Source: Candidatus Poribacteria bacterium
Lineage (GTDB): Bacteria > Poribacteria > WGA-4E > WGA-3G
Assembly: GCA_026706025.1 (NCBI GenBank)
Contig: JAPOZO010000052.1
Span: 1 to 48,336 of the forward strand
Length of the DNA stretch: 48,336 nucleotides
Reading direction: 5' to 3'
Shown in pieces: positions 1-48,336 of the stretch (within the stretch, counting starts at the first letter, position 1; every line of letters starts with the position of its first letter). The notes below the pieces were generated by a model, which was given only the letters and a program-made list of their open reading frames with translations, was not told the DNA's origin and searched no databases. Both the position numbers and the translations under genes were made by a program.

Positions 1-209
1 ACCTTTCAAACAAGAATGACATTACGCCTTCATTGGACGAAAACAAGGAAACTAACAGTTTATGCTACAAATCTGAATCGCGGAAGGCGCGGAGAACGCG
101 GAAAAGGCTACTCTAACTTCTACATTGCCTTTCGTAAGAAATGGGTGCTGCCAGAAAACAACATTTTCCTTACCTACCGGACCTGGGAGTTGACGCGATA
201 AATGAAACA
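1..209. other. no gene seen at left edge
   Basis: I see no supported gene here. The one open frame (16-201) has no ribosome binding site and a low-complexity composition unlike the neighbours. Bases 171-190 hold a short stretch (cctaccggacctgg) resembling a motif that recurs at about 7845-7858 and 41740-41755, so part of this is dispersed repeat. Confidence 0.5.
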
Positions 210-238
210 TTGACACTTGAAATATTGTCTGTTATACT
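210..238 (+). promoter_or_regulatory. sigma70-type promoter for DUF4416 gene
   Basis: TTGACA at 210-215 and TATACT at 233-238 are separated by 17 bases, and the -10 has an upstream TG (TGTTATACT). It faces the gene starting at 306, giving a leader of about 60 bases. The match to the housekeeping consensus is seen directly; activity is inferred. Confidence 0.7.
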
Positions 239-305
239 CAATGCCTAAAGTTTAGGGTGGCGAAACACAGGAACCTCGTCGCACGGTTTGATTCTGGAGA
301 ATAAC

Positions 306-872
306 ATGGGTATCGTTACAAGACCACAACCTGTTAAAGCCGTCATCGGTGTGCTGACCGCTGAACCGGGACTTCTGTCAACCGTTTACCCGGAACTTAC
401 ACAACGTCTCGGCCCCATTGACTTCACAAGCGAGCTGCTACCTTTTGCAAGCACAAACTATTATGAAGCTGAGATGGGACCGGACATCCACAGGCAATTT
501 ATCAGTTTTGAAAGACTCATTGACGCGGGTACATTGGCAGAGATAAAACTGTTTACAAATAAGGTGGAACAAAATTTCACAATAAAGAAGCCGGAAGGAG
601 ATGCGCGACGCGTCAATTTAGACGCAGGTTACCTCTGTTTGGCAAAGTTAGTGCTTGCATCAACGAAAGATCACGCCCACCGTATCTATCTCTGTGATGG
701 CATTTATGCCGAAATTACACTCCGCTTTTATCGTAAAACGTTCCAACCGTGGGAGTGGAGTTACCCCGACTACCGGCTGCCAACATATATTGCTATCTTT
801 AACAAAATCCGCGCAATTTATAGGAATCAATTGGAAGATGAAGATATTTGTAGAAAAAATAGCAGATATTAA
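306..872 (+). CDS. DUF4416 family protein
   Basis: The 188-residue product matches the DUF4416 pattern along its whole length: an N-terminal PVKAVIGVLT strand, LGPIDFTSELLPFASTNYY, EMGPDIHRQFISFE, then RRVNLDAGYL, LAKLVLASTKDHAHRIYL and a closing SYPDYRLPTYI motif. The biochemical role of the family is unknown and no catalytic assignment is made. ATG at 306 is chosen over an upstream TTG (288) because CTGGAGA lies five bases before it. The gene has its own promoter (210-238) and ends 13 bases before the peptidase gene, so the two are probably one transcript. Confidence 0.88.
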   Translation: MGIVTRPQPVKAVIGVLTAEPGLLSTVYPELTQRLGPIDFTSELLPFASTNYYEAEMGPDIHRQFISFERLIDAGTLAEIKLFTNKVEQNFTIKKPEGDARRVNLDAGYLCLAKLVLASTKDHAHRIYLCDGIYAEITLRFYRKTFQPWEWSYPDYRLPTYIAIFNKIRAIYRNQLEDEDICRKNSRY

Positions 873-885
873 AACCGCGTGCGAC

Positions 886-2019
886 ATGAAATTGTTGATT
901 CTTGTCGTTTTCACGGGTGTTTTTTTAGCATGTTCTATATACAGTGTAAACGTTGAATCTACAGATTTGGATACCCGCGCGCGGGCACGCGACATCGGTA
1001 TCCAAATTGGGACGCTTCCAACAGGTACTCACAATGCCATCACCGATGTCGCTGGTGTAAAGGTCGGACATGTCACCTTGAATGAAGGCGATTCCATTCG
1101 GACGGGTGTCACCGCTGTCATTCCAAGTGATGATATTTGGACGGCACGCCTGTTCGGCGCTGCCTATACCATCCACGGCAACGGTGAAGCAACTGGCATC
1201 GCGCGTATTAACCAAGCCGGATGGATTGAATCCCCTATTTTACTTACAAATACGCTGAGTGTCGGCGCAGTGCACGATGGCGTTGTTCGTTACATTGTGA
1301 AAAGGTATCCGGACAACAACATTGTGCTCCCGATTGTAGCAGAGTGTTATGATGGCGGTTTGAACGACATTAGTGGACTCCATGTCACAGCAGTGCACGC
1401 GATTGAAGCCATTGAAAATGCCACCAATGGTCCCGTCATCGAAGGCTGCGTTGGCGGTGGCACCGGTATGCGCTGCTACGGGTTCAAAGCGGGTATCGGT
1501 ACATCCTCTCGCGTTCTACCTGAAGAACGGGGCGGCTGGACAATAGGTGTCCTCGTTAACTCCAATGGCGGTCGGCGGCATCAATTGCGAATTGATGGTG
1601 TTCCAGTTGGAAAAGAAATTACGGGGTCCCCACCGAAACCGACCAGAGATGGATCCTTTATTATTGTTATCGCGACAGATGCGCCGTTAACACACCGTCA
1701 ATTGAAGCAGTTGGCGATCCGTGCAACACATGGACTCGCCCGCACAGGCACACCAAGCACGGATGGTAGCGGTGAATTCGTCATCGCGTTTTCCACGGCG
1801 AATATCTTTCCGAGCAGGACGGAAACCGGCACCTTTCAAATCAAGATGCTCGCCAATGGGCGCTTAAGTTCGCTGTTCCAAGCAGTCATTGAAGCAACAG
1901 AGGAGGCTATTGTCAACTCAATGACAATGGCAACAACGACCACCGGACGCAACGACAGGACGATGTACGCGATTCCGTTGACTGAATTAGAAAAAGTGAT
2001 GCGGGCATACGGGCGTTAA
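886..2019 (+). CDS. P1 family (S58, DmpA-like) N-terminal nucleophile peptidase
   Basis: A 377-residue member of the P1/DmpA aminopeptidase family, which self-cleaves at a Gly-Ser bond to expose a catalytic serine. The family signatures are present: GTHNAITDVAGVKVGHVT (residues 48-65), RTGVTAVIP, GNGEATG, the cleavage site DGSFII with Gly256-Ser257, and GLARTGTPSTDGSGEFVIAFSTAN (283-306). The reading frame is open upstream to 655, but ATG 886 starts a hydrophobic segment ending in FLAC (Cys16), which suggests export, perhaps as a lipoprotein. The upstream part only overlaps DUF4416 in another frame. Substrate is unknown; family members remove N-terminal residues from peptides or beta-peptides. 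Confidence 0.88.
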   Translation: MKLLILVVFTGVFLACSIYSVNVESTDLDTRARARDIGIQIGTLPTGTHNAITDVAGVKVGHVTLNEGDSIRTGVTAVIPSDDIWTARLFGAAYTIHGNGEATGIARINQAGWIESPILLTNTLSVGAVHDGVVRYIVKRYPDNNIVLPIVAECYDGGLNDISGLHVTAVHAIEAIENATNGPVIEGCVGGGTGMRCYGFKAGIGTSSRVLPEERGGWTIGVLVNSNGGRRHQLRIDGVPVGKEITGSPPKPTRDGSFIIVIATDAPLTHRQLKQLAIRATHGLARTGTPSTDGSGEFVIAFSTANIFPSRTETGTFQIKMLANGRLSSLFQAVIEATEEAIVNSMTMATTTTGRNDRTMYAIPLTELEKVMRAYGR

Positions 2020-2026
2020 GCTGCGT

Positions 2027-4192
2027 CTAAGCCGAGCCAACAGGCTTCGCACCGGGGGCAAGTGACTCAGGCACAACTTCGTAATGTGAAAATTCCAATG
2101 TAAACGCGCCACGTCCTTGTGTCATTGAGCGGAGTCGGGTCGTGTATTGAAATGTCTCTGATAACGGGATAAAGGCGTTGATGATGTCCTGCGTCAATAG
2201 GGATGCACGTCCTGTCTCGGATTCGTCTTGTGCCAAGCTTTCGCTAATGTGGGCGCGGCGTGCATTCAGGTCGCCGATGACCTTGCCGACGTGTTCATCA
2301 GGGACAGTGATGTGTATCTGCATAATTGGCTCTAAGAGTAAAGGGTTCGCCTTTCTCACCGCGTTTTCAAAAGCGAGGGCTGCTGCCGCTTCAAATGCCA
2401 CCTCCGAGGAATCCGTTGGATGATAGGAACCGCCCGTGAGCGTTACCTTCACGTCTTGCATCGGGTACCCGATGCGGGGACCTGTCCCCATTGCTCCTTC
2501 CAACGCCGTCGCAATGAAAGGGATATATTGCCGCGGGATCTGTGTTTCGTCGGTGTTGTCCTCAAACTGAAATCCTTCGTCGCGTTCTAAGGGTTCAACC
2601 GTGAGCAGCACATCACCATAAATGCCTTCTTCATCGGTTTTATGAATGTGTGTCCCACGCGCCTCCGCAACGGTACTTATCGTTTCGCGATATGCCACTT
2701 GGAGTTTGCTCACTCGAGCGTTAACTCCGAATTCACGAACCATCCTATCGGTCAAAATCTCCAGATGTAGTTCGCCCATCCCAGAGATAATTCGCTGCCC
2801 GGTCTCCTTATCAATCCCGACAGTAAAGGTCGGGTCTTCATCCATCAATTTTTCGAGCGTTTCTTCTAAAGCGTCCGCATCACTCGCGCGCTCAGGCTCT
2901 ATCGCAATAGAGATAACTGGATCGGGGAAAGTGATGGATTCTAAGAGGATCGGTTCTTTTGCATCGGTCACAGTATCCCCGGTTTTGGTATCCTTAAGTC
3001 CGACAAGTGCGACAATATCACCGGCGTAAGCCGCATCAGACACTGCCTCTTTATTGGCGTGCATTTGTAAAATGCGATTGACTCGCTCTCTTTTCTCGGA
3101 ACGGACGTTGTAGATCGCCTCCCCGCGCCGAAGCGTGCCAGAATAGACGCGACAGTAAACGAGTTTGTCGACCGTTGGGTGACTCGCAACTTTAAAGGCT
3201 AAGGCTGAAAACGGGGCAGTATCGTCTGCGGGACGCGTTATTTTATCTTCCTCGCCGCCCTCGGAAGTTGCGTCTCTTTTACGTTTGGCACGCGCACCGG
3301 CAGAAGTCGGTTGTGGTGCAGTCCCTTCAATAGACGGCACATCAACAGGAGAGGGCAAAAAATCAATGACTGCATCAAGTAGTGGTTGAACACCTTGATT
3401 CTTCAAAGAACTCCCACACAGCACCGGTACTAATGCGCCGCTTAAAGTCGCTGTGCGAACAGTTGCCAATAATTCATCACGCGTAATTTCTTCGCCGTTC
3501 AAGTATTTCTCAAGCAACATCTCGTTTTCAACGGCAACACTTTCAAAAAGCGTCTCTCGTGCCTGATCAACATCATCCTGAAATTCAGATGGAATCTCCA
3601 TCTCTGAATAGGTCTGTCCCTGATCTGCTGCGTCCCAACGCATCGCCTTTTGTGTTACCAGATCAATAACGCCATCAAAGTCTGTGCCTTCACCGATCGG
3701 CAATTGGAGCGGGAGTGGATTCGCGCCCAATTGTGCTGCCATCATCTCCAGGACGCGAGCGTAATTCGCACCAACCCTGTCCATCTTATTGACAAAAACG
3801 ATGCGCGGTACACCGTAGCGTTCCGCCTGATGCCAGACGGTTTCTGATTGGGGCTCGACACCACCGACAGCACAGAAAAGTGCTATTGCTCCATCTAAGA
3901 CCCGCAGCGAACGCTCCACCTCCACCGTGAAATCGACATGTCCGGGTGTATCAATGAGATGAATGGCGTGTTCGCGCCAGAAACAGGTCGTCGCGGCGGC
4001 GGTGATAGTCACGCCGCGTTCTCGTTCCTGCACCATCCAATCCATCTCAGCGGTGCCATCATCTACCGCCCCGATCTTATGTTTTTTGCCGGTGTAGAAA
4101 AGAATCCGTTCAGTCGTAGTCGTTTTACCGGCATCAATGTGTGCTGCAATGCCGATGTTGCGTACATTTTCAATAGGGTATTCGCGTGCCAT
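2027..4192 (-). CDS. fusA: translation elongation factor G
   Basis: A 721-residue GTPase that drives ribosomal translocation. The G domain has AHIDAGKT (17-24), the RERGVTI switch region (57-63), DTPGH (81-85) and NKMD (135-138). Domains II to V follow, with GMGELHLEI and the C-terminal [15 protein letters not shown] motif. Residues 292-325, linking the G domain to domain II, are longer than usual and rich in Arg, Lys, Glu and Ser ([14 protein letters not shown]). The start has AAGGA six bases upstream. It lies 21 bases after the MDR dehydrogenase gene on the same strand, not with rpsL-rpsG-tuf, so it could be a second EF-G (EF-G2 type) copy. That cannot be decided from this window. Confidence 0.95.
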
Positions 4193-4213
4193 TTTTTTCC
4201 TTCAGATCAGCGT

Positions 4214-5215
4214 CTACATATCGTTGTTCCACTGAAGAACAACACCGAGTAAGCCAGGATTCCATTCCATAAGCAATTGATATGCCTTCGGTGCCTCTTC
4301 TCCAAGGATACAGTGACTAATCAAGGGAGTAACATTGAACCGTTTCTGTGCGATGAGTGTCAACAGCAAAAGACTATCATCTTCAAGCGTCCAGAAGTTG
4401 GGTGAGGATTCTTGGCGCGGACGGATAGAGTTATGCGCGCCGTAAAGGATAAGTCCTTTCTTATGGACATCGCGGTAAAAGTTCACCTTCGGTGTTTCTC
4501 CGCGTGTGCTTGCTAACAGCACTACGCGAGCATCCCGTCCCGCTACATCTAAGGCGGTACTGATTGCGTCTGGATGCCCGGTTGCTTCAATAACAACAGC
4601 CGGTCCATTACCTTCTGTAACATCACCTAACTGCTCAGAGAAATTAGCATCTTCCGGGTTGAGTGCACAGTCTGCGCCCATACTTCTGGAAATTTCGAGA
4701 CGGCTATCGGTGAGATCTGCCGCAATGAGTGGTGTTGCCCCACTGAGTCTCGAAAGTTGCAGTGCCAGTAAACCGATGAGCCCTTGTCCTAAAACCAGTG
4801 CTGCCTCTCCCAATTCAATCCGTGCCTTTCGGACACCCTGTAATGCAATCGCACCGAGATTAAAGAAAACCGCCTCTTCGGCGGGAACACCCGTGGATGC
4901 TACTTTGAGTAAACGATTCGGCGAGGCAATAAAATGGCTGGTGTGTCCCTGTGTTGAGGCGACGCGTTCACCTACTTTATAGTTTGTAACTGATTTACCG
5001 ATCTCTATCACCGTACCGATATTGCTGTAACCGGGATGAGATGGGTAACGTCCCTGTGCATTTGGGAGTCCGAGTAAGAAGGCACGCTCCGTGCCGGGAC
5101 TGATGAGCGTACACGCTGTGGCGACGAGGACTTCATCGTCTCCGATAGGCGGTAACTCAAACGTCTCAACCTCAACTTTGGCGCGACTCGGCCAAACAAC
5201 GCGTTGTGCTTTCAT
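4214..5215 (-). CDS. medium-chain dehydrogenase/reductase without catalytic zinc ligands
   Basis: This 333-residue protein has the two-domain layout of zinc-type alcohol dehydrogenases: a GroES-like N-terminal half and a Rossmann half with VLGQGLIG. Where active zinc enzymes carry a Cys (CGSD region), it reads ISPGTER, and the structural four-cysteine loop is absent. This resembles the BchC/threonine-dehydrogenase-related group that keeps the SPGTE motif. It is probably an NAD(P)-dependent oxidoreductase of unknown substrate. ATG 5215 is preferred to the TTG one codon upstream. It is the first gene of a pair with fusA and has a promoter-like site at 5263-5291. Confidence 0.8.
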   Translation of the reverse strand: MKAQRVVWPSRAKVEVETFELPPIGDDEVLVATACTLISPGTERAFLLGLPNAQGRYPSHPGYSNIGTVIEIGKSVTNYKVGERVASTQGHTSHFIASPNRLLKVASTGVPAEEAVFFNLGAIALQGVRKARIELGEAALVLGQGLIGLLALQLSRLSGATPLIAADLTDSRLEISRSMGADCALNPEDANFSEQLGDVTEGNGPAVVIEATGHPDAISTALDVAGRDARVVLLASTRGETPKVNFYRDVHKKGLILYGAHNSIRPRQESSPNFWTLEDDSLLLLTLIAQKRFNVTPLISHCILGEEAPKAYQLLMEWNPGLLGVVLQWNNDM

Positions 5216-5244
5216 CAAAAATCTGAGCCTCTTTAATAACAGAA

Positions 5245-5291
5245 GGATAGTTGTTTTCCGGCAGTCTACCAGAAAAACAACTATCCGTCAA
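5245..5291 (-). promoter_or_regulatory. 13-bp inverted repeat overlapping a promoter
   Basis: Bases 5245-5257 (ggatagttgtttt) and 5274-5286 are perfect inverted repeats with a 16-base loop. On the minus strand TTGACG (5291-5286) and TAGACT (5268-5263) are 17 bases apart, so the -10 falls in the loop. The structure lies between the end of the degP-like gene and the MDR gene. It could be a terminator for the first (TTCTGTTATT follows the stem), an operator over the second's promoter, or both. Confidence 0.5.
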
Positions 5292-5338
5292 GTGTTAATC
5301 CGCGAACCGTCCAATAGCGCGGATGCCTGCTGCGTTAG

Positions 5339-6952
5339 TTACCGGTCTGATGTGCGACGCGGGCCCAAGGTGACGTAGTCGCCACCGCGATTATCTGGCA
5401 ATCTGACATAGAGGAGCACACGTCTCTTATGCTGCGCTTTCAGTTGCTCAGCGATACGGGCATACGACTCAAGGTCATCAACCGGCATCCATTCCAATTC
5501 TTGGATGAGGTATCCGGGTTTGATACCTTTTTTTTCTGCATTGCTGCCGCGTTCAACCTGTGTGACAATAACGCCTTTTTCGCCTGAAGCATAGCCGTAC
5601 CGTTCAGCCATCTCAGGGGTTAGCTCTTCGACCTGAAGCCCTGCAAGCGTTCCTTCTTCTTCATCTGCTTGCACGACTATTGGCGGTTCCTCATCGGGTG
5701 AGAGTGAGGCAAGGGTTTCTTGTGTGCGTCTCCCCAATTTAACAGTCAACCGTTCTTCTTTGCCGTTCTCCCGGATGACTGTCACTTCAACAGATTTACC
5801 AACCTTTGTTGCTCCGACAATATGCCGCAAGTGATGCAGGTCTTGGACTTGTTGCTCATTAAAGGTAAGAATAACATCTCCGACCTGGATGCCTGCTTTT
5901 TGCGCAGGGCTTTTCGGACCAACAACTTTAACAAGCACGCCGCGTGGCATATCAAGATTCAGTTTCTCTGCGAACTCAGCACTCACTGCGTCCATACTAA
6001 TACCGAGCCACCCGCGTTCCACCTTCCCGTTTTCTATAAGTTGCGGCAAGATCTGTTGTGCGAGATTGCTTGGAATAGAGAAACCGATGCCGATATTGCC
6101 CCTAACAATGCTATTGGTGGCAATAAGGGTATTAATACCGACTAATTCGCCACGAATGTTAATCAGGGCACCGCCGCTGTTCCCTTGATTGATCGGGGCA
6201 TCGGTTTGTATGAACTGTCCATAGGCAGTGAAACCAGTCCTGCCCTTCGCGCTCACAATGCCGCGCGTCACGCTCTGGGAATAGTTCAGCGGTGTTCCGA
6301 TTGCGATGACCCACTCACCGACTTCAAGTGCGTCTGAATCGCCGAACGGTAGGACAGGAAGTGCTTCAGCATCAATTTTAATAACGGCTAAATCGCTACC
6401 GCCGACTTCACTCTGCCCATCATCACGCCCGACTAACTCGGCATCATACTCTTTGCCGTTTGATAGGGTCACCTTAATGGCATCGGTGCCCTCAATAACA
6501 TGGTTGTTGGTAAGGATATAACCGTCGTCACTGACAATTACGCCGGAGCCAACACCTCTGGAAGGTCTTGGATTCGGGATAGGGACTTGTTCGGGTTCTT
6601 CAAAAAAGCGTCTGAATGGGAACTCATCGCCGAAAAAGCGTCTAAATTCCTCTTCTTGTTCAGGTGTCAGTTGATTTCTTTGTGATGTCACGATTCTATT
6701 TCGTCTTGTTTGTGTTGTAATTTGCACAACCGCAGGGCGCGTCCGTTTGACTAAATCAATAAACGCCCGATTTGCGCGCTCCAAGTGCAGGAAATCTTCT
6801 GATGTTTCAGGTGTGTCGTTCGTCTGCCCGACTGCAGTTTGTAGCGTGAACTCATCGGTATCCCAACTGATGACAATTCCTGCGACGACAACAAACGCTG
6901 TCAGAATCAACATGACCCTTATAGGGTTCCGAAGTGTGTTTTTGGATTTCAT
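5339..6952 (-). CDS. DegP/HtrA-type serine endoprotease, Do family
   Basis: A 537-residue periplasmic quality-control protease. Residues 11-29 form an uncleaved or cleavable signal segment. A trypsin-like domain follows with the catalytic triad His151 (TNNHVIEG), Asp187 (GGSDLAVIKI) and Ser259 (QGNSGGAL). Two PDZ domains come next, about 312-405 and 430-525, the first with GVLVKVVGPKSPAQKAGIQVGD. The acidic/aromatic linker FRRFFGDEFPFRRFFEE at 103-119 resembles the Q-linker of Do proteases. Start ATG 6952 has GGAGG eight bases upstream. It follows the DUF1232 gene on the same strand by 140 bases. Confidence 0.95.
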   Translation of the reverse strand: MKSKNTLRNPIRVMLILTAFVVVAGIVISWDTDEFTLQTAVGQTNDTPETSEDFLHLERANRAFIDLVKRTRPAVVQITTQTRRNRIVTSQRNQLTPEQEEEFRRFFGDEFPFRRFFEEPEQVPIPNPRPSRGVGSGVIVSDDGYILTNNHVIEGTDAIKVTLSNGKEYDAELVGRDDGQSEVGGSDLAVIKIDAEALPVLPFGDSDALEVGEWVIAIGTPLNYSQSVTRGIVSAKGRTGFTAYGQFIQTDAPINQGNSGGALINIRGELVGINTLIATNSIVRGNIGIGFSIPSNLAQQILPQLIENGKVERGWLGISMDAVSAEFAEKLNLDMPRGVLVKVVGPKSPAQKAGIQVGDVILTFNEQQVQDLHHLRHIVGATKVGKSVEVTVIRENGKEERLTVKLGRRTQETLASLSPDEEPPIVVQADEEEGTLAGLQVEELTPEMAERYGYASGEKGVIVTQVERGSNAEKKGIKPGYLIQELEWMPVDDLESYARIAEQLKAQHKRRVLLYVRLPDNRGGDYVTLGPRRTSDR

Positions 6953-7092
6953 GGTATAAACCTCCAGTATAATTTATTAGCGGAAACTCCGATTTTGTTG
7001 GAGACAACCGGAACTATATTTTTAGGTTTTTGTGTTTACGTTTTAAACACACACCTATTGGAAAGAAAAGTTGCAAAAAAGTTGAAAAAAAA

Positions 7093-7443
7093 TCATTCTT
7101 TCCGTGAAATTCGATCTACATGTTCACGGACAATGTGTTCGGGACATAATTTAATAAAGAACCAAGCACCGGGAACCAGAATCAGAAAAGCACCCACGAG
7201 GATATCGTCAAATCGCCCAATAATCGGGAGAAAATCAAAATCCAGTGGATTCACCAAATAGGCGATAGCAAAGGCAACTGCTAATAATTCGGCAAGGATG
7301 AGGATCGCCTTCCGGTAGACGGGCACACGTTCATCGACAAACAGTCGCCACGCCAACTTGACGAAATTTGGGAGATGGAGCAGGAGGCGAAAGAGGCGAA
7401 AGGAACCCTGCCTTTTACCGCCGAAGAAAAATGAATTCAACAT
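7093..7443 (-). CDS. DUF1232 (YkvA-like) small membrane protein
   Basis: A 116-residue protein with the DUF1232 signature: YRKAILILAELLAVAFAIAY, then NPLDFDFLPIIGRFDD and a second hydrophobic segment ILVGAFLILVPGAWFF. Family members are small integral membrane proteins of unknown role. ATG 7443 (MLNSFFFGG) is preferred; an in-frame TTG at 7461 would add six residues, and neither start has a strong ribosome binding site. Confidence 0.8.
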   Translation of the reverse strand: MLNSFFFGGKRQGSFRLFRLLLHLPNFVKLAWRLFVDERVPVYRKAILILAELLAVAFAIAYLVNPLDFDFLPIIGRFDDILVGAFLILVPGAWFFIKLCPEHIVREHVDRISRKE

Positions 7444-7497
7444 AATTTTAAAGTTTACCAAAACTGTTTTTTATATGCAAACCAATTTTTTTTAGAA

Positions 7498-7562
7498 GTT
7501 ATCAGTTATCAGTTTTCAGTCCCGTAGGTGTTTTCTAAAATTGACACCATAGGTGTCAATTT
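7498..7562. repeat. dispersed 'cagttatcagtt' repeat and an 11-bp-arm palindrome
   Basis: 7498-7520 contains the atcagttatcagttttcag motif shared with many intergenic regions of this window. Directly after it, 7538-7562 is a perfect palindrome with 11-base arms (aaattgacacc) around ATA. It lies upstream of the minus-strand DUF1232 gene and could be an operator, but its place next to other repeats makes a dispersed hairpin equally likely. Confidence 0.55.
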
Positions 7563-7814
7563 AGTCCTGTAGGTTGGGTTGAACGGAACTCAGAAGGCAG
7601 ATGTATTTTCCGAATACCTCTCAAATCCAGTGGGGTGTCGTCCATAATCAAGAATACAGTGAAACCCAACTTCACACCGTCAGGGGCCCGGAAACCGCCA
7701 AGGCGTTGGGTTTCTCTCGGTTTTCTGTTTACCGTGCCATCTCTGGTGCAAGCTGCGTCTTGTGTTACTTTTCAGGGTTTTGGGAGTATCCGTTCAACCC
7801 AACCTACAGGACTA
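7562..7814. repeat. 253-bp element bounded by perfect 26-bp inverted repeats
   Basis: Bases 7562-7587 and 7789-7814 are exact reverse complements over 26 positions, including the core cctgtaggttgggttgaac. Inside, gaaacccaac (about 7661) pairs with gttgggtttc (about 7704), so the whole could fold as a long hairpin. The small open frames inside it have no ribosome binding sites and no recognisable product. It resembles a MITE or a multi-hairpin repetitive element with no transposase. Confidence 0.7.
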
Positions 7815-7824
7815 CAGGACTATA

Positions 7825-7860
7825 GTGCAGTTAGGAAACCGCACCTACCGGGCCTGGGGG
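7825..7860. repeat. dispersed repeat, 'ttaggaaaccgcacctaccgg' type
   Basis: The sequence ttaggaaaccgcacctaccgggcctgg recurs almost exactly at 41729-41755, where it can fold as a hairpin (gcggtt/aaccgc), and in reduced form at 171-190. No coding capacity is seen. Confidence 0.6.
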
Positions 7861-7919
7861 GTCCAAAATTGGACGAAAAAACCGAGAACTGAATGGCTCT
7901 GCTTGATTCTGAGATTAAC

Positions 7920-7948
7920 TTGACCTGTACATTCTTTTCGGGTATACT
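7920..7948 (+). promoter_or_regulatory. sigma70-type promoter for isomerase-like gene
   Basis: TTGACC (7920-7925) and TATACT (7943-7948) are spaced by 17 bases, 40 bases before the start at 7989. Confidence 0.65.
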
Positions 7949-7988
7949 ATTCGCCGAAAATAGCATAAGCGAAAAATAAGGAGTCATT

Positions 7989-8774
7989 ATGGCAACACAA
8001 AACGCGCTTTCTGCGAAACAGATCGCAGCACAACTTTATACTGTCAGAGAATTTACCAAAACTGAGGCGGATATCGCTGAGACGGTCAAAAAGGTTCGGC
8101 AACTCGGATATGAGGCGGTGCAATGCTCTGCACTCGGTCCCATTGAACCTGCAGCTTTGAAAAACATCGTTGATGGGGAAGGTATTAGCATCATCGCGAC
8201 CCATACAAGTTACGACAGGATGTGTGATGAACCGCAAGCTGTCATTGATGAACATCAACTGTGGGGATGCAAGCATGCTGCAATTGGCGGACTTCCGGGT
8301 GAATACCGTAGTGCTGAAGGATACGCCACATTTGCGAAAGAGGCATCCGAAGTCGCCGCACGACTCGCCGAAGGCGGTTTGACCTTTTCCTATCACAATC
8401 ATAGTTTCGAGTTGGAACGCTATAATGGGCGTACCGGTTTAGAGATTTTGTATGCCGAAAGCGATCCGAACTATTTTAAAAGTGAACTTGATACGTACTG
8501 GATTCAGCACGGTGGTGGCGACCCAGCAGAATGGGTGCGTCAATTAAAAGGACGCGCCGACATCATCCATCTTAAGGACATGGCGATGGAAGGTTCCTCA
8601 CAACGTTTTGCGGAAATCGGTGAGGGGAACCTTAATTGGTCTGCCATCTTAAATGCTTGTATCTATGCAGGGGTTGAGTGGTATATCATCGAACAAGATA
8701 GCTGCTACGAACGCGACCCGTTTGAAAGTTTAGGTATTAGCCTGAGAAACCTGAAAGAGATGGGTTTTGTGTAG
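7989..8774 (+). CDS. sugar phosphate isomerase/epimerase-like TIM barrel protein
   Basis: A 261-residue AP-endonuclease-2/xylose-isomerase-like barrel. Likely metal-binding positions are visible in the usual order: FSYHNHSFEL, the SELDTYWIQHGGGDP segment, IIHLKDM, EIGEGNLNW and IIEQD. The early IAAQLYTVRE and VRQLGYEAVQ strands are also typical. Members isomerise or epimerise sugars or inositol derivatives; the substrate cannot be told from sequence. AAGGAG lies six bases before ATG 7989, and a good promoter precedes it, so it is probably a single-gene unit ending at the hairpin at 8784-8802. Confidence 0.85.
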   Translation: MATQNALSAKQIAAQLYTVREFTKTEADIAETVKKVRQLGYEAVQCSALGPIEPAALKNIVDGEGISIIATHTSYDRMCDEPQAVIDEHQLWGCKHAAIGGLPGEYRSAEGYATFAKEASEVAARLAEGGLTFSYHNHSFELERYNGRTGLEILYAESDPNYFKSELDTYWIQHGGGDPAEWVRQLKGRADIIHLKDMAMEGSSQRFAEIGEGNLNWSAILNACIYAGVEWYIIEQDSCYERDPFESLGISLRNLKEMGFV

Positions 8775-8783
8775 ATTAGAGGA

Positions 8784-8802
8784 GGGGCGGGAAACCCGCC
8801 CC
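8784..8802 (+). terminator. GC-rich hairpin after isomerase-like gene
   Basis: ggggcggg and cccgcccc form an 8-bp stem around AAA, ten bases after the stop codon. There is no T-tract, so it is either a weak terminator or a dispersed hairpin. Confidence 0.45.
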
Positions 8803-8826
8803 CTACAAAAGAAAATACATTTTTAT

Positions 8827-8855
8827 TTGACTTTCAAAGTGGCTTATGATACAAT
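8827..8855 (+). promoter_or_regulatory. promoter for tRNA-Pro
   Basis: TTGACT (8827-8832) and TACAAT (8850-8855) with a 17-base spacer lie 25 bases before the tRNA. Confidence 0.65.
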
Positions 8856-8879
8856 TAAATGGATTAATTTTGTTAATAA

Positions 8880-8953
8880 CGGGGCGTGGCGCAGCCCGGA
8901 AGCGCGCTTGAATGGGGTTCAAGAGGTCGCTGGTTCGAATCCAGTCGCCCCGA
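8880..8953 (+). tRNA. tRNA-Pro (GGG anticodon)
   Basis: A 74-base cloverleaf. The acceptor stem CGGGGCG pairs fully with CGCCCCG. The D stem is GCGC/GCGC, and the anticodon stem CTTGA/TTCAA(G) encloses the 7-base loop ATGGGGT with anticodon GGG at 8914-8916. The T arm carries the invariant TTCGAAT loop. The C1-G72 pair is a bacterial tRNA-Pro hallmark. Discriminator A is at 8953, and CCA is not encoded (TCTC follows). It reads CCC and CCU codons. homoserine dehydrogenase starts 80 bases later. Confidence 0.96.
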
Positions 8954-9033
8954 TCTCTGATATATAATTTGATTTGTCGGCGTTCCGATCACACGCCGCG
9001 CAGCAAACAGCAAAGAAAGGGGGAGTTGTAGTA

Positions 9034-10356
9034 GTGGACAAGTCGTACATTAATGTTGGCATCTTAGGCTGGGGTACCGTCGGCACCGGTGTTTCCAAGA
9101 TCCTATTAAATCAGAATACTCTCATTGCCAAAAATAGTGGCATTGAATTACGCCTAAAAAAAATAGTCAAACGGACACTCCCCGCAACGCGAGCGGGCGT
9201 TGAGCTTCCCGCGGACTGCCTGACAACCAATCCAACAGAAGTCGTTGATAATCCAGATATTGATATCGTCGTCGAGTTGATTGGCGGTGTCCCGGAAGCA
9301 CACACGCTCATTAAACGCGCGATCCAAAACGGCAAACATGTCGTCACAGCAAATAAAGCCCTTCTCGCAGAACATGGCGGCGAATTGTTCCAACTCGCTT
9401 CAGAGCATCAAGTGAGTCTCAATTTTGAAGCGAGCACTGCTGGTGGCATCCCAATTATCAAAACGCTCCAAGAAAGCTTCGCAGGCAACCAAATCCACTC
9501 CCTCTACGGCATTGTAAATGGAACTTGTAATTATATTCTAACTGAGATGCATGAACGGAGTGTTGATTTCTCAGACATCCTTAAAGCTGCGCAGGATAAA
9601 GGATATGCCGAAGCCGATCCAACCTTTGACGTTGAAGGTATTGATGCTGCACAGAAACTCATTCTTCTGATTGCCCTTGCCTATCGGAGCAATATCTCGC
9701 TGTCGCAATTTCACGTCGAGGGCATTACCAACATCACGCAAAAAGAGATCCAATATGCGCGCGAACTCGGTTACGTTATTAAACTGCTCGCCATCGCGAA
9801 GTTAAGCGGTGGCAACCGTGTAGAGGCGCGCGTGCACCCGACCCTCGTGCCGGAACGGAGTCTGCTGGCGAACGTCGGCGGCGCATTCAATGCAGTCTGC
9901 GTCATTGGTGACGCGGTCGGTCCCACGCTTTTTTATGGACAGGGCGCGGGTGAGATGCCGACGGCGAGTGCCGTCGTTGCAGACATTATTGACGCGGGAA
10001 AATCCGTGCAACAAGGTATAAGCACCCCCATTTCGCGAGCGTGGCTTGCTGGGGCACAAGCAGAAGTTGATGTGTCTCCGATTGACGATATAGAGACGCG
10101 CTACTACCTCCGTTTTGTAGTTGCGGATCGGCCTGGGGTGCTCGCGAAAATCGGTACCATCCTGGGGAACTGGCAGATTAGCATTGCCTCTGTCATTCAA
10201 AAGGATCCGCACGGTATGGAGACTGTGTCGCTCGTTATGCTGACACACAGCGCGCGGGAAAAGAATATGAAAACCGCACTTGCCGAGATTCGGACGCTTG
10301 AAGCTGTGAAAGGTGACACCCAACTTATTAGAATCGAAGAAGAAGTCGATTTTTAA
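9034..10356 (+). CDS. hom: homoserine dehydrogenase with C-terminal ACT domain
   Basis: A 440-residue NAD(P)-dependent enzyme converting aspartate semialdehyde to homoserine on the threonine/methionine branch. Visible features are a Rossmann fold ([12 protein letters not shown]), the [12 protein letters not shown] and [10 protein letters not shown] motifs, [11 protein letters not shown], and [22 protein letters not shown]-terminal ACT domain follows ([22 protein letters not shown]), which usually mediates threonine feedback. GTG 9034 is chosen because AAGGGGGAG lies eight bases upstream; the frame is open back to a TTG at 8974, but that stretch is not homologous to the family. Confidence 0.95.
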
Positions 10357-10425
10357 TTTTACTAACGACAGCCCGCGTGTTCGCCACCCTTGTATAACAA
10401 GGGAAACCTGAAGACTGCCCGATAG

Positions 10426-10992
10426 ATGCTTGAGGTAAAATTCAACATGAAGGACGGCGTAAGAGACACGTTAGTGTTCGACATGAAAGACCTTCGACAC
10501 GAGGACTTCAAGGCATACGAAGCACTTGTGCCGCCTGCTCCGCTCGGTTTGAATTATGAGGAGGTAGAATTTCTTAACCGCTTGTCCTGTGCAGTCCGTT
10601 TGTTTCGTCAAGGCGACGACAATGTTTATGTGACAGCGGATATTGAAACGAAAATTTTGGTAGAATGCGGACGCTGTATCACGCCGTTTGAGGTGGACAT
10701 AGCAACAGCGTTTGAGCTGCTATTCTCTATCGGTAGCGAATCGTTAGAAGAGAGTGAGGCAGATGAACGATATTATGACGGTGAAACTTTAGATATTTCA
10801 GAAGACGTCCGGCAAGCACTTGTTCTTGAAATACCGGCATGGCCGCTCTGTTCCGAAACATGCGAAGGGTTGTGCCCACAATGTGGTGCGGAACTCAATA
10901 TTAGCGCGTGTTCCTGCGAACCAACGGATGAGGCACCAGCATCTACCTCTAATCCGTTTGCAGTGCTATCAAAAATGCTCGAAAAAAGTTGA
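10426..10992 (+). CDS. DUF177 (YceD-like) protein
   Basis: A 188-residue member of the DUF177/YceD family, which commonly precedes rpmF and is linked to 23S rRNA accumulation. It has the expected two cysteine clusters: CGRCITPFEV in the middle and CSETCEGLCPQCGAELN near the C terminus, probably binding zinc. The rpmF gene follows at 11183, the classical arrangement. ATG 10426 has no strong ribosome binding site; a second Met at codon 8 is an alternative. Confidence 0.88.
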   Translation: MLEVKFNMKDGVRDTLVFDMKDLRHEDFKAYEALVPPAPLGLNYEEVEFLNRLSCAVRLFRQGDDNVYVTADIETKILVECGRCITPFEVDIATAFELLFSIGSESLEESEADERYYDGETLDISEDVRQALVLEIPAWPLCSETCEGLCPQCGAELNISACSCEPTDEAPASTSNPFAVLSKMLEKS

Positions 10993-11049
10993 GACCGTAA
11001 CAGATACAGGACTTACGCAAATTTAGTACGCGATGGTAGATTTTTTAGT

Positions 11050-11095
11050 TTTAAACCCCCTAAATCCCCCTTATCAGGGGGACTTTAAGAGGAAA
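11050..11095. repeat. hairpin repeat 'cccctaaatcccccttatcaggggga'
   Basis: tcccccttatcaggggga forms a compact hairpin between the DUF177 and rpmF genes. It has the look of a dispersed repeat. It may also act as a leaky terminator or processing site that separates rpmF expression from DUF177. Confidence 0.45.
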
Positions 11096-11182
11096 TGCGT
11101 AGGTTCTAAAGTACATAGAATTGTGGGAATGAACTTCAGCTTGCGACGACCAGGACCACAAAGAATTGTAAGGAGATAACTG

Positions 11183-11368
11183 ATGGCGCATCCAAAACGG
11201 AAAACGTCAAAATCGAAAAAAAGAATGCGGCGGAGCCATAACGCGCTCTACGATAAAACCATAAGCGTCTGTTCATATTGCGGAGACATGATCGTATCTC
11301 ATCGTGTCTGCTCCGGGTGTGGACATTATAACGGACGCCCTGTGCTAAAATCCACTGACGAGGCGTAG
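11183..11368 (+). CDS. rpmF: 50S ribosomal protein L32
   Basis: A 61-residue L32: MAHPKRKTSKSKKRMRRSHN at the N terminus, then a zinc-ribbon with CSYCG and CSGCG. AAGGAG precedes ATG. It sits between DUF177 and fabH, as in many bacteria, but plsX, normally between rpmF and fabH, is absent. Confidence 0.97.
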   Translation: MAHPKRKTSKSKKRMRRSHNALYDKTISVCSYCGDMIVSHRVCSGCGHYNGRPVLKSTDEA

Positions 11369-11466
11369 ATAAAGGGTCGGTGAGAAAAACCGATGGGATT
11401 TCCACAGCAGCAAGTCTCGGCTTGCAAATAAGGATTTACAACGCCAAAAACGCCAAGAGAGACATA

Positions 11467-12462
11467 ATGACGCAACTTCGACATGCAACTATCACAGGAA
11501 CAGGTTCTTACCTCCCTGAACAGATTGTCACCAACTTTGATCTTGAGAAAATGGTGGATACGACTGACGAATGGATTCGTCAACGCACAGGCATTGCCGA
11601 ACGCCGCATCGCTGAAGACGAAGTCGCTACATCAGATCTCTGTGTCCATGCCGCACGCTGGGCGATTAAAAATGCGAATATTGATCCACTTGACATCGAG
11701 ATGATTCTCGTTGCTACCGTGACACCTGACACGTTTTTCCCGTCAACAGCGTGCTATGTCCAGAAAGGCATCGGCGCGAAGAACGCCGCCGCGATGGATT
11801 TATCTGCTGCGTGTGCGGGGTTCCTTTATGGACTGGATTTAGCCGATGGCATGATTAAATCTGGACGCTATAATACCATTCTGGTCATCGGTGGTGAAAT
11901 TTTTAACAAAATCGTCGACTGGAATGATAGAAGCACATGTGTCCTCTTTGGAGATGGTGCGGGTGCTGCGATAGTTCAAGCTACAGATGAACCGAAAGGG
12001 ATCCTTGCATCTTATATCGGGTCCGATGGAGACTATGCTGATATCGATCTCCTCGGCATCCCGGCAGGCGGCTCCAGAATGCCGATCACAGCGGAAGCGA
12101 TCGCCCAAAAGCGGGACAAACTTCAGATGAACGGTCGAGAAGTCTTTAAACTCGGGGTGCGACTTATGCCCGAAGCCGCGCAGTGCGTTCTACGTGAAGC
12201 AAATGTCAGTATTGATGAAATTGACCTGTTGATTCCGCATCAAGCGAACTTGCGCATTATTGAGGCAGTCGGCGATAGGCTCGGTGTGCCGAGAGAGAAG
12301 GTCTATGTTAACGTTGATAAATATGGTAATACCTCCGCAGCAACGGTGATTATCGCTTTGGATGAGGCAATTCGCGAAGGGCGTGCAAAGCCAGGTGATC
12401 TACTTCTGTTTGTGACTTTTGGCGCGGGTTTAACATGGGGAAGCACACTCTTACGGTTATAG
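11467..12462 (+). CDS. fabH: beta-ketoacyl-ACP synthase III
   Basis: A 331-residue initiating condensing enzyme of type II fatty acid synthesis, joining acetyl-CoA and malonyl-ACP. The triad is Cys116 (DLSAACAGF), His258 (PHQAN) and Asn288 (YGNTSAA). The N-terminal GTGSYLPEQIVTNFDLEK and DEWIRQRTGIAERRIA motifs are typical. ATG 11467 is chosen; the frame continues upstream to 11380, but AAGAGAG precedes 11467 and homology begins there. It starts 98 bases after rpmF. Confidence 0.96.
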   Translation: MTQLRHATITGTGSYLPEQIVTNFDLEKMVDTTDEWIRQRTGIAERRIAEDEVATSDLCVHAARWAIKNANIDPLDIEMILVATVTPDTFFPSTACYVQKGIGAKNAAAMDLSAACAGFLYGLDLADGMIKSGRYNTILVIGGEIFNKIVDWNDRSTCVLFGDGAGAAIVQATDEPKGILASYIGSDGDYADIDLLGIPAGGSRMPITAEAIAQKRDKLQMNGREVFKLGVRLMPEAAQCVLREANVSIDEIDLLIPHQANLRIIEAVGDRLGVPREKVYVNVDKYGNTSAATVIIALDEAIREGRAKPGDLLLFVTFGAGLTWGSTLLRL

Positions 12463-12592
12463 CCATCAGCAATTAGCCATCAGCGATCAGTTTCAAGAGG
12501 TTTTTGTTTAATAATCCCTCTTCTTGCCGATAGCCGATGGTTTCCGATTGCTGAAAGCCAATTTACCGAAAGCCGATAGCCATTCATCAAAA
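12463..12592. repeat. dispersed 'agccatcagcgatcag' inverted repeat
   Basis: A left arm (agccatcagcaattagccatcagcgatcag) and right arm (gccgatagccgatggtttccgattgctg) flank an 'aagaggtttttgtttaataatccctctt' core. The same core occurs at 14350-14365, 15210-15235 and 29015-29030. It sits between fabH and fabD without interrupting either gene. Confidence 0.6.
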
Positions 12593-12596
12593 GACA

Positions 12597-13535
12597 ATGA
12601 CACAATTGGCATTCATTTTTCCAGGACAAGGTTCACAACAGGTAGGCATGGGGGCGGCATTGGCGCGAGCCTATCCAATTGCCAACGCTATTTTTCAGGA
12701 AGCTGACGCAGCCCTTGGACGTGGCTTGAGTCAACTCTGTTTTGAGGGACCGGAAGATGCCTTAAAACAGACCGAAAATACACAACTGGCGATTCTAACT
12801 TGTAGTGTTGCGACGTTGCAAATCCTAAAGGAATTCGGTATCACACCGACCGCTGTCGCTGGGCATAGTTTAGGTGAGTATTCTGCACTCGTAGCGGCAG
12901 GCGTTCTCGAATTCGCCGATGCCTTGCGCTTGGTAGACGCACGCGCGCGTCTCATGGCGGAAGCCGGGGAGACACAACAAGGCACTATGGCGGCAATCCT
13001 TGGAATGGAAAATGAGCAATTGCAACAACTCTGTGCCACCGCTGAAGGAACTGTAAATATTGCCAATTACAACTGTCCGGGTCAATTGGTAATTTCTGGC
13101 GAAGTAGATGCTATCAATCATGTCATCTCGCTTGCCAAAGTTGAGATTGGTGAGCGACGGTGTCGCCCTTTGCCAGTGAGTGGCGCGTTTCACTCGCCAT
13201 TGATGGTACCGGCACAACAAAAATTCAAATCCGTGCTTGATACAATAACGTTGCATCCGCCACAGGTTGACATTGTAATGAACGTAACCGGTGAGTTTGC
13301 AACAGATGCGGAGAATATTAGAGACCTTCTCTTTGAACAGATAATACAACCCGTACAGTGGGAAAAGACAGTACACACTATAAGAAATACAGGTATCACA
13401 GGGTTTATAGAGGTTGGTCCAGGGAAGATATTGTCCGGCTTAGTGAAACGAACACTTTCGGACAGCAATGCCTTGAATGTTGAAGACCCTAAGACGCTCT
13501 CCGTCGTAACAGATGAACATGGAAATAGTGGATAA
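12597..13535 (+). CDS. fabD: malonyl-CoA:ACP transacylase
   Basis: A 312-residue enzyme that loads malonyl onto ACP. It shows FIFPGQGSQQVGMG at 7-19, nucleophile Ser91 in AGHSLGEYSAL, His199 in SGAFHSPLM, and the C-terminal VGPGKILSGLVKR. The ribosome binding site is weak. Its 3' end overlaps the first codons of fabG by 23 bases, suggesting translational coupling. Confidence 0.96.
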   Translation: MTQLAFIFPGQGSQQVGMGAALARAYPIANAIFQEADAALGRGLSQLCFEGPEDALKQTENTQLAILTCSVATLQILKEFGITPTAVAGHSLGEYSALVAAGVLEFADALRLVDARARLMAEAGETQQGTMAAILGMENEQLQQLCATAEGTVNIANYNCPGQLVISGEVDAINHVISLAKVEIGERRCRPLPVSGAFHSPLMVPAQQKFKSVLDTITLHPPQVDIVMNVTGEFATDAENIRDLLFEQIIQPVQWEKTVHTIRNTGITGFIEVGPGKILSGLVKRTLSDSNALNVEDPKTLSVVTDEHGNSG

Positions 13536-14313
13536 AATGGATGTAACAACAGAACAGAATGTTTTTAGGGAAGATCTACTGAGTGGCAAAACGGCTATTG
13601 TTACAGGTGCGTCACGTGGCATTGGTGCGGCAATTGCGGAGAGACTCTGCGAAGCCGGTGCGAACGTCGTTCTCTGTTCGCGTTCTGCCGAGTCAGTCGC
13701 ACAGATCGCTGAAACACTGCGGGACAAAGGCTACCGTACGCATTCAATGGCTGCTGACATCTCTGAAAAGGCTGATGTTGAAGCACTTATTGAAAAAACG
13801 ATGGATCAGTTTTCGCGAATCGACATTCTTGTGAACAACGCAGGGATTACCCGCGACATGTTGCTCATGCGTCTCAAAGATGAGGACTGGGACGCTGTTC
13901 TACAGACGAATTTGACAGGTACGATGTACTGTACTCGTGCGGTCCTGCGTCCGATGATCCGTCAGAGAAGCGGACGCATCATCAACATTTCATCGGTTGT
14001 TGGACTTGTAGGAAACCCAGGACAAGCGAATTATGCTGCCGCGAAAGCAGGCATCATAGGTTTCACAAAAGCTACAGCAAAAGAGGTCAGCACCCGCGGT
14101 ATCACTGTGAACGCTATCGCCCCTGGTTTTATCACAACAGATATGACAGCAGAAATATCGGAAGCGCATCAGAAACAACTACTTGAACTCATCCCGCTAC
14201 GGGAGTTTGGGCATCCAGGAGATGTGGCAGACGCTGTCTGTTTTTTAGCATCGGATGCTGCGCGCTATATCACCGGTCAAACCCTTCAGGTTGACGGTGG
14301 CATGGTGATGTAA
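13513..14313 (+). CDS. fabG: 3-oxoacyl-ACP reductase
   Basis: A 266-residue NADPH-dependent short-chain dehydrogenase for the first reduction of the elongation cycle. It has the cofactor motif TGASRGIG (31-38), NNAG (108-111), the catalytic Ser161, Tyr174 and Lys178 (INISSVVGLVGNPGQANYAAAKAG) and the C-terminal TGQTLQVDGGMVM. Several starts are possible (ATG 13513, 13519 or 13537). Homology to the family begins near residue 24, so the exact start is uncertain. Confidence 0.95.
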   Translation: MNMEIVDKMDVTTEQNVFREDLLSGKTAIVTGASRGIGAAIAERLCEAGANVVLCSRSAESVAQIAETLRDKGYRTHSMAADISEKADVEALIEKTMDQFSRIDILVNNAGITRDMLLMRLKDEDWDAVLQTNLTGTMYCTRAVLRPMIRQRSGRIINISSVVGLVGNPGQANYAAAKAGIIGFTKATAKEVSTRGITVNAIAPGFITTDMTAEISEAHQKQLLELIPLREFGHPGDVADAVCFLASDAARYITGQTLQVDGGMVM

Positions 14314-14315
14314 TT

Positions 14316-14580
14316 CAGAAGTTGTCAGTTAACAGTTAACAGTCTCCAGTTAAAGAGGTTTCTTGTGGCGGTGCGAGAGAACGTCTCTGACACAATGTCT
14401 TAACCGAAAACCGATGCCTGACGACTATTATAGTAGATCCCGTAATTACTTGGACACTTGCCTCGTTATGTGAATGTGTATGTTGTGGAGGCACAGGGAA
14501 CCAACGGTCTCCTATGCTACAAGTGTAAACTTATTTGCAGATTTTACTATAAAACTGACAACTGACAACTGTAAACTTTA
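14316..14580. repeat. composite intergenic repeat between fabG and acpP
   Basis: The 290-base gap has no gene. It begins with 'cagttaacagttaacag' and ends with 'aactgacaactgacaactg', the inverted arms of the dispersed repeat family. In between, 14486-14515 (cacagggaaccaacggtctcctatgctac) belongs to the 'cacaggctaacagcctatg' family seen at 24316 and 26731. Confidence 0.55.
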
Positions 14581-14603
14581 AAAAGGAGATCAGAGAAACG
14601 CTT

Positions 14604-14837
14604 ATGGCAACAAACCAAGCACGCCTTATTGAAATTATCGCGAAACAACTCGGTGTTGATGAAGATAACGTCACTCCAGATGCCTCCTTCATGGAAGACT
14701 TGGGTGCTGACTCACTTGATACCGTTGAATTGGTCATGGCACTTGAAGAGGAATTCGACATCGAAATTCCGGACAGTGATGCGGAGAAGATTCAGACCGT
14801 TCAAGATGCTTTGAGTTACCTTGACGAACACGTGTAG
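14604..14837 (+). CDS. acpP: acyl carrier protein, copy 1
   Basis: A 77-residue ACP. The 4'-phosphopantetheine attachment serine is Ser37 in [18 protein letters not shown]. The protein is acidic, as expected, and ends in YLDEHV. GGAG lies 15 bases before ATG, a rather long spacing. It is the first of two tandem ACP genes in the fab cluster. Confidence 0.97.
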
Positions 14838-14947
14838 GTTAAGCCCTATTGAGGGCGCGTAGTGGTAAACTATTAGCCCTTTTGGTGCGCGCTTAGACGC
14901 GTTACCAAGCGCGCCTGCAACGCAAAAAGAAAATCAGAGAAATCCTT

Positions 14948-15181
14948 ATGGCAACAAATCAAGAACGCCTCATCGAAATTATCGCTGAACAACTTGACGT
15001 TGGCGAAGATAACGTCACCCCAGATGCTTCCTTCACGGATGACTTGGGGGCTGACTCACTCGATATTGTTGAATTGGTCATGGTACTTGAAGAGGAATTC
15101 GATATCGAAATTCCTGACAGTGATGCGGAAAAGATTCAGACCGTTCAAGATGCCGTGAGTTACCTTGACGAACATGTATAG
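14948..15181 (+). CDS. acyl carrier protein, copy 2 (tandem duplicate)
   Basis: A 77-residue ACP identical to copy 1 at 68 of 77 positions. The differences are at residues 6, 14, 17, 19, 30, 31, 40, 46 and 70. Ser37 and the surrounding GADSLD are kept; residue 40 changes from Thr to Ile beside the prosthetic group site. The bases before the start (cagagaaatccttATG) closely match those of copy 1, so leader and gene were duplicated together. The 110-base spacer has no other gene. Confidence 0.96.
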
Positions 15182-15300
15182 ATTTTAGTTATCAGTTATC
15201 AGTTGTCAGTTAAGAGGTGCTCGTTTAATAACGCTCTCTTTTAACTGATAACCGATGACTGACAGCCTGCGTAGCAGGCGAACCTATAACTATTTAATAA
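15182..15300. repeat. dispersed 'cagttatcagttgtcag' inverted repeat
   Basis: Left arm 'atcagttatcagttgtcagttaagag' and right arm 'ctcttttaactgataaccgatgactgac' form a long imperfect hairpin between the second ACP gene and fabF. Confidence 0.6.
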
Positions 15301-15315
15301 AAAAGGATCGGTCTC

Positions 15316-16554
15316 GTGGAGCGTGTAGTTATTACAGGAATCGGCGTTGTCAATGCGATTGGCAACACGAAAGAAGAATATTGGGATGCGCTTGCCAGCG
15401 GTAAAAACGGAATCGGACCTTTAACGTATTTTGATGCCTCTGAGCACCGCACCCAAATCGCCGGAGAGGTAAAGAATTTTCAGGCGGAACAGTACATGGA
15501 TCGCCGAGCGGCATCCAGGCTGCCCCTTTTTATTCAATACGCGCTTGCGGCTTCAATCATGGCGCATAAAGATGCCGGTTTGGAACTCGATAAAGTTGAT
15601 CCTTACCGTGCCGGGGTTCATATCGGCTCTGGGATCGGTGGCATCGGTGTCCTTGAAGATAACGCAAAAACGCTTGCTGAAAAGGGCGCCAAACGCGTAA
15701 GCCCATTTCTTGTGCCGTACATGATTCCTAATATGGCGGCAGGGCAAATTTCTATTCAATTTAACCTCAAAGGTCCCAATTCTACGTCCGTCACCGCTTG
15801 TGCGAGTGCGAACCACTCTATGGGAGATTCGTTTCGTATCATTCAGCGCGGTGAAGCGGATGTAATGTTCACCGGTGGCACGGAATCGGCGATTACACCG
15901 TTAGCTTTTGCTGGGTTCTGTTCAATGCGCGCGATGTCAGCAAGAAACGATGCGCCTGAACGCGCCTCGCGCCCCTTTACGAAAGACAGGGACGGTTTTG
16001 TTATGGGCGACGGCGGCGGCGTACTCATCTTTGAATCGCTATCGCACGCCAAAAAGCGAGGTGCCCATATCTATGCGGAAATAATTGGCTATGGCGTAAC
16101 GTCAGATGCCCATGATATGGTAAGCCCACCTGAAAACGGCGAAGGTGCAGCGAAAGCAATGGCATTCGCACTTCAGGATGCTGAATTGCCGTTAGATGCT
16201 ATTGATTATATCAATGCACACGGCACCTCTACACCGATCGGTGATATTGCTGAAACGAGTGCAATTAAAACCGTGTTCGGCGAACAGGCGTATAAAATCC
16301 CTATTAGTTCTACCAAATCGATGGTGGGTCATCTGCTCGGTGCTGCGGGTGCTGTGGAACTCATCGCCTGTTTAGCTGCGATGGAGAAAGGTTATTTGCC
16401 ACCGACGATCAACTACGATATGCCAGACGAGGCTTGCGACCTGGACTACGTCCCGAATGAGAGTCGTGATGCGAAGATTGAGGTTGCACTCTCCAACGCG
16501 TTCGGCTTCGGTGGACACAACACTTCTATTGCCATCCGTAAGTTCACAGCTTAA
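15316..16554 (+). CDS. fabF: beta-ketoacyl-ACP synthase II
   Basis: A 412-residue elongating condensing enzyme. The catalytic triad is Cys162 ([10 protein letters not shown]), His302 ([12 protein letters not shown]) and His339 ([14 protein letters not shown]). It ends with the family's [10 protein letters not shown] motif. The start is GTG 15316 with AAAAGGA nine bases upstream. It ends four bases before a HicB-like gene. Confidence 0.96.
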
Positions 16555-16558
16555 AAAA

Positions 16559-16735
16559 ATGAGCGAAAGCGCAAAATATATCAAAATTGTCGAATGGTCA
16601 GATGAGGATGAATGTTTCATCGGATATTGTCCGGGAATTATCGGGCCGTGTTGCCACGGCGATAACGAAATAGAAGTTTTCGGACAATTATGTGAGATCG
16701 TTGACGAGTTGTTAGCACACGCCGAAAAAAAATAA
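16559..16735 (+). CDS. HicB-like small protein
   Basis: A 58-residue protein with the partial RNase-H-like fold of HicB antitoxins: YIKIVEWSDEDECFIGYCPGIIG, then HGDNEIEVFGQLCEIVDELL. The C-terminal DNA-binding domain of full HicB proteins is missing, and no HicA-like toxin gene is adjacent. ATG 16559 lies four bases after the fabF stop and has no ribosome binding site of its own, so it may rely on translational coupling. Function is not known. Confidence 0.7.
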   Translation: MSESAKYIKIVEWSDEDECFIGYCPGIIGPCCHGDNEIEVFGQLCEIVDELLAHAEKK

Positions 16736-16854
16736 ACCTCTTCCACAGCCGACTGTCGGTAGGAATCTTGAGGAACTTTTATTGAGTGCCTAATCAGTTT
16801 GTGGCATTCACGAATCGCCGGGGTGCAGCCATGTTGCTACCAACTGCAAACGCT

Positions 16855-17370
16855 ATGTACTCAGTCTACATTGGCTTCGGAAGCAATATCGGCGACCGAC
16901 TGGCGCATATCCAGAACGCTATTCACGCCTTATCGAAAACGGAGGGAATCACTTTACAAAAGATTTCCTCCGTTTATAAAACCGACCCCGTAGGATATGA
17001 AGCACAAGCTCAATTTCTGAACGGTGTCGCTGCCATTCAAACCAACCTCCCTCCGCTATCCTTACTACACACCTTGAAAAACATCGAAATGGCTATTGGT
17101 AGACAACACCGCATCCGCTGGGGTCCAAGAGAAATTGACTTGGACATATTAATCTATGGAGATTTGCGTCTCCAGACGGAGAAACTCGTCATTCCTCACC
17201 CAGAGATGCATCATCGCCGTTTTGTGCTGGTTCCATTAGCTGAGATTGCCCCGGATGTCGTGCATCCAATTTTCCAAGAAACCATCCAAACCTTGCTTGA
17301 ACGTCTTGAGGATGATAAGTCCGTGTCTGAATTAGGATCCATAGGGTTATTTGAAACCTGTTTCTTATAG
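16855..17370 (+). CDS. folK: 2-amino-4-hydroxy-6-hydroxymethyldihydropteridine pyrophosphokinase
   Basis: A 171-residue HPPK for folate synthesis, transferring pyrophosphate from ATP to the pterin alcohol. It has [41 protein letters not shown], and the metal-binding core [15 protein letters not shown] followed by [21 protein letters not shown]. The start is uncertain: family homology begins at ATG 16855, ATG 16831 is preceded by GGGGTG, and a GTG at 16786 is preceded by GAGGA. No other folate gene is visible nearby. Confidence 0.93.
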
Positions 17371-17387
17371 ACGTTTACGCCGCAATC

Positions 17388-17396
17388 TGATATAAT
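17388..17396 (+). promoter_or_regulatory. extended -10 element
   Basis: TGATATAAT is a perfect extended -10 (TGnTATAAT), 31 bases before the AAA protein gene. There is no clear -35. Confidence 0.45.
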
Positions 17397-17426
17397 TTTT
17401 CCAATCACCTAAAGGAGCGTAGAAAA

Positions 17427-19016
17427 ATGAGATGGTTTGAAACTCGCGGTCCCGTCTATCCTGAGGATAACTATGTCGTCGCTCGCACAAATGAGCTTGC
17501 GGATTTTGTCAAGCGGATAGAAAGAGGCAGATACATTGTCCTTTTCGCCCCGCGCCAGACTGGCAAAACTTCCTTCTTCCGGAACGCGATTGATGTCCTT
17601 GAAAACCGAGAAAGTGCCTATTTCCCAATACAACTTAATTTTGAGGGATATGTAGACAGTGACGCTACTACCTTTTACACTTCTCTCTGCGAAGAAATAC
17701 GTAAGCAAATTAAGGATGTCTTCCAAAACCGCCAAAAGGATCTACCTGATAGACTCAGCCGTTTTTTAGAAAGTTCAGAGATCACCGAACACATTTCAAT
17801 GCGCAGATTTTTTGAAGACCTTGGAAGTCTTCTGGAAACGCAGCGGTTTGTTATGATTATTGACGAGTTCGATGGTATCCCAGAAGAAGCGATCCGGGGG
17901 TTTTTGCATTCGCTTCGCCATATTTACCTCTCTGGAAGGGAGCGATGCCCACACAGTATCGGTATTGTTGGGGTCAAAAGCATTACACAACTCAACTACG
18001 ATCGCTCCATCTCCCCGTTTAATATACAAGACGAGTTCAAATTGCCCAATTTCACGCTTGAACAGGTGCAAGAACTCTTTTCACAATACACCGCTGAAGT
18101 CGGACAACCCTTCACACCTGAAACCATTGCAGCCATTCATAAACAGACTACCGGTCAGCCTGTGCTTGTCAATCGCTTTGCGCAAATTCTTACCGAGGAA
18201 TTAGACATCCCGAAAAGCGAACCGATTACAAGGAAACACTTTTCAGAAGCACATATCCAACTCCTGCGCGAGGGACATACTAACATTGATCATCTGATAA
18301 CCAATATCCATAAGGATCGGCGGTTTGAGGCACTCCTTATGAAAATCGCCTCCTACGATGAAGGTGTAAGATTTAGCCCTTATAATGAACACATCAATGA
18401 ACTTGCCACTTACGGTGTTATTGCTGAAGGTGCTGACGGTATGTGTGAAATTATCAACCCAATTTATCACTATTGCATCATGGATGCATTCAAACCGATA
18501 GTCAATGGATTGGAGCAGGAATATTTACCAGAAGACGATCGCACAGAATTTCAGGATTATCTCACACCGGACGGACAGATTCAGATGGCAGCACTCCTTG
18601 ATAACTTCCGTGACTTTATCGCACGCGTAGGTTTCAGAATTCTACAAGTTCCGGATACGCCACGAGAATATGTCGGACAGCATATGCTCTTTGCTTACCT
18701 TGAGCAGTTTGTTCAAAGTGTGGGTGGAACTATGTATCTTGAGGTGCAAACAGGGCGCGGTAGAACGGATATTCTAATTCTCCACAGAAACCGAAAATAC
18801 ATCGTTGAAACAAAAATCTGGGGTGGAGATCGCCGTTATCAGGCAGGCAAAGCACAACTCGCCGCGTACGTTAAATTGGAGCAGGCTGAGGAGGGGTATT
18901 ATGTTGTGTTTGACCATCGCAACACGCCGGAACCGCGCGTGGAGACAGAGACAATAGATGGGTTGGCAATTCGGAGTTATGTGATTCCAGTGATGCAGGA
19001 ACGTCCATCAGATTGA
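17427..19016 (+). CDS. AAA-like ATPase fused to a PD-(D/E)XK nuclease-like domain
   Basis: A 529-residue two-part protein. The N-terminal ATPase has Walker A at 41-48 (APRQTGKT) and Walker B at 141-150 (FVMIIDEFDG), of the STAND/AAA_35-like type with the ARTNELADFV lead-in. The C terminus has a PD-(D/E)XK core: GRTD (445-448, Asp448), VETK (460-463, Glu461 and Lys463) and QLAAY at 477-481. The pairing resembles the AAA-ATPase-like/PDDEXK_9 proteins common in Bacteroidetes and other phyla, whose role is unproven (mobile element or defence related). AAGGAG lies ten bases before ATG. It is a single gene between folK and sucC. Confidence 0.85.
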   Translation: MRWFETRGPVYPEDNYVVARTNELADFVKRIERGRYIVLFAPRQTGKTSFFRNAIDVLENRESAYFPIQLNFEGYVDSDATTFYTSLCEEIRKQIKDVFQNRQKDLPDRLSRFLESSEITEHISMRRFFEDLGSLLETQRFVMIIDEFDGIPEEAIRGFLHSLRHIYLSGRERCPHSIGIVGVKSITQLNYDRSISPFNIQDEFKLPNFTLEQVQELFSQYTAEVGQPFTPETIAAIHKQTTGQPVLVNRFAQILTEELDIPKSEPITRKHFSEAHIQLLREGHTNIDHLITNIHKDRRFEALLMKIASYDEGVRFSPYNEHINELATYGVIAEGADGMCEIINPIYHYCIMDAFKPIVNGLEQEYLPEDDRTEFQDYLTPDGQIQMAALLDNFRDFIARVGFRILQVPDTPREYVGQHMLFAYLEQFVQSVGGTMYLEVQTGRGRTDILILHRNRKYIVETKIWGGDRRYQAGKAQLAAYVKLEQAEEGYYVVFDHRNTPEPRVETETIDGLAIRSYVIPVMQERPSD

Positions 19017-19047
19017 TTCGGTTTCGGTTCCAGCCCCTTTGAAAAAC

Positions 19048-19076
19048 TTGCAATTTCCGCTCAGGTATGGTATAAT
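19048..19076 (+). promoter_or_regulatory. promoter for sucC
   Basis: TTGCAA (19048-19053) and TATAAT (19071-19076) with a 17-base spacer, 66 bases before the sucC start. Confidence 0.65.
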
Positions 19077-19142
19077 TTTTGAGATATTAATCCAGAACAC
19101 ATAAATGCCAAAGGGGTCTTACCGAAGAACCACACCAAAGAT

Positions 19143-20327
19143 ATGAACATCCACGAATACCAAGCCAAACAAATCTTAGAGTCCCATGGTGTCAATACGT
19201 TACCCGGTCAAGTTGCCGAAACGTCGGCGGAAGCGGAAACCGTTGCGCGTTCTCTCAATTGTAGTAGATACATTGTCAAGGCACAAATCCATGCGGGCGG
19301 CCGCGGGAAAGGCGGCGGCATCAAACTCGCAAACTCACCCGCAGAAGTTAAACAGCAGGCTGAAACTCTCCTCGGCATGCAACTCGTGACCCCACAGACC
19401 GGTCCCGAAGGGAAACAGGTCCGAAAAGTGCTTATCGCTACAGCCGTAGAAATAGAGAAAGAGTACTACCTCGCTATATTGCTTGATCGGGAGACCTCAC
19501 AGCTCACCTTAATCGGCAGTGAGGAAGGCGGTGTCAACATTGAAGAGGTCGCAGCGCAAACCCCCGAAAAGATCATTAGAACACAAATTGACCCCGCTTT
19601 CGGGTTAACAGAATTTCAAGCGCGGGCGTTCGCATACAAACTGATTACCGATACAAGTTACCATTCGATTATTCCAAATGCCACAAAACTCATTTTATCG
19701 CTTTACAATGCCTTTACCGGATGCGACTGTTCACTCGTAGAGATTAACCCGTTGGCAATCGTAACAACAGATAATGAATTAGACATCGTTGCCCTTGATT
19801 CTAAGGTAAATCTCGACGACAATTCGCTCTGGCGACATCCCGACATAGCTGAGATGCGTGATCCACACGAGGAAGATCCGAGTGAATTGGAGGCGAGCGA
19901 ATCCAGTTTGAGCTATATCCGTCTTGACGGCGACATCGGTTGTATGGTGAACGGTGCGGGATTAGCGATGGCAACGATGGACATTATTAAGCAGAATGGC
20001 GGCGAACCGGCAAATTTCCTTGATGTTGGCGGTGGCGCAACCGTGGAGGCAGTCGCGCACGCCTTCCGTCTTATCCTCGCAGATGAAAATGTGAAGGCTG
20101 TTCTCGTCAATATCTTTGGCGGTATCATGAAATGCGACACCATCGCGAACGGCATCGTTGAAGCAGCGAAACAGGTCGAACTCAACGTCCCCCTTGTAGT
20201 CAGATTGGAAGGCACAAATGTGGAACTCGGTAAACAGATTATCGCCGAGTCGGACCTGAATGTTCAACAAGCAGAAGGGCTATCTGAAGCAGCACAACTC
20301 GCGGTAACGGCAGCGAACTCTGGATAA
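19143..20327 (+). CDS. sucC: succinyl-CoA ligase (ADP-forming) beta subunit
   Basis: A 394-residue beta subunit of the TCA-cycle enzyme making ATP from succinyl-CoA. It starts [17 protein letters not shown] and has the ATP-grasp motif [30 protein letters not shown] and FLDVGGGAT with [10 protein letters not shown] follow. The partner subunit sucD is not adjacent: pgk and proS lie between (sucD starts at 23334). Confidence 0.96.
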
Positions 20328-20396
20328 AAATAACGCAACTGGCGACCGAACCGTTCAAATGGACAGGAAATCGGTTTCGGACGGGTAAAGCGTCTT

Positions 20397-20490
20397 CAGT
20401 TTTCAATTATCAGTAGGTGGTATCAACGGTTTACGTCCTTGCGAGCGCACTATCTGTTATTGACAGTTCCTGACAACTGTTAACTGATAA
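20397..20490. repeat. dispersed 'cagttttcaattatcag' inverted repeat
   Basis: Another copy of the intergenic inverted repeat family; it ends in 'cctgacaactgttaactgataact' directly before the pgk leader hairpin. The 233-base gap holds no gene. Confidence 0.55.
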
Positions 20491-20491
20491 C

Positions 20492-20547
20492 TTTGACCGA
20501 GAACGCGCGCACATTTTTAGATATCGGAAATCGCGTTCTCGGTCAAA
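20492..20547 (+). promoter_or_regulatory. perfect 16-bp stem-loop in the pgk leader
   Basis: 20492-20507 (tttgaccgagaacgcg) and 20532-20547 are exact reverse complements with a 24-base loop, ending 13 bases before the pgk start. There is no ribosome binding site between stem and ATG, and no T-tract of terminator quality. It may be a leader structure that controls or stabilises pgk mRNA, or an operator palindrome. Confidence 0.6.
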
Positions 20548-20560
20548 ACTTATAAAAAAC

Positions 20561-21751
20561 ATGGAAAAACTTGAATTAAAGGATATAGACGTTACTGGAA
20601 AACGTGTTCTCGTACGGGTGGACTTCAACGTTCCGATGCAGGAAGCGAAGATTACAGACGAGACCCGCATTACAGCCGCGCTGCCGACACTTTTATCACT
20701 CATCAACGCTGATGCCAAAATCATCTTGGTGACACATTTGGGCAGGCCGGAGGTCGGTTCGACAGCCGACAGGGAAACGCTTTCTACCGAACCGATCGCC
20801 GTGGCTTTGAGTCGAAAACTCGGCACACGCGTTGCACATGTCAACGATTGCATCGGCGAATCGGTGCAAAGTGCAGTAGACGCTTTGCGTAACGGTGAGG
20901 TCCTGCTCCTTGAGAACGTCCGATTTTACGCTGAAGAGACCGAGAATGATGCCGCATTTGCTCGGCAACTCGCTTCTGTCGCGGAAGTCTATGTCAACGA
21001 TGCCTTCGGCACAGCACACCGTGCACACGCTTCAACCGAGGGGGTAACGCACTCTCTCAATCCGTGTGTCGCGGGGCTCCTGATGGCACGCGAAATCTAT
21101 TATCTCAGCACGAGTCTCGAAAACCCTGCACGTCCTTATGTCGCTATTCTCGGTGGTGCGAAGATATCCGACAAAATTACGTTGATTGAAACGCTCCTTG
21201 AACAGGTGGATAAACTCCTCATCGGGGGTGGTATGGCGTACACCTTTCTGTCAGCGATGGGGCTTAGTATCGGCAACTCGCTTGTCGAAACTGAAAAACT
21301 TGACGTTGCAAAATCCTTGGTTGAAAGAGAAGATTTCTCAGACACCGTTTTATTACCAGTAGACCACGTTGTCGGACGAAATTTTGACCCGGAAACCGAA
21401 TCTCAGATTATTGGCAAAAGGTCTATTCCCGAGGGATGGCAAGGGTTAGATATTGGACCTGAAACCGTATCCGCTTTTGGTGAGCAGATCGCGCTCGCAA
21501 AAACAGTGGTATGGAATGGTCCCTTAGGTGTCTATGAATTCAAGAATTTTGCACAAGGCACGATCGCGGTGGCGAAACAGATTGCCGATTCGGAATCGGT
21601 GAGCATCATCGGTGGTGGTGATTGTGTCGCAGCAATACAACAAGCTGGGGTCGCAGATCGGATGACGCATATCTCAACGGGCGGCGGTGCCTCATTAGAG
21701 TTTTTAGAAGGCAAGCCACTCCCCGGTATCGTCGCTTTAACAGATAATTAA
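20561..21751 (+). CDS. pgk: phosphoglycerate kinase
   Basis: A 396-residue glycolytic kinase (1,3-bisphosphoglycerate plus ADP to 3-phosphoglycerate plus ATP). Visible motifs: VLVRVDFNVPM near the N terminus, VTHLGRP, LLLENVRFY, VNDAFGTAHRAHAS, VAILGGAKISDK, VVWNGPLGVYE and the C-terminal STGGGASLEFLEGKPLPGI. No ribosome binding site is obvious. The proS gene follows after 22 bases. Confidence 0.97.
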   Translation: MEKLELKDIDVTGKRVLVRVDFNVPMQEAKITDETRITAALPTLLSLINADAKIILVTHLGRPEVGSTADRETLSTEPIAVALSRKLGTRVAHVNDCIGESVQSAVDALRNGEVLLLENVRFYAEETENDAAFARQLASVAEVYVNDAFGTAHRAHASTEGVTHSLNPCVAGLLMAREIYYLSTSLENPARPYVAILGGAKISDKITLIETLLEQVDKLLIGGGMAYTFLSAMGLSIGNSLVETEKLDVAKSLVEREDFSDTVLLPVDHVVGRNFDPETESQIIGKRSIPEGWQGLDIGPETVSAFGEQIALAKTVVWNGPLGVYEFKNFAQGTIAVAKQIADSESVSIIGGGDCVAAIQQAGVADRMTHISTGGGASLEFLEGKPLPGIVALTDN

Positions 21752-21773
21752 TTCAGACCACAGAGGAAAAGAG

Positions 21774-23210
21774 ATGTTTGATAAAATCGTTCCGCGTAGT
21801 GAAGACTACGCAAAATGGTATACCCAAGTCATCCGTCAAGCAGAGATGGCAGATTACACGCCTGTGCGCGGCTGCATGGTCGTGCGTCCCTACGGTTACG
21901 CACTCTGGGAGAACGTCAAGGAACAACTGGATACCCGTTTCAAGGAGACAGGACACCAAAACGCCGCTTTTCCGCTCTTTATTCCGATGAGCTTTATTGA
22001 GAAAGAGGCGGAACACGTCGAAGGTTTCAAACCTGAACTTGCTATTGTCACCCATGGTGGCGGAAAAAAGTTGGAAGAACCGCTTGTGGTGCGTCCGACA
22101 TCTGAAACCATCATCGGCTATATGTATAGCCAGTGGATCCAGTCTTACCGTGACCTACCTGTGCTTATCAATCAGTGGGCAAACGTAGTCCGTTGGGAGC
22201 CGCGTACCCGTCTTTTCCTGAGAACGACGGAATTCTACTGGCAGGAAGGGCATACCGCACACGCGACCCACGCGGAAGCAGAAGAAGAAACGCTCCGCAT
22301 TCTGGATATCTACGCCGATTTCGCAGTCAACGAAGCCGCGATCCCTGTTATCCCGGGTCGCAAGAGCGAAAGCGAAAAGTTCCCCGGTGCGCTTACCTCT
22401 TATACCATCGAGGCGATGATGGGTGATAAACGCGCCCTCCAAGCCGGTACATCGCACGATCTCGGACAGAACTTCGCAAAAGCTTTTGAGATTCAATACC
22501 TTGATGCCAATCAGAAACAGCAGCACTGCTGGACAACGAGTTGGGGAGTCAGCACGCGGATGATCGGTGCGATTATCATGGCGCATGGGGACGATCAAGG
22601 GTTAGTCCTACCGCCGAGACTCGCGCCCACACAACTCGTCATTGTACCAATTGTTCCGAAAAACAGAGAGGATGATAAGCAAGCAGTCATGCAAGCCGTT
22701 GACGGTATTTGTGAGACCTTGGACGGTGTCCGTTATCACGTTGACGATAGGTTCGACTATTCACCCGGATGGCGATTTAACGAATGGGAACTCAAAGGTG
22801 TGCCGCTGCGTATTGAGATAGGTCCCCGTGACTTGAGCAACCAGCAGGTCGTTCTCGCACGTCGTGATATACCGGGCAAAGAAGGCAAAACGTTTGTTCC
22901 GATTGACAACGCTGCGGAGACAGTAACACAGATGCTCGACACAATTCAAGCAGATATGCTGAAACGAGCGACAGAGTTTCGGGATGCAAACACCTTTGAA
23001 CCCGACACTTACGACACATTCAAAGAAGTCATTGAAAATGGATTCGCGCGCGCACGCTGGTGTGGTGACGCAGCATGTGAAGATCAGGTTAGCGAGGAGA
23101 CGCAAGCAACTATCCGATGTATCCCAATGGAACAACCCGATGGTGATGGTGAATGTATTGTCTGCGGTCAATTTGCAGCGGAGATCGCAGTCTTTTCTCG
23201 TGCATACTAA
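21774..23210 (+). CDS. proS: prolyl-tRNA synthetase, archaeal/eukaryotic type
   Basis: A 478-residue class II synthetase lacking the large inserted editing domain of typical bacterial ProRS. It shows MVVRPYGYALWENV, VVRPTSETIIGYMYSQWI, the motif 2 region VVRWEPRTRLFLRTTEFYWQEGHTAH, and WTTSWGVSTRMIGAIIMAHGDDQGLVLPPRLAP. The anticodon-binding domain follows, then a C-terminal zinc-binding-like domain (CGDAACEDQ, CIVCG) ending in AY, as in the archaeal type. GAGGAAAAG precedes ATG. It charges tRNA-Pro, one isoacceptor of which is at 8880-8953. Confidence 0.96.
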   Translation: MFDKIVPRSEDYAKWYTQVIRQAEMADYTPVRGCMVVRPYGYALWENVKEQLDTRFKETGHQNAAFPLFIPMSFIEKEAEHVEGFKPELAIVTHGGGKKLEEPLVVRPTSETIIGYMYSQWIQSYRDLPVLINQWANVVRWEPRTRLFLRTTEFYWQEGHTAHATHAEAEEETLRILDIYADFAVNEAAIPVIPGRKSESEKFPGALTSYTIEAMMGDKRALQAGTSHDLGQNFAKAFEIQYLDANQKQQHCWTTSWGVSTRMIGAIIMAHGDDQGLVLPPRLAPTQLVIVPIVPKNREDDKQAVMQAVDGICETLDGVRYHVDDRFDYSPGWRFNEWELKGVPLRIEIGPRDLSNQQVVLARRDIPGKEGKTFVPIDNAAETVTQMLDTIQADMLKRATEFRDANTFEPDTYDTFKEVIENGFARARWCGDAACEDQVSEETQATIRCIPMEQPDGDGECIVCGQFAAEIAVFSRAY

Positions 23211-23333
23211 ATTAGTCATCAGTTATCAGTTTGCCTCGCAGTGAGAGTTAATATCTTGTCGTAGATAGTTTTCCTGTGGAATCCATAGCATATCTGAACG
23301 CCACAACAAACTAACTGACAACCACAAAACAAT
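23211..23333. repeat. dispersed repeat between proS and sucD
   Basis: 'agtcatcagttatcagtttgcc' at the left and 'aactaactgacaaccac' at the right are the arms of the intergenic repeat family. No gene or clear promoter is seen. Confidence 0.5.
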
Positions 23334-24242
23334 ATGAGTATACTTGTTAATAAAAATACAAAAGTGATCGTTCAAGGTATTACAGGCCGTTCTGGACGCT
23401 TTCATACGGAACAGTGCGCAGCTTACGGCACCCAAATTGTTGCCGGTGCAGTCCCCGGTAGAGGCGGGTCTGATGTAAACGGCATCCCCGTATATGACAC
23501 TGTGGCAGACGGAGTCGCAGCGACAGGTGCAGATACCTCACTGATTTTCGTTCCCGCGCGTTTCAACGCGGCGGATTCAGTCATGGAAGCAGCGGCGGCT
23601 GGGGTGTCGCTTATCGTCTGTATATCCGAACATATCCCGGTCCTGGATATGGTTAGGGCGAAAGCCTACTTGAAGACAGGTAATTTTGACAATCCGTTTA
23701 TCATCCCGAACGGTCCCCCGAGGCTCATCGGTCCGAACTGTCCGGGTATCATTACCCCCGGCGAATGCAAAATCGGTGTGATGCCTGAGTTTGCCTACAT
23801 GCCGGGCAACGTCGGCATCGTCTCTCGAAGTGGGACGTTAACTTATGAAGCTGCCTATCAACTGAAACGACTTGGCATCGGGCAGTCCACGTGTGTCGGT
23901 ATCGGTGGCGACCCTGTGATTGGGACAAACTTTGTTGATGTCCTGAAACTTTTTGAGGCGGACGACGACACGCACGCCGTTGTTTTAATCGGTGAAATCG
24001 GTGGGACAGCAGAGGAAACGGCGGCAGCGTTCGTGAAAAACGAAATGACAAAACCTGTCGTAGGTTTTATCGCTGGACAGACTGCGCCACCGGGCAAACG
24101 GATGGGACACGCCGGTGCGATTATTTCCGGCGGACAAGGCACCGCTGCAGACAAGATTCAGGCACTCAAGGCTGCTGGAATTACCGTGGCAGATAGCCTC
24201 GCTACTATTGGGGAAACTGTGGCAGAAATTTTAAACTGTTAA
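23334..24242 (+). CDS. sucD: succinyl-CoA ligase alpha subunit
   Basis: A 302-residue CoA-binding subunit. It has [13 protein letters not shown], a Rossmann CoA domain, [33 protein letters not shown], and the phosphorylated His259 in [16 protein letters not shown]. Residues about 113-129 ([17 protein letters not shown]) appear longer than in E. coli-type subunits. It lies 3 kb from sucC on the same strand, behind pgk and proS. Confidence 0.96.
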
Positions 24243-24315
24243 GGTCTTAGCATCGTTCTCCTATAACGGAATATCTCTGATGCTCGGAAACTCGGTTGAA
24301 AGTTCTACGCTACAG

Positions 24316-24374
24316 TGCCACAGGCTAACAGCCTATGGTACGAAGAATCACAGGCTAACAGCCTATGGTACAAA
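24316..24374. repeat. two tandem copies of 'cacaggctaacagcctatggtac'
   Basis: Two near-identical units of about 28 bases, each able to fold by aggct/agcct around AACA. Related copies are at 14486-14515 and 26731-26846. The 200-base gap between sucD and panB holds nothing else but a TATAAT at 24427-24432, ten bases before the panB ATG. Confidence 0.7.
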
Positions 24375-24442
24375 AGAGGGTGTCCGATCAGAAGCCTTAT
24401 CTATTTTAAAATTGCCCAAAGTTCAGTATAATAGTCAAAAAC

Positions 24443-25273
24443 ATGAAAAAAGACATCGCTTACCTTCACACCAAAAAACAGCAGCAGCAACCGATCACTG
24501 TGCTGACCTGTTACGATTACCCGACCGCTTGCTTGCAAGACGAGGCGGGAATTGACATTGTTTTCGTTGGGGATAGCGTTGGCACGAACATCCTCGGCTA
24601 TAAAAGCGAGACGGAAGTGACGATGGCAGATATGCGTCATCATCTCAAAGCGGTACGTCGCGGTGTGACAGATGCCTACCTCCTTGTTGATATGCCTTAC
24701 GCCGCCGACCGCGATGCCAAGCATGCTGTTGCCAATGCGAAACTTTTCTTAGCAGATGGGGCAGATGGTGTTAAATTGGAAGGCGGTATAGAAAAGGTTC
24801 CGATTGTTACCGCGTTGGCTGAACAAGGCATAGAGACTTGCACGCACATCGGTCACAACCCACAAATCCACGGTAGTAAAGCAGCGACACACGGAAAGAC
24901 TTTTGCTAAAGCGAAACGGCTCATTGAAGCAGCATCAGCACTTACTGACGCGGGTGCGAAACTCATCGTGCTTGAGAAAATCACCGAAGAAGTCAGCCAA
25001 ATCATCACGGAGACCGTTGATATTCCGACCATCGGCATCGGTGCCGGACGGTTCTGTGACGGGCAGGTACTTGTCATCAACGATATATTAGGTATCGGTC
25101 CACCCTTCAAACACGCCAAACGCTATCAGGATTACAATCAATTAACTTTTGAGGCAATCAGTCGGTATCGCGAGGAGGTAACGAACGGTACGTTTCCGAG
25201 TGATGCGAACACCTCCCACATTCCCCCAGACAAGCTTGAGCGAGTGCAGAAGTGGTTAAAATTAAGGTGCTAA
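24443..25273 (+). CDS. panB: 3-methyl-2-oxobutanoate hydroxymethyltransferase
   Basis: A 276-residue ketopantoate synthase, the first step of pantothenate (and so CoA and ACP prosthetic group) synthesis. It has VLTCYDYPTACLQDEAGIDIVFVGDSVG, the Mg ligands in DSVG and DMPY, VKLEGG, THIGHNPQ and IGIGAGRFCDGQVLVINDILGI. No ribosome binding site is present; a TATAAT ends 10 bases before ATG, so the message may be nearly leaderless. Its end overlaps the convergent DUF71 gene by four bases. Confidence 0.95.
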   Translation: MKKDIAYLHTKKQQQQPITVLTCYDYPTACLQDEAGIDIVFVGDSVGTNILGYKSETEVTMADMRHHLKAVRRGVTDAYLLVDMPYAADRDAKHAVANAKLFLADGADGVKLEGGIEKVPIVTALAEQGIETCTHIGHNPQIHGSKAATHGKTFAKAKRLIEAASALTDAGAKLIVLEKITEEVSQIITETVDIPTIGIGAGRFCDGQVLVINDILGIGPPFKHAKRYQDYNQLTFEAISRYREEVTNGTFPSDANTSHIPPDKLERVQKWLKLRC

Positions 25274-25908
25274 ATTGCGCGTTCATAGGTGAGATAACAA
25301 TACTCATCTGCATCAACGACGTGTGTGTCTTCTAATTGCACAGGCTCTTTGAAGAACGGTGTATCTAACACCCATGTGTGGTATTCACCCTGTTCACCAC
25401 ATGCATCAATCGGTAGCTGCTTGAGTTCTGAAATGAGATCGGCATTCAAATACCTACCGGCGATCGTCGGTTGAAAGTGCTTTTTGTAAGCGAGGGAACA
25501 GATTATTTTAAATTTGTTGGAGATTAGCGTATCCAATATTGTATGCCGATCCGATTCCCACAACGGTTTATGGACCTCCACCAAACCTGCAGCGACTTCT
25601 TCTATCCAATTCGGCATCCCATTCACCGTAGAAATATCGCCTGTAATTAGCACCTCAATTCCGGTGTCTCTAATCGCCTCAATTTGTTGGCGGTAACTCT
25701 GTTTATAGGGTTCGGAAATCGGCACGAATTCAATTGGAATCCCGACCTTTTGCGCTTGTAGTTCCATGAGTTCCGTTGGGTGTGCATAGAATTGTCGGTT
25801 GTCCGCTGGGACAAAACAGACAAGTCTCCCTATATCGTAAAGATTTAAGGAGACTTGAAATGCGAGTGCGGAATCTTTTCCGCCTGTCCACAACACGGCT
25901 GCTTTCAT
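25270..25908 (-). CDS. DUF71/Dph6-like ATP pyrophosphatase, paralogue A
   Basis: A 212-residue adenine nucleotide alpha-hydrolase-like protein. It has the PP-loop WTGGKDSALAF (residues 7-17), an EVLITGDIS strand, and DACGEQGEYHTWVLDTP near the C terminus, all marks of COG2102. In archaea and eukaryotes the family includes diphthamide synthetase, but bacteria lack diphthamide. Comparative genomics of DUF71 has proposed that some bacterial groups act in B12 salvage. It follows paralogue B with a four-base gap, so the two are co-transcribed. Confidence 0.82.
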   Translation of the reverse strand: MKAAVLWTGGKDSALAFQVSLNLYDIGRLVCFVPADNRQFYAHPTELMELQAQKVGIPIEFVPISEPYKQSYRQQIEAIRDTGIEVLITGDISTVNGMPNWIEEVAAGLVEVHKPLWESDRHTILDTLISNKFKIICSLAYKKHFQPTIAGRYLNADLISELKQLPIDACGEQGEYHTWVLDTPFFKEPVQLEDTHVVDADEYCYLTYERAI

Positions 25909-25912
25909 CCAA

Positions 25913-26680
25913 TTACCCGTCCAGCGGCACTACATCAGCATAGACGTAAGTCGGTGACGTATTGCTGCTTGTGTGAATTTTGTCATCTTTATCCTTGGCT
26001 GAAACGATGTCCCGTTGAACGACTTCTCCCGGTTTTGCGGCGACAGGTGAACTGAACATCGGTCCATCAACAACACATGTATGGAACTCCCCGTTTTCAC
26101 CGAGCGGATCCACACCCTCTGGCAACTCTGCGAGGAGGTTCGCGTCAAACCATCGTCCTGCAAAGTCGGCGGGAACTTTGGTTGGGTTGAGCGCAGTGAT
26201 AATAGCCCGCAAGCCGGAAGCGATCATCTTTTCCGCAAGCAGCGGTGTGTCCTCTCCCCATACTGGGAAAATTGGTGTGAAACCGGTGTCTTTGAGTTTA
26301 TCCTCTCGGTATTCACGGATGTCTTCCAAGAAGAGGTCCCCGAATGCGAAATGCGATGCGGTCAAATGTGCGGGCAACGCTTCCACCTCAGCGAGGAACT
26401 TTCGCATCGCTTCTTCGTAAATCGCATTGGAACAAGGGTACGGGATCGGTATCTCGTATAACGGCACACCGAGTTTCTCAGACTGCTGTTTCAACACCCA
26501 CGCCGGTGTAGAATGAATCGAAACTCGGTCAAATGTTTTTGTGACAGTTGTAAAAATACCGCGGACATCGTAACGTTCGGGTTTTTGGCGGAGTGTGTGT
26601 AGTGCCCACGCAGAATCTTTGCCTGAGGACCAAGAAACTAAGACAGGCACTGGTGCCATTTCGCTTGTCTGTTTAGTCAT
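25913..26680 (-). CDS. DUF71/Dph6-like ATP pyrophosphatase, paralogue B
   Basis: A 255-residue relative of its neighbour with the PP-loop SWSSGKDSAWAL, ASHFAFGDLFLEDIREYRE, and DPLGENGEFHTCVVDGP. It is the first gene of the pair, with AAGG about ten bases before ATG 26680. The substrate is unknown. The two paralogues differ enough to suggest separate substrates or a heteromer. Confidence 0.82.
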   Translation of the reverse strand: MTKQTSEMAPVPVLVSWSSGKDSAWALHTLRQKPERYDVRGIFTTVTKTFDRVSIHSTPAWVLKQQSEKLGVPLYEIPIPYPCSNAIYEEAMRKFLAEVEALPAHLTASHFAFGDLFLEDIREYREDKLKDTGFTPIFPVWGEDTPLLAEKMIASGLRAIITALNPTKVPADFAGRWFDANLLAELPEGVDPLGENGEFHTCVVDGPMFSSPVAAKPGEVVQRDIVSAKDKDDKIHTSSNTSPTYVYADVVPLDG

Positions 26681-26730
26681 TTTATTTTACCTTTTTGTTG
26701 ACTTATAGTATAGTTTGGACAATTCGTAAG

Positions 26731-26846
26731 ATGCACAGGCTAACAGCCTATGCTACTAAAGATACACAGGAAAGCAACGGGCCCCTATGCTACTGAAGAT
26801 GCACAGGAGACCAACAGCCTATGCCACAGAGGATGCACAGGCTATT
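26731..26846. repeat. four tandem units of the 'gatgcacaggctaacagcctatg' family
   Basis: Units of about 33-37 bases start at GATGCACAGG or GATACACAGG and contain variants of 'taacagcctatgctactaaa'. They diverge from each other and the last is cut short. They lie between trpG and the DUF71 pair, on a spacer with no gene. Confidence 0.7.
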
Positions 26847-26851
26847 GTAAT

Positions 26852-27415
26852 TTAAAGCGCTAAGAAGTTTGCCAATAAGTCTTTCCCTGCGGTTGTCAAG
26901 ATTGACTCTGGATGGAACTGGACACCCCAGATAGGTAAGGTCTTATGCCGAAGTCCCATGATCTCGTCTTGGTCTGTCCAAGCGGTAATCTCAAAGCAGT
27001 CTGGGAGCGTCTCTCTTTTCACGATAAGCGAATGGTAACGCGTCGCTTCAAACGGGTTGTCTAACCCCTCGAAAAGTTCAGCACCGTTGTGGTGTATCAT
27101 AGAGGTTTTGCCGTGCATCAACCGATCCGCACGAACAACATCACCACCAAATACGTCTCCGATGCACTGATGTCCGAGACAGACCCCTAAAATCGGGACT
27201 TTTCCGGCGAAGTGTTGTATGGTATCGTTGGAGATGCCTGCCTCTTTCGGCGTACAAGGTCCGGGTGAAATGACAATTCGTTCCGGTTGCAGCGCGTCTA
27301 ACGCATCCAACCCTATCTTGCGACTCCGATGTACCTCCAGTTCAGCACCGAGTTCACCCAAATACTGAACCAAGTTATAGGTAAAGGAGTCGTAGTTATC
27401 AATCATTAAAACCAT
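26852..27415 (-). CDS. trpG: anthranilate synthase component II (glutamine amidotransferase)
   Basis: A 187-residue class I amidotransferase supplying ammonia to TrpE. It has [29 protein letters not shown], nucleophile Cys in [15 protein letters not shown], and [14 protein letters not shown] 27415 has AGGAG eight bases upstream, preferred to a longer frame from 27445. It follows trpE by 32 bases. The same type of subunit can serve 4-amino-4-deoxychorismate synthase (PabA), relevant because folK is in the window but no other pab gene is. Confidence 0.94.
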
Positions 27416-27447
27416 TTTTTTTCTCCTATTGCACGGAAAAATCAATC

Positions 27448-28950
27448 CTACAACAAAAGCCCTTGCTCTGCCATCTCAATAGCACTCAGCAGTGCCCACG
27501 CCTTACTCATGGTTTCGTAATACTCAGTTTCAGGTACAGAATCTGCAACAACACCGCCGCCTGCCTGCACATAAGCGGTGCCATCTTTGATAACCGCGGT
27601 TCGGATGGTAATCGCGGTGTCTGCACTTCCAGAGAAACTGAAATAGCCGACTGTCCCACCGTAGGTTCCACGACGTGTCGGTTCGAGTTCGTCAATGATC
27701 TCCATCGCACGTATCTTCGGTGCGCCAGAAAGTGTTCCTGCGGGGAGGCATGCGCGGATCACATCAAAAGCGGTGAGATTTTCACGCAACCGTCCTACGA
27801 CGTGTGAAACGATATGCATTACGTGCGAAAAGCGTTCCACTATCATCAACTCGGTTACCTCAACCGTATGATATTCACATACACGTCCAAGGTCGTTTCG
27901 CCCTAAATCGACGAGCATTACATGCTCTGCCCGCTCCTTCGGATCGGCGATAAGTGCTTCTCCCAACTCACGGTCCTCCTCGGGAGTCTTACCCCGCGGG
28001 CGCGTTCCAGCGATTGGAACGGTCTGGACAATCCCATCTTCTACACGCACCATCATCTCTGGCGATGCCCCGACAATGTCGAAACTATTAAGTTTCAGGT
28101 AATACATATATGGGGACGGATTCACCACGCGTAACGCCCGATAGATATCAAACGGGTCCACAGACACCGGACGATTGAACCGCTGTGAAGGCACAACTTG
28201 TATTATATCGCCTGCTGCGATATATTCCTTAGCACGCAGGACCGCTTCTTCATAAGCAGGCTGTGTGAAATTTGAATCCGGATCCGGGACAGTTTCCGGA
28301 GGGTTACTGAAACGATCCTCCCTATTGCGCCTCAAATGTGTGTCGGAAGCCGCTGTGAGTTTTTCGACCAATGCCCCAATTTTCGCAACGGCATCGGTAT
28401 AGGCGGCATCTACATCTCCATCAATATGCGCGTTTGCGACAATCTTAATCTGATGGTTGACATGGTCAAACACAAGAATCGTTTCGGCAATCATGAAAAA
28501 ACAATCTGGAAGCTGCAGCTCATCTTCGGTATTGTCGGGCAATTCCTCGACGAAACGTACCATGTCGTAACTCATATAACCGACCGCACCCCCGTGGAAT
28601 TGCGGTAAGCCTTCGACATCAACAGGTTGATAGCCCTGCATCACTTCTTCAAGTGCCTTTAGTGGATCTTCGTATTCCTGCGACACTGTTTCGCCTTTTT
28701 CTAAATACTCAATCGTAACCTGATGTCCCTTGCTATGAAAAAGCATTGAAGGCTGACTTCCCAAGAAGGAGTAACGCGCAATGTTTTCACCGCCTTCAAC
28801 GCTCTCCAATAAGAACGCATAATTATCCGGCATCAACTTGTAGAAAGCGGATACCGGTGTCTCCATATCAGCCAAAATCGGTCGATATACTGGGACCGTG
28901 TTTCCTAATTTCGCTTTTTCTCGGAATTCCTCCAACGTCGGATAATACAT
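27448..28950 (-). CDS. trpE: anthranilate synthase component I
   Basis: A 500-residue chorismate-utilising enzyme, the first step of tryptophan synthesis. The N-terminal [19 protein letters not shown] carries the LLES element associated with Trp feedback binding. The catalytic half has [58 protein letters not shown], and [23 protein letters not shown] 28950 has AAGGAG seven bases upstream, preferred to TTG 28968. It lies 233 bases after hisI on the same strand. Confidence 0.95.
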
Positions 28951-28979
28951 CAGTAACTCCTTTTTCAAACCTTTAGTAT

Positions 28980-29120
28980 TACGGTTGTCAGTTATCGGTT
29001 GTCAGTTACCAGTTAATGAGGTTTCTTGTTACAAAGGGTTCATCTTGATGTCCATTAGTTGGCGTGGGGATGGTCAACGATGAAAACCGTCTTAACCAAT
29101 AGTTTCCGATAACTCATAAT
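28980..29120. repeat. dispersed inverted repeat between hisI and trpE
   Basis: 'gttgtcagttatcggttgtcagttaccagttaa' at the left is partly complementary to 'accaatagtttccgataactcat' at the right, with the usual 'gaggtttcttgtt' core. It fills most of the 230-base gap; no promoter of good quality is seen on the minus strand, so trpE may be read through from hisI. Confidence 0.55.
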
Positions 29121-29182
29121 TATAACGCAGATCAAGATTTTCGAGTGGATACCAAGGTCTGAAAACTGAGAAATATCAAAGA

Positions 29183-29563
29183 CTAATAGACGGCATCTTC
29201 CTCGAAAACCTTTTCACCTATGACACGCGTTGATTCGCCATCGGGGGAGACTTCCCTAAAAAAGCAGGAACGATAGCCGACATGGCACGCTGCGACTTTT
29301 TGCTCAACCTTTATGAGCAGGGCATCGCCGTCGCAATCCACTGCGACAGATTCCACCGTCTGTGTATGCCCTGAAGTCTCCCCCTTGATCCACAGTTTTT
29401 GGCGGGAACGGCTCCAGAAGCAGACGCGTCCGGTTGATAGGGTTTGTTTGATTGCCTCAGCATTCATGTAACCTACCATCAGGATTTCGTTGTTTGTGCG
29501 ATCTTGAATGACTGCGGCGACTAAGCCGTCACGGTCGTACTTGAGTTCTGATAGAATCTTCAT
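29183..29563 (-). CDS. hisI: phosphoribosyl-AMP cyclohydrolase
   Basis: A 126-residue HisI, opening the purine ring of phosphoribosyl-AMP in histidine synthesis. It has MVGYMNAEAIKQTL, CFWSRSRQKLWIKGETSGHTQ, the metal-binding VDCDGDALLIKVEQ, and ACHVGYRSCFFR. It has no HisE part. ATG 29563 has AAGGAG eight bases upstream; an upstream extension to 29617 would run through the terminator stem and is rejected. It is preceded by a terminator (29580-29621) and a His/Trp-rich reading frame (29673-29774). Confidence 0.95.
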   Translation of the reverse strand: MKILSELKYDRDGLVAAVIQDRTNNEILMVGYMNAEAIKQTLSTGRVCFWSRSRQKLWIKGETSGHTQTVESVAVDCDGDALLIKVEQKVAACHVGYRSCFFREVSPDGESTRVIGEKVFEEDAVY

Positions 29564-29579
29564 ACGAATTCTCCTTTTT

Positions 29580-29621
29580 AAAACAAAAAACCTTATGCAG
29601 CTCGGATTTGTGTGCATAAGG
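29580..29621 (-). terminator. intrinsic terminator in the hisI leader (attenuator)
   Basis: On the minus strand CCTTATGCA (29621-29613) pairs with TGCATAAGG (29599-29591), a 9-bp stem followed at once by TTTTTTGTTTT. It ends about 16 bases before the hisI start and downstream of its promoter, which is where an attenuator terminator would be. GCACAC (29615-29610), spanning the 5' arm and loop, can instead pair with GTGTGC (29692-29687) in the upstream reading frame. Confidence 0.75.
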
Positions 29622-29672
29622 CTTCAACTGGACTTAGAAATGAAAAACGACGATTTTCAATATGTATTTCAG

Positions 29673-29774
29673 TTATCCGTTTAGGCGCACACTCCTCCGC
29701 AAGCAGTTGGAATGCCACCAATGCCAATGATTGACCATGCTATGCAAGTTGGAGTGTGAACGTACAAGTATCAT
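29673..29774 (-). CDS. putative His/Trp leader peptide of the hisI-trpE-trpG group
   Basis: A 33-codon frame from ATG 29774, too short for normal gene calls. It has His at 7, 11, 16, 18 and 21 and Trp at 17, 19 and 20, with the run NHWHWWH at 15-21. A GTGAG element precedes the start by four bases. It lies 43 bases after the predicted transcription start and 51 bases before the terminator stem. CACACTCC (29758-29751, codons 6-8) can pair with GGAGTGTG (29695-29688, codons 27-29), which overlaps the segment able to sequester the terminator arm: a classical 1:2, 2:3, 3:4 set. Expression and function are inferred. Confidence 0.62.
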   Translation of the reverse strand: MILVRSHSNLHSMVNHWHWWHSNCLRRSVRLNG

Positions 29775-29823
29775 TTTTCTCACTTTTCAGGAAAATATTT
29801 GATTCTAAACATTGATTTCATTA

Positions 29824-29852
29824 ATGATACCACATCCAATCTGTGTTGTCAA
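29824..29852 (-). promoter_or_regulatory. promoter for the hisI leader
   Basis: On the minus strand TTGACA (29852-29847) and TATCAT (29829-29824) have a 17-base spacer, giving a start near 29817. Confidence 0.72.
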
Positions 29853-29890
29853 ATTTTTTGTTAGTTCCCTGCCGACATTCCACAAAAAAT

Positions 29891-29919
29891 TTGCAAAAAA
29901 TGCCGCAATGTGATATAAT
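29891..29919 (+). promoter_or_regulatory. promoter for the cobalamin riboswitch operon
   Basis: TTGCAA (29891-29896) and TATAAT (29914-29919) are 17 bases apart, with an extended -10 TG. The riboswitch begins about 25 bases downstream. It is divergent from the hisI leader promoter, with only about 40 bases between the two -35 boxes. Confidence 0.75.
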
Positions 29920-29944
29920 ATAGACATTACATTTGAATAAATTA

Positions 29945-30150
29945 ACGGTTCAGGTGCCGGAGAAAGCCGGAGAATAGGGAAGCGCGGTGAGAATCCGCCA
30001 CGGCCCCGCCACTGTGAACGATCGCAAATATCCGCTGAAAAAACCACTGTCAATTTACTGATGGGAAGGTTCAGCGGACTTTTGTAGCGCAAGTTTTGGC
30101 TTGCAAGCTACGCCAAAAGATCGGAAGTCAGGAGACCTGCCTGGATCGTG
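29945..30150 (+). ncRNA. cobalamin riboswitch (adenosylcobalamin-type aptamer)
   Basis: The conserved core is present in order: ggtgccggagaaagccggaGAATAGGGAA, GGTGAGAATCCGCC, CCCCGCCACTGTGA, and the B12 box region GGAAGTCAGGAGACCTGCC (30122-30141). A peripheral arm holds an extra hairpin at about 30086-30114 (gtagcgcaag, ttttgg, cttgcaagctac) resembling a dispersed repeat also seen at about 11408-11430. Riboswitches of this class repress downstream genes when B12 binds. The expression platform appears to be the terminator at 30290-30326. Confidence 0.95.
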
Positions 30151-30289
30151 TTTCACGCATCTGCTTTCGCGGGAAAGCGGTGGAACAGCGCACAGTAGTA
30201 TCCTGTTAGATTAAATATAGAAGTCCGGATTCAGGTATGAAATTTTTGGACCCCATTGCAGGATCAGCGTATATGGAGTGTCGCCGCAT

Positions 30290-30326
30290 CCCCTGTCTTT
30301 CCGTTGGAAGCAGGGGTTTCTTGTTT
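30290..30326 (+). terminator. riboswitch-controlled terminator
   Basis: CCCCTG (30290-30295) pairs with CAGGGG (30311-30316), with further TTTCC/GGAA pairing inside. It is followed by TTTCTTGTTTC, and lies between the B12 aptamer and the start at 30343. Confidence 0.65.
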
Positions 30327-30342
30327 CATTACGGAGGTTTTA

Positions 30343-31686
30343 ATGAACAGATTTTTTTTCTCTCGGCGACCTTTCTCATCCACACCGCGTTTCAAACGGC
30401 ACGCATCCGTACTAATAGTCGTGCTATTCCTCACGCTCCTCATTAATCCAACCTTTGGACAAACAGAGGTTCAAGACCTTGCGGTTGTCATAAATGCCCT
30501 GACGCATCCGGATTTGGGTATTACGGCATCGCTTTCACTCATCGATTTAATGGAACCGAATGAAAGACGAGCCGTTGACAACGAAATACTCCATTTTAGC
30601 AACGAAGTGCTTCAGCGGCGGCGGGCAGTTGGTCTCGCCATCCGAGGACATCTCGCGTATATTCCGACTTTTAATTTACCCGTTACGGGTGCTCCAAGTA
30701 ACGGCGATAATATCTTTATTATCAACTTGGAAGCCCGAGAAATTGTTGGCGAAATTCCGATCCAAGCAGGTGCGACTCCTCAGCAGATTGTTTTTATCAA
30801 CGATCAGAAGTTGTACGTTACCTGTGCAGCGGCGCATGAGGTGCATGTCGTTGACATTCCGAATCGTAATGTAACGAAAGTTCTCACCGGTGCCTTCAAT
30901 AAACCGACGGGTATCACGTTACTCAACGGCAAAGCCTACGTCTCGAATCCGGCATGGGAATGGGATCCAGAAGCAAGGAAAACCACCTATTACCAGAGCA
31001 CTGTCACAGTGATTGATACGGAGACAGACATCATTCTGGAGTCAATACCGGTGCCGACAAACGCGGGCCAAATCCTTAACGACGGCGAATCGACTGTTAT
31101 CGTCAAGTCGACAGGCAATTACAATGACATTACCGGGTACCTCGTTCTGATTGACGCGACCACCGATGAGATTACCGAAACAGTTAAACTCGGGTTCACA
31201 CCTGGATCCGCCGCTCTTAATTCTGAAAAGCAGCTGTTTATGCAAGGCAGCTGGCAGAACCCCGGTTTGCTCATCTACGATGTCGCTGCCCAAGACTGGA
31301 TTCGCGATGAAGACGATACGATTGCTAACTTCAGTAACGATGCGGATGCCCCTATCGGTGGTGGTTTGACCTTTAGCCCAGACGGCAATCTTTATATCAC
31401 CAAACCCGACTGGGGAGGCGGTGGACAGGATTACGTTCGCGTCATGGATGTCATGGATGCATCTCTTTTGCAAACGTATCATGTTGGTCCCGGTGCTTCT
31501 ATCCTTGCGTTCGCACAAGTTATCTCGCGCCGAGAAGACCTAAACAACGATGGGTTTATCAACGCCGAGGATTTGACAATCGCGAGCCGGTTCTTAGGAG
31601 ATCAGGGACCTGGTATCATCGCCGATGTTAATGGTGACGAAGTGGTCAATATTCTTGACCTTGTGCTGATAGGGCAAGCACTTTAA
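30343..31686 (+). CDS. exported YncE-like beta-propeller protein with C-terminal dockerin-type tail
   Basis: A 447-residue protein under the B12 riboswitch. A signal peptide (about 1-39, ending PTFG) follows a basic N terminus. Residues about 85-395 are YVTN/YncE-like propeller strands, with repeats such as GDNIFIINLEAREIVGEIPI, HEVHVVDIPNRNVTKVL, STVTVIDTETDIILESIPV and GYLVLIDATTDEITETVKL. The last 50 residues hold two dockerin/EF-hand-like Ca loops (DLNNDGFINAEDL and DVNGDEVVNILDL). GGAGG lies five bases before ATG 30343. In Bacteroides, BtuG is a beta-propeller that captures B12 at the surface. A similar role here is inferred from fold plus riboswitch, not from direct homology. Confidence 0.8.
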   Translation: MNRFFFSRRPFSSTPRFKRHASVLIVVLFLTLLINPTFGQTEVQDLAVVINALTHPDLGITASLSLIDLMEPNERRAVDNEILHFSNEVLQRRRAVGLAIRGHLAYIPTFNLPVTGAPSNGDNIFIINLEAREIVGEIPIQAGATPQQIVFINDQKLYVTCAAAHEVHVVDIPNRNVTKVLTGAFNKPTGITLLNGKAYVSNPAWEWDPEARKTTYYQSTVTVIDTETDIILESIPVPTNAGQILNDGESTVIVKSTGNYNDITGYLVLIDATTDEITETVKLGFTPGSAALNSEKQLFMQGSWQNPGLLIYDVAAQDWIRDEDDTIANFSNDADAPIGGGLTFSPDGNLYITKPDWGGGGQDYVRVMDVMDASLLQTYHVGPGASILAFAQVISRREDLNNDGFINAEDLTIASRFLGDQGPGIIADVNGDEVVNILDLVLIGQAL

Positions 31687-31877
31687 CTTAGCGTTCGCGG
31701 GCGCGGTTTGTTGAAGATTAAATAAATATTTCGGTAATTGTTACGGATCGCGAGCACAGCTCGCTCCTACCAAGAGGCTACTGAGGCACTACCGATTTAA
31801 ATAATTAAACTTCGTGGAACCGCGCCCCGTATTCACTGTTGAAATTCCAATCTTTCACCTTAGGAACGGACAGCGGT
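31687..31877. other. spacer within the B12-linked gene group
   Basis: A 191-base gap with a 'gcgagcacagctcgct' hairpin (about 31751-31766) of dispersed-repeat appearance. No strong promoter is seen, so read-through from the riboswitch operon is likely but not certain. Confidence 0.4.
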
Positions 31878-33818
31878 ATGACGCATTCTCTGAATCGAAT
31901 GACAGCAAGAAAAAAAGCAGCCTTGTGCATGCCCTTGTTCGTTTTCCTAATCGGTTGTGCCGCAACTCCGAAAGAAGAACCGTTCTCATGGAAGGTGACG
32001 TTCTTCTCTTTGGGGGCAAAGGTGCAATTCAGTACAGAGGCACCGGTACAGCGTCTGAGTGCTTTTAATGCAAATGGCGTGAGGGTTGCACAACTCGATT
32101 TTCCGGTACCACCTCGGCAGACAGAGTCGCTCTATTTTCAATGGCGTGAGGGGGAAACCTACAGATTTGAGGCGACTTTGTCCACAGGAAGTGTTGATAC
32201 TGAAAAGGTAACCGCACCACACGTATACACACAGGGAAATTTAGAGATTGCTATTCCGTATGGTGCTGCGCAACAGTCGGATCTGAAAAATGCGTCAGAA
32301 AGCGAGCAGAAAGCACTCGTTCTACACGGAAGCGAAATGACAGCCATAGTCCTCGTTAGAAACGGGAATGTACCAACGACCTTTGACCTCAAACTTTGCC
32401 TGCCTCCTACGCTAACCCTCGTGCGTCTGCCGACAGATTGGAAAAGTGAGGCAATCGATCAGGAAATCTGTCTCTTTACCACTGGCAGACTTGGTATCGC
32501 GTCGGAAGTCTGGTACCGCGAGTTAGTGCTGAGAACATCCGAGGTAGACCGAATAGAGAGTCAAGAAATTTCTGGGACTGTCCGTTTCACAGCAGATAGT
32601 GGACAGACATGGGAGCAGCAGGCGAGGGTACAGCTTCAGATGGCAACTATTCCAGAGATCGCCGAACGCCTCTCTATAGAATCAATCGAGATGCCTACGG
32701 ATGCAATGGGTGCGGCAGACTCCAGACAACGCGAAGATACCATCTACTATGCACGTCCGCTATTCAGATGGCTCGGAGCACCACAGACCAATGCGTATGA
32801 ACCGATAACTTACCAGACAGTGCAGCTCCGCAATGCGGGTGAAGAGACGATCCATATAGTGGTATCATCAATCAACACAGATACGCAGAGCGGTGAAACG
32901 ATCCCGTTTCTCGCGCCACTGGAAACAGCGAACGGAGGATCAAATCGGAGTGTGGCGTTCGCGAGTTTACCCGGAGGCGTGGTTACAGAAATCCCGCTGC
33001 CTATCTATTTCCACCCGATATATATAAAACAAGGGCAACCGGAACATGCAATTCCTGGAGAGTACACGCGGGACATTACAGTAAAGGTTTGGGGCAGCGA
33101 TGCGACGATCCTTCGCGAAAAACGTCCATTACACCTGATCGTTCCAAACCAACAGGCACTGCTTATCAGTCTACTGGCAATCATCTGCAGCAGCATTGGT
33201 TTCGCAGTCGTACTACGGTTTCATGAGCGAATTTTCGCGAGGTTCACCACAAAACAGATCATTGTTATCGCCCTATTCGGCACGACAATTTTCGTAGGTG
33301 TCATGGTGCCGTCAACACTGTTTCTCAATCTAATCCGTGCCGTCCTCGGTCCCTTTTCTGTATTGCTGACCGGTTTAATCAACGAGACGCTTTACTATGC
33401 GTTGCTCACTGCACTGTTAATTTATATTAGCGGAGTCCCGGAGAACGCAACACGGCACGACAGTAAAGGCAGCGGCGTAATCTTGCTTGTCTCGGCGGTG
33501 CGTCTACTTCTCAGTGGTGTTACGTTCGGTCTTTTCACACCGATGGCGATTGTCTACACTGGCACAAGTGTCCTTCTATTGGAAACAGGATTTCTATTCG
33601 TACGAGGACGGAATACATTAGCGTGGGCAGTCGTGCTGGGACTCTGCGATGCGATTGCCGTTTATGTCGATCTCCAACTCTCTATATTGTTTTATCGGCT
33701 TTTCTATGCCGATTGGTACATTGTCCTTCGGATTCTAATAGAGGGGTTCGCCTATACATTTATCGGTGTGCTTCTCGGCGCGAGATTGGGTAGAGGTTTA
33801 TGGCGTGTAGCGGATTAA
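31878..33818 (+). CDS. lipoprotein ectodomain fused to an ECF S-component-like membrane domain
   Basis: A 646-residue protein of unusual build. An N-terminal lipobox LIGC puts the modified Cys at residue 27. About 390 residues of beta-rich extracytoplasmic sequence follow, starting with WKVTFFSLGAKVQFSTE. From about residue 424 there are six or seven membrane segments: QALLISLLAIICSSIGFAVV, IIVIALFGTTIFVGVMVPST, LIRAVLGPFSVLLTGLINET, GVTFGLFTPMAIVYTGTSVL, WAVVLGLCDAIAVYVDLQLS and FAYTFIGVLLGARLG. The order and the GP..LLTGL and FGLFTP motifs resemble S components of energy-coupling factor vitamin transporters. No ECF ATPase or T component is in the window. ATG 31878 is preferred; 31899 is possible. 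Confidence 0.6.
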   Translation: MTHSLNRMTARKKAALCMPLFVFLIGCAATPKEEPFSWKVTFFSLGAKVQFSTEAPVQRLSAFNANGVRVAQLDFPVPPRQTESLYFQWREGETYRFEATLSTGSVDTEKVTAPHVYTQGNLEIAIPYGAAQQSDLKNASESEQKALVLHGSEMTAIVLVRNGNVPTTFDLKLCLPPTLTLVRLPTDWKSEAIDQEICLFTTGRLGIASEVWYRELVLRTSEVDRIESQEISGTVRFTADSGQTWEQQARVQLQMATIPEIAERLSIESIEMPTDAMGAADSRQREDTIYYARPLFRWLGAPQTNAYEPITYQTVQLRNAGEETIHIVVSSINTDTQSGETIPFLAPLETANGGSNRSVAFASLPGGVVTEIPLPIYFHPIYIKQGQPEHAIPGEYTRDITVKVWGSDATILREKRPLHLIVPNQQALLISLLAIICSSIGFAVVLRFHERIFARFTTKQIIVIALFGTTIFVGVMVPSTLFLNLIRAVLGPFSVLLTGLINETLYYALLTALLIYISGVPENATRHDSKGSGVILLVSAVRLLLSGVTFGLFTPMAIVYTGTSVLLLETGFLFVRGRNTLAWAVVLGLCDAIAVYVDLQLSILFYRLFYADWYIVLRILIEGFAYTFIGVLLGARLGRGLWRVAD

Positions 33819-33914
33819 TCCCACTGCTCTAATTTTGCCGACAGTTATTTCTCTTCCGCTGGCGAAGTATTAACCTCGCCCAAGAATTGCAACACAAACA
33901 TAAGGAATACAACA

Positions 33915-35615
33915 ATGAAGCGAATTCCATTTTTTATTTTTCTCTGTCTGTTTGTTATTTTACCCATTAGCATTTCAACAGCCGATATGCGTGTCACCTG
34001 GGTTCGGACAGGCGTAGTCGTTGAAACTGAACACAAAGATGGTATCTCAGACCAAATCAGCGTCGCGACGGTATTCAACGGCACAGCACAAGCGTTAACC
34101 GAAGTCCTCACAATCCAACGACTTGATACCGACCGCGTTCTACTGCAATTCACATGGCAACCGAATCAAAATTACCAATTTCGCCTGAACGATAACCTGA
34201 TAACAGCGACTGCGCCGCTAAAGCCGGTGTCGTACCTCATTCGCACTGTTGAATTAGATACGCTTTTATCGCTGATGGAAAACCTTCGTCAACCTGCGAA
34301 ACCGACAGCGATTGCCTTAGGACACGGGGGCGCGCCCAACACAGAGAAGTTGGCGGTTGCGACAGACAGTGGACACCTCGCTGTTCTCCATCCGATCACG
34401 GGTGAGACGCTCTGGAAAACCCGTATTTCGGAAGGGTACGTAAGACGGATGGCGTTTAGTTCTGATGGTTCTTTGCTCTACATTGGGGAACAGGCGGCAG
34501 ATGGATTTATCTATTGCTACGATCTGACCGCCGCAAAACCGACACTTCGCTGGAAATATCGCACAGCTGACGACATCGAAACTTCTACGCCGAGCAATCC
34601 GGACAGTGTCTACGCGTGGGTCAACTACCCCGGTCCAGCGTGTATGCGAACGCTGGCTAATGGAGATCTTTTGGTGGCAAGCGTGCACTCCTGGACAGAA
34701 AACGATATACCCCGTAAGATGTCCCAACTCTATAGGTTTGACAGCGAAACGGGGAATGTCATTTGGAAATGGCCCGATGACAAGGCGACTTCAAAGATAA
34801 TACGCTGGTTTGACGTAAGTGCCGATGGGAAGACTCTTGGGCTTGTAACAGACAGTGGACATAACCTACAAGGGAGTCCGACCGATGAAAACGGTGCCGG
34901 TAATGGAAAACTCGTTGTTCTTAACACAGCAGAAGGAACGGAAAAGTGGCACGCGGATATTGAACCGCTGCGCGAGTATTTTGCACAGGTCACGTTCTGG
35001 AGAGGTGTCAGCATATCTCCCAGTGGTAAGTTCATCAACCTGACAACCGATGACGGACGCGCCTTCATTTTCGACGTGAACAAGTCGGAACCGATATGGC
35101 AGGAGAATTTGACGACACCATTAGAGGTCAGTGGTATTCCTATTGTGGCAACTTCCGGCACGATCGGTGCAACGGACGTGGCAGCACTTTTTGTTACTGG
35201 GGACACTTACATTCCCTATCATCTTCGGAAGGGCGCACAAAAACCTTCGGCGGGACACCCCAACGGGATGACGCTGTTTGCCTATTCGTGGTCTGGCGAA
35301 AAAATCTGGCAGTGGCAACTTGAGAATATGCCGCAAGGCTTGCGCATTGATGCGAAAGACCGTTATGCTGTGTTATCTGTTTCCAAGCGTACACAAGATC
35401 CGAACGAGAGCCTTCACGGTGTGTCAGTGTTCGATTTGACAGCAGACGGCAGCGGCTTATCGAAATATCTGTACACCTATCGTACAGAGGGACAACTGCC
35501 TTATGATACGCTTGCGATGAGTGCAGATGGCAGGCTCATTGTTATCGTTGAAGTGCCGATGGCAATGCCAGATGAGACGGTGCGCGGAAAAAATCGGGTG
35601 CATGTGTTGTATTGA
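33915..35615 (+). CDS. exported PQQ-like/WD-type beta-propeller protein
   Basis: A 566-residue protein with a signal peptide (1-23). An N-terminal beta domain (about 24-100) resembles the start of the neighbouring lipoprotein (VTWVRTGVVVETE and FTWQPNQNYQF here; VTFFSLGAKVQFSTE and FQWREGETYRF there). A propeller follows with repeats such as GHLAVLHPITGETLWKTRI, YRFDSETGNVIWKWPDD, KLVVLNTAEGTEKWHADI, RAFIFDVNKSEPIWQENL and TLFAYSWSGEKIWQWQLE. AAGGA precedes ATG by nine bases. It is the third gene after the B12 riboswitch. Its ligand is unknown. Confidence 0.75.
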   Translation: MKRIPFFIFLCLFVILPISISTADMRVTWVRTGVVVETEHKDGISDQISVATVFNGTAQALTEVLTIQRLDTDRVLLQFTWQPNQNYQFRLNDNLITATAPLKPVSYLIRTVELDTLLSLMENLRQPAKPTAIALGHGGAPNTEKLAVATDSGHLAVLHPITGETLWKTRISEGYVRRMAFSSDGSLLYIGEQAADGFIYCYDLTAAKPTLRWKYRTADDIETSTPSNPDSVYAWVNYPGPACMRTLANGDLLVASVHSWTENDIPRKMSQLYRFDSETGNVIWKWPDDKATSKIIRWFDVSADGKTLGLVTDSGHNLQGSPTDENGAGNGKLVVLNTAEGTEKWHADIEPLREYFAQVTFWRGVSISPSGKFINLTTDDGRAFIFDVNKSEPIWQENLTTPLEVSGIPIVATSGTIGATDVAALFVTGDTYIPYHLRKGAQKPSAGHPNGMTLFAYSWSGEKIWQWQLENMPQGLRIDAKDRYAVLSVSKRTQDPNESLHGVSVFDLTADGSGLSKYLYTYRTEGQLPYDTLAMSADGRLIVIVEVPMAMPDETVRGKNRVHVLY

Positions 35616-35648
35616 TTGCCCAAGAACAACCGAATCAAAGATGACACC

Positions 35649-35677
35649 TTGACAAACCCAAAGTCCGTCTGTATACT
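35649..35677 (+). promoter_or_regulatory. promoter for the AlbA/Schlafen-type gene
   Basis: TTGACA (35649-35654) and TATACT (35672-35677) with a 17-base spacer, 44 bases before ATG 35721. Confidence 0.7.
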
Positions 35678-35720
35678 TATTATAGACTTTTCGATTTTAA
35701 CAAATTAGGTGGGTATCCTG

Positions 35721-36926
35721 ATGTCGAATTTCACAGACGAAGAACTACTGCAAATCATTAAAACTGGGGAATCTGATGCTGTCGAATTTAAGGAGTCTTT
35801 GTCTGGCAGTGCCCGAGAAAGAATTAGAGAGGCGATCTGCGCCTTTGCTAATGATCTACCAGACCATAGAAAACCGGGCCTTATTCTTATAGGTGTGAAA
35901 GACGACGTAACTCTCGGAACCACACCAATTACGGATGAATTGTTGCGTCAGTTAGCCGATATGAAAACAGACGGAAACATTGTGCCTCCACCGTCCTTGA
36001 CGGTAGAAAAGCGGAGGCTACAAGGTAAGGAAGTAGCAGTTGTTAAAGTGGAACCGAGCGACTCACCGCCCGTCCGATGCAAAGGGGCGATTCATATCCG
36101 AACAGGGCCGCGTCGAGATACCGCCACAGCACAAGATGAGCGGATACTCAATGAAAAACGGCGATATTTAGAGCGTCCGTTTGACCTCTATCCTGTCCTG
36201 TCAAGTCAGATTTCCGACCTCAACTTGGCTTTGTTTAGTTATGAATACCTACCGAAAGCGTTTTCTGCGGAAATATTGGATACCAATGATCGGAGTTTGA
36301 ATGAACAGCTCGCAGCCACAAAGATGATCGCCGCTGCAGATGACCCGACAGCAACTGTACTCGGCATCCTCACGCTTGGAAAGAACCCACAGGATTTCCT
36401 ACCTGGGGCTTACGTGCAATTCCTCAGAGTTGATGGGAACGAACTCACGGATGATATTGTTGACAGTCTTGCAGTACGCGGGGCGATTTCTGACCAGATC
36501 CGCCGTTTAGACGATAAACTGATAGCACATAACCGCATTGCAGTTGATATTATATCCGGTCCCATTGAAAAACGGACAGCACTTTATCCAATAGAAGCGG
36601 TGCAACAGATCACCCGAAATGCTATTATGCACCGGACTTACGAAGGCACGAATGCCCCGGTTCATGTGTATTGGTACAACGACCGGATCGAGATTTTAAG
36701 CCCCGGCGGTGTATTTGGTAGTATAACGGCTGAAAATTTTGGGAAACCCGGGTTTGTTGACTATCGAAACCCTAATTTGGCGGAAGCGATGCGGACTTTT
36801 GAACTCGTGCAACGTTTTGGTGTGGGCATACGAATAGCGAGAAGGTTACTGGCAGAAGCGGGGCATCCAGAACCGAAATTTGAAATTAATAGCACACACG
36901 CCTCGGCGATAATACACGCAAAGTAA
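35721..36926 (+). CDS. AlbA_2 (Schlafen-like) domain regulator with HATPase_c_4 domain
   Basis: A 401-residue protein of the COG2865 type. The N-terminal AlbA_2 domain has ESDAVEFKESL, REAICAFAND and PGLILIGVKDD. The C-terminal half has the ATP-binding-like segment YPIEAVQQITRNAIMHRTYE, NDRIEILSPGGVFG and FVDYRNPNLAEAMRTFELVQRFGVGIRIARRLL. Members are putative transcriptional regulators, with some in defence or mobile contexts; no partner is evident here. ATG 35721 has AGGTGGG upstream; a GTG at 35709 is possible. It has its own promoter. Confidence 0.85.
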   Translation: MSNFTDEELLQIIKTGESDAVEFKESLSGSARERIREAICAFANDLPDHRKPGLILIGVKDDVTLGTTPITDELLRQLADMKTDGNIVPPPSLTVEKRRLQGKEVAVVKVEPSDSPPVRCKGAIHIRTGPRRDTATAQDERILNEKRRYLERPFDLYPVLSSQISDLNLALFSYEYLPKAFSAEILDTNDRSLNEQLAATKMIAAADDPTATVLGILTLGKNPQDFLPGAYVQFLRVDGNELTDDIVDSLAVRGAISDQIRRLDDKLIAHNRIAVDIISGPIEKRTALYPIEAVQQITRNAIMHRTYEGTNAPVHVYWYNDRIEILSPGGVFGSITAENFGKPGFVDYRNPNLAEAMRTFELVQRFGVGIRIARRLLAEAGHPEPKFEINSTHASAIIHAK

Positions 36927-36958
36927 TGGACAAATGCCGTCGGTTTTCCAGCAGCGTA

Positions 36959-36986
36959 AAGGGAACAACAAATCTATTGTTCCCTT
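36959..36986. terminator. bidirectional hairpin between convergent genes
   Basis: aagggaacaa (36959-36968) and ttgttccctt (36977-36986) form a 10-bp stem with an 8-base loop, between the convergent genes ending at 36926 and 37032. T-tracts are weak on both sides. Confidence 0.55.
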
Positions 36987-37031
36987 GTCGCAACTTTATA
37001 GCAGACACAAAAGGCGTTGAAAAGAGCGAAT

Positions 37032-37238
37032 TTACTTTGAGATAGTCGAGATAGTCTGTTGAGCGACGGCGTTTTGCGTTGATACAATCACGCTTTGCAA
37101 CGCCTGAAAGTAATTCATCTCAGCCATCTTGATGGTATGTTTATCCTCGGTTGCGCGTGCGCGTTTGAGTGCTTCCCAGTTCAACGCGAGCATCCGATTG
37201 GTTTTCTCTAAGACTCTCCAATTCGCGTTTGAAATCAT
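37032..37238 (-). CDS. small helical protein downstream of ribbon-helix-helix gene
   Basis: A 68-residue protein starting MISNANWRVLEKTNRMLALNWEALKRARATEDK, predicted largely helical; I recognise no family. ATG 37238 has GGAGG six bases upstream. An in-frame GTG at 37262 overlaps the stop of the upstream gene (GTGA). The pairing with a ribbon-helix-helix gene suggests a regulator-partner or toxin-antitoxin-like pair, but no toxin signature is visible. Confidence 0.6.
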   Translation of the reverse strand: MISNANWRVLEKTNRMLALNWEALKRARATEDKHTIKMAEMNYFQALQSVIVSTQNAVAQQTISTISK

Positions 37239-37258
37239 TGTATCCTCCGGAAATGGGT

Positions 37259-37525
37259 TCACGCTATCGGCGGCATATCGTTCCGCTCAAACAGCGCATT
37301 CAACGCTTGGCTCAGCAGCGCTTGAATACTCGTCTCCTTCTCCAATGCGAGCATTTTCAACTGCCGATGCACATCTTTATCGAAATGTCCCGAAATCATC
37401 TTTTTCCCTTGACGAGATGGCGGCACCATTGCTGTCGGTTTCGGTGTCATTTGCACATCAACCGCCTCTTGCTGAATTTGCTCGGTACCGCTAAATGTTT
37501 CTGCGAGTGTGGGTTTATTTGGCAT
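37259..37525 (-). CDS. ribbon-helix-helix DNA-binding protein
   Basis: An 88-residue protein. The C-terminal half is a ribbon-helix-helix domain: GKKMISGHFDKDVHRQLKMLALEKETSIQALLSQALNALFERND. This resembles the RHH proteins often found with ParA genes on plasmids or as antitoxins; no parA is present. GAGGAGG lies five bases before ATG 37525. An array of 8-bp repeats lies 60 bases upstream, the expected kind of target for this fold. Confidence 0.82.
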   Translation of the reverse strand: MPNKPTLAETFSGTEQIQQEAVDVQMTPKPTAMVPPSRQGKKMISGHFDKDVHRQLKMLALEKETSIQALLSQALNALFERNDMPPIA

Positions 37526-37574
37526 TAGACCTCCTCGCTTTACGCCTACTTGATAGAATTACCAGAATCTTCAT
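37515..37574 (-). CDS. possible 19-codon leader frame overlapping the RHH gene
   Basis: ATG 37574 has GGAGG five bases upstream and opens a 19-codon frame (MKILVILSSRRKARRSNAK) ending 11 bases inside the RHH gene, in another frame. The RHH ribosome binding site lies inside it, so translational coupling is possible. Its size means chance occurrence cannot be excluded. Confidence 0.35.
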   Translation of the reverse strand: MKILVILSSRRKARRSNAK

Positions 37575-37584
37575 TTAGACCTCC

Positions 37585-37616
37585 GCACATGTAGACATGT
37601 AGACATGTAGACATGT
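37585..37616. promoter_or_regulatory. four tandem 8-bp repeats, candidate RHH operator
   Basis: Three perfect AGACATGT units (37593-37616) follow one GCACATGT (37585-37592). Each contains the palindrome ACATGT. MetJ, also a ribbon-helix-helix protein, binds tandem 8-bp AGACGTCT boxes, and six of eight positions agree. On the minus strand TATACT (37627-37622) ends just upstream, so the repeats would cover the transcription start of the RHH gene. Confidence 0.68.
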
Positions 37617-37797
37617 GTGAGAGTATAAACGTTGGGTTTGCAGATCGGTTACAGATTCAGATGCAGAAAGTCTGGCTTCTTTTTTACTGACTATTACGCC
37701 GAAATATAGTATACTTATTTTACAATTTCTGATGCTGGTCAAAACAAGAAGATATGCCTCACACTGATTCTGGATGATGCCGTTGAAAGCCAAACCG

Positions 37798-38073
37798 ATG
37801 CAACTTCAGTTCTACACCAAACCTGACTGTCCGCTTTGTGACGAGGCAAAAGCAGTTCTCCAGAACATCAGTGCGAAGGCATCATTTATTACGGTGGAAG
37901 AAATCGACATTACGAAAGATCTAAGACTCTTCACGAAATATAAATATCGGATTCCTGTGCTTGAGTTGGATGGGCAGCCGCTTTTTACGCATCACGTTAC
38001 GCATTGGAAGTTGATGTGGCAGCTACGATGGCACCGGGCTCGGAGACATTTCATTGGTAGGAGGGATTTGTAA
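37798..38073 (+). CDS. glutaredoxin/thioredoxin-like protein
   Basis: A 91-residue DUF836/glutaredoxin-like protein with the redox motif CPLC (FYTKPDCPLCDEAKAVL), a central EEIDITKDLRLFTKYKYRIPVLELDGQPLF with the cis-Pro, and a basic C terminus. ATG 37774 and 37777 in frame would add up to eight residues; family homology starts at 37798. It is divergent from the RHH gene and has a weak TATACT at 37710-37715. Confidence 0.8.
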   Translation: MQLQFYTKPDCPLCDEAKAVLQNISAKASFITVEEIDITKDLRLFTKYKYRIPVLELDGQPLFTHHVTHWKLMWQLRWHRARRHFIGRRDL

Positions 38074-38106
38074 TCCCGAAACGGGTTAGAACCTGAGGAG
38101 ATCACC

Positions 38107-39726
38107 ATGGCATTTCCATCTCATGGCACAACGCATCGCTCGACAGTAACGGGTACACGCGGAATGGCGACAAGCGCGCATCCGCTCGCAAGTCTCGCTG
38201 GCGCGCGGATGTTACTTGCTGGGGGTAATGCGTTTGATGCGGCAGTCGCCGTCGCTTCAACGCTTAACGTTGTTGAACCCTATATGTCGGGTATTGCTGG
38301 CAATGGGTATATGCTGATCTATAGTGCGAAGGAAAAACGGCACCGCGTGTTAGATTATCTGGGCACTGCGCCTTACGCAGCGACACTGGATGTCTATCCG
38401 ACACTCGAAAGTCAGCAGATTGGCATTCGTGCAGGTATGGTGCCCGGTGGCTGTGGCGGATGGTTGGCATTGCTGGAACATTACGGAAGTATGGATCACG
38501 CAGATGTCTTCGCGCCGGCAATTGAATTAGCAGAAAATGGGTACGCCGTCACCGTCAAGAATGCGGAATTCATGGCAGGTGCGTATCACTATTTTTCGGA
38601 AAGGGCTGCAGAAGTTATTGCCTCGCGTGGGAGAACCCCACATCCGGGCGAAGTTTTGGTGCAGAAAGATCTCGCGCAAACGTTTCGCACGGTTGCAGAA
38701 GGCGGCGCAGAAGCGTTCTACCGTGGCGATATTGCTAAAGAGATTGTCCGTTTTTCCGAAGAAACTGATGGACTGATTACTGAAAAGGATTTGGCTGATT
38801 TTGAGGTGGAGTGGCAGGAGCCTCTCTCTGTTACCTACAAAGATTACGAAGTCTACTGCCCACCGCCGCCGTGTTCCGGCTTTCAGTACTTGGAGACGCT
38901 GAATATTTTAGAGAACGATGGACTTGGTGAACTCGGACACAATACGCCAGAATACCTGCATCTACTGATTGAAGCGATTAAGTTAGCGAGTGCGGATAGA
39001 GCCGAGTATGCACCGCGCCCGAATCCGCCGATCGAACGGTTGCTATCTAAGGACTATGCCCAGGCACAGCGCGAACGCATTGGTGAACAAGCAGCAGTTA
39101 GCGGTGGCGAACGCTGGTCAAAGGATAAACTCCCCGGTGAAATCGTCGCTGACGATTGGACAACCGAATGCACAACCCATTTCGACACCGCTGATGCAGA
39201 GGGCAATATCGTCGCTGTGACACAGAGTCTCGGACAACCCTTCGGCTCAGGCGTGATTCTCGGTTCAACGGGGATGTTCCTCAACAATTTCATGAACTGG
39301 TTTGACAGAATCCCAGAGAGTCCGAACGCTGTTGGACCGCATAAACGGATAGAGATGTGTATGTCGCCGTGCCAAGTTTGGAAAGGCGGGAACCCGTTCG
39401 CGGCAATCGGTACCCCCGGAAGCCATGGCATCCTACAGACAACCTTGCAGATGGTGTTGAATCTAATTGAACACGGGATGAACGTTCAGGCGGCGATTGA
39501 GGCACCACGCATTCGGTTGGTAAACCCCGGTACGCATGTGAGTATGGAGGGACGCATCCCTGCTGCCGTTCGTGCAGCGTTAGAAGCACGCGGACATGAG
39601 GTAGAGGTGTTACCCGATTGGACAGCAACTGTCGGCGGAGGGCACGGTATTGCCTTTGATCCCGAAGAAGGAAGTTTTATGGGTGGTGCTGATCCGCGGC
39701 GCGATGGGTATGCAATAGGTGTGTAA
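38107..39726 (+). CDS. ggt: gamma-glutamyltransferase family protein
   Basis: A 539-residue Ntn-hydrolase. The propeptide cleaves before the nucleophile Thr356, in WTTECTTHFDTADAEGNIVAVT. Other family motifs are ATSAHPLAS, GGNAFDAAVAV, GIAGNGYMLIY, RAGMVPGGCGGW, and the small-subunit GSGVILGSTGMFLNNFM with IGTPGSHGI. No signal peptide is seen, unlike periplasmic GGT, so it may act in the cytoplasm or on another gamma-glutamyl or acyl substrate. ATG 38107 has GAGGAGA upstream. The glutaredoxin-like neighbour fits a thiol/glutathione theme. Confidence 0.92.
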   Translation: MAFPSHGTTHRSTVTGTRGMATSAHPLASLAGARMLLAGGNAFDAAVAVASTLNVVEPYMSGIAGNGYMLIYSAKEKRHRVLDYLGTAPYAATLDVYPTLESQQIGIRAGMVPGGCGGWLALLEHYGSMDHADVFAPAIELAENGYAVTVKNAEFMAGAYHYFSERAAEVIASRGRTPHPGEVLVQKDLAQTFRTVAEGGAEAFYRGDIAKEIVRFSEETDGLITEKDLADFEVEWQEPLSVTYKDYEVYCPPPPCSGFQYLETLNILENDGLGELGHNTPEYLHLLIEAIKLASADRAEYAPRPNPPIERLLSKDYAQAQRERIGEQAAVSGGERWSKDKLPGEIVADDWTTECTTHFDTADAEGNIVAVTQSLGQPFGSGVILGSTGMFLNNFMNWFDRIPESPNAVGPHKRIEMCMSPCQVWKGGNPFAAIGTPGSHGILQTTLQMVLNLIEHGMNVQAAIEAPRIRLVNPGTHVSMEGRIPAAVRAALEARGHEVEVLPDWTATVGGGHGIAFDPEEGSFMGGADPRRDGYAIGV

Positions 39727-39808
39727 CCTATAGTCGTCCTTCTTTTATTTTAAAAGTATCAATTGCTATGGATGTCTACTATGGATGTCCCTAAAGGTGA
39801 GGGTTTAA

Positions 39809-40258
39809 GTGATTCATCCGAAACACATTGTTTCTGTCTCTGGGTTGATAAGTCATCCTAATAGTAAAATTTTGCTTATACGGGGTCCGCGGCGTGGGTG
39901 GGAGTTTCCGGGTGGTCAAGTAGAAGAAGGTGAAAACCTTATCGAAGCGTTGCGACGTGAAATTCAAGAAGAGGCTGGGGTCAACACATCAATCGGGTCG
40001 CTGGTTGGTATTTACTCAAATGTCAAGTCCCCTACCATATTGAATCTTGGTTTCTTGGGAGATTATATATGTGGTGAATTAGAGACGAGCGATGAGAGTA
40101 TAGAAACTGAGTGGGTTGCACGTGGTTCAGCTTTGCAGCGTGTATCACATCCAGTTATTTATGACAGAATGAAAGATATGCTCGATTTTTCGGGACGTGT
40201 CATTTATCGGGTTTACACCACCGAACCGTATCAAATTTGTGAGCAATGTTTTCTATAA
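39809..40258 (+). CDS. Nudix hydrolase
   Basis: A 149-residue protein with a complete Nudix box: GGQVEEGENLIEALRREIQEEAGV. It hydrolyses a nucleoside diphosphate linked to another group; the substrate is not predictable. The start is GTG 39809 with GGTGAGG upstream. The C terminus (YQICEQCFL) extends a little past the usual domain. Confidence 0.9.
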   Translation: MIHPKHIVSVSGLISHPNSKILLIRGPRRGWEFPGGQVEEGENLIEALRREIQEEAGVNTSIGSLVGIYSNVKSPTILNLGFLGDYICGELETSDESIETEWVARGSALQRVSHPVIYDRMKDMLDFSGRVIYRVYTTEPYQICEQCFL

Positions 40259-40295
40259 GATCAAGACAATTTGACTACTAAGTTGCCACTTATTT

Positions 40296-40440
40296 ATTCT
40301 CACTGCGAAGTAATAGCACTCCGCTGGAGTGCAAGCTTGAATACCCCATTTTCTATAGACATACCACCCCTCTGGGGTGAAGAAACGTACCGGAAAAGAT
40401 TCTTCAAACGCATAGAATTTGTTAGTAGCAAGTTGGATTG
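40296..40440. repeat. repeated leader block, copy 1
   Basis: 'tctcactgcgaagtaatagcac' runs into the palindrome cactccgctggagtg (40317-40331). A second palindrome, caccccTctggggtg (40365-40379), and 'ttgttagtagcaagttgg' (40419-40436) follow. The same order of parts recurs at 41821-41913 before the WD40 gene, and the first part also at 41644-41667. Confidence 0.65.
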
Positions 40441-40511
40441 AGAAGTACTTGAATTCATTAATCATACAGTTCTCAAATTTCGTATTTATCATAAAATTTT
40501 GAGGAGGAAAC

Positions 40512-41561
40512 ATGAAAAGTTTAAGTGTTTTGAGCAAATACCTTTTCTTGGCATTCGGACTATTTTTAATTTGTGGTTGTGGCACGATTCAGGACGTAAT
40601 TCTTGCTGAACCGTCAAGTGAAACAGATATTGCCCTGCTTCGTGTAACGATGATATATCCAAGCGATTGCGTTGGCTCCGCGGCTTACTGTGATGCTTTC
40701 CATATCGGTGTAAGGACAGCAGAGGAAGCACTTGGAATTACGCTAACCGAAGTTAACGGTAATGAAAACGATCCTGTAGCCACAGAGCTGCTCCTAAGAG
40801 ATGCAGCGCAAAATTCAGAACTTGTCTTGACTGCGGGTTATCAGATGGGAGACGTGCTTGCTCGTGTCGCACCGGAATTTCCTGATGTCAATTTTGCGAT
40901 CTTTGATGTTGTGCTTGATATTCCAAACGTGGCTTCAGTGAACTATAAATCCAATGAAGGGTCATTTCTGGTCGGGGCGATTGCGGCTTTAAAATCGGAA
41001 AGTAACAAGATCGGCTACATCGGAGGGGCAGATGTCCCGCTGTTACAAGAATTTGAAGCAGGTTACGTTGCCGGGATTCACGCGGTCAATCCAGAGGCAG
41101 AAGTCACTGTAGAATACATTAGCAAAGATGCGACAGGTTTCGGTCAACCGGAAAAAGCGAAGGAACTGGCTTTAGCACAATATGCAAACGGGATAGATGT
41201 GATTTACGTCGCTGCTGGCGGATCCGGTCAAGGGGTGCTTGAAGCAGCACAAGCAGCACAAAAGTTTATCATCTGGGTTGACGCCAATGGTAACCATCTT
41301 GCACCAGGCATTGTCTTGACGAGTATGACCAAAGAGATTCCGGCTTCTGTGGAGCGCATCATCAGAGAAACCGCTGAGGGGAATTTTATGGCAGGTATCC
41401 GATACTTTGGTATTGCAGACGGCGGGGTCAGTTATGCCGTTGATGAACACAACCAACCGCTGCTTTCGGATGACATCGTAGCGACAGTTGAATCACTGAA
41501 GGCGAAAATCATTGCTGGCGAGATTGTCGTTCCGGACACTGTTTCTCTCCCGCGCGAGTAA
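40512..41561 (+). CDS. BMP-family (PnrA/Med-like) substrate-binding lipoprotein
   Basis: A 349-residue periplasmic-binding-protein-like lipoprotein; the lipidated Cys is residue 23 (LICGC). Family features include a VTMIYPSDCVGSAAYCDAFHIGV lead, ELVLTAGYQMGDVLARVAPEFPDVNFAIFDVV, NEGSFLVGAIAAL, KIGYIGGADVPLLQEFEAGYVAGI and DVIYVAAGGSGQGVLEAA. Relatives bind nucleosides for ABC uptake, or in Med-like cases regulate. No permease or ATPase gene is adjacent. GAGGAGG lies five bases before ATG. Confidence 0.88.
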   Translation: MKSLSVLSKYLFLAFGLFLICGCGTIQDVILAEPSSETDIALLRVTMIYPSDCVGSAAYCDAFHIGVRTAEEALGITLTEVNGNENDPVATELLLRDAAQNSELVLTAGYQMGDVLARVAPEFPDVNFAIFDVVLDIPNVASVNYKSNEGSFLVGAIAALKSESNKIGYIGGADVPLLQEFEAGYVAGIHAVNPEAEVTVEYISKDATGFGQPEKAKELALAQYANGIDVIYVAAGGSGQGVLEAAQAAQKFIIWVDANGNHLAPGIVLTSMTKEIPASVERIIRETAEGNFMAGIRYFGIADGGVSYAVDEHNQPLLSDDIVATVESLKAKIIAGEIVVPDTVSLPRE

Positions 41562-41933
41562 TGTTGGCGATAGTTACACCGTGGAACAGATGACTTCCTT
41601 TGTTCTTAAATCCTCTAAAGATAACGCAAGCTACTGGTTTATCCTTACTGCGAAGCAATAACACTCCTAATGAAGATTAAAAATTTAATCGGGTAATTTT
41701 CAGTTTTCTTGTCGGACCCGGTGCGGTTAGGAAACCGCACCTACCGGGCCTGGAGTAAATTACCCAATTTATTTGTTAAACCTCATACGGAGTGTGGTTG
41801 TTTAAATACGCCGTTTCTATTCTCACTGCGAAGCAATAGCACCCCTACGGGGTGAGGAAAGTGTGTGAAAAATCTCCTTGAACCTTCAAAACTTGTTAGT
41901 AGCAACTTGGGTTAAAGATAGAAAAGGAAGAAA
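41562..41933. repeat. 372-base repeat-rich spacer
   Basis: No gene is seen. It holds leader-block pieces at 41644-41667 and 41821-41913, including the palindrome cacccctacggggtg (41840-41854). The hairpin-forming 'gcggttaggaaaccgc' repeat at 41727-41755 is shared with 7825-7860. Confidence 0.6.
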
Positions 41934-43862
41934 ATGAAACGGTTGCGTTTCTTAACTGCTATTCATCTGTTCGCGTGTATTTCCGTTCTGTTAAGTGGGT
42001 GTACGCAAGACAGGGATTATACACAATGGGGGTTACCTGAAGGTGCTAAATTGCGCATTGGTAGGGGTAGGGTGAAGGATATAAAGTTCTCACCTGATGG
42101 TCAGCGGTTTGCAGTGGCGACTTCAGTCGGAATTTGGCTCTATGATACAGAGACTTATGCGCCACATAACCTAATTGCAGCAAATAAGGGTGGCATCACT
42201 GCGATCGCCTTTTCTGCCGACTCACGTAGACTTGCTGGTGGGAGGGGGAACTGTAGGCTATCTGTGTGGGATGCACGTTCTGGGAATCTACTGAAAACTT
42301 TTGGTGAAGTTGTAGGGGGCCCAGTGGAGGTGGTTTCCGTAGCATTTTCTCCAGACGGTCGTAGACTCATGAGTTTTGCGCGTTATGAAGACACCCTTCG
42401 GGTATGGGATGTGCGGACTGGCAATTTGTTGAAAACGTTTAGGGATCGCGCAGTCCCAGCCAATTCCGCAGCGTTTTCTCCAGATGGACAAATCCTCGCG
42501 CTTGGTGCTGGGAATTCGAGGTTCGGCTTAATTAATTTGTGGGATGCTGAAACTGGTGAGCAAGAGGTTTTGGGCCCCACCTCTCAAGTTGTTTCCATGG
42601 TGTTTTCTCCGGATAGTCGGACACTCGCAGCTGTTGCAGGTTTCGATGATACGGAACTGTACATATGGGATGCACACACCGAAAAACGACTTCATAAACT
42701 TATAGGACACACGGGTTCAATTTACACCTTAGCCTTTTCTTCAAAGGGTCGTGTGGTAGCTGGAGGGCAGAAAGGTGATACGACGTTGCGGATGTGGGAT
42801 ACGCGCACCGGAGATTTACTGAAAACCTTCAAAGGACATACAGACACGGTTCGCACGCTTGCTTTTTCTGCAAACGGCGACACCCTTGCCAGTGCAAGTT
42901 CTGACAGCACACTGCGGTTGTGGAGTCCAGAAACCGGTCAGGAAAAGAAAGTCCTCATGGAGCATATAGACTGGGGTAGAGATGCAGCGTTTTCGCCAGA
43001 CGGGGAGTGGATTGCAAGTGTAAGTGGGGATGATAAAATTCATTTGTGGGATAGAAAGACAGGAGGCTTGCTGCGTACGCTCACCGGGCACACAGGGGCA
43101 GTTACTGCCGTGGACGTTTCTTCGGATGGACGGTACCTTGCGAGCATCGCGCGTTTTCCTGACAACACGCTCCGTTTCTGGAATCCTGAAACCGGTGAAC
43201 TGTTGAAAACTATTTCAGACCATAAAGGCGTTAATGCATGCGCCTTTTCTCCAGATAGTCAAACGCTTGCGAGTGCGGGTAGAGACGCGACCGTTCAACT
43301 GTGGGATGCAGAGACAGGCAGCTTGTTAAAGACTTTCACAGGCAACGGCAGAGAATTCAAAACGGTGGTGTTTTCTCCAGATGGGCAGCTCCTTGCGAGC
43401 GGCGGATGGCTATCAGCAATTCATTTATGGAATGTTGAGACAGGTCGTTTGCTAAAAACCCTTGGAGAAAAATACGGTGTTGAGACCCTCGCGTTCTCTC
43501 CAGGGGGTCGGTTCCTGGCAAGTGGTGGTGGCTTTAAGGATCCTACGATCCGTTTGTGGTATGTTCCTACGGGTGAGAAAAGGTTAACGCTGACAGGACA
43601 TAAGAAAAACCCAACGACTGCCCACACCAGCGATATCTATTCCGTAGCCTTTTCTCCGGATGGAACGTTGCTCGCGAGCAGCGGAATAGATGGTATCCGT
43701 TTGTGGAATCCAACCACAGGCCGCGCATTGGTTACCTTAACAGCGAATAGAAGTTCTGTTTCAGTAGTCGCATTTTCTTCAGATAGTAGAACGCTTGCGA
43801 GTGGTGAATCCGGCGGGATTTTTCTCTGGGATGTCGACACAGTCTTGTGGCGATACAAATAA
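41934..43862 (+). CDS. WD40 repeat lipoprotein, 14 repeats
   Basis: A 642-residue lipoprotein (lipobox LSGC, Cys23). I count 14 WD40-like repeats of the 'FSPDGQxLASxxxDxTIRLWD' type, from residue about 45 to the C terminus, enough for two seven-bladed propellers. Several repeats share TGxLLKTF linkers, a sign of internal duplication. Function is likely scaffolding or ligand binding at the outer membrane; no enzymatic domain is present. AGGAAG precedes ATG by six bases. Confidence 0.88.
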   Translation: MKRLRFLTAIHLFACISVLLSGCTQDRDYTQWGLPEGAKLRIGRGRVKDIKFSPDGQRFAVATSVGIWLYDTETYAPHNLIAANKGGITAIAFSADSRRLAGGRGNCRLSVWDARSGNLLKTFGEVVGGPVEVVSVAFSPDGRRLMSFARYEDTLRVWDVRTGNLLKTFRDRAVPANSAAFSPDGQILALGAGNSRFGLINLWDAETGEQEVLGPTSQVVSMVFSPDSRTLAAVAGFDDTELYIWDAHTEKRLHKLIGHTGSIYTLAFSSKGRVVAGGQKGDTTLRMWDTRTGDLLKTFKGHTDTVRTLAFSANGDTLASASSDSTLRLWSPETGQEKKVLMEHIDWGRDAAFSPDGEWIASVSGDDKIHLWDRKTGGLLRTLTGHTGAVTAVDVSSDGRYLASIARFPDNTLRFWNPETGELLKTISDHKGVNACAFSPDSQTLASAGRDATVQLWDAETGSLLKTFTGNGREFKTVVFSPDGQLLASGGWLSAIHLWNVETGRLLKTLGEKYGVETLAFSPGGRFLASGGGFKDPTIRLWYVPTGEKRLTLTGHKKNPTTAHTSDIYSVAFSPDGTLLASSGIDGIRLWNPTTGRALVTLTANRSSVSVVAFSSDSRTLASGESGGIFLWDVDTVLWRYK

Positions 43863-43877
43863 GTTAAGGCATAAATC

Positions 43878-44819
43878 CTAATGACCTCTCAGGATAGTCC
43901 CCTTCGCGCCGACGATCCAACCGGCGTTTTTGTGGAAATGGATGTCCTGCAGATTATGTCGCGCAGGTGTCGGATAACGGCTCCACATATCACCCCCATC
44001 TGTTGTATGGAGGATTAATCCCTTTTCACCCACTGCCCACCCGCGGTTCTCGTCGCGGAACGCCACATCCCGCAAACTTTGATTCACGGGTGTCTGCTGT
44101 CGATGCCATGCCTTCCCACCATCAGCGGTGTGGAGGATCAACCCGTTTGTACCAACAATCCACCCATGCGTTAGGTTTGCGAAGTGGACAGCAAATAGCG
44201 GTTGCTCGACGCTGCTTCTCTGGCGAACCCACCGTTTTCCGCCGTCTTGGGTATGGAGTACTTCACCTTCCTCGCCAACGATCCAGCCGTGTTCTGGGTC
44301 AACAAAATGGACTCCCCATAAATGTTTATCTGAAAGATCTCTGTGGTTTTCCCAACGACTCCCACCATCTGTTGTATGAAGAATAGTACCTGATCCACCG
44401 ACTGCCCAACCTTCGGTCGTACTCACAAAATACAGATCCAATATCCCCGGCGGTCTTTTACCTGCACCGCGGACTTGATGTTGCATGCTCCAAGAGGCAC
44501 CACCGCTGCCGGTATAATGTACCTTCCCGATGCTGGCAAACCAACCGTTGTTCGGTGTCGTAAAATTAACTTGTGTCAGCGTGTCTTTCAACACTGATGC
44601 GGCAGTCCAAGTCATTCCACCGTTGGTAGTAGATAGTATTATACCAGCAGTCCCAACTGCCCATCCGTGTTTCGCATCTACGAAATGGACTCCATAAAGA
44701 TGTTCGCCCGTACCGCTTTCAATTTGTCGCCACTCAAATTGCACCGAATCTTGGGTACAACCGAGGTAGACAAGACTTCCACATAGGATAAAGAGCGCGA
44801 GGTAGTTTTTCTTCTGCAT
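43878..44819 (-). CDS. Ycf48/Hcf136-like seven-repeat lipoprotein
   Basis: A 313-residue lipoprotein (lipidation likely at Cys21, VYLGC). It has seven repeats with the pattern 'L..VHFVD..HGWIVG..G.ILHT.DGG..W', as in the photosystem II assembly factor Ycf48 and related BNR-type propellers of non-photosynthetic bacteria. The role is unknown here. ATG 44819 (GAGAGG upstream) is preferred to an upstream Met at 44855. It converges with the WD40 gene, 15 bases apart. Confidence 0.85.
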   Translation of the reverse strand: MQKKNYLALFILCGSLVYLGCTQDSVQFEWRQIESGTGEHLYGVHFVDAKHGWAVGTAGIILSTTNGGMTWTAASVLKDTLTQVNFTTPNNGWFASIGKVHYTGSGGASWSMQHQVRGAGKRPPGILDLYFVSTTEGWAVGGSGTILHTTDGGSRWENHRDLSDKHLWGVHFVDPEHGWIVGEEGEVLHTQDGGKRWVRQRSSVEQPLFAVHFANLTHGWIVGTNGLILHTADGGKAWHRQQTPVNQSLRDVAFRDENRGWAVGEKGLILHTTDGGDMWSRYPTPARHNLQDIHFHKNAGWIVGAKGTILRGH

Positions 44820-44916
44820 TTTGAGCCTCTCTAAATAAATTTTTATTGCATCCATTTCTGAATCGTGATAAACTATATTGTATGGAATTTACTGTGGATT
44901 GTCAAGTGCTTACCAG

Positions 44917-45020
44917 CGGTCAGTAATCGGTAGACGCGGTTTCAAACCTCGCCAGCGAAGAATTTTGAGCGAAAAATTGGAATTACCGGAGAACGGTTTC
45001 CGATCACTGACAACTGTATA
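44917..45020. repeat. dispersed inverted repeat
   Basis: 'ccagcggtcagtaatcggtagacgcggtttc' and 'gagaacggtttccgatcactgacaactg' are the arms of another copy of the intergenic family. Confidence 0.5.
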
Positions 45021-45095
45021 CGATATATAGCAAGTTTTGTGCCGATTTGGATAATACTGCGCTAATAGGGCACTCTACAGAATAGCCATAAAGTT

Positions 45096-45144
45096 TTGCA
45101 CAAAATGGGGCATACTTTCGTTCTGAGTTGCACAAAATAGGGCA
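45096..45144. promoter_or_regulatory. two 17-base direct repeats upstream of the kinase gene
   Basis: TTGCACAAAATGGGGCA (45096-45112) and TTGCACAAAATAGGGCA (45128-45144) differ at one position and are 32 bases apart, about three helical turns. They lie 91-139 bases before the kinase start and could be operator half-sites. Confidence 0.45.
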
Positions 45145-45234
45145 ATGTTATGGAGTGTCTATTCTCTACAGATGAAAGACGCGATTAATGGAGAACTGAA
45201 TGACGCTGAAGGCACCACTTAACATTGGAATATC

Positions 45235-46140
45235 ATGTACATCATTGGTATCGATGGCGGCGGGACAGGAACAGTTGGTATCTTGACGACGGAAACAGGG
45301 CAATGTCTCGCACAAGTGCAGTCGGGGCCATCCAATTACCACGTCGTTGGTGCGGCGAAAACACAAACGGTTTTGAAAAGCGTTGTCGAAGAACTTTGTG
45401 AGAAAGCAGGCATCCGATCAACAAGTTCTATCCACTTCTGTCTGGGAATGGCAGGCTTGGGACGTGCCGAGGATAGAAAAATAATTGGCAGGATTTGTGA
45501 TGAACTCGGTATCAGCGAAAATCGCATCCTGACGCATGATGCACACATTGCGCTCGTCGGTGGCACTGAGAAACAGCAGGGTGTAATTGTCATTTCAGGG
45601 ACAGGTGCTATCGTCTATGGCATCAACGCTGACGGCAAAGAAGCACGCGCAAGTGGATGGGGGTATCTACTCGGTGATGAAGGGAGCGGTTACGACATCG
45701 CCATCAAAGGCCTCCGCGCTGTTGCTCGTGCCGCTGATGGCAGAGGCAGACCGACCGAATTGACGAACCGAATTCTTAGTGCTCTTGAACTGCACGCACC
45801 GGGTGACCTTATTCGCTGGGTGCATGCTGCAAGTAGGGATACCATCGCGCAACTATCTAAAATCGTATTTGACGCTGCCCGAACAACGGATGAGATAGCA
45901 GAACAGATTGTTAATGCGGCTGCTGAGGAACTCGTTTGTGCTGCAAATAGTGTAGTTAAACAGTTGGAATTCGTAGAGGCATTTGATATTGTTCTCAGCG
46001 GTGGTAATCTTATCCATCAGGCAATATTTGCTGACAAACTCCGCCGAGAGTTCGCGAAAATTGCCCCAGAGGCATCAGTGCTACTTCCAAAACATGCCCC
46101 GGCGTATGGTGCCATGTTAGTAGCACAGGCGAAATTGTGA
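45235..46140 (+). CDS. BadF/N-acetylglucosamine kinase-like sugar kinase
   Basis: A 301-residue ASKHA-fold kinase. It has the phosphate-1 motif GIDGGGTGTVG, a THDAHIAL segment, the phosphate-2 motif VISGTGAIVYG, and the adenosine motif VLSGGNLIHQA. WGYLLGDEGSGYDIAIKGLRAV is typical of N-acetylglucosamine/muramic kinase relatives. The murQ gene follows after 28 bases, so phosphorylation of an amino sugar from wall turnover is likely. The ribosome binding site is weak. Confidence 0.88.
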   Translation: MYIIGIDGGGTGTVGILTTETGQCLAQVQSGPSNYHVVGAAKTQTVLKSVVEELCEKAGIRSTSSIHFCLGMAGLGRAEDRKIIGRICDELGISENRILTHDAHIALVGGTEKQQGVIVISGTGAIVYGINADGKEARASGWGYLLGDEGSGYDIAIKGLRAVARAADGRGRPTELTNRILSALELHAPGDLIRWVHAASRDTIAQLSKIVFDAARTTDEIAEQIVNAAAEELVCAANSVVKQLEFVEAFDIVLSGGNLIHQAIFADKLRREFAKIAPEASVLLPKHAPAYGAMLVAQAKL

Positions 46141-46168
46141 CAGAAAATTGTTACCAGTGAAGGAACGC

Positions 46169-47053
46169 ATGCAATCCACAACGGAGCAGCGAAATCTGAA
46201 TTCTACCGATATTGATCTGAAATCAACTGCAGAAATCGTTCAGGTTTTTCACGAAGAAGATCAAAAAGCGGTTGCAGCGGTAGAAGCGGAATCCGAGGCA
46301 ATCGCGCATGCTATTGACCTGTGCGTCGCTGCGTTTCGCGACGGCGGCAGGTTATTTTATGTAGGTGCAGGCACAAGCGGTCGGCTTGGCGTGTTAGATG
46401 CCTCCGAATGCCCGCCAACCTTTAGCACGCCTCCTGAAATGGTACAGGGAATTATTGCCGGAGGCGATGTCGCCTTGCGCCGTTCCGTGGAGGGTGAGGA
46501 GGACAAACCTGAACGCGGCGCAGACGCTATTCGAGAACGGCAACTTACACCGCAAGATGTGCTTGTCGGGATTGCAAGTAGTGGGCGGACACCGTATGTC
46601 ATCGGGGCTTTGAAGGCAGCACACGCCATCGGCGCAACAACGATGTTTCTCTGCTGTGTTCCGCCGCCTGATCAATTAAAGGGATGGGTGACGCATTTCA
46701 TCACACCGATTGTCGGACCGGAAATTATCACTGGCTCAACCCGATTGAAAGCGGGAACCGCCACAAAACTGGTGCTGAACATGCTCACAACCGTCTCTAT
46801 GATAAAACTCGGCAAGGTGTATAACAATCTGATGGTAGATGTGAACGCCTCTAATACGAAACTTGTCGCTCGGAGCATTCGGATTGTTCAAGCTGTTACT
46901 GATGTAGACGCTGCGACAGCCGAGGCAGCTTTAGCACAGGCGGGTGGTCAAGCGAAACTCGCTATTGTAATGCTCGCAAGAGGGTTGGACCCGACGGCTG
47001 CCAAAGCACTATTAGAAAAGCATTCCGGCTTTCTGAGACATATTCTTGACTGA
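46169..47053 (+). CDS. murQ: N-acetylmuramic acid 6-phosphate etherase
   Basis: A 294-residue SIS-domain lyase that cleaves the lactyl ether of MurNAc-6-phosphate in murein recycling. It has TEQRNLNSTDIDL, YVGAGTSGRLGVLDASECPPTF, VGIASSGRTPYVIGAL, EIITGSTRLKAGTATKLVLNML and NLMVDVNASNTKL. ATG 46169 with AAGGA five bases upstream is preferred to a TTG at 46148. With the kinase before it, it forms a two-gene recycling unit. Confidence 0.95.
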   Translation: MQSTTEQRNLNSTDIDLKSTAEIVQVFHEEDQKAVAAVEAESEAIAHAIDLCVAAFRDGGRLFYVGAGTSGRLGVLDASECPPTFSTPPEMVQGIIAGGDVALRRSVEGEEDKPERGADAIRERQLTPQDVLVGIASSGRTPYVIGALKAAHAIGATTMFLCCVPPPDQLKGWVTHFITPIVGPEIITGSTRLKAGTATKLVLNMLTTVSMIKLGKVYNNLMVDVNASNTKLVARSIRIVQAVTDVDAATAEAALAQAGGQAKLAIVMLARGLDPTAAKALLEKHSGFLRHILD

Positions 47054-47168
47054 AAAATTTTTAACGATTGGGTTTCTGCTCCGATTTTTCCCTCCTTCCG
47101 AGTAATGGGCGGACTCCTGTCAACATCGAGAGGGATTAGGGCACAAAAAAAATATTAAGGAGAAACCG

Positions 47169-48119
47169 ATGGATACCAAAGTTGGACTTGCCAAAACCGG
47201 CAGGCGGCGTTCTAACGTCTTTCAAGCGTTAGACAACATACGTCAGGATCTCACGCCGAAAGTCCGTGAACAGGTACTGTTGAAACCGAATTTTCTCTCC
47301 AGCACGAACCAGCTCGCCTCGTCGCACGTGGACGCGATGCGTGGTGCGTTGGATTTTCTGTTAAGCACACCACAACCTCCGAAAGAGGTAATTATCGCTG
47401 AAGGGGCGAATGAGAAATTTTCTGGTGAAGCATTCCAGATTTTCGGTTATGACGCGCTTCAAGCCGAACACGATGTTCCCATCCGACTTGTCGATTTGCA
47501 TCAAGAGACCGAATGGGTAGAAACCAGAGTTTTTCTTGCTGGACGTGAGGAAGATACTGTCCGGATGCCGAAGATAGTCCTTGATTGTCCTTGCACCATC
47601 TCCGTCGCTATCGCTAAAACGCACGATGCTGGAGTTGTGACGCTTGCTATGAAGAATATGATTATGGGAACCTTGCATAAGGAGGATCGGATTAAAATGC
47701 ACGGCTACCATAGCCATGCAGACCGAGTACTACCACGCGAGGCACAGACGCTCAATATCAACTTGCTCCGGCTCTCACGTCACCTTAAGCCTGACATTGC
47801 TATCGTTGACGGTACCGTTGGACTACAAGGCAATGGTCCCGGCGGGACGGATTCTGTCCCACTCGGTATCGCAGTTGTAAGCGGTGATGTGTTTGCTGCA
47901 GATGCCGTCACGACAAAAGCGATGGGATTTGAGCCACTGGAGATCGGGCTATTCCAATATGCCAACGAAATGGGATACGGCACCGCGGACCTAAACAACA
48001 TTGAAATCCTTGGACCCGCTGTCGAGACGGTCGCGACAGCTTTTAAACCGCATGAAACAACCGAACAACAGTTTCAGTGGCAGGATGCGCACGCTGAGGA
48101 TTATCTCGCCGCTGATTGA
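47169..48119 (+). CDS. DUF362 domain protein
   Basis: A 316-residue DUF362 protein: VLLKPNFLSSTNQLASSHVDAMRGALDFL, VIIAEGANEKFSGEAFQIFGYDAL, SVAIAKTHDAGVVTLAMKNMIMGTLHKEDRIKMHGY, and PDIAIVDGTVGLQGNGPGG. The usual C-terminal ferredoxin-like cysteine cluster of some members is missing. Function is unknown. AAGGAG precedes ATG. A secreted protein gene starts 13 bases after it. Confidence 0.85.
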   Translation: MDTKVGLAKTGRRRSNVFQALDNIRQDLTPKVREQVLLKPNFLSSTNQLASSHVDAMRGALDFLLSTPQPPKEVIIAEGANEKFSGEAFQIFGYDALQAEHDVPIRLVDLHQETEWVETRVFLAGREEDTVRMPKIVLDCPCTISVAIAKTHDAGVVTLAMKNMIMGTLHKEDRIKMHGYHSHADRVLPREAQTLNINLLRLSRHLKPDIAIVDGTVGLQGNGPGGTDSVPLGIAVVSGDVFAADAVTTKAMGFEPLEIGLFQYANEMGYGTADLNNIEILGPAVETVATAFKPHETTEQQFQWQDAHAEDYLAAD

Positions 48120-48132
48120 TAAGAGGAGCATC

Positions 48133-48336
48133 ATGAAACGTTTCTTTCATATATTGATCCTGTTTTCGTTCATTTTTACAACACCGGCGTGGGCATGGTG
48201 GGGCGGCGGACACGACATCATGACACAGGCAGCCGTCAAATCACTCCCTGAAGATATGCCTGAATTTTTCCGTAACGCCGGAAAAATGATCGCCCACTGC
48301 TCTTACGACCCTGATCTATCTAAGGAGCGAGTCACG
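48133..48336 (+). CDS. secreted protein, truncated by window end
   Basis: Only the first 68 codons are present. A signal peptide ends at AWA (residue 21), giving a mature start WWGGGHDIMTQAAVKSLPED. A mature N-terminal Trp followed by a G..H motif recalls S1/P1 nuclease and zinc phospholipase C folds, where the terminal Trp binds zinc; this is tentative. GAGGAG lies five bases before ATG. Confidence 0.75.
   Translation, partial: MKRFFHILILFSFIFTTPAWAWWGGGHDIMTQAAVKSLPEDMPEFFRNAGKMIAHCSYDPDLSKERVT

Follow-up and report, generated by a model that had tools for sequence, protein, structure and literature searches.

The window analysed here is a whole stretch of 48,336 nt from a sponge-associated Candidatus Poribacteria (contig JAPOZO010000052.1), and all coordinates are positions within it unless another locus is named. 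On its minus strand, hisI, trpE and trpG follow one another behind a promoter, a short reading frame containing His and Trp codons, and an intrinsic terminator (Table 1). The hisI gene begins with an ATG at 29563, and the true start of trpE is likely the ATG near 28950. In a synteny comparison, the order hisI-trpE-trpG is kept throughout the class, down to approximately 55% HisI identity. The two genes hisI and trpE abut in the deepest lineages, and the gap between them varies in the family of the window; hence, an additional trpE promoter is possible in this family. Downstream of trpG, two tandem genes resembling Dph6-type ATP pyrophosphatases, with scores under the curated cut-offs, occupy 25270-26680 (-), and their synteny extends through much of the family. 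On the divergent strand, a cobalamin riboswitch (29935-30158, +, 103.7 bits) precedes a plus-strand gene at about 30256. An Rfam scan of the window returned this riboswitch and one tRNA, with no model, T-box included, at the leader. Furthermore, no His/Trp leader was seen at the trpC-trpD, trpA and hisD loci of the same genome. A shared HisA/TrpF enzyme as the reason for co-regulation is ruled out, as the genome possesses its own TrpF (PF00697) besides two strong HisA/HisF-family matches.

Table 1. Genes and leader elements of the hisI-trpE-trpG locus in the window
Feature	Position	Strand	Basis
Sigma-70-type promoter, TTGACA-17-TATCAT, TG ahead of the -10	29824..29852	-	11/12 matches
Leader peptide frame, 33 codons plus stop, MILVRSHSNLHSMVNHWHWWHSNCLRRSVRLNG	29673..29774	-	kept in the family; altered sequence in other families
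Segment 1, CACACTCC, pairs with segment 2 if ribosome-free	29751..29758	-	family-conserved; different 1:2 pairings elsewhere
Regulatory codons 16-21, CAT TGG CAT TGG TGG CAT (HWHWWH)	29712..29729	-	conserved core; stall folding
Segment 2, CGGAGGAGTGTGC, putative antiterminator strand within the last leader codons	29687..29699	-	DNA kept in two frames
Segment 3, GCACACAAATCCG, pairs with segment 2, overlaps the terminator 5' arm	29603..29615	-	antiterminator pairing and covariation
Intrinsic terminator, 9-bp stem plus TTTTTTGTTTT tail	29580..29621	-	covariation, 25 distinct composites
hisI, phosphoribosyl-AMP cyclohydrolase, first regulated gene	29183..29563	-	NF000768, 172.5 bits (cut-off 126)
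trpE, anthranilate synthase component I	27448..28968	-	TIGR00564, 595 bits (cut-off 517.7)
trpG, anthranilate synthase glutamine amidotransferase subunit	26852..27445	-	TIGR00566, 278.6 bits (cut-off 121)

The promoter consists of TTGACA (29852-29847), a 17-nt spacer and a TG-extended TATCAT (29829-29824), and similar TTGAC...TAT promoters are visible 5' of divergent leaders. The leader frame runs from an ATG at 29774-29772 to a TAA at 29675-29673, with His at codons 7, 11, 16, 18 and 21 and Trp at codons 17, 19 and 20. The terminator stem is formed by CCTTATGCA (29621-29613) and TGCATAAGG (29599-29591), followed by TTTTTTGTTTT. Upstream of this stem, CACACTCC (29758-29751) is complementary to GGAGTGTG (29695-29688), and GTGTGC (29692-29687) is complementary to GCACAC (29615-29610); the latter 2:3 pairing is lengthened by CGGA (29699-29696) with TCCG (29606-29603). 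A preliminary description of this DNA had placed the promoter, the His/Trp frame, the terminator and the gene order at coordinates that prove correct to the base. Both complementarities that it reported are likewise confirmed, and the mutually exclusive structures that it derived from them are kept across families with compensating changes.

A stretch of six residues holding three or more Trp and three or more His is present a single time among the six frames of the window and in none of its 40 mononucleotide shuffles. Within 1.33 Mb of relatives' loci, which were picked for hisI, trpE or hisZ and are in some cases present twice, such stretches are found only as this leader motif (HWHWWH 27, HHWHWW 11). 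The His/Trp cluster is beyond chance. Taken by itself, the leader has an ordinary minimum free energy (z -1.33), and the evidence is therefore comparative.

Scanning a GTDB genome collection with HisI yielded 52 Poribacteria loci, 50 of them with enough upstream sequence; the Poribacteria genomes compared are metagenome assemblies. The leader is present in 48 of these 50 loci (49 of 51 counting the window) and absent from L047 and L049, both of genus g2. All 39 distinct aligned family leaders have Trp at codons 17, 19 and 20, and 38 of them have His at codon 18; Arg replaces the first Trp in L010 and L041. The TCC at codon 22 (29709-29711, -) is invariant in the same 39 leaders. Inside the family, conservation of the core block extends to single bases: His at codons 16 and 18 is encoded by CAT in every case, compared with 65% CAT in hisI-trpE-trpG, and the core His codons as a whole are almost always CAT. 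Segment 2 is held as DNA across two reading frames, with the endings GSVR and GVCAR, which argues that it is constrained as RNA and not as peptide. A codon-position test within the family gave no clear coding signal, the third positions being hardly more variable than the first and second ones (0.146, 0.126, 0.134). Because the core is base-conserved and its third positions vary so little more, constraint on the amino acids and constraint on the RNA are, at the level of sequence, indistinguishable within the family alone and separable only between families. In L028 and L040, an in-frame hairpin insert of 39 nt (13 codons) separates the first Trp from the Trp pair; L028 and L040 are not identical in the loop region of this insert, but the hairpin and the reading frame are kept in both. 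Inserts between the terminator and hisI, some of them repeat-like, widen this gap by about 60-270 nt in L003, L006, L015, L010, L041, L007, L053, L013, L023 and L050.

For a wider comparison, 85 Poribacteria genomes were searched, and 16 loci outside the family contain a leader of the same kind with a different sequence. Their cores include HHWHWWWHR, HHWHWWHC, YHWHWWRC, HHWHWRWHS, HHWHWWRR, HRWHWWHF, HNWHWWHS, HHHWCWWHE, RHWHWRS, HWHWGWCVW, HRLGRWWWHWRGH, YHRHWRRLRH and the Trp-heavy HICWWPWWSG. The codon balance ranges from one His and four Trp in L129 to three His and one Trp in L131, and the His codons change between CAT and CAC from family to family. Every one of these leaders is followed by a terminator with a stem sequence unlike that of the window. 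No leader of this kind was seen in genus g2 (L111, L112) or in G024 (L126), despite linked hisI-trpE, and the upstream sequence is cut off in G004 and G013. No such leader lies 5' of hisI at the hisI-trpE loci of an Omnitrophota genome (L073) and of Micromonospora (L075). Overall, most of the phylum has kept the His/Trp leader.

Covariation was evaluated on 25 distinct composites, each combining segments 2 and 3 with the terminator arms; they were cut by eye and pattern at the supposed pairing, a bias in its favour against which slid controls serve as the safeguard. In the terminator, 92% of the cells are paired and eight of the nine pairs have changed on both sides, with at most 47% paired in the slid controls. 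In the antiterminator, 83% of the cells are paired (slid controls at most 65%), and 16 cells have changed on both sides, compared with 7.4 expected. Single 2:3 helices include CTCGGTG/CACCGAG in L130 and GAGCGTGCCCG/CGGGCATGCTC in L129. Duplex prediction recovers the 2:3 pairing in nearly all leaders, mostly at a shuffle p below 0.05, with L131 (p 0.69) as an exception. The 1:2 pairing of 8 bp is clear in the family of the window; elsewhere, 1:2 duplexes are predicted from runs that had no shuffle control, and support for a 1:2 protector outside this family is weak. The comparison of related hisI upstream regions proposed in the preliminary description has thus found the His/Trp frame, the terminator and the alternative pairings conserved, with compensatory changes between families.

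In the window leader, a ribosome was positioned on every codon in turn, its footprint reaching 12 nt forward, and the RNA beyond it was folded. The predicted terminator probability falls to 0.00-0.09 with the ribosome at codons 16-21, is 0.96-0.99 for every position between codon 24 and the stop codon, and equals 0.99 for the ribosome-free RNA. Codons 15 and 22 are intermediate, and the probability also dips at codons 4 and 5; the predicted stalls on HWHWWH abolish the terminator most strongly. In the window leader, a stall at the regulatory codons is predicted to favour antitermination. Across 63 leaders folded at the stage at which the 3' terminator arm is still missing, upstream RNA occupies the 5' arm with a mean probability of 0.54 for a ribosome on the cluster and of 0.18 for one near the stop. 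In many lineages, the terminator still prevails in equilibrium folding when the ribosome sits on the cluster, and occupancy is equally high ahead of the cluster and on it; hence, kinetic action of the antiterminator must be assumed in several families, where support for the 1:2 protector is weak.

The codons of the leader vary with the genes behind it. In the core of 61 hisI-linked leaders, the mean content is 3.07 His and 2.97 Trp. Four relatives in which trpEG is unlinked to hisI possess the same attenuator with a Trp leader: NWCWWWRN in L159, FWRWWWRS in L160 and KRWWYTSW in L156, each without His, and SRWRHID with one His in L157. In the TrpE tree, the hisI-free loci fall in two places, so that linkage and His content changed together twice, both times concordantly, although two independent pairs are too few for a test and the TrpE root is uncertain. 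The preliminary description had held that leaders keeping the terminator and losing the His codons would speak against joint sensing. Such leaders do occur, in these four relatives, but hisI does not stand before trpE there; the loss of His only where hisI is not in front of trpE therefore supports the sensing of His.

In the genus of the window, hisZ-hisG is preceded in 28 loci by a leader with HHHHSVHF or a close variant and no Trp, followed by its own terminator-like hairpin and a T tract. At L171 (2343-2396, -, contig C7 of G000), 5' of hisZ-hisG, the conserved His-only leader is MLNTTIFNIHHHHSVHF, with the pairings GAGCGG/CCGCTC and CCCTGGTAAAC/GTTTACTGGG and a T tract. This leader, a candidate second attenuator for a single amino acid in the same genomes, resembles the hisI-trpE-trpG leader in mechanism class, tandem His codons and terminator-like hairpin, but it reads His only and differs in sequence and structures. 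Since the linked, the hisI-free and the hisZ-hisG leaders differ accordingly, the leader codons match the operon content in three ways. The proposal that one leader senses His and Trp jointly is supported by this comparison, in which the His and Trp codons follow the operon content. An OR gate for two amino acids of unrelated pathways, with codons evolving along with the gene content of the operon (His and Trp, Trp, or His), is the probable interpretation.

An alternative, which is unlikely, is that only the Trp codons sense, the His codons being passengers of RNA constraint or of history. The Trp codons are indeed the most constant part of the aligned family leaders, yet L010 and L041 lack the first of them; the hisI-free relatives do carry Trp leaders, and the CAT codons are conserved as bases within the family. 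Against this, His keeps the same W-H-W-W place across families, where the hisI-free relatives have Cys or Arg (NWCWWWRN, FWRWWWRS), and its codons swap between CAT and CAC from one family to another. Moreover, L131 has a single Trp beside several His, the His-only leader of hisZ-hisG demonstrates that leaders with His codons exist in the same genomes, and codons 16, 18 and 21 all lie within the effective stall window obtained by folding.

Less probable still is a TnaC-like arrest, in which the nascent peptide NHWHWWHSN would stall the ribosome via the exit tunnel or free tryptophan, and not by codon hunger. The nearly fixed N before and S after the core within the family would suit such an arrest, but flanks and core both vary between families (HHWHWWWHR, RHWHWRS, HWHWGWCVW, CWWPWW) while the richness in His and Trp stays, and two loci accommodate the 13-codon insert inside the core. 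That the terminator merely closes a different transcript, with the small frame arising by accident, is hardly credible: the upstream gene is divergent, so that an intergenic terminator is not absurd, and the z-score of the leader fold is weak, but a strong promoter lies directly 5' in the same orientation, and the frame, terminator and antiterminator are conserved with covariation across families.

The preferred reading, to which we assign a probability of roughly 0.85, is that hisI-trpE-trpG is controlled by ribosome-mediated transcription attenuation, with an OR gate that responds to a shortage of charged tRNA-His or tRNA-Trp. What the aligned loci show directly is the set of attenuator parts and how they are conserved, the substitutions that compensate one another, and the agreement of the codons with the gene content. 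Features expected of an attenuator, namely codons matching the operon, a terminator before the first gene and an exclusive 2:3 pairing, appear together in the leader. From these we infer stalling, termination and a response to both His and Trp. With His and Trp plentiful, the ribosome would reach the stop codon and cover segment 2, the terminator 3:4 would form, and transcription would end before hisI. With either amino acid scarce, the ribosome would stall on HWHWWH, past segment 1 and short of segment 2; segment 2 would then be left free to pair with segment 3, no terminator would form, and the operon would be transcribed. In the absence of translation, 1:2 would form and termination would follow.

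E. coli trpL and hisL are arranged alike, with a promoter, a short frame containing end-product codons, pairings of segments 1-4 that exclude one another, and an intrinsic terminator before the first gene; however, each of these leaders senses one amino acid, whereas the Poribacteria leader contains codons for two. In trpL, the regulatory codons are situated in segment 1 and the stop codon between segments 1 and 2. In the Poribacteria leader, by contrast, the 1-2 loop holds the regulatory codons, with the stop codon past segment 2, a stalling geometry unlike that of the E. coli trp leader, as the preliminary description had pointed out. Leaders reading several amino acids are found at ilvGMEDA (Ile, Val, Leu) and thrABC (Thr, Ile), where any single shortage relieves termination. 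These likewise combine codons for more than one amino acid in one leader, but their amino acids share a branched pathway, whereas the His and Trp pathways are separate and are joined here by the mixed content of the operon. The trp attenuators of actinobacteria (Corynebacterium, Streptomyces) are also classical attenuators outside Proteobacteria, with double or triple UGG codons, but they read Trp only; the same study describes histidine operons without conserved upstream RNA structures (PMC1262725).

The literature searched, outside which most subscription journals lie, contains nothing that connects attenuators to Poribacteria, or hisI and trpE to a leader peptide; papers with both Poribacteria and leader peptide concern, by title, natural products and antibiotics. 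While the mechanism class is classical, the joining of two unrelated amino acids, together with codons matching the operon, is unmatched in the papers searched, and priority is not certain. Textbooks present attenuation as a switch that reads a single amino acid or a single branched pathway. In Poribacteria, a phylum without a described attenuator in the papers searched, it appears to link two pathways that are unrelated. The relatives with or without the histidine gene constitute a natural experiment on regulatory codons following gene content.
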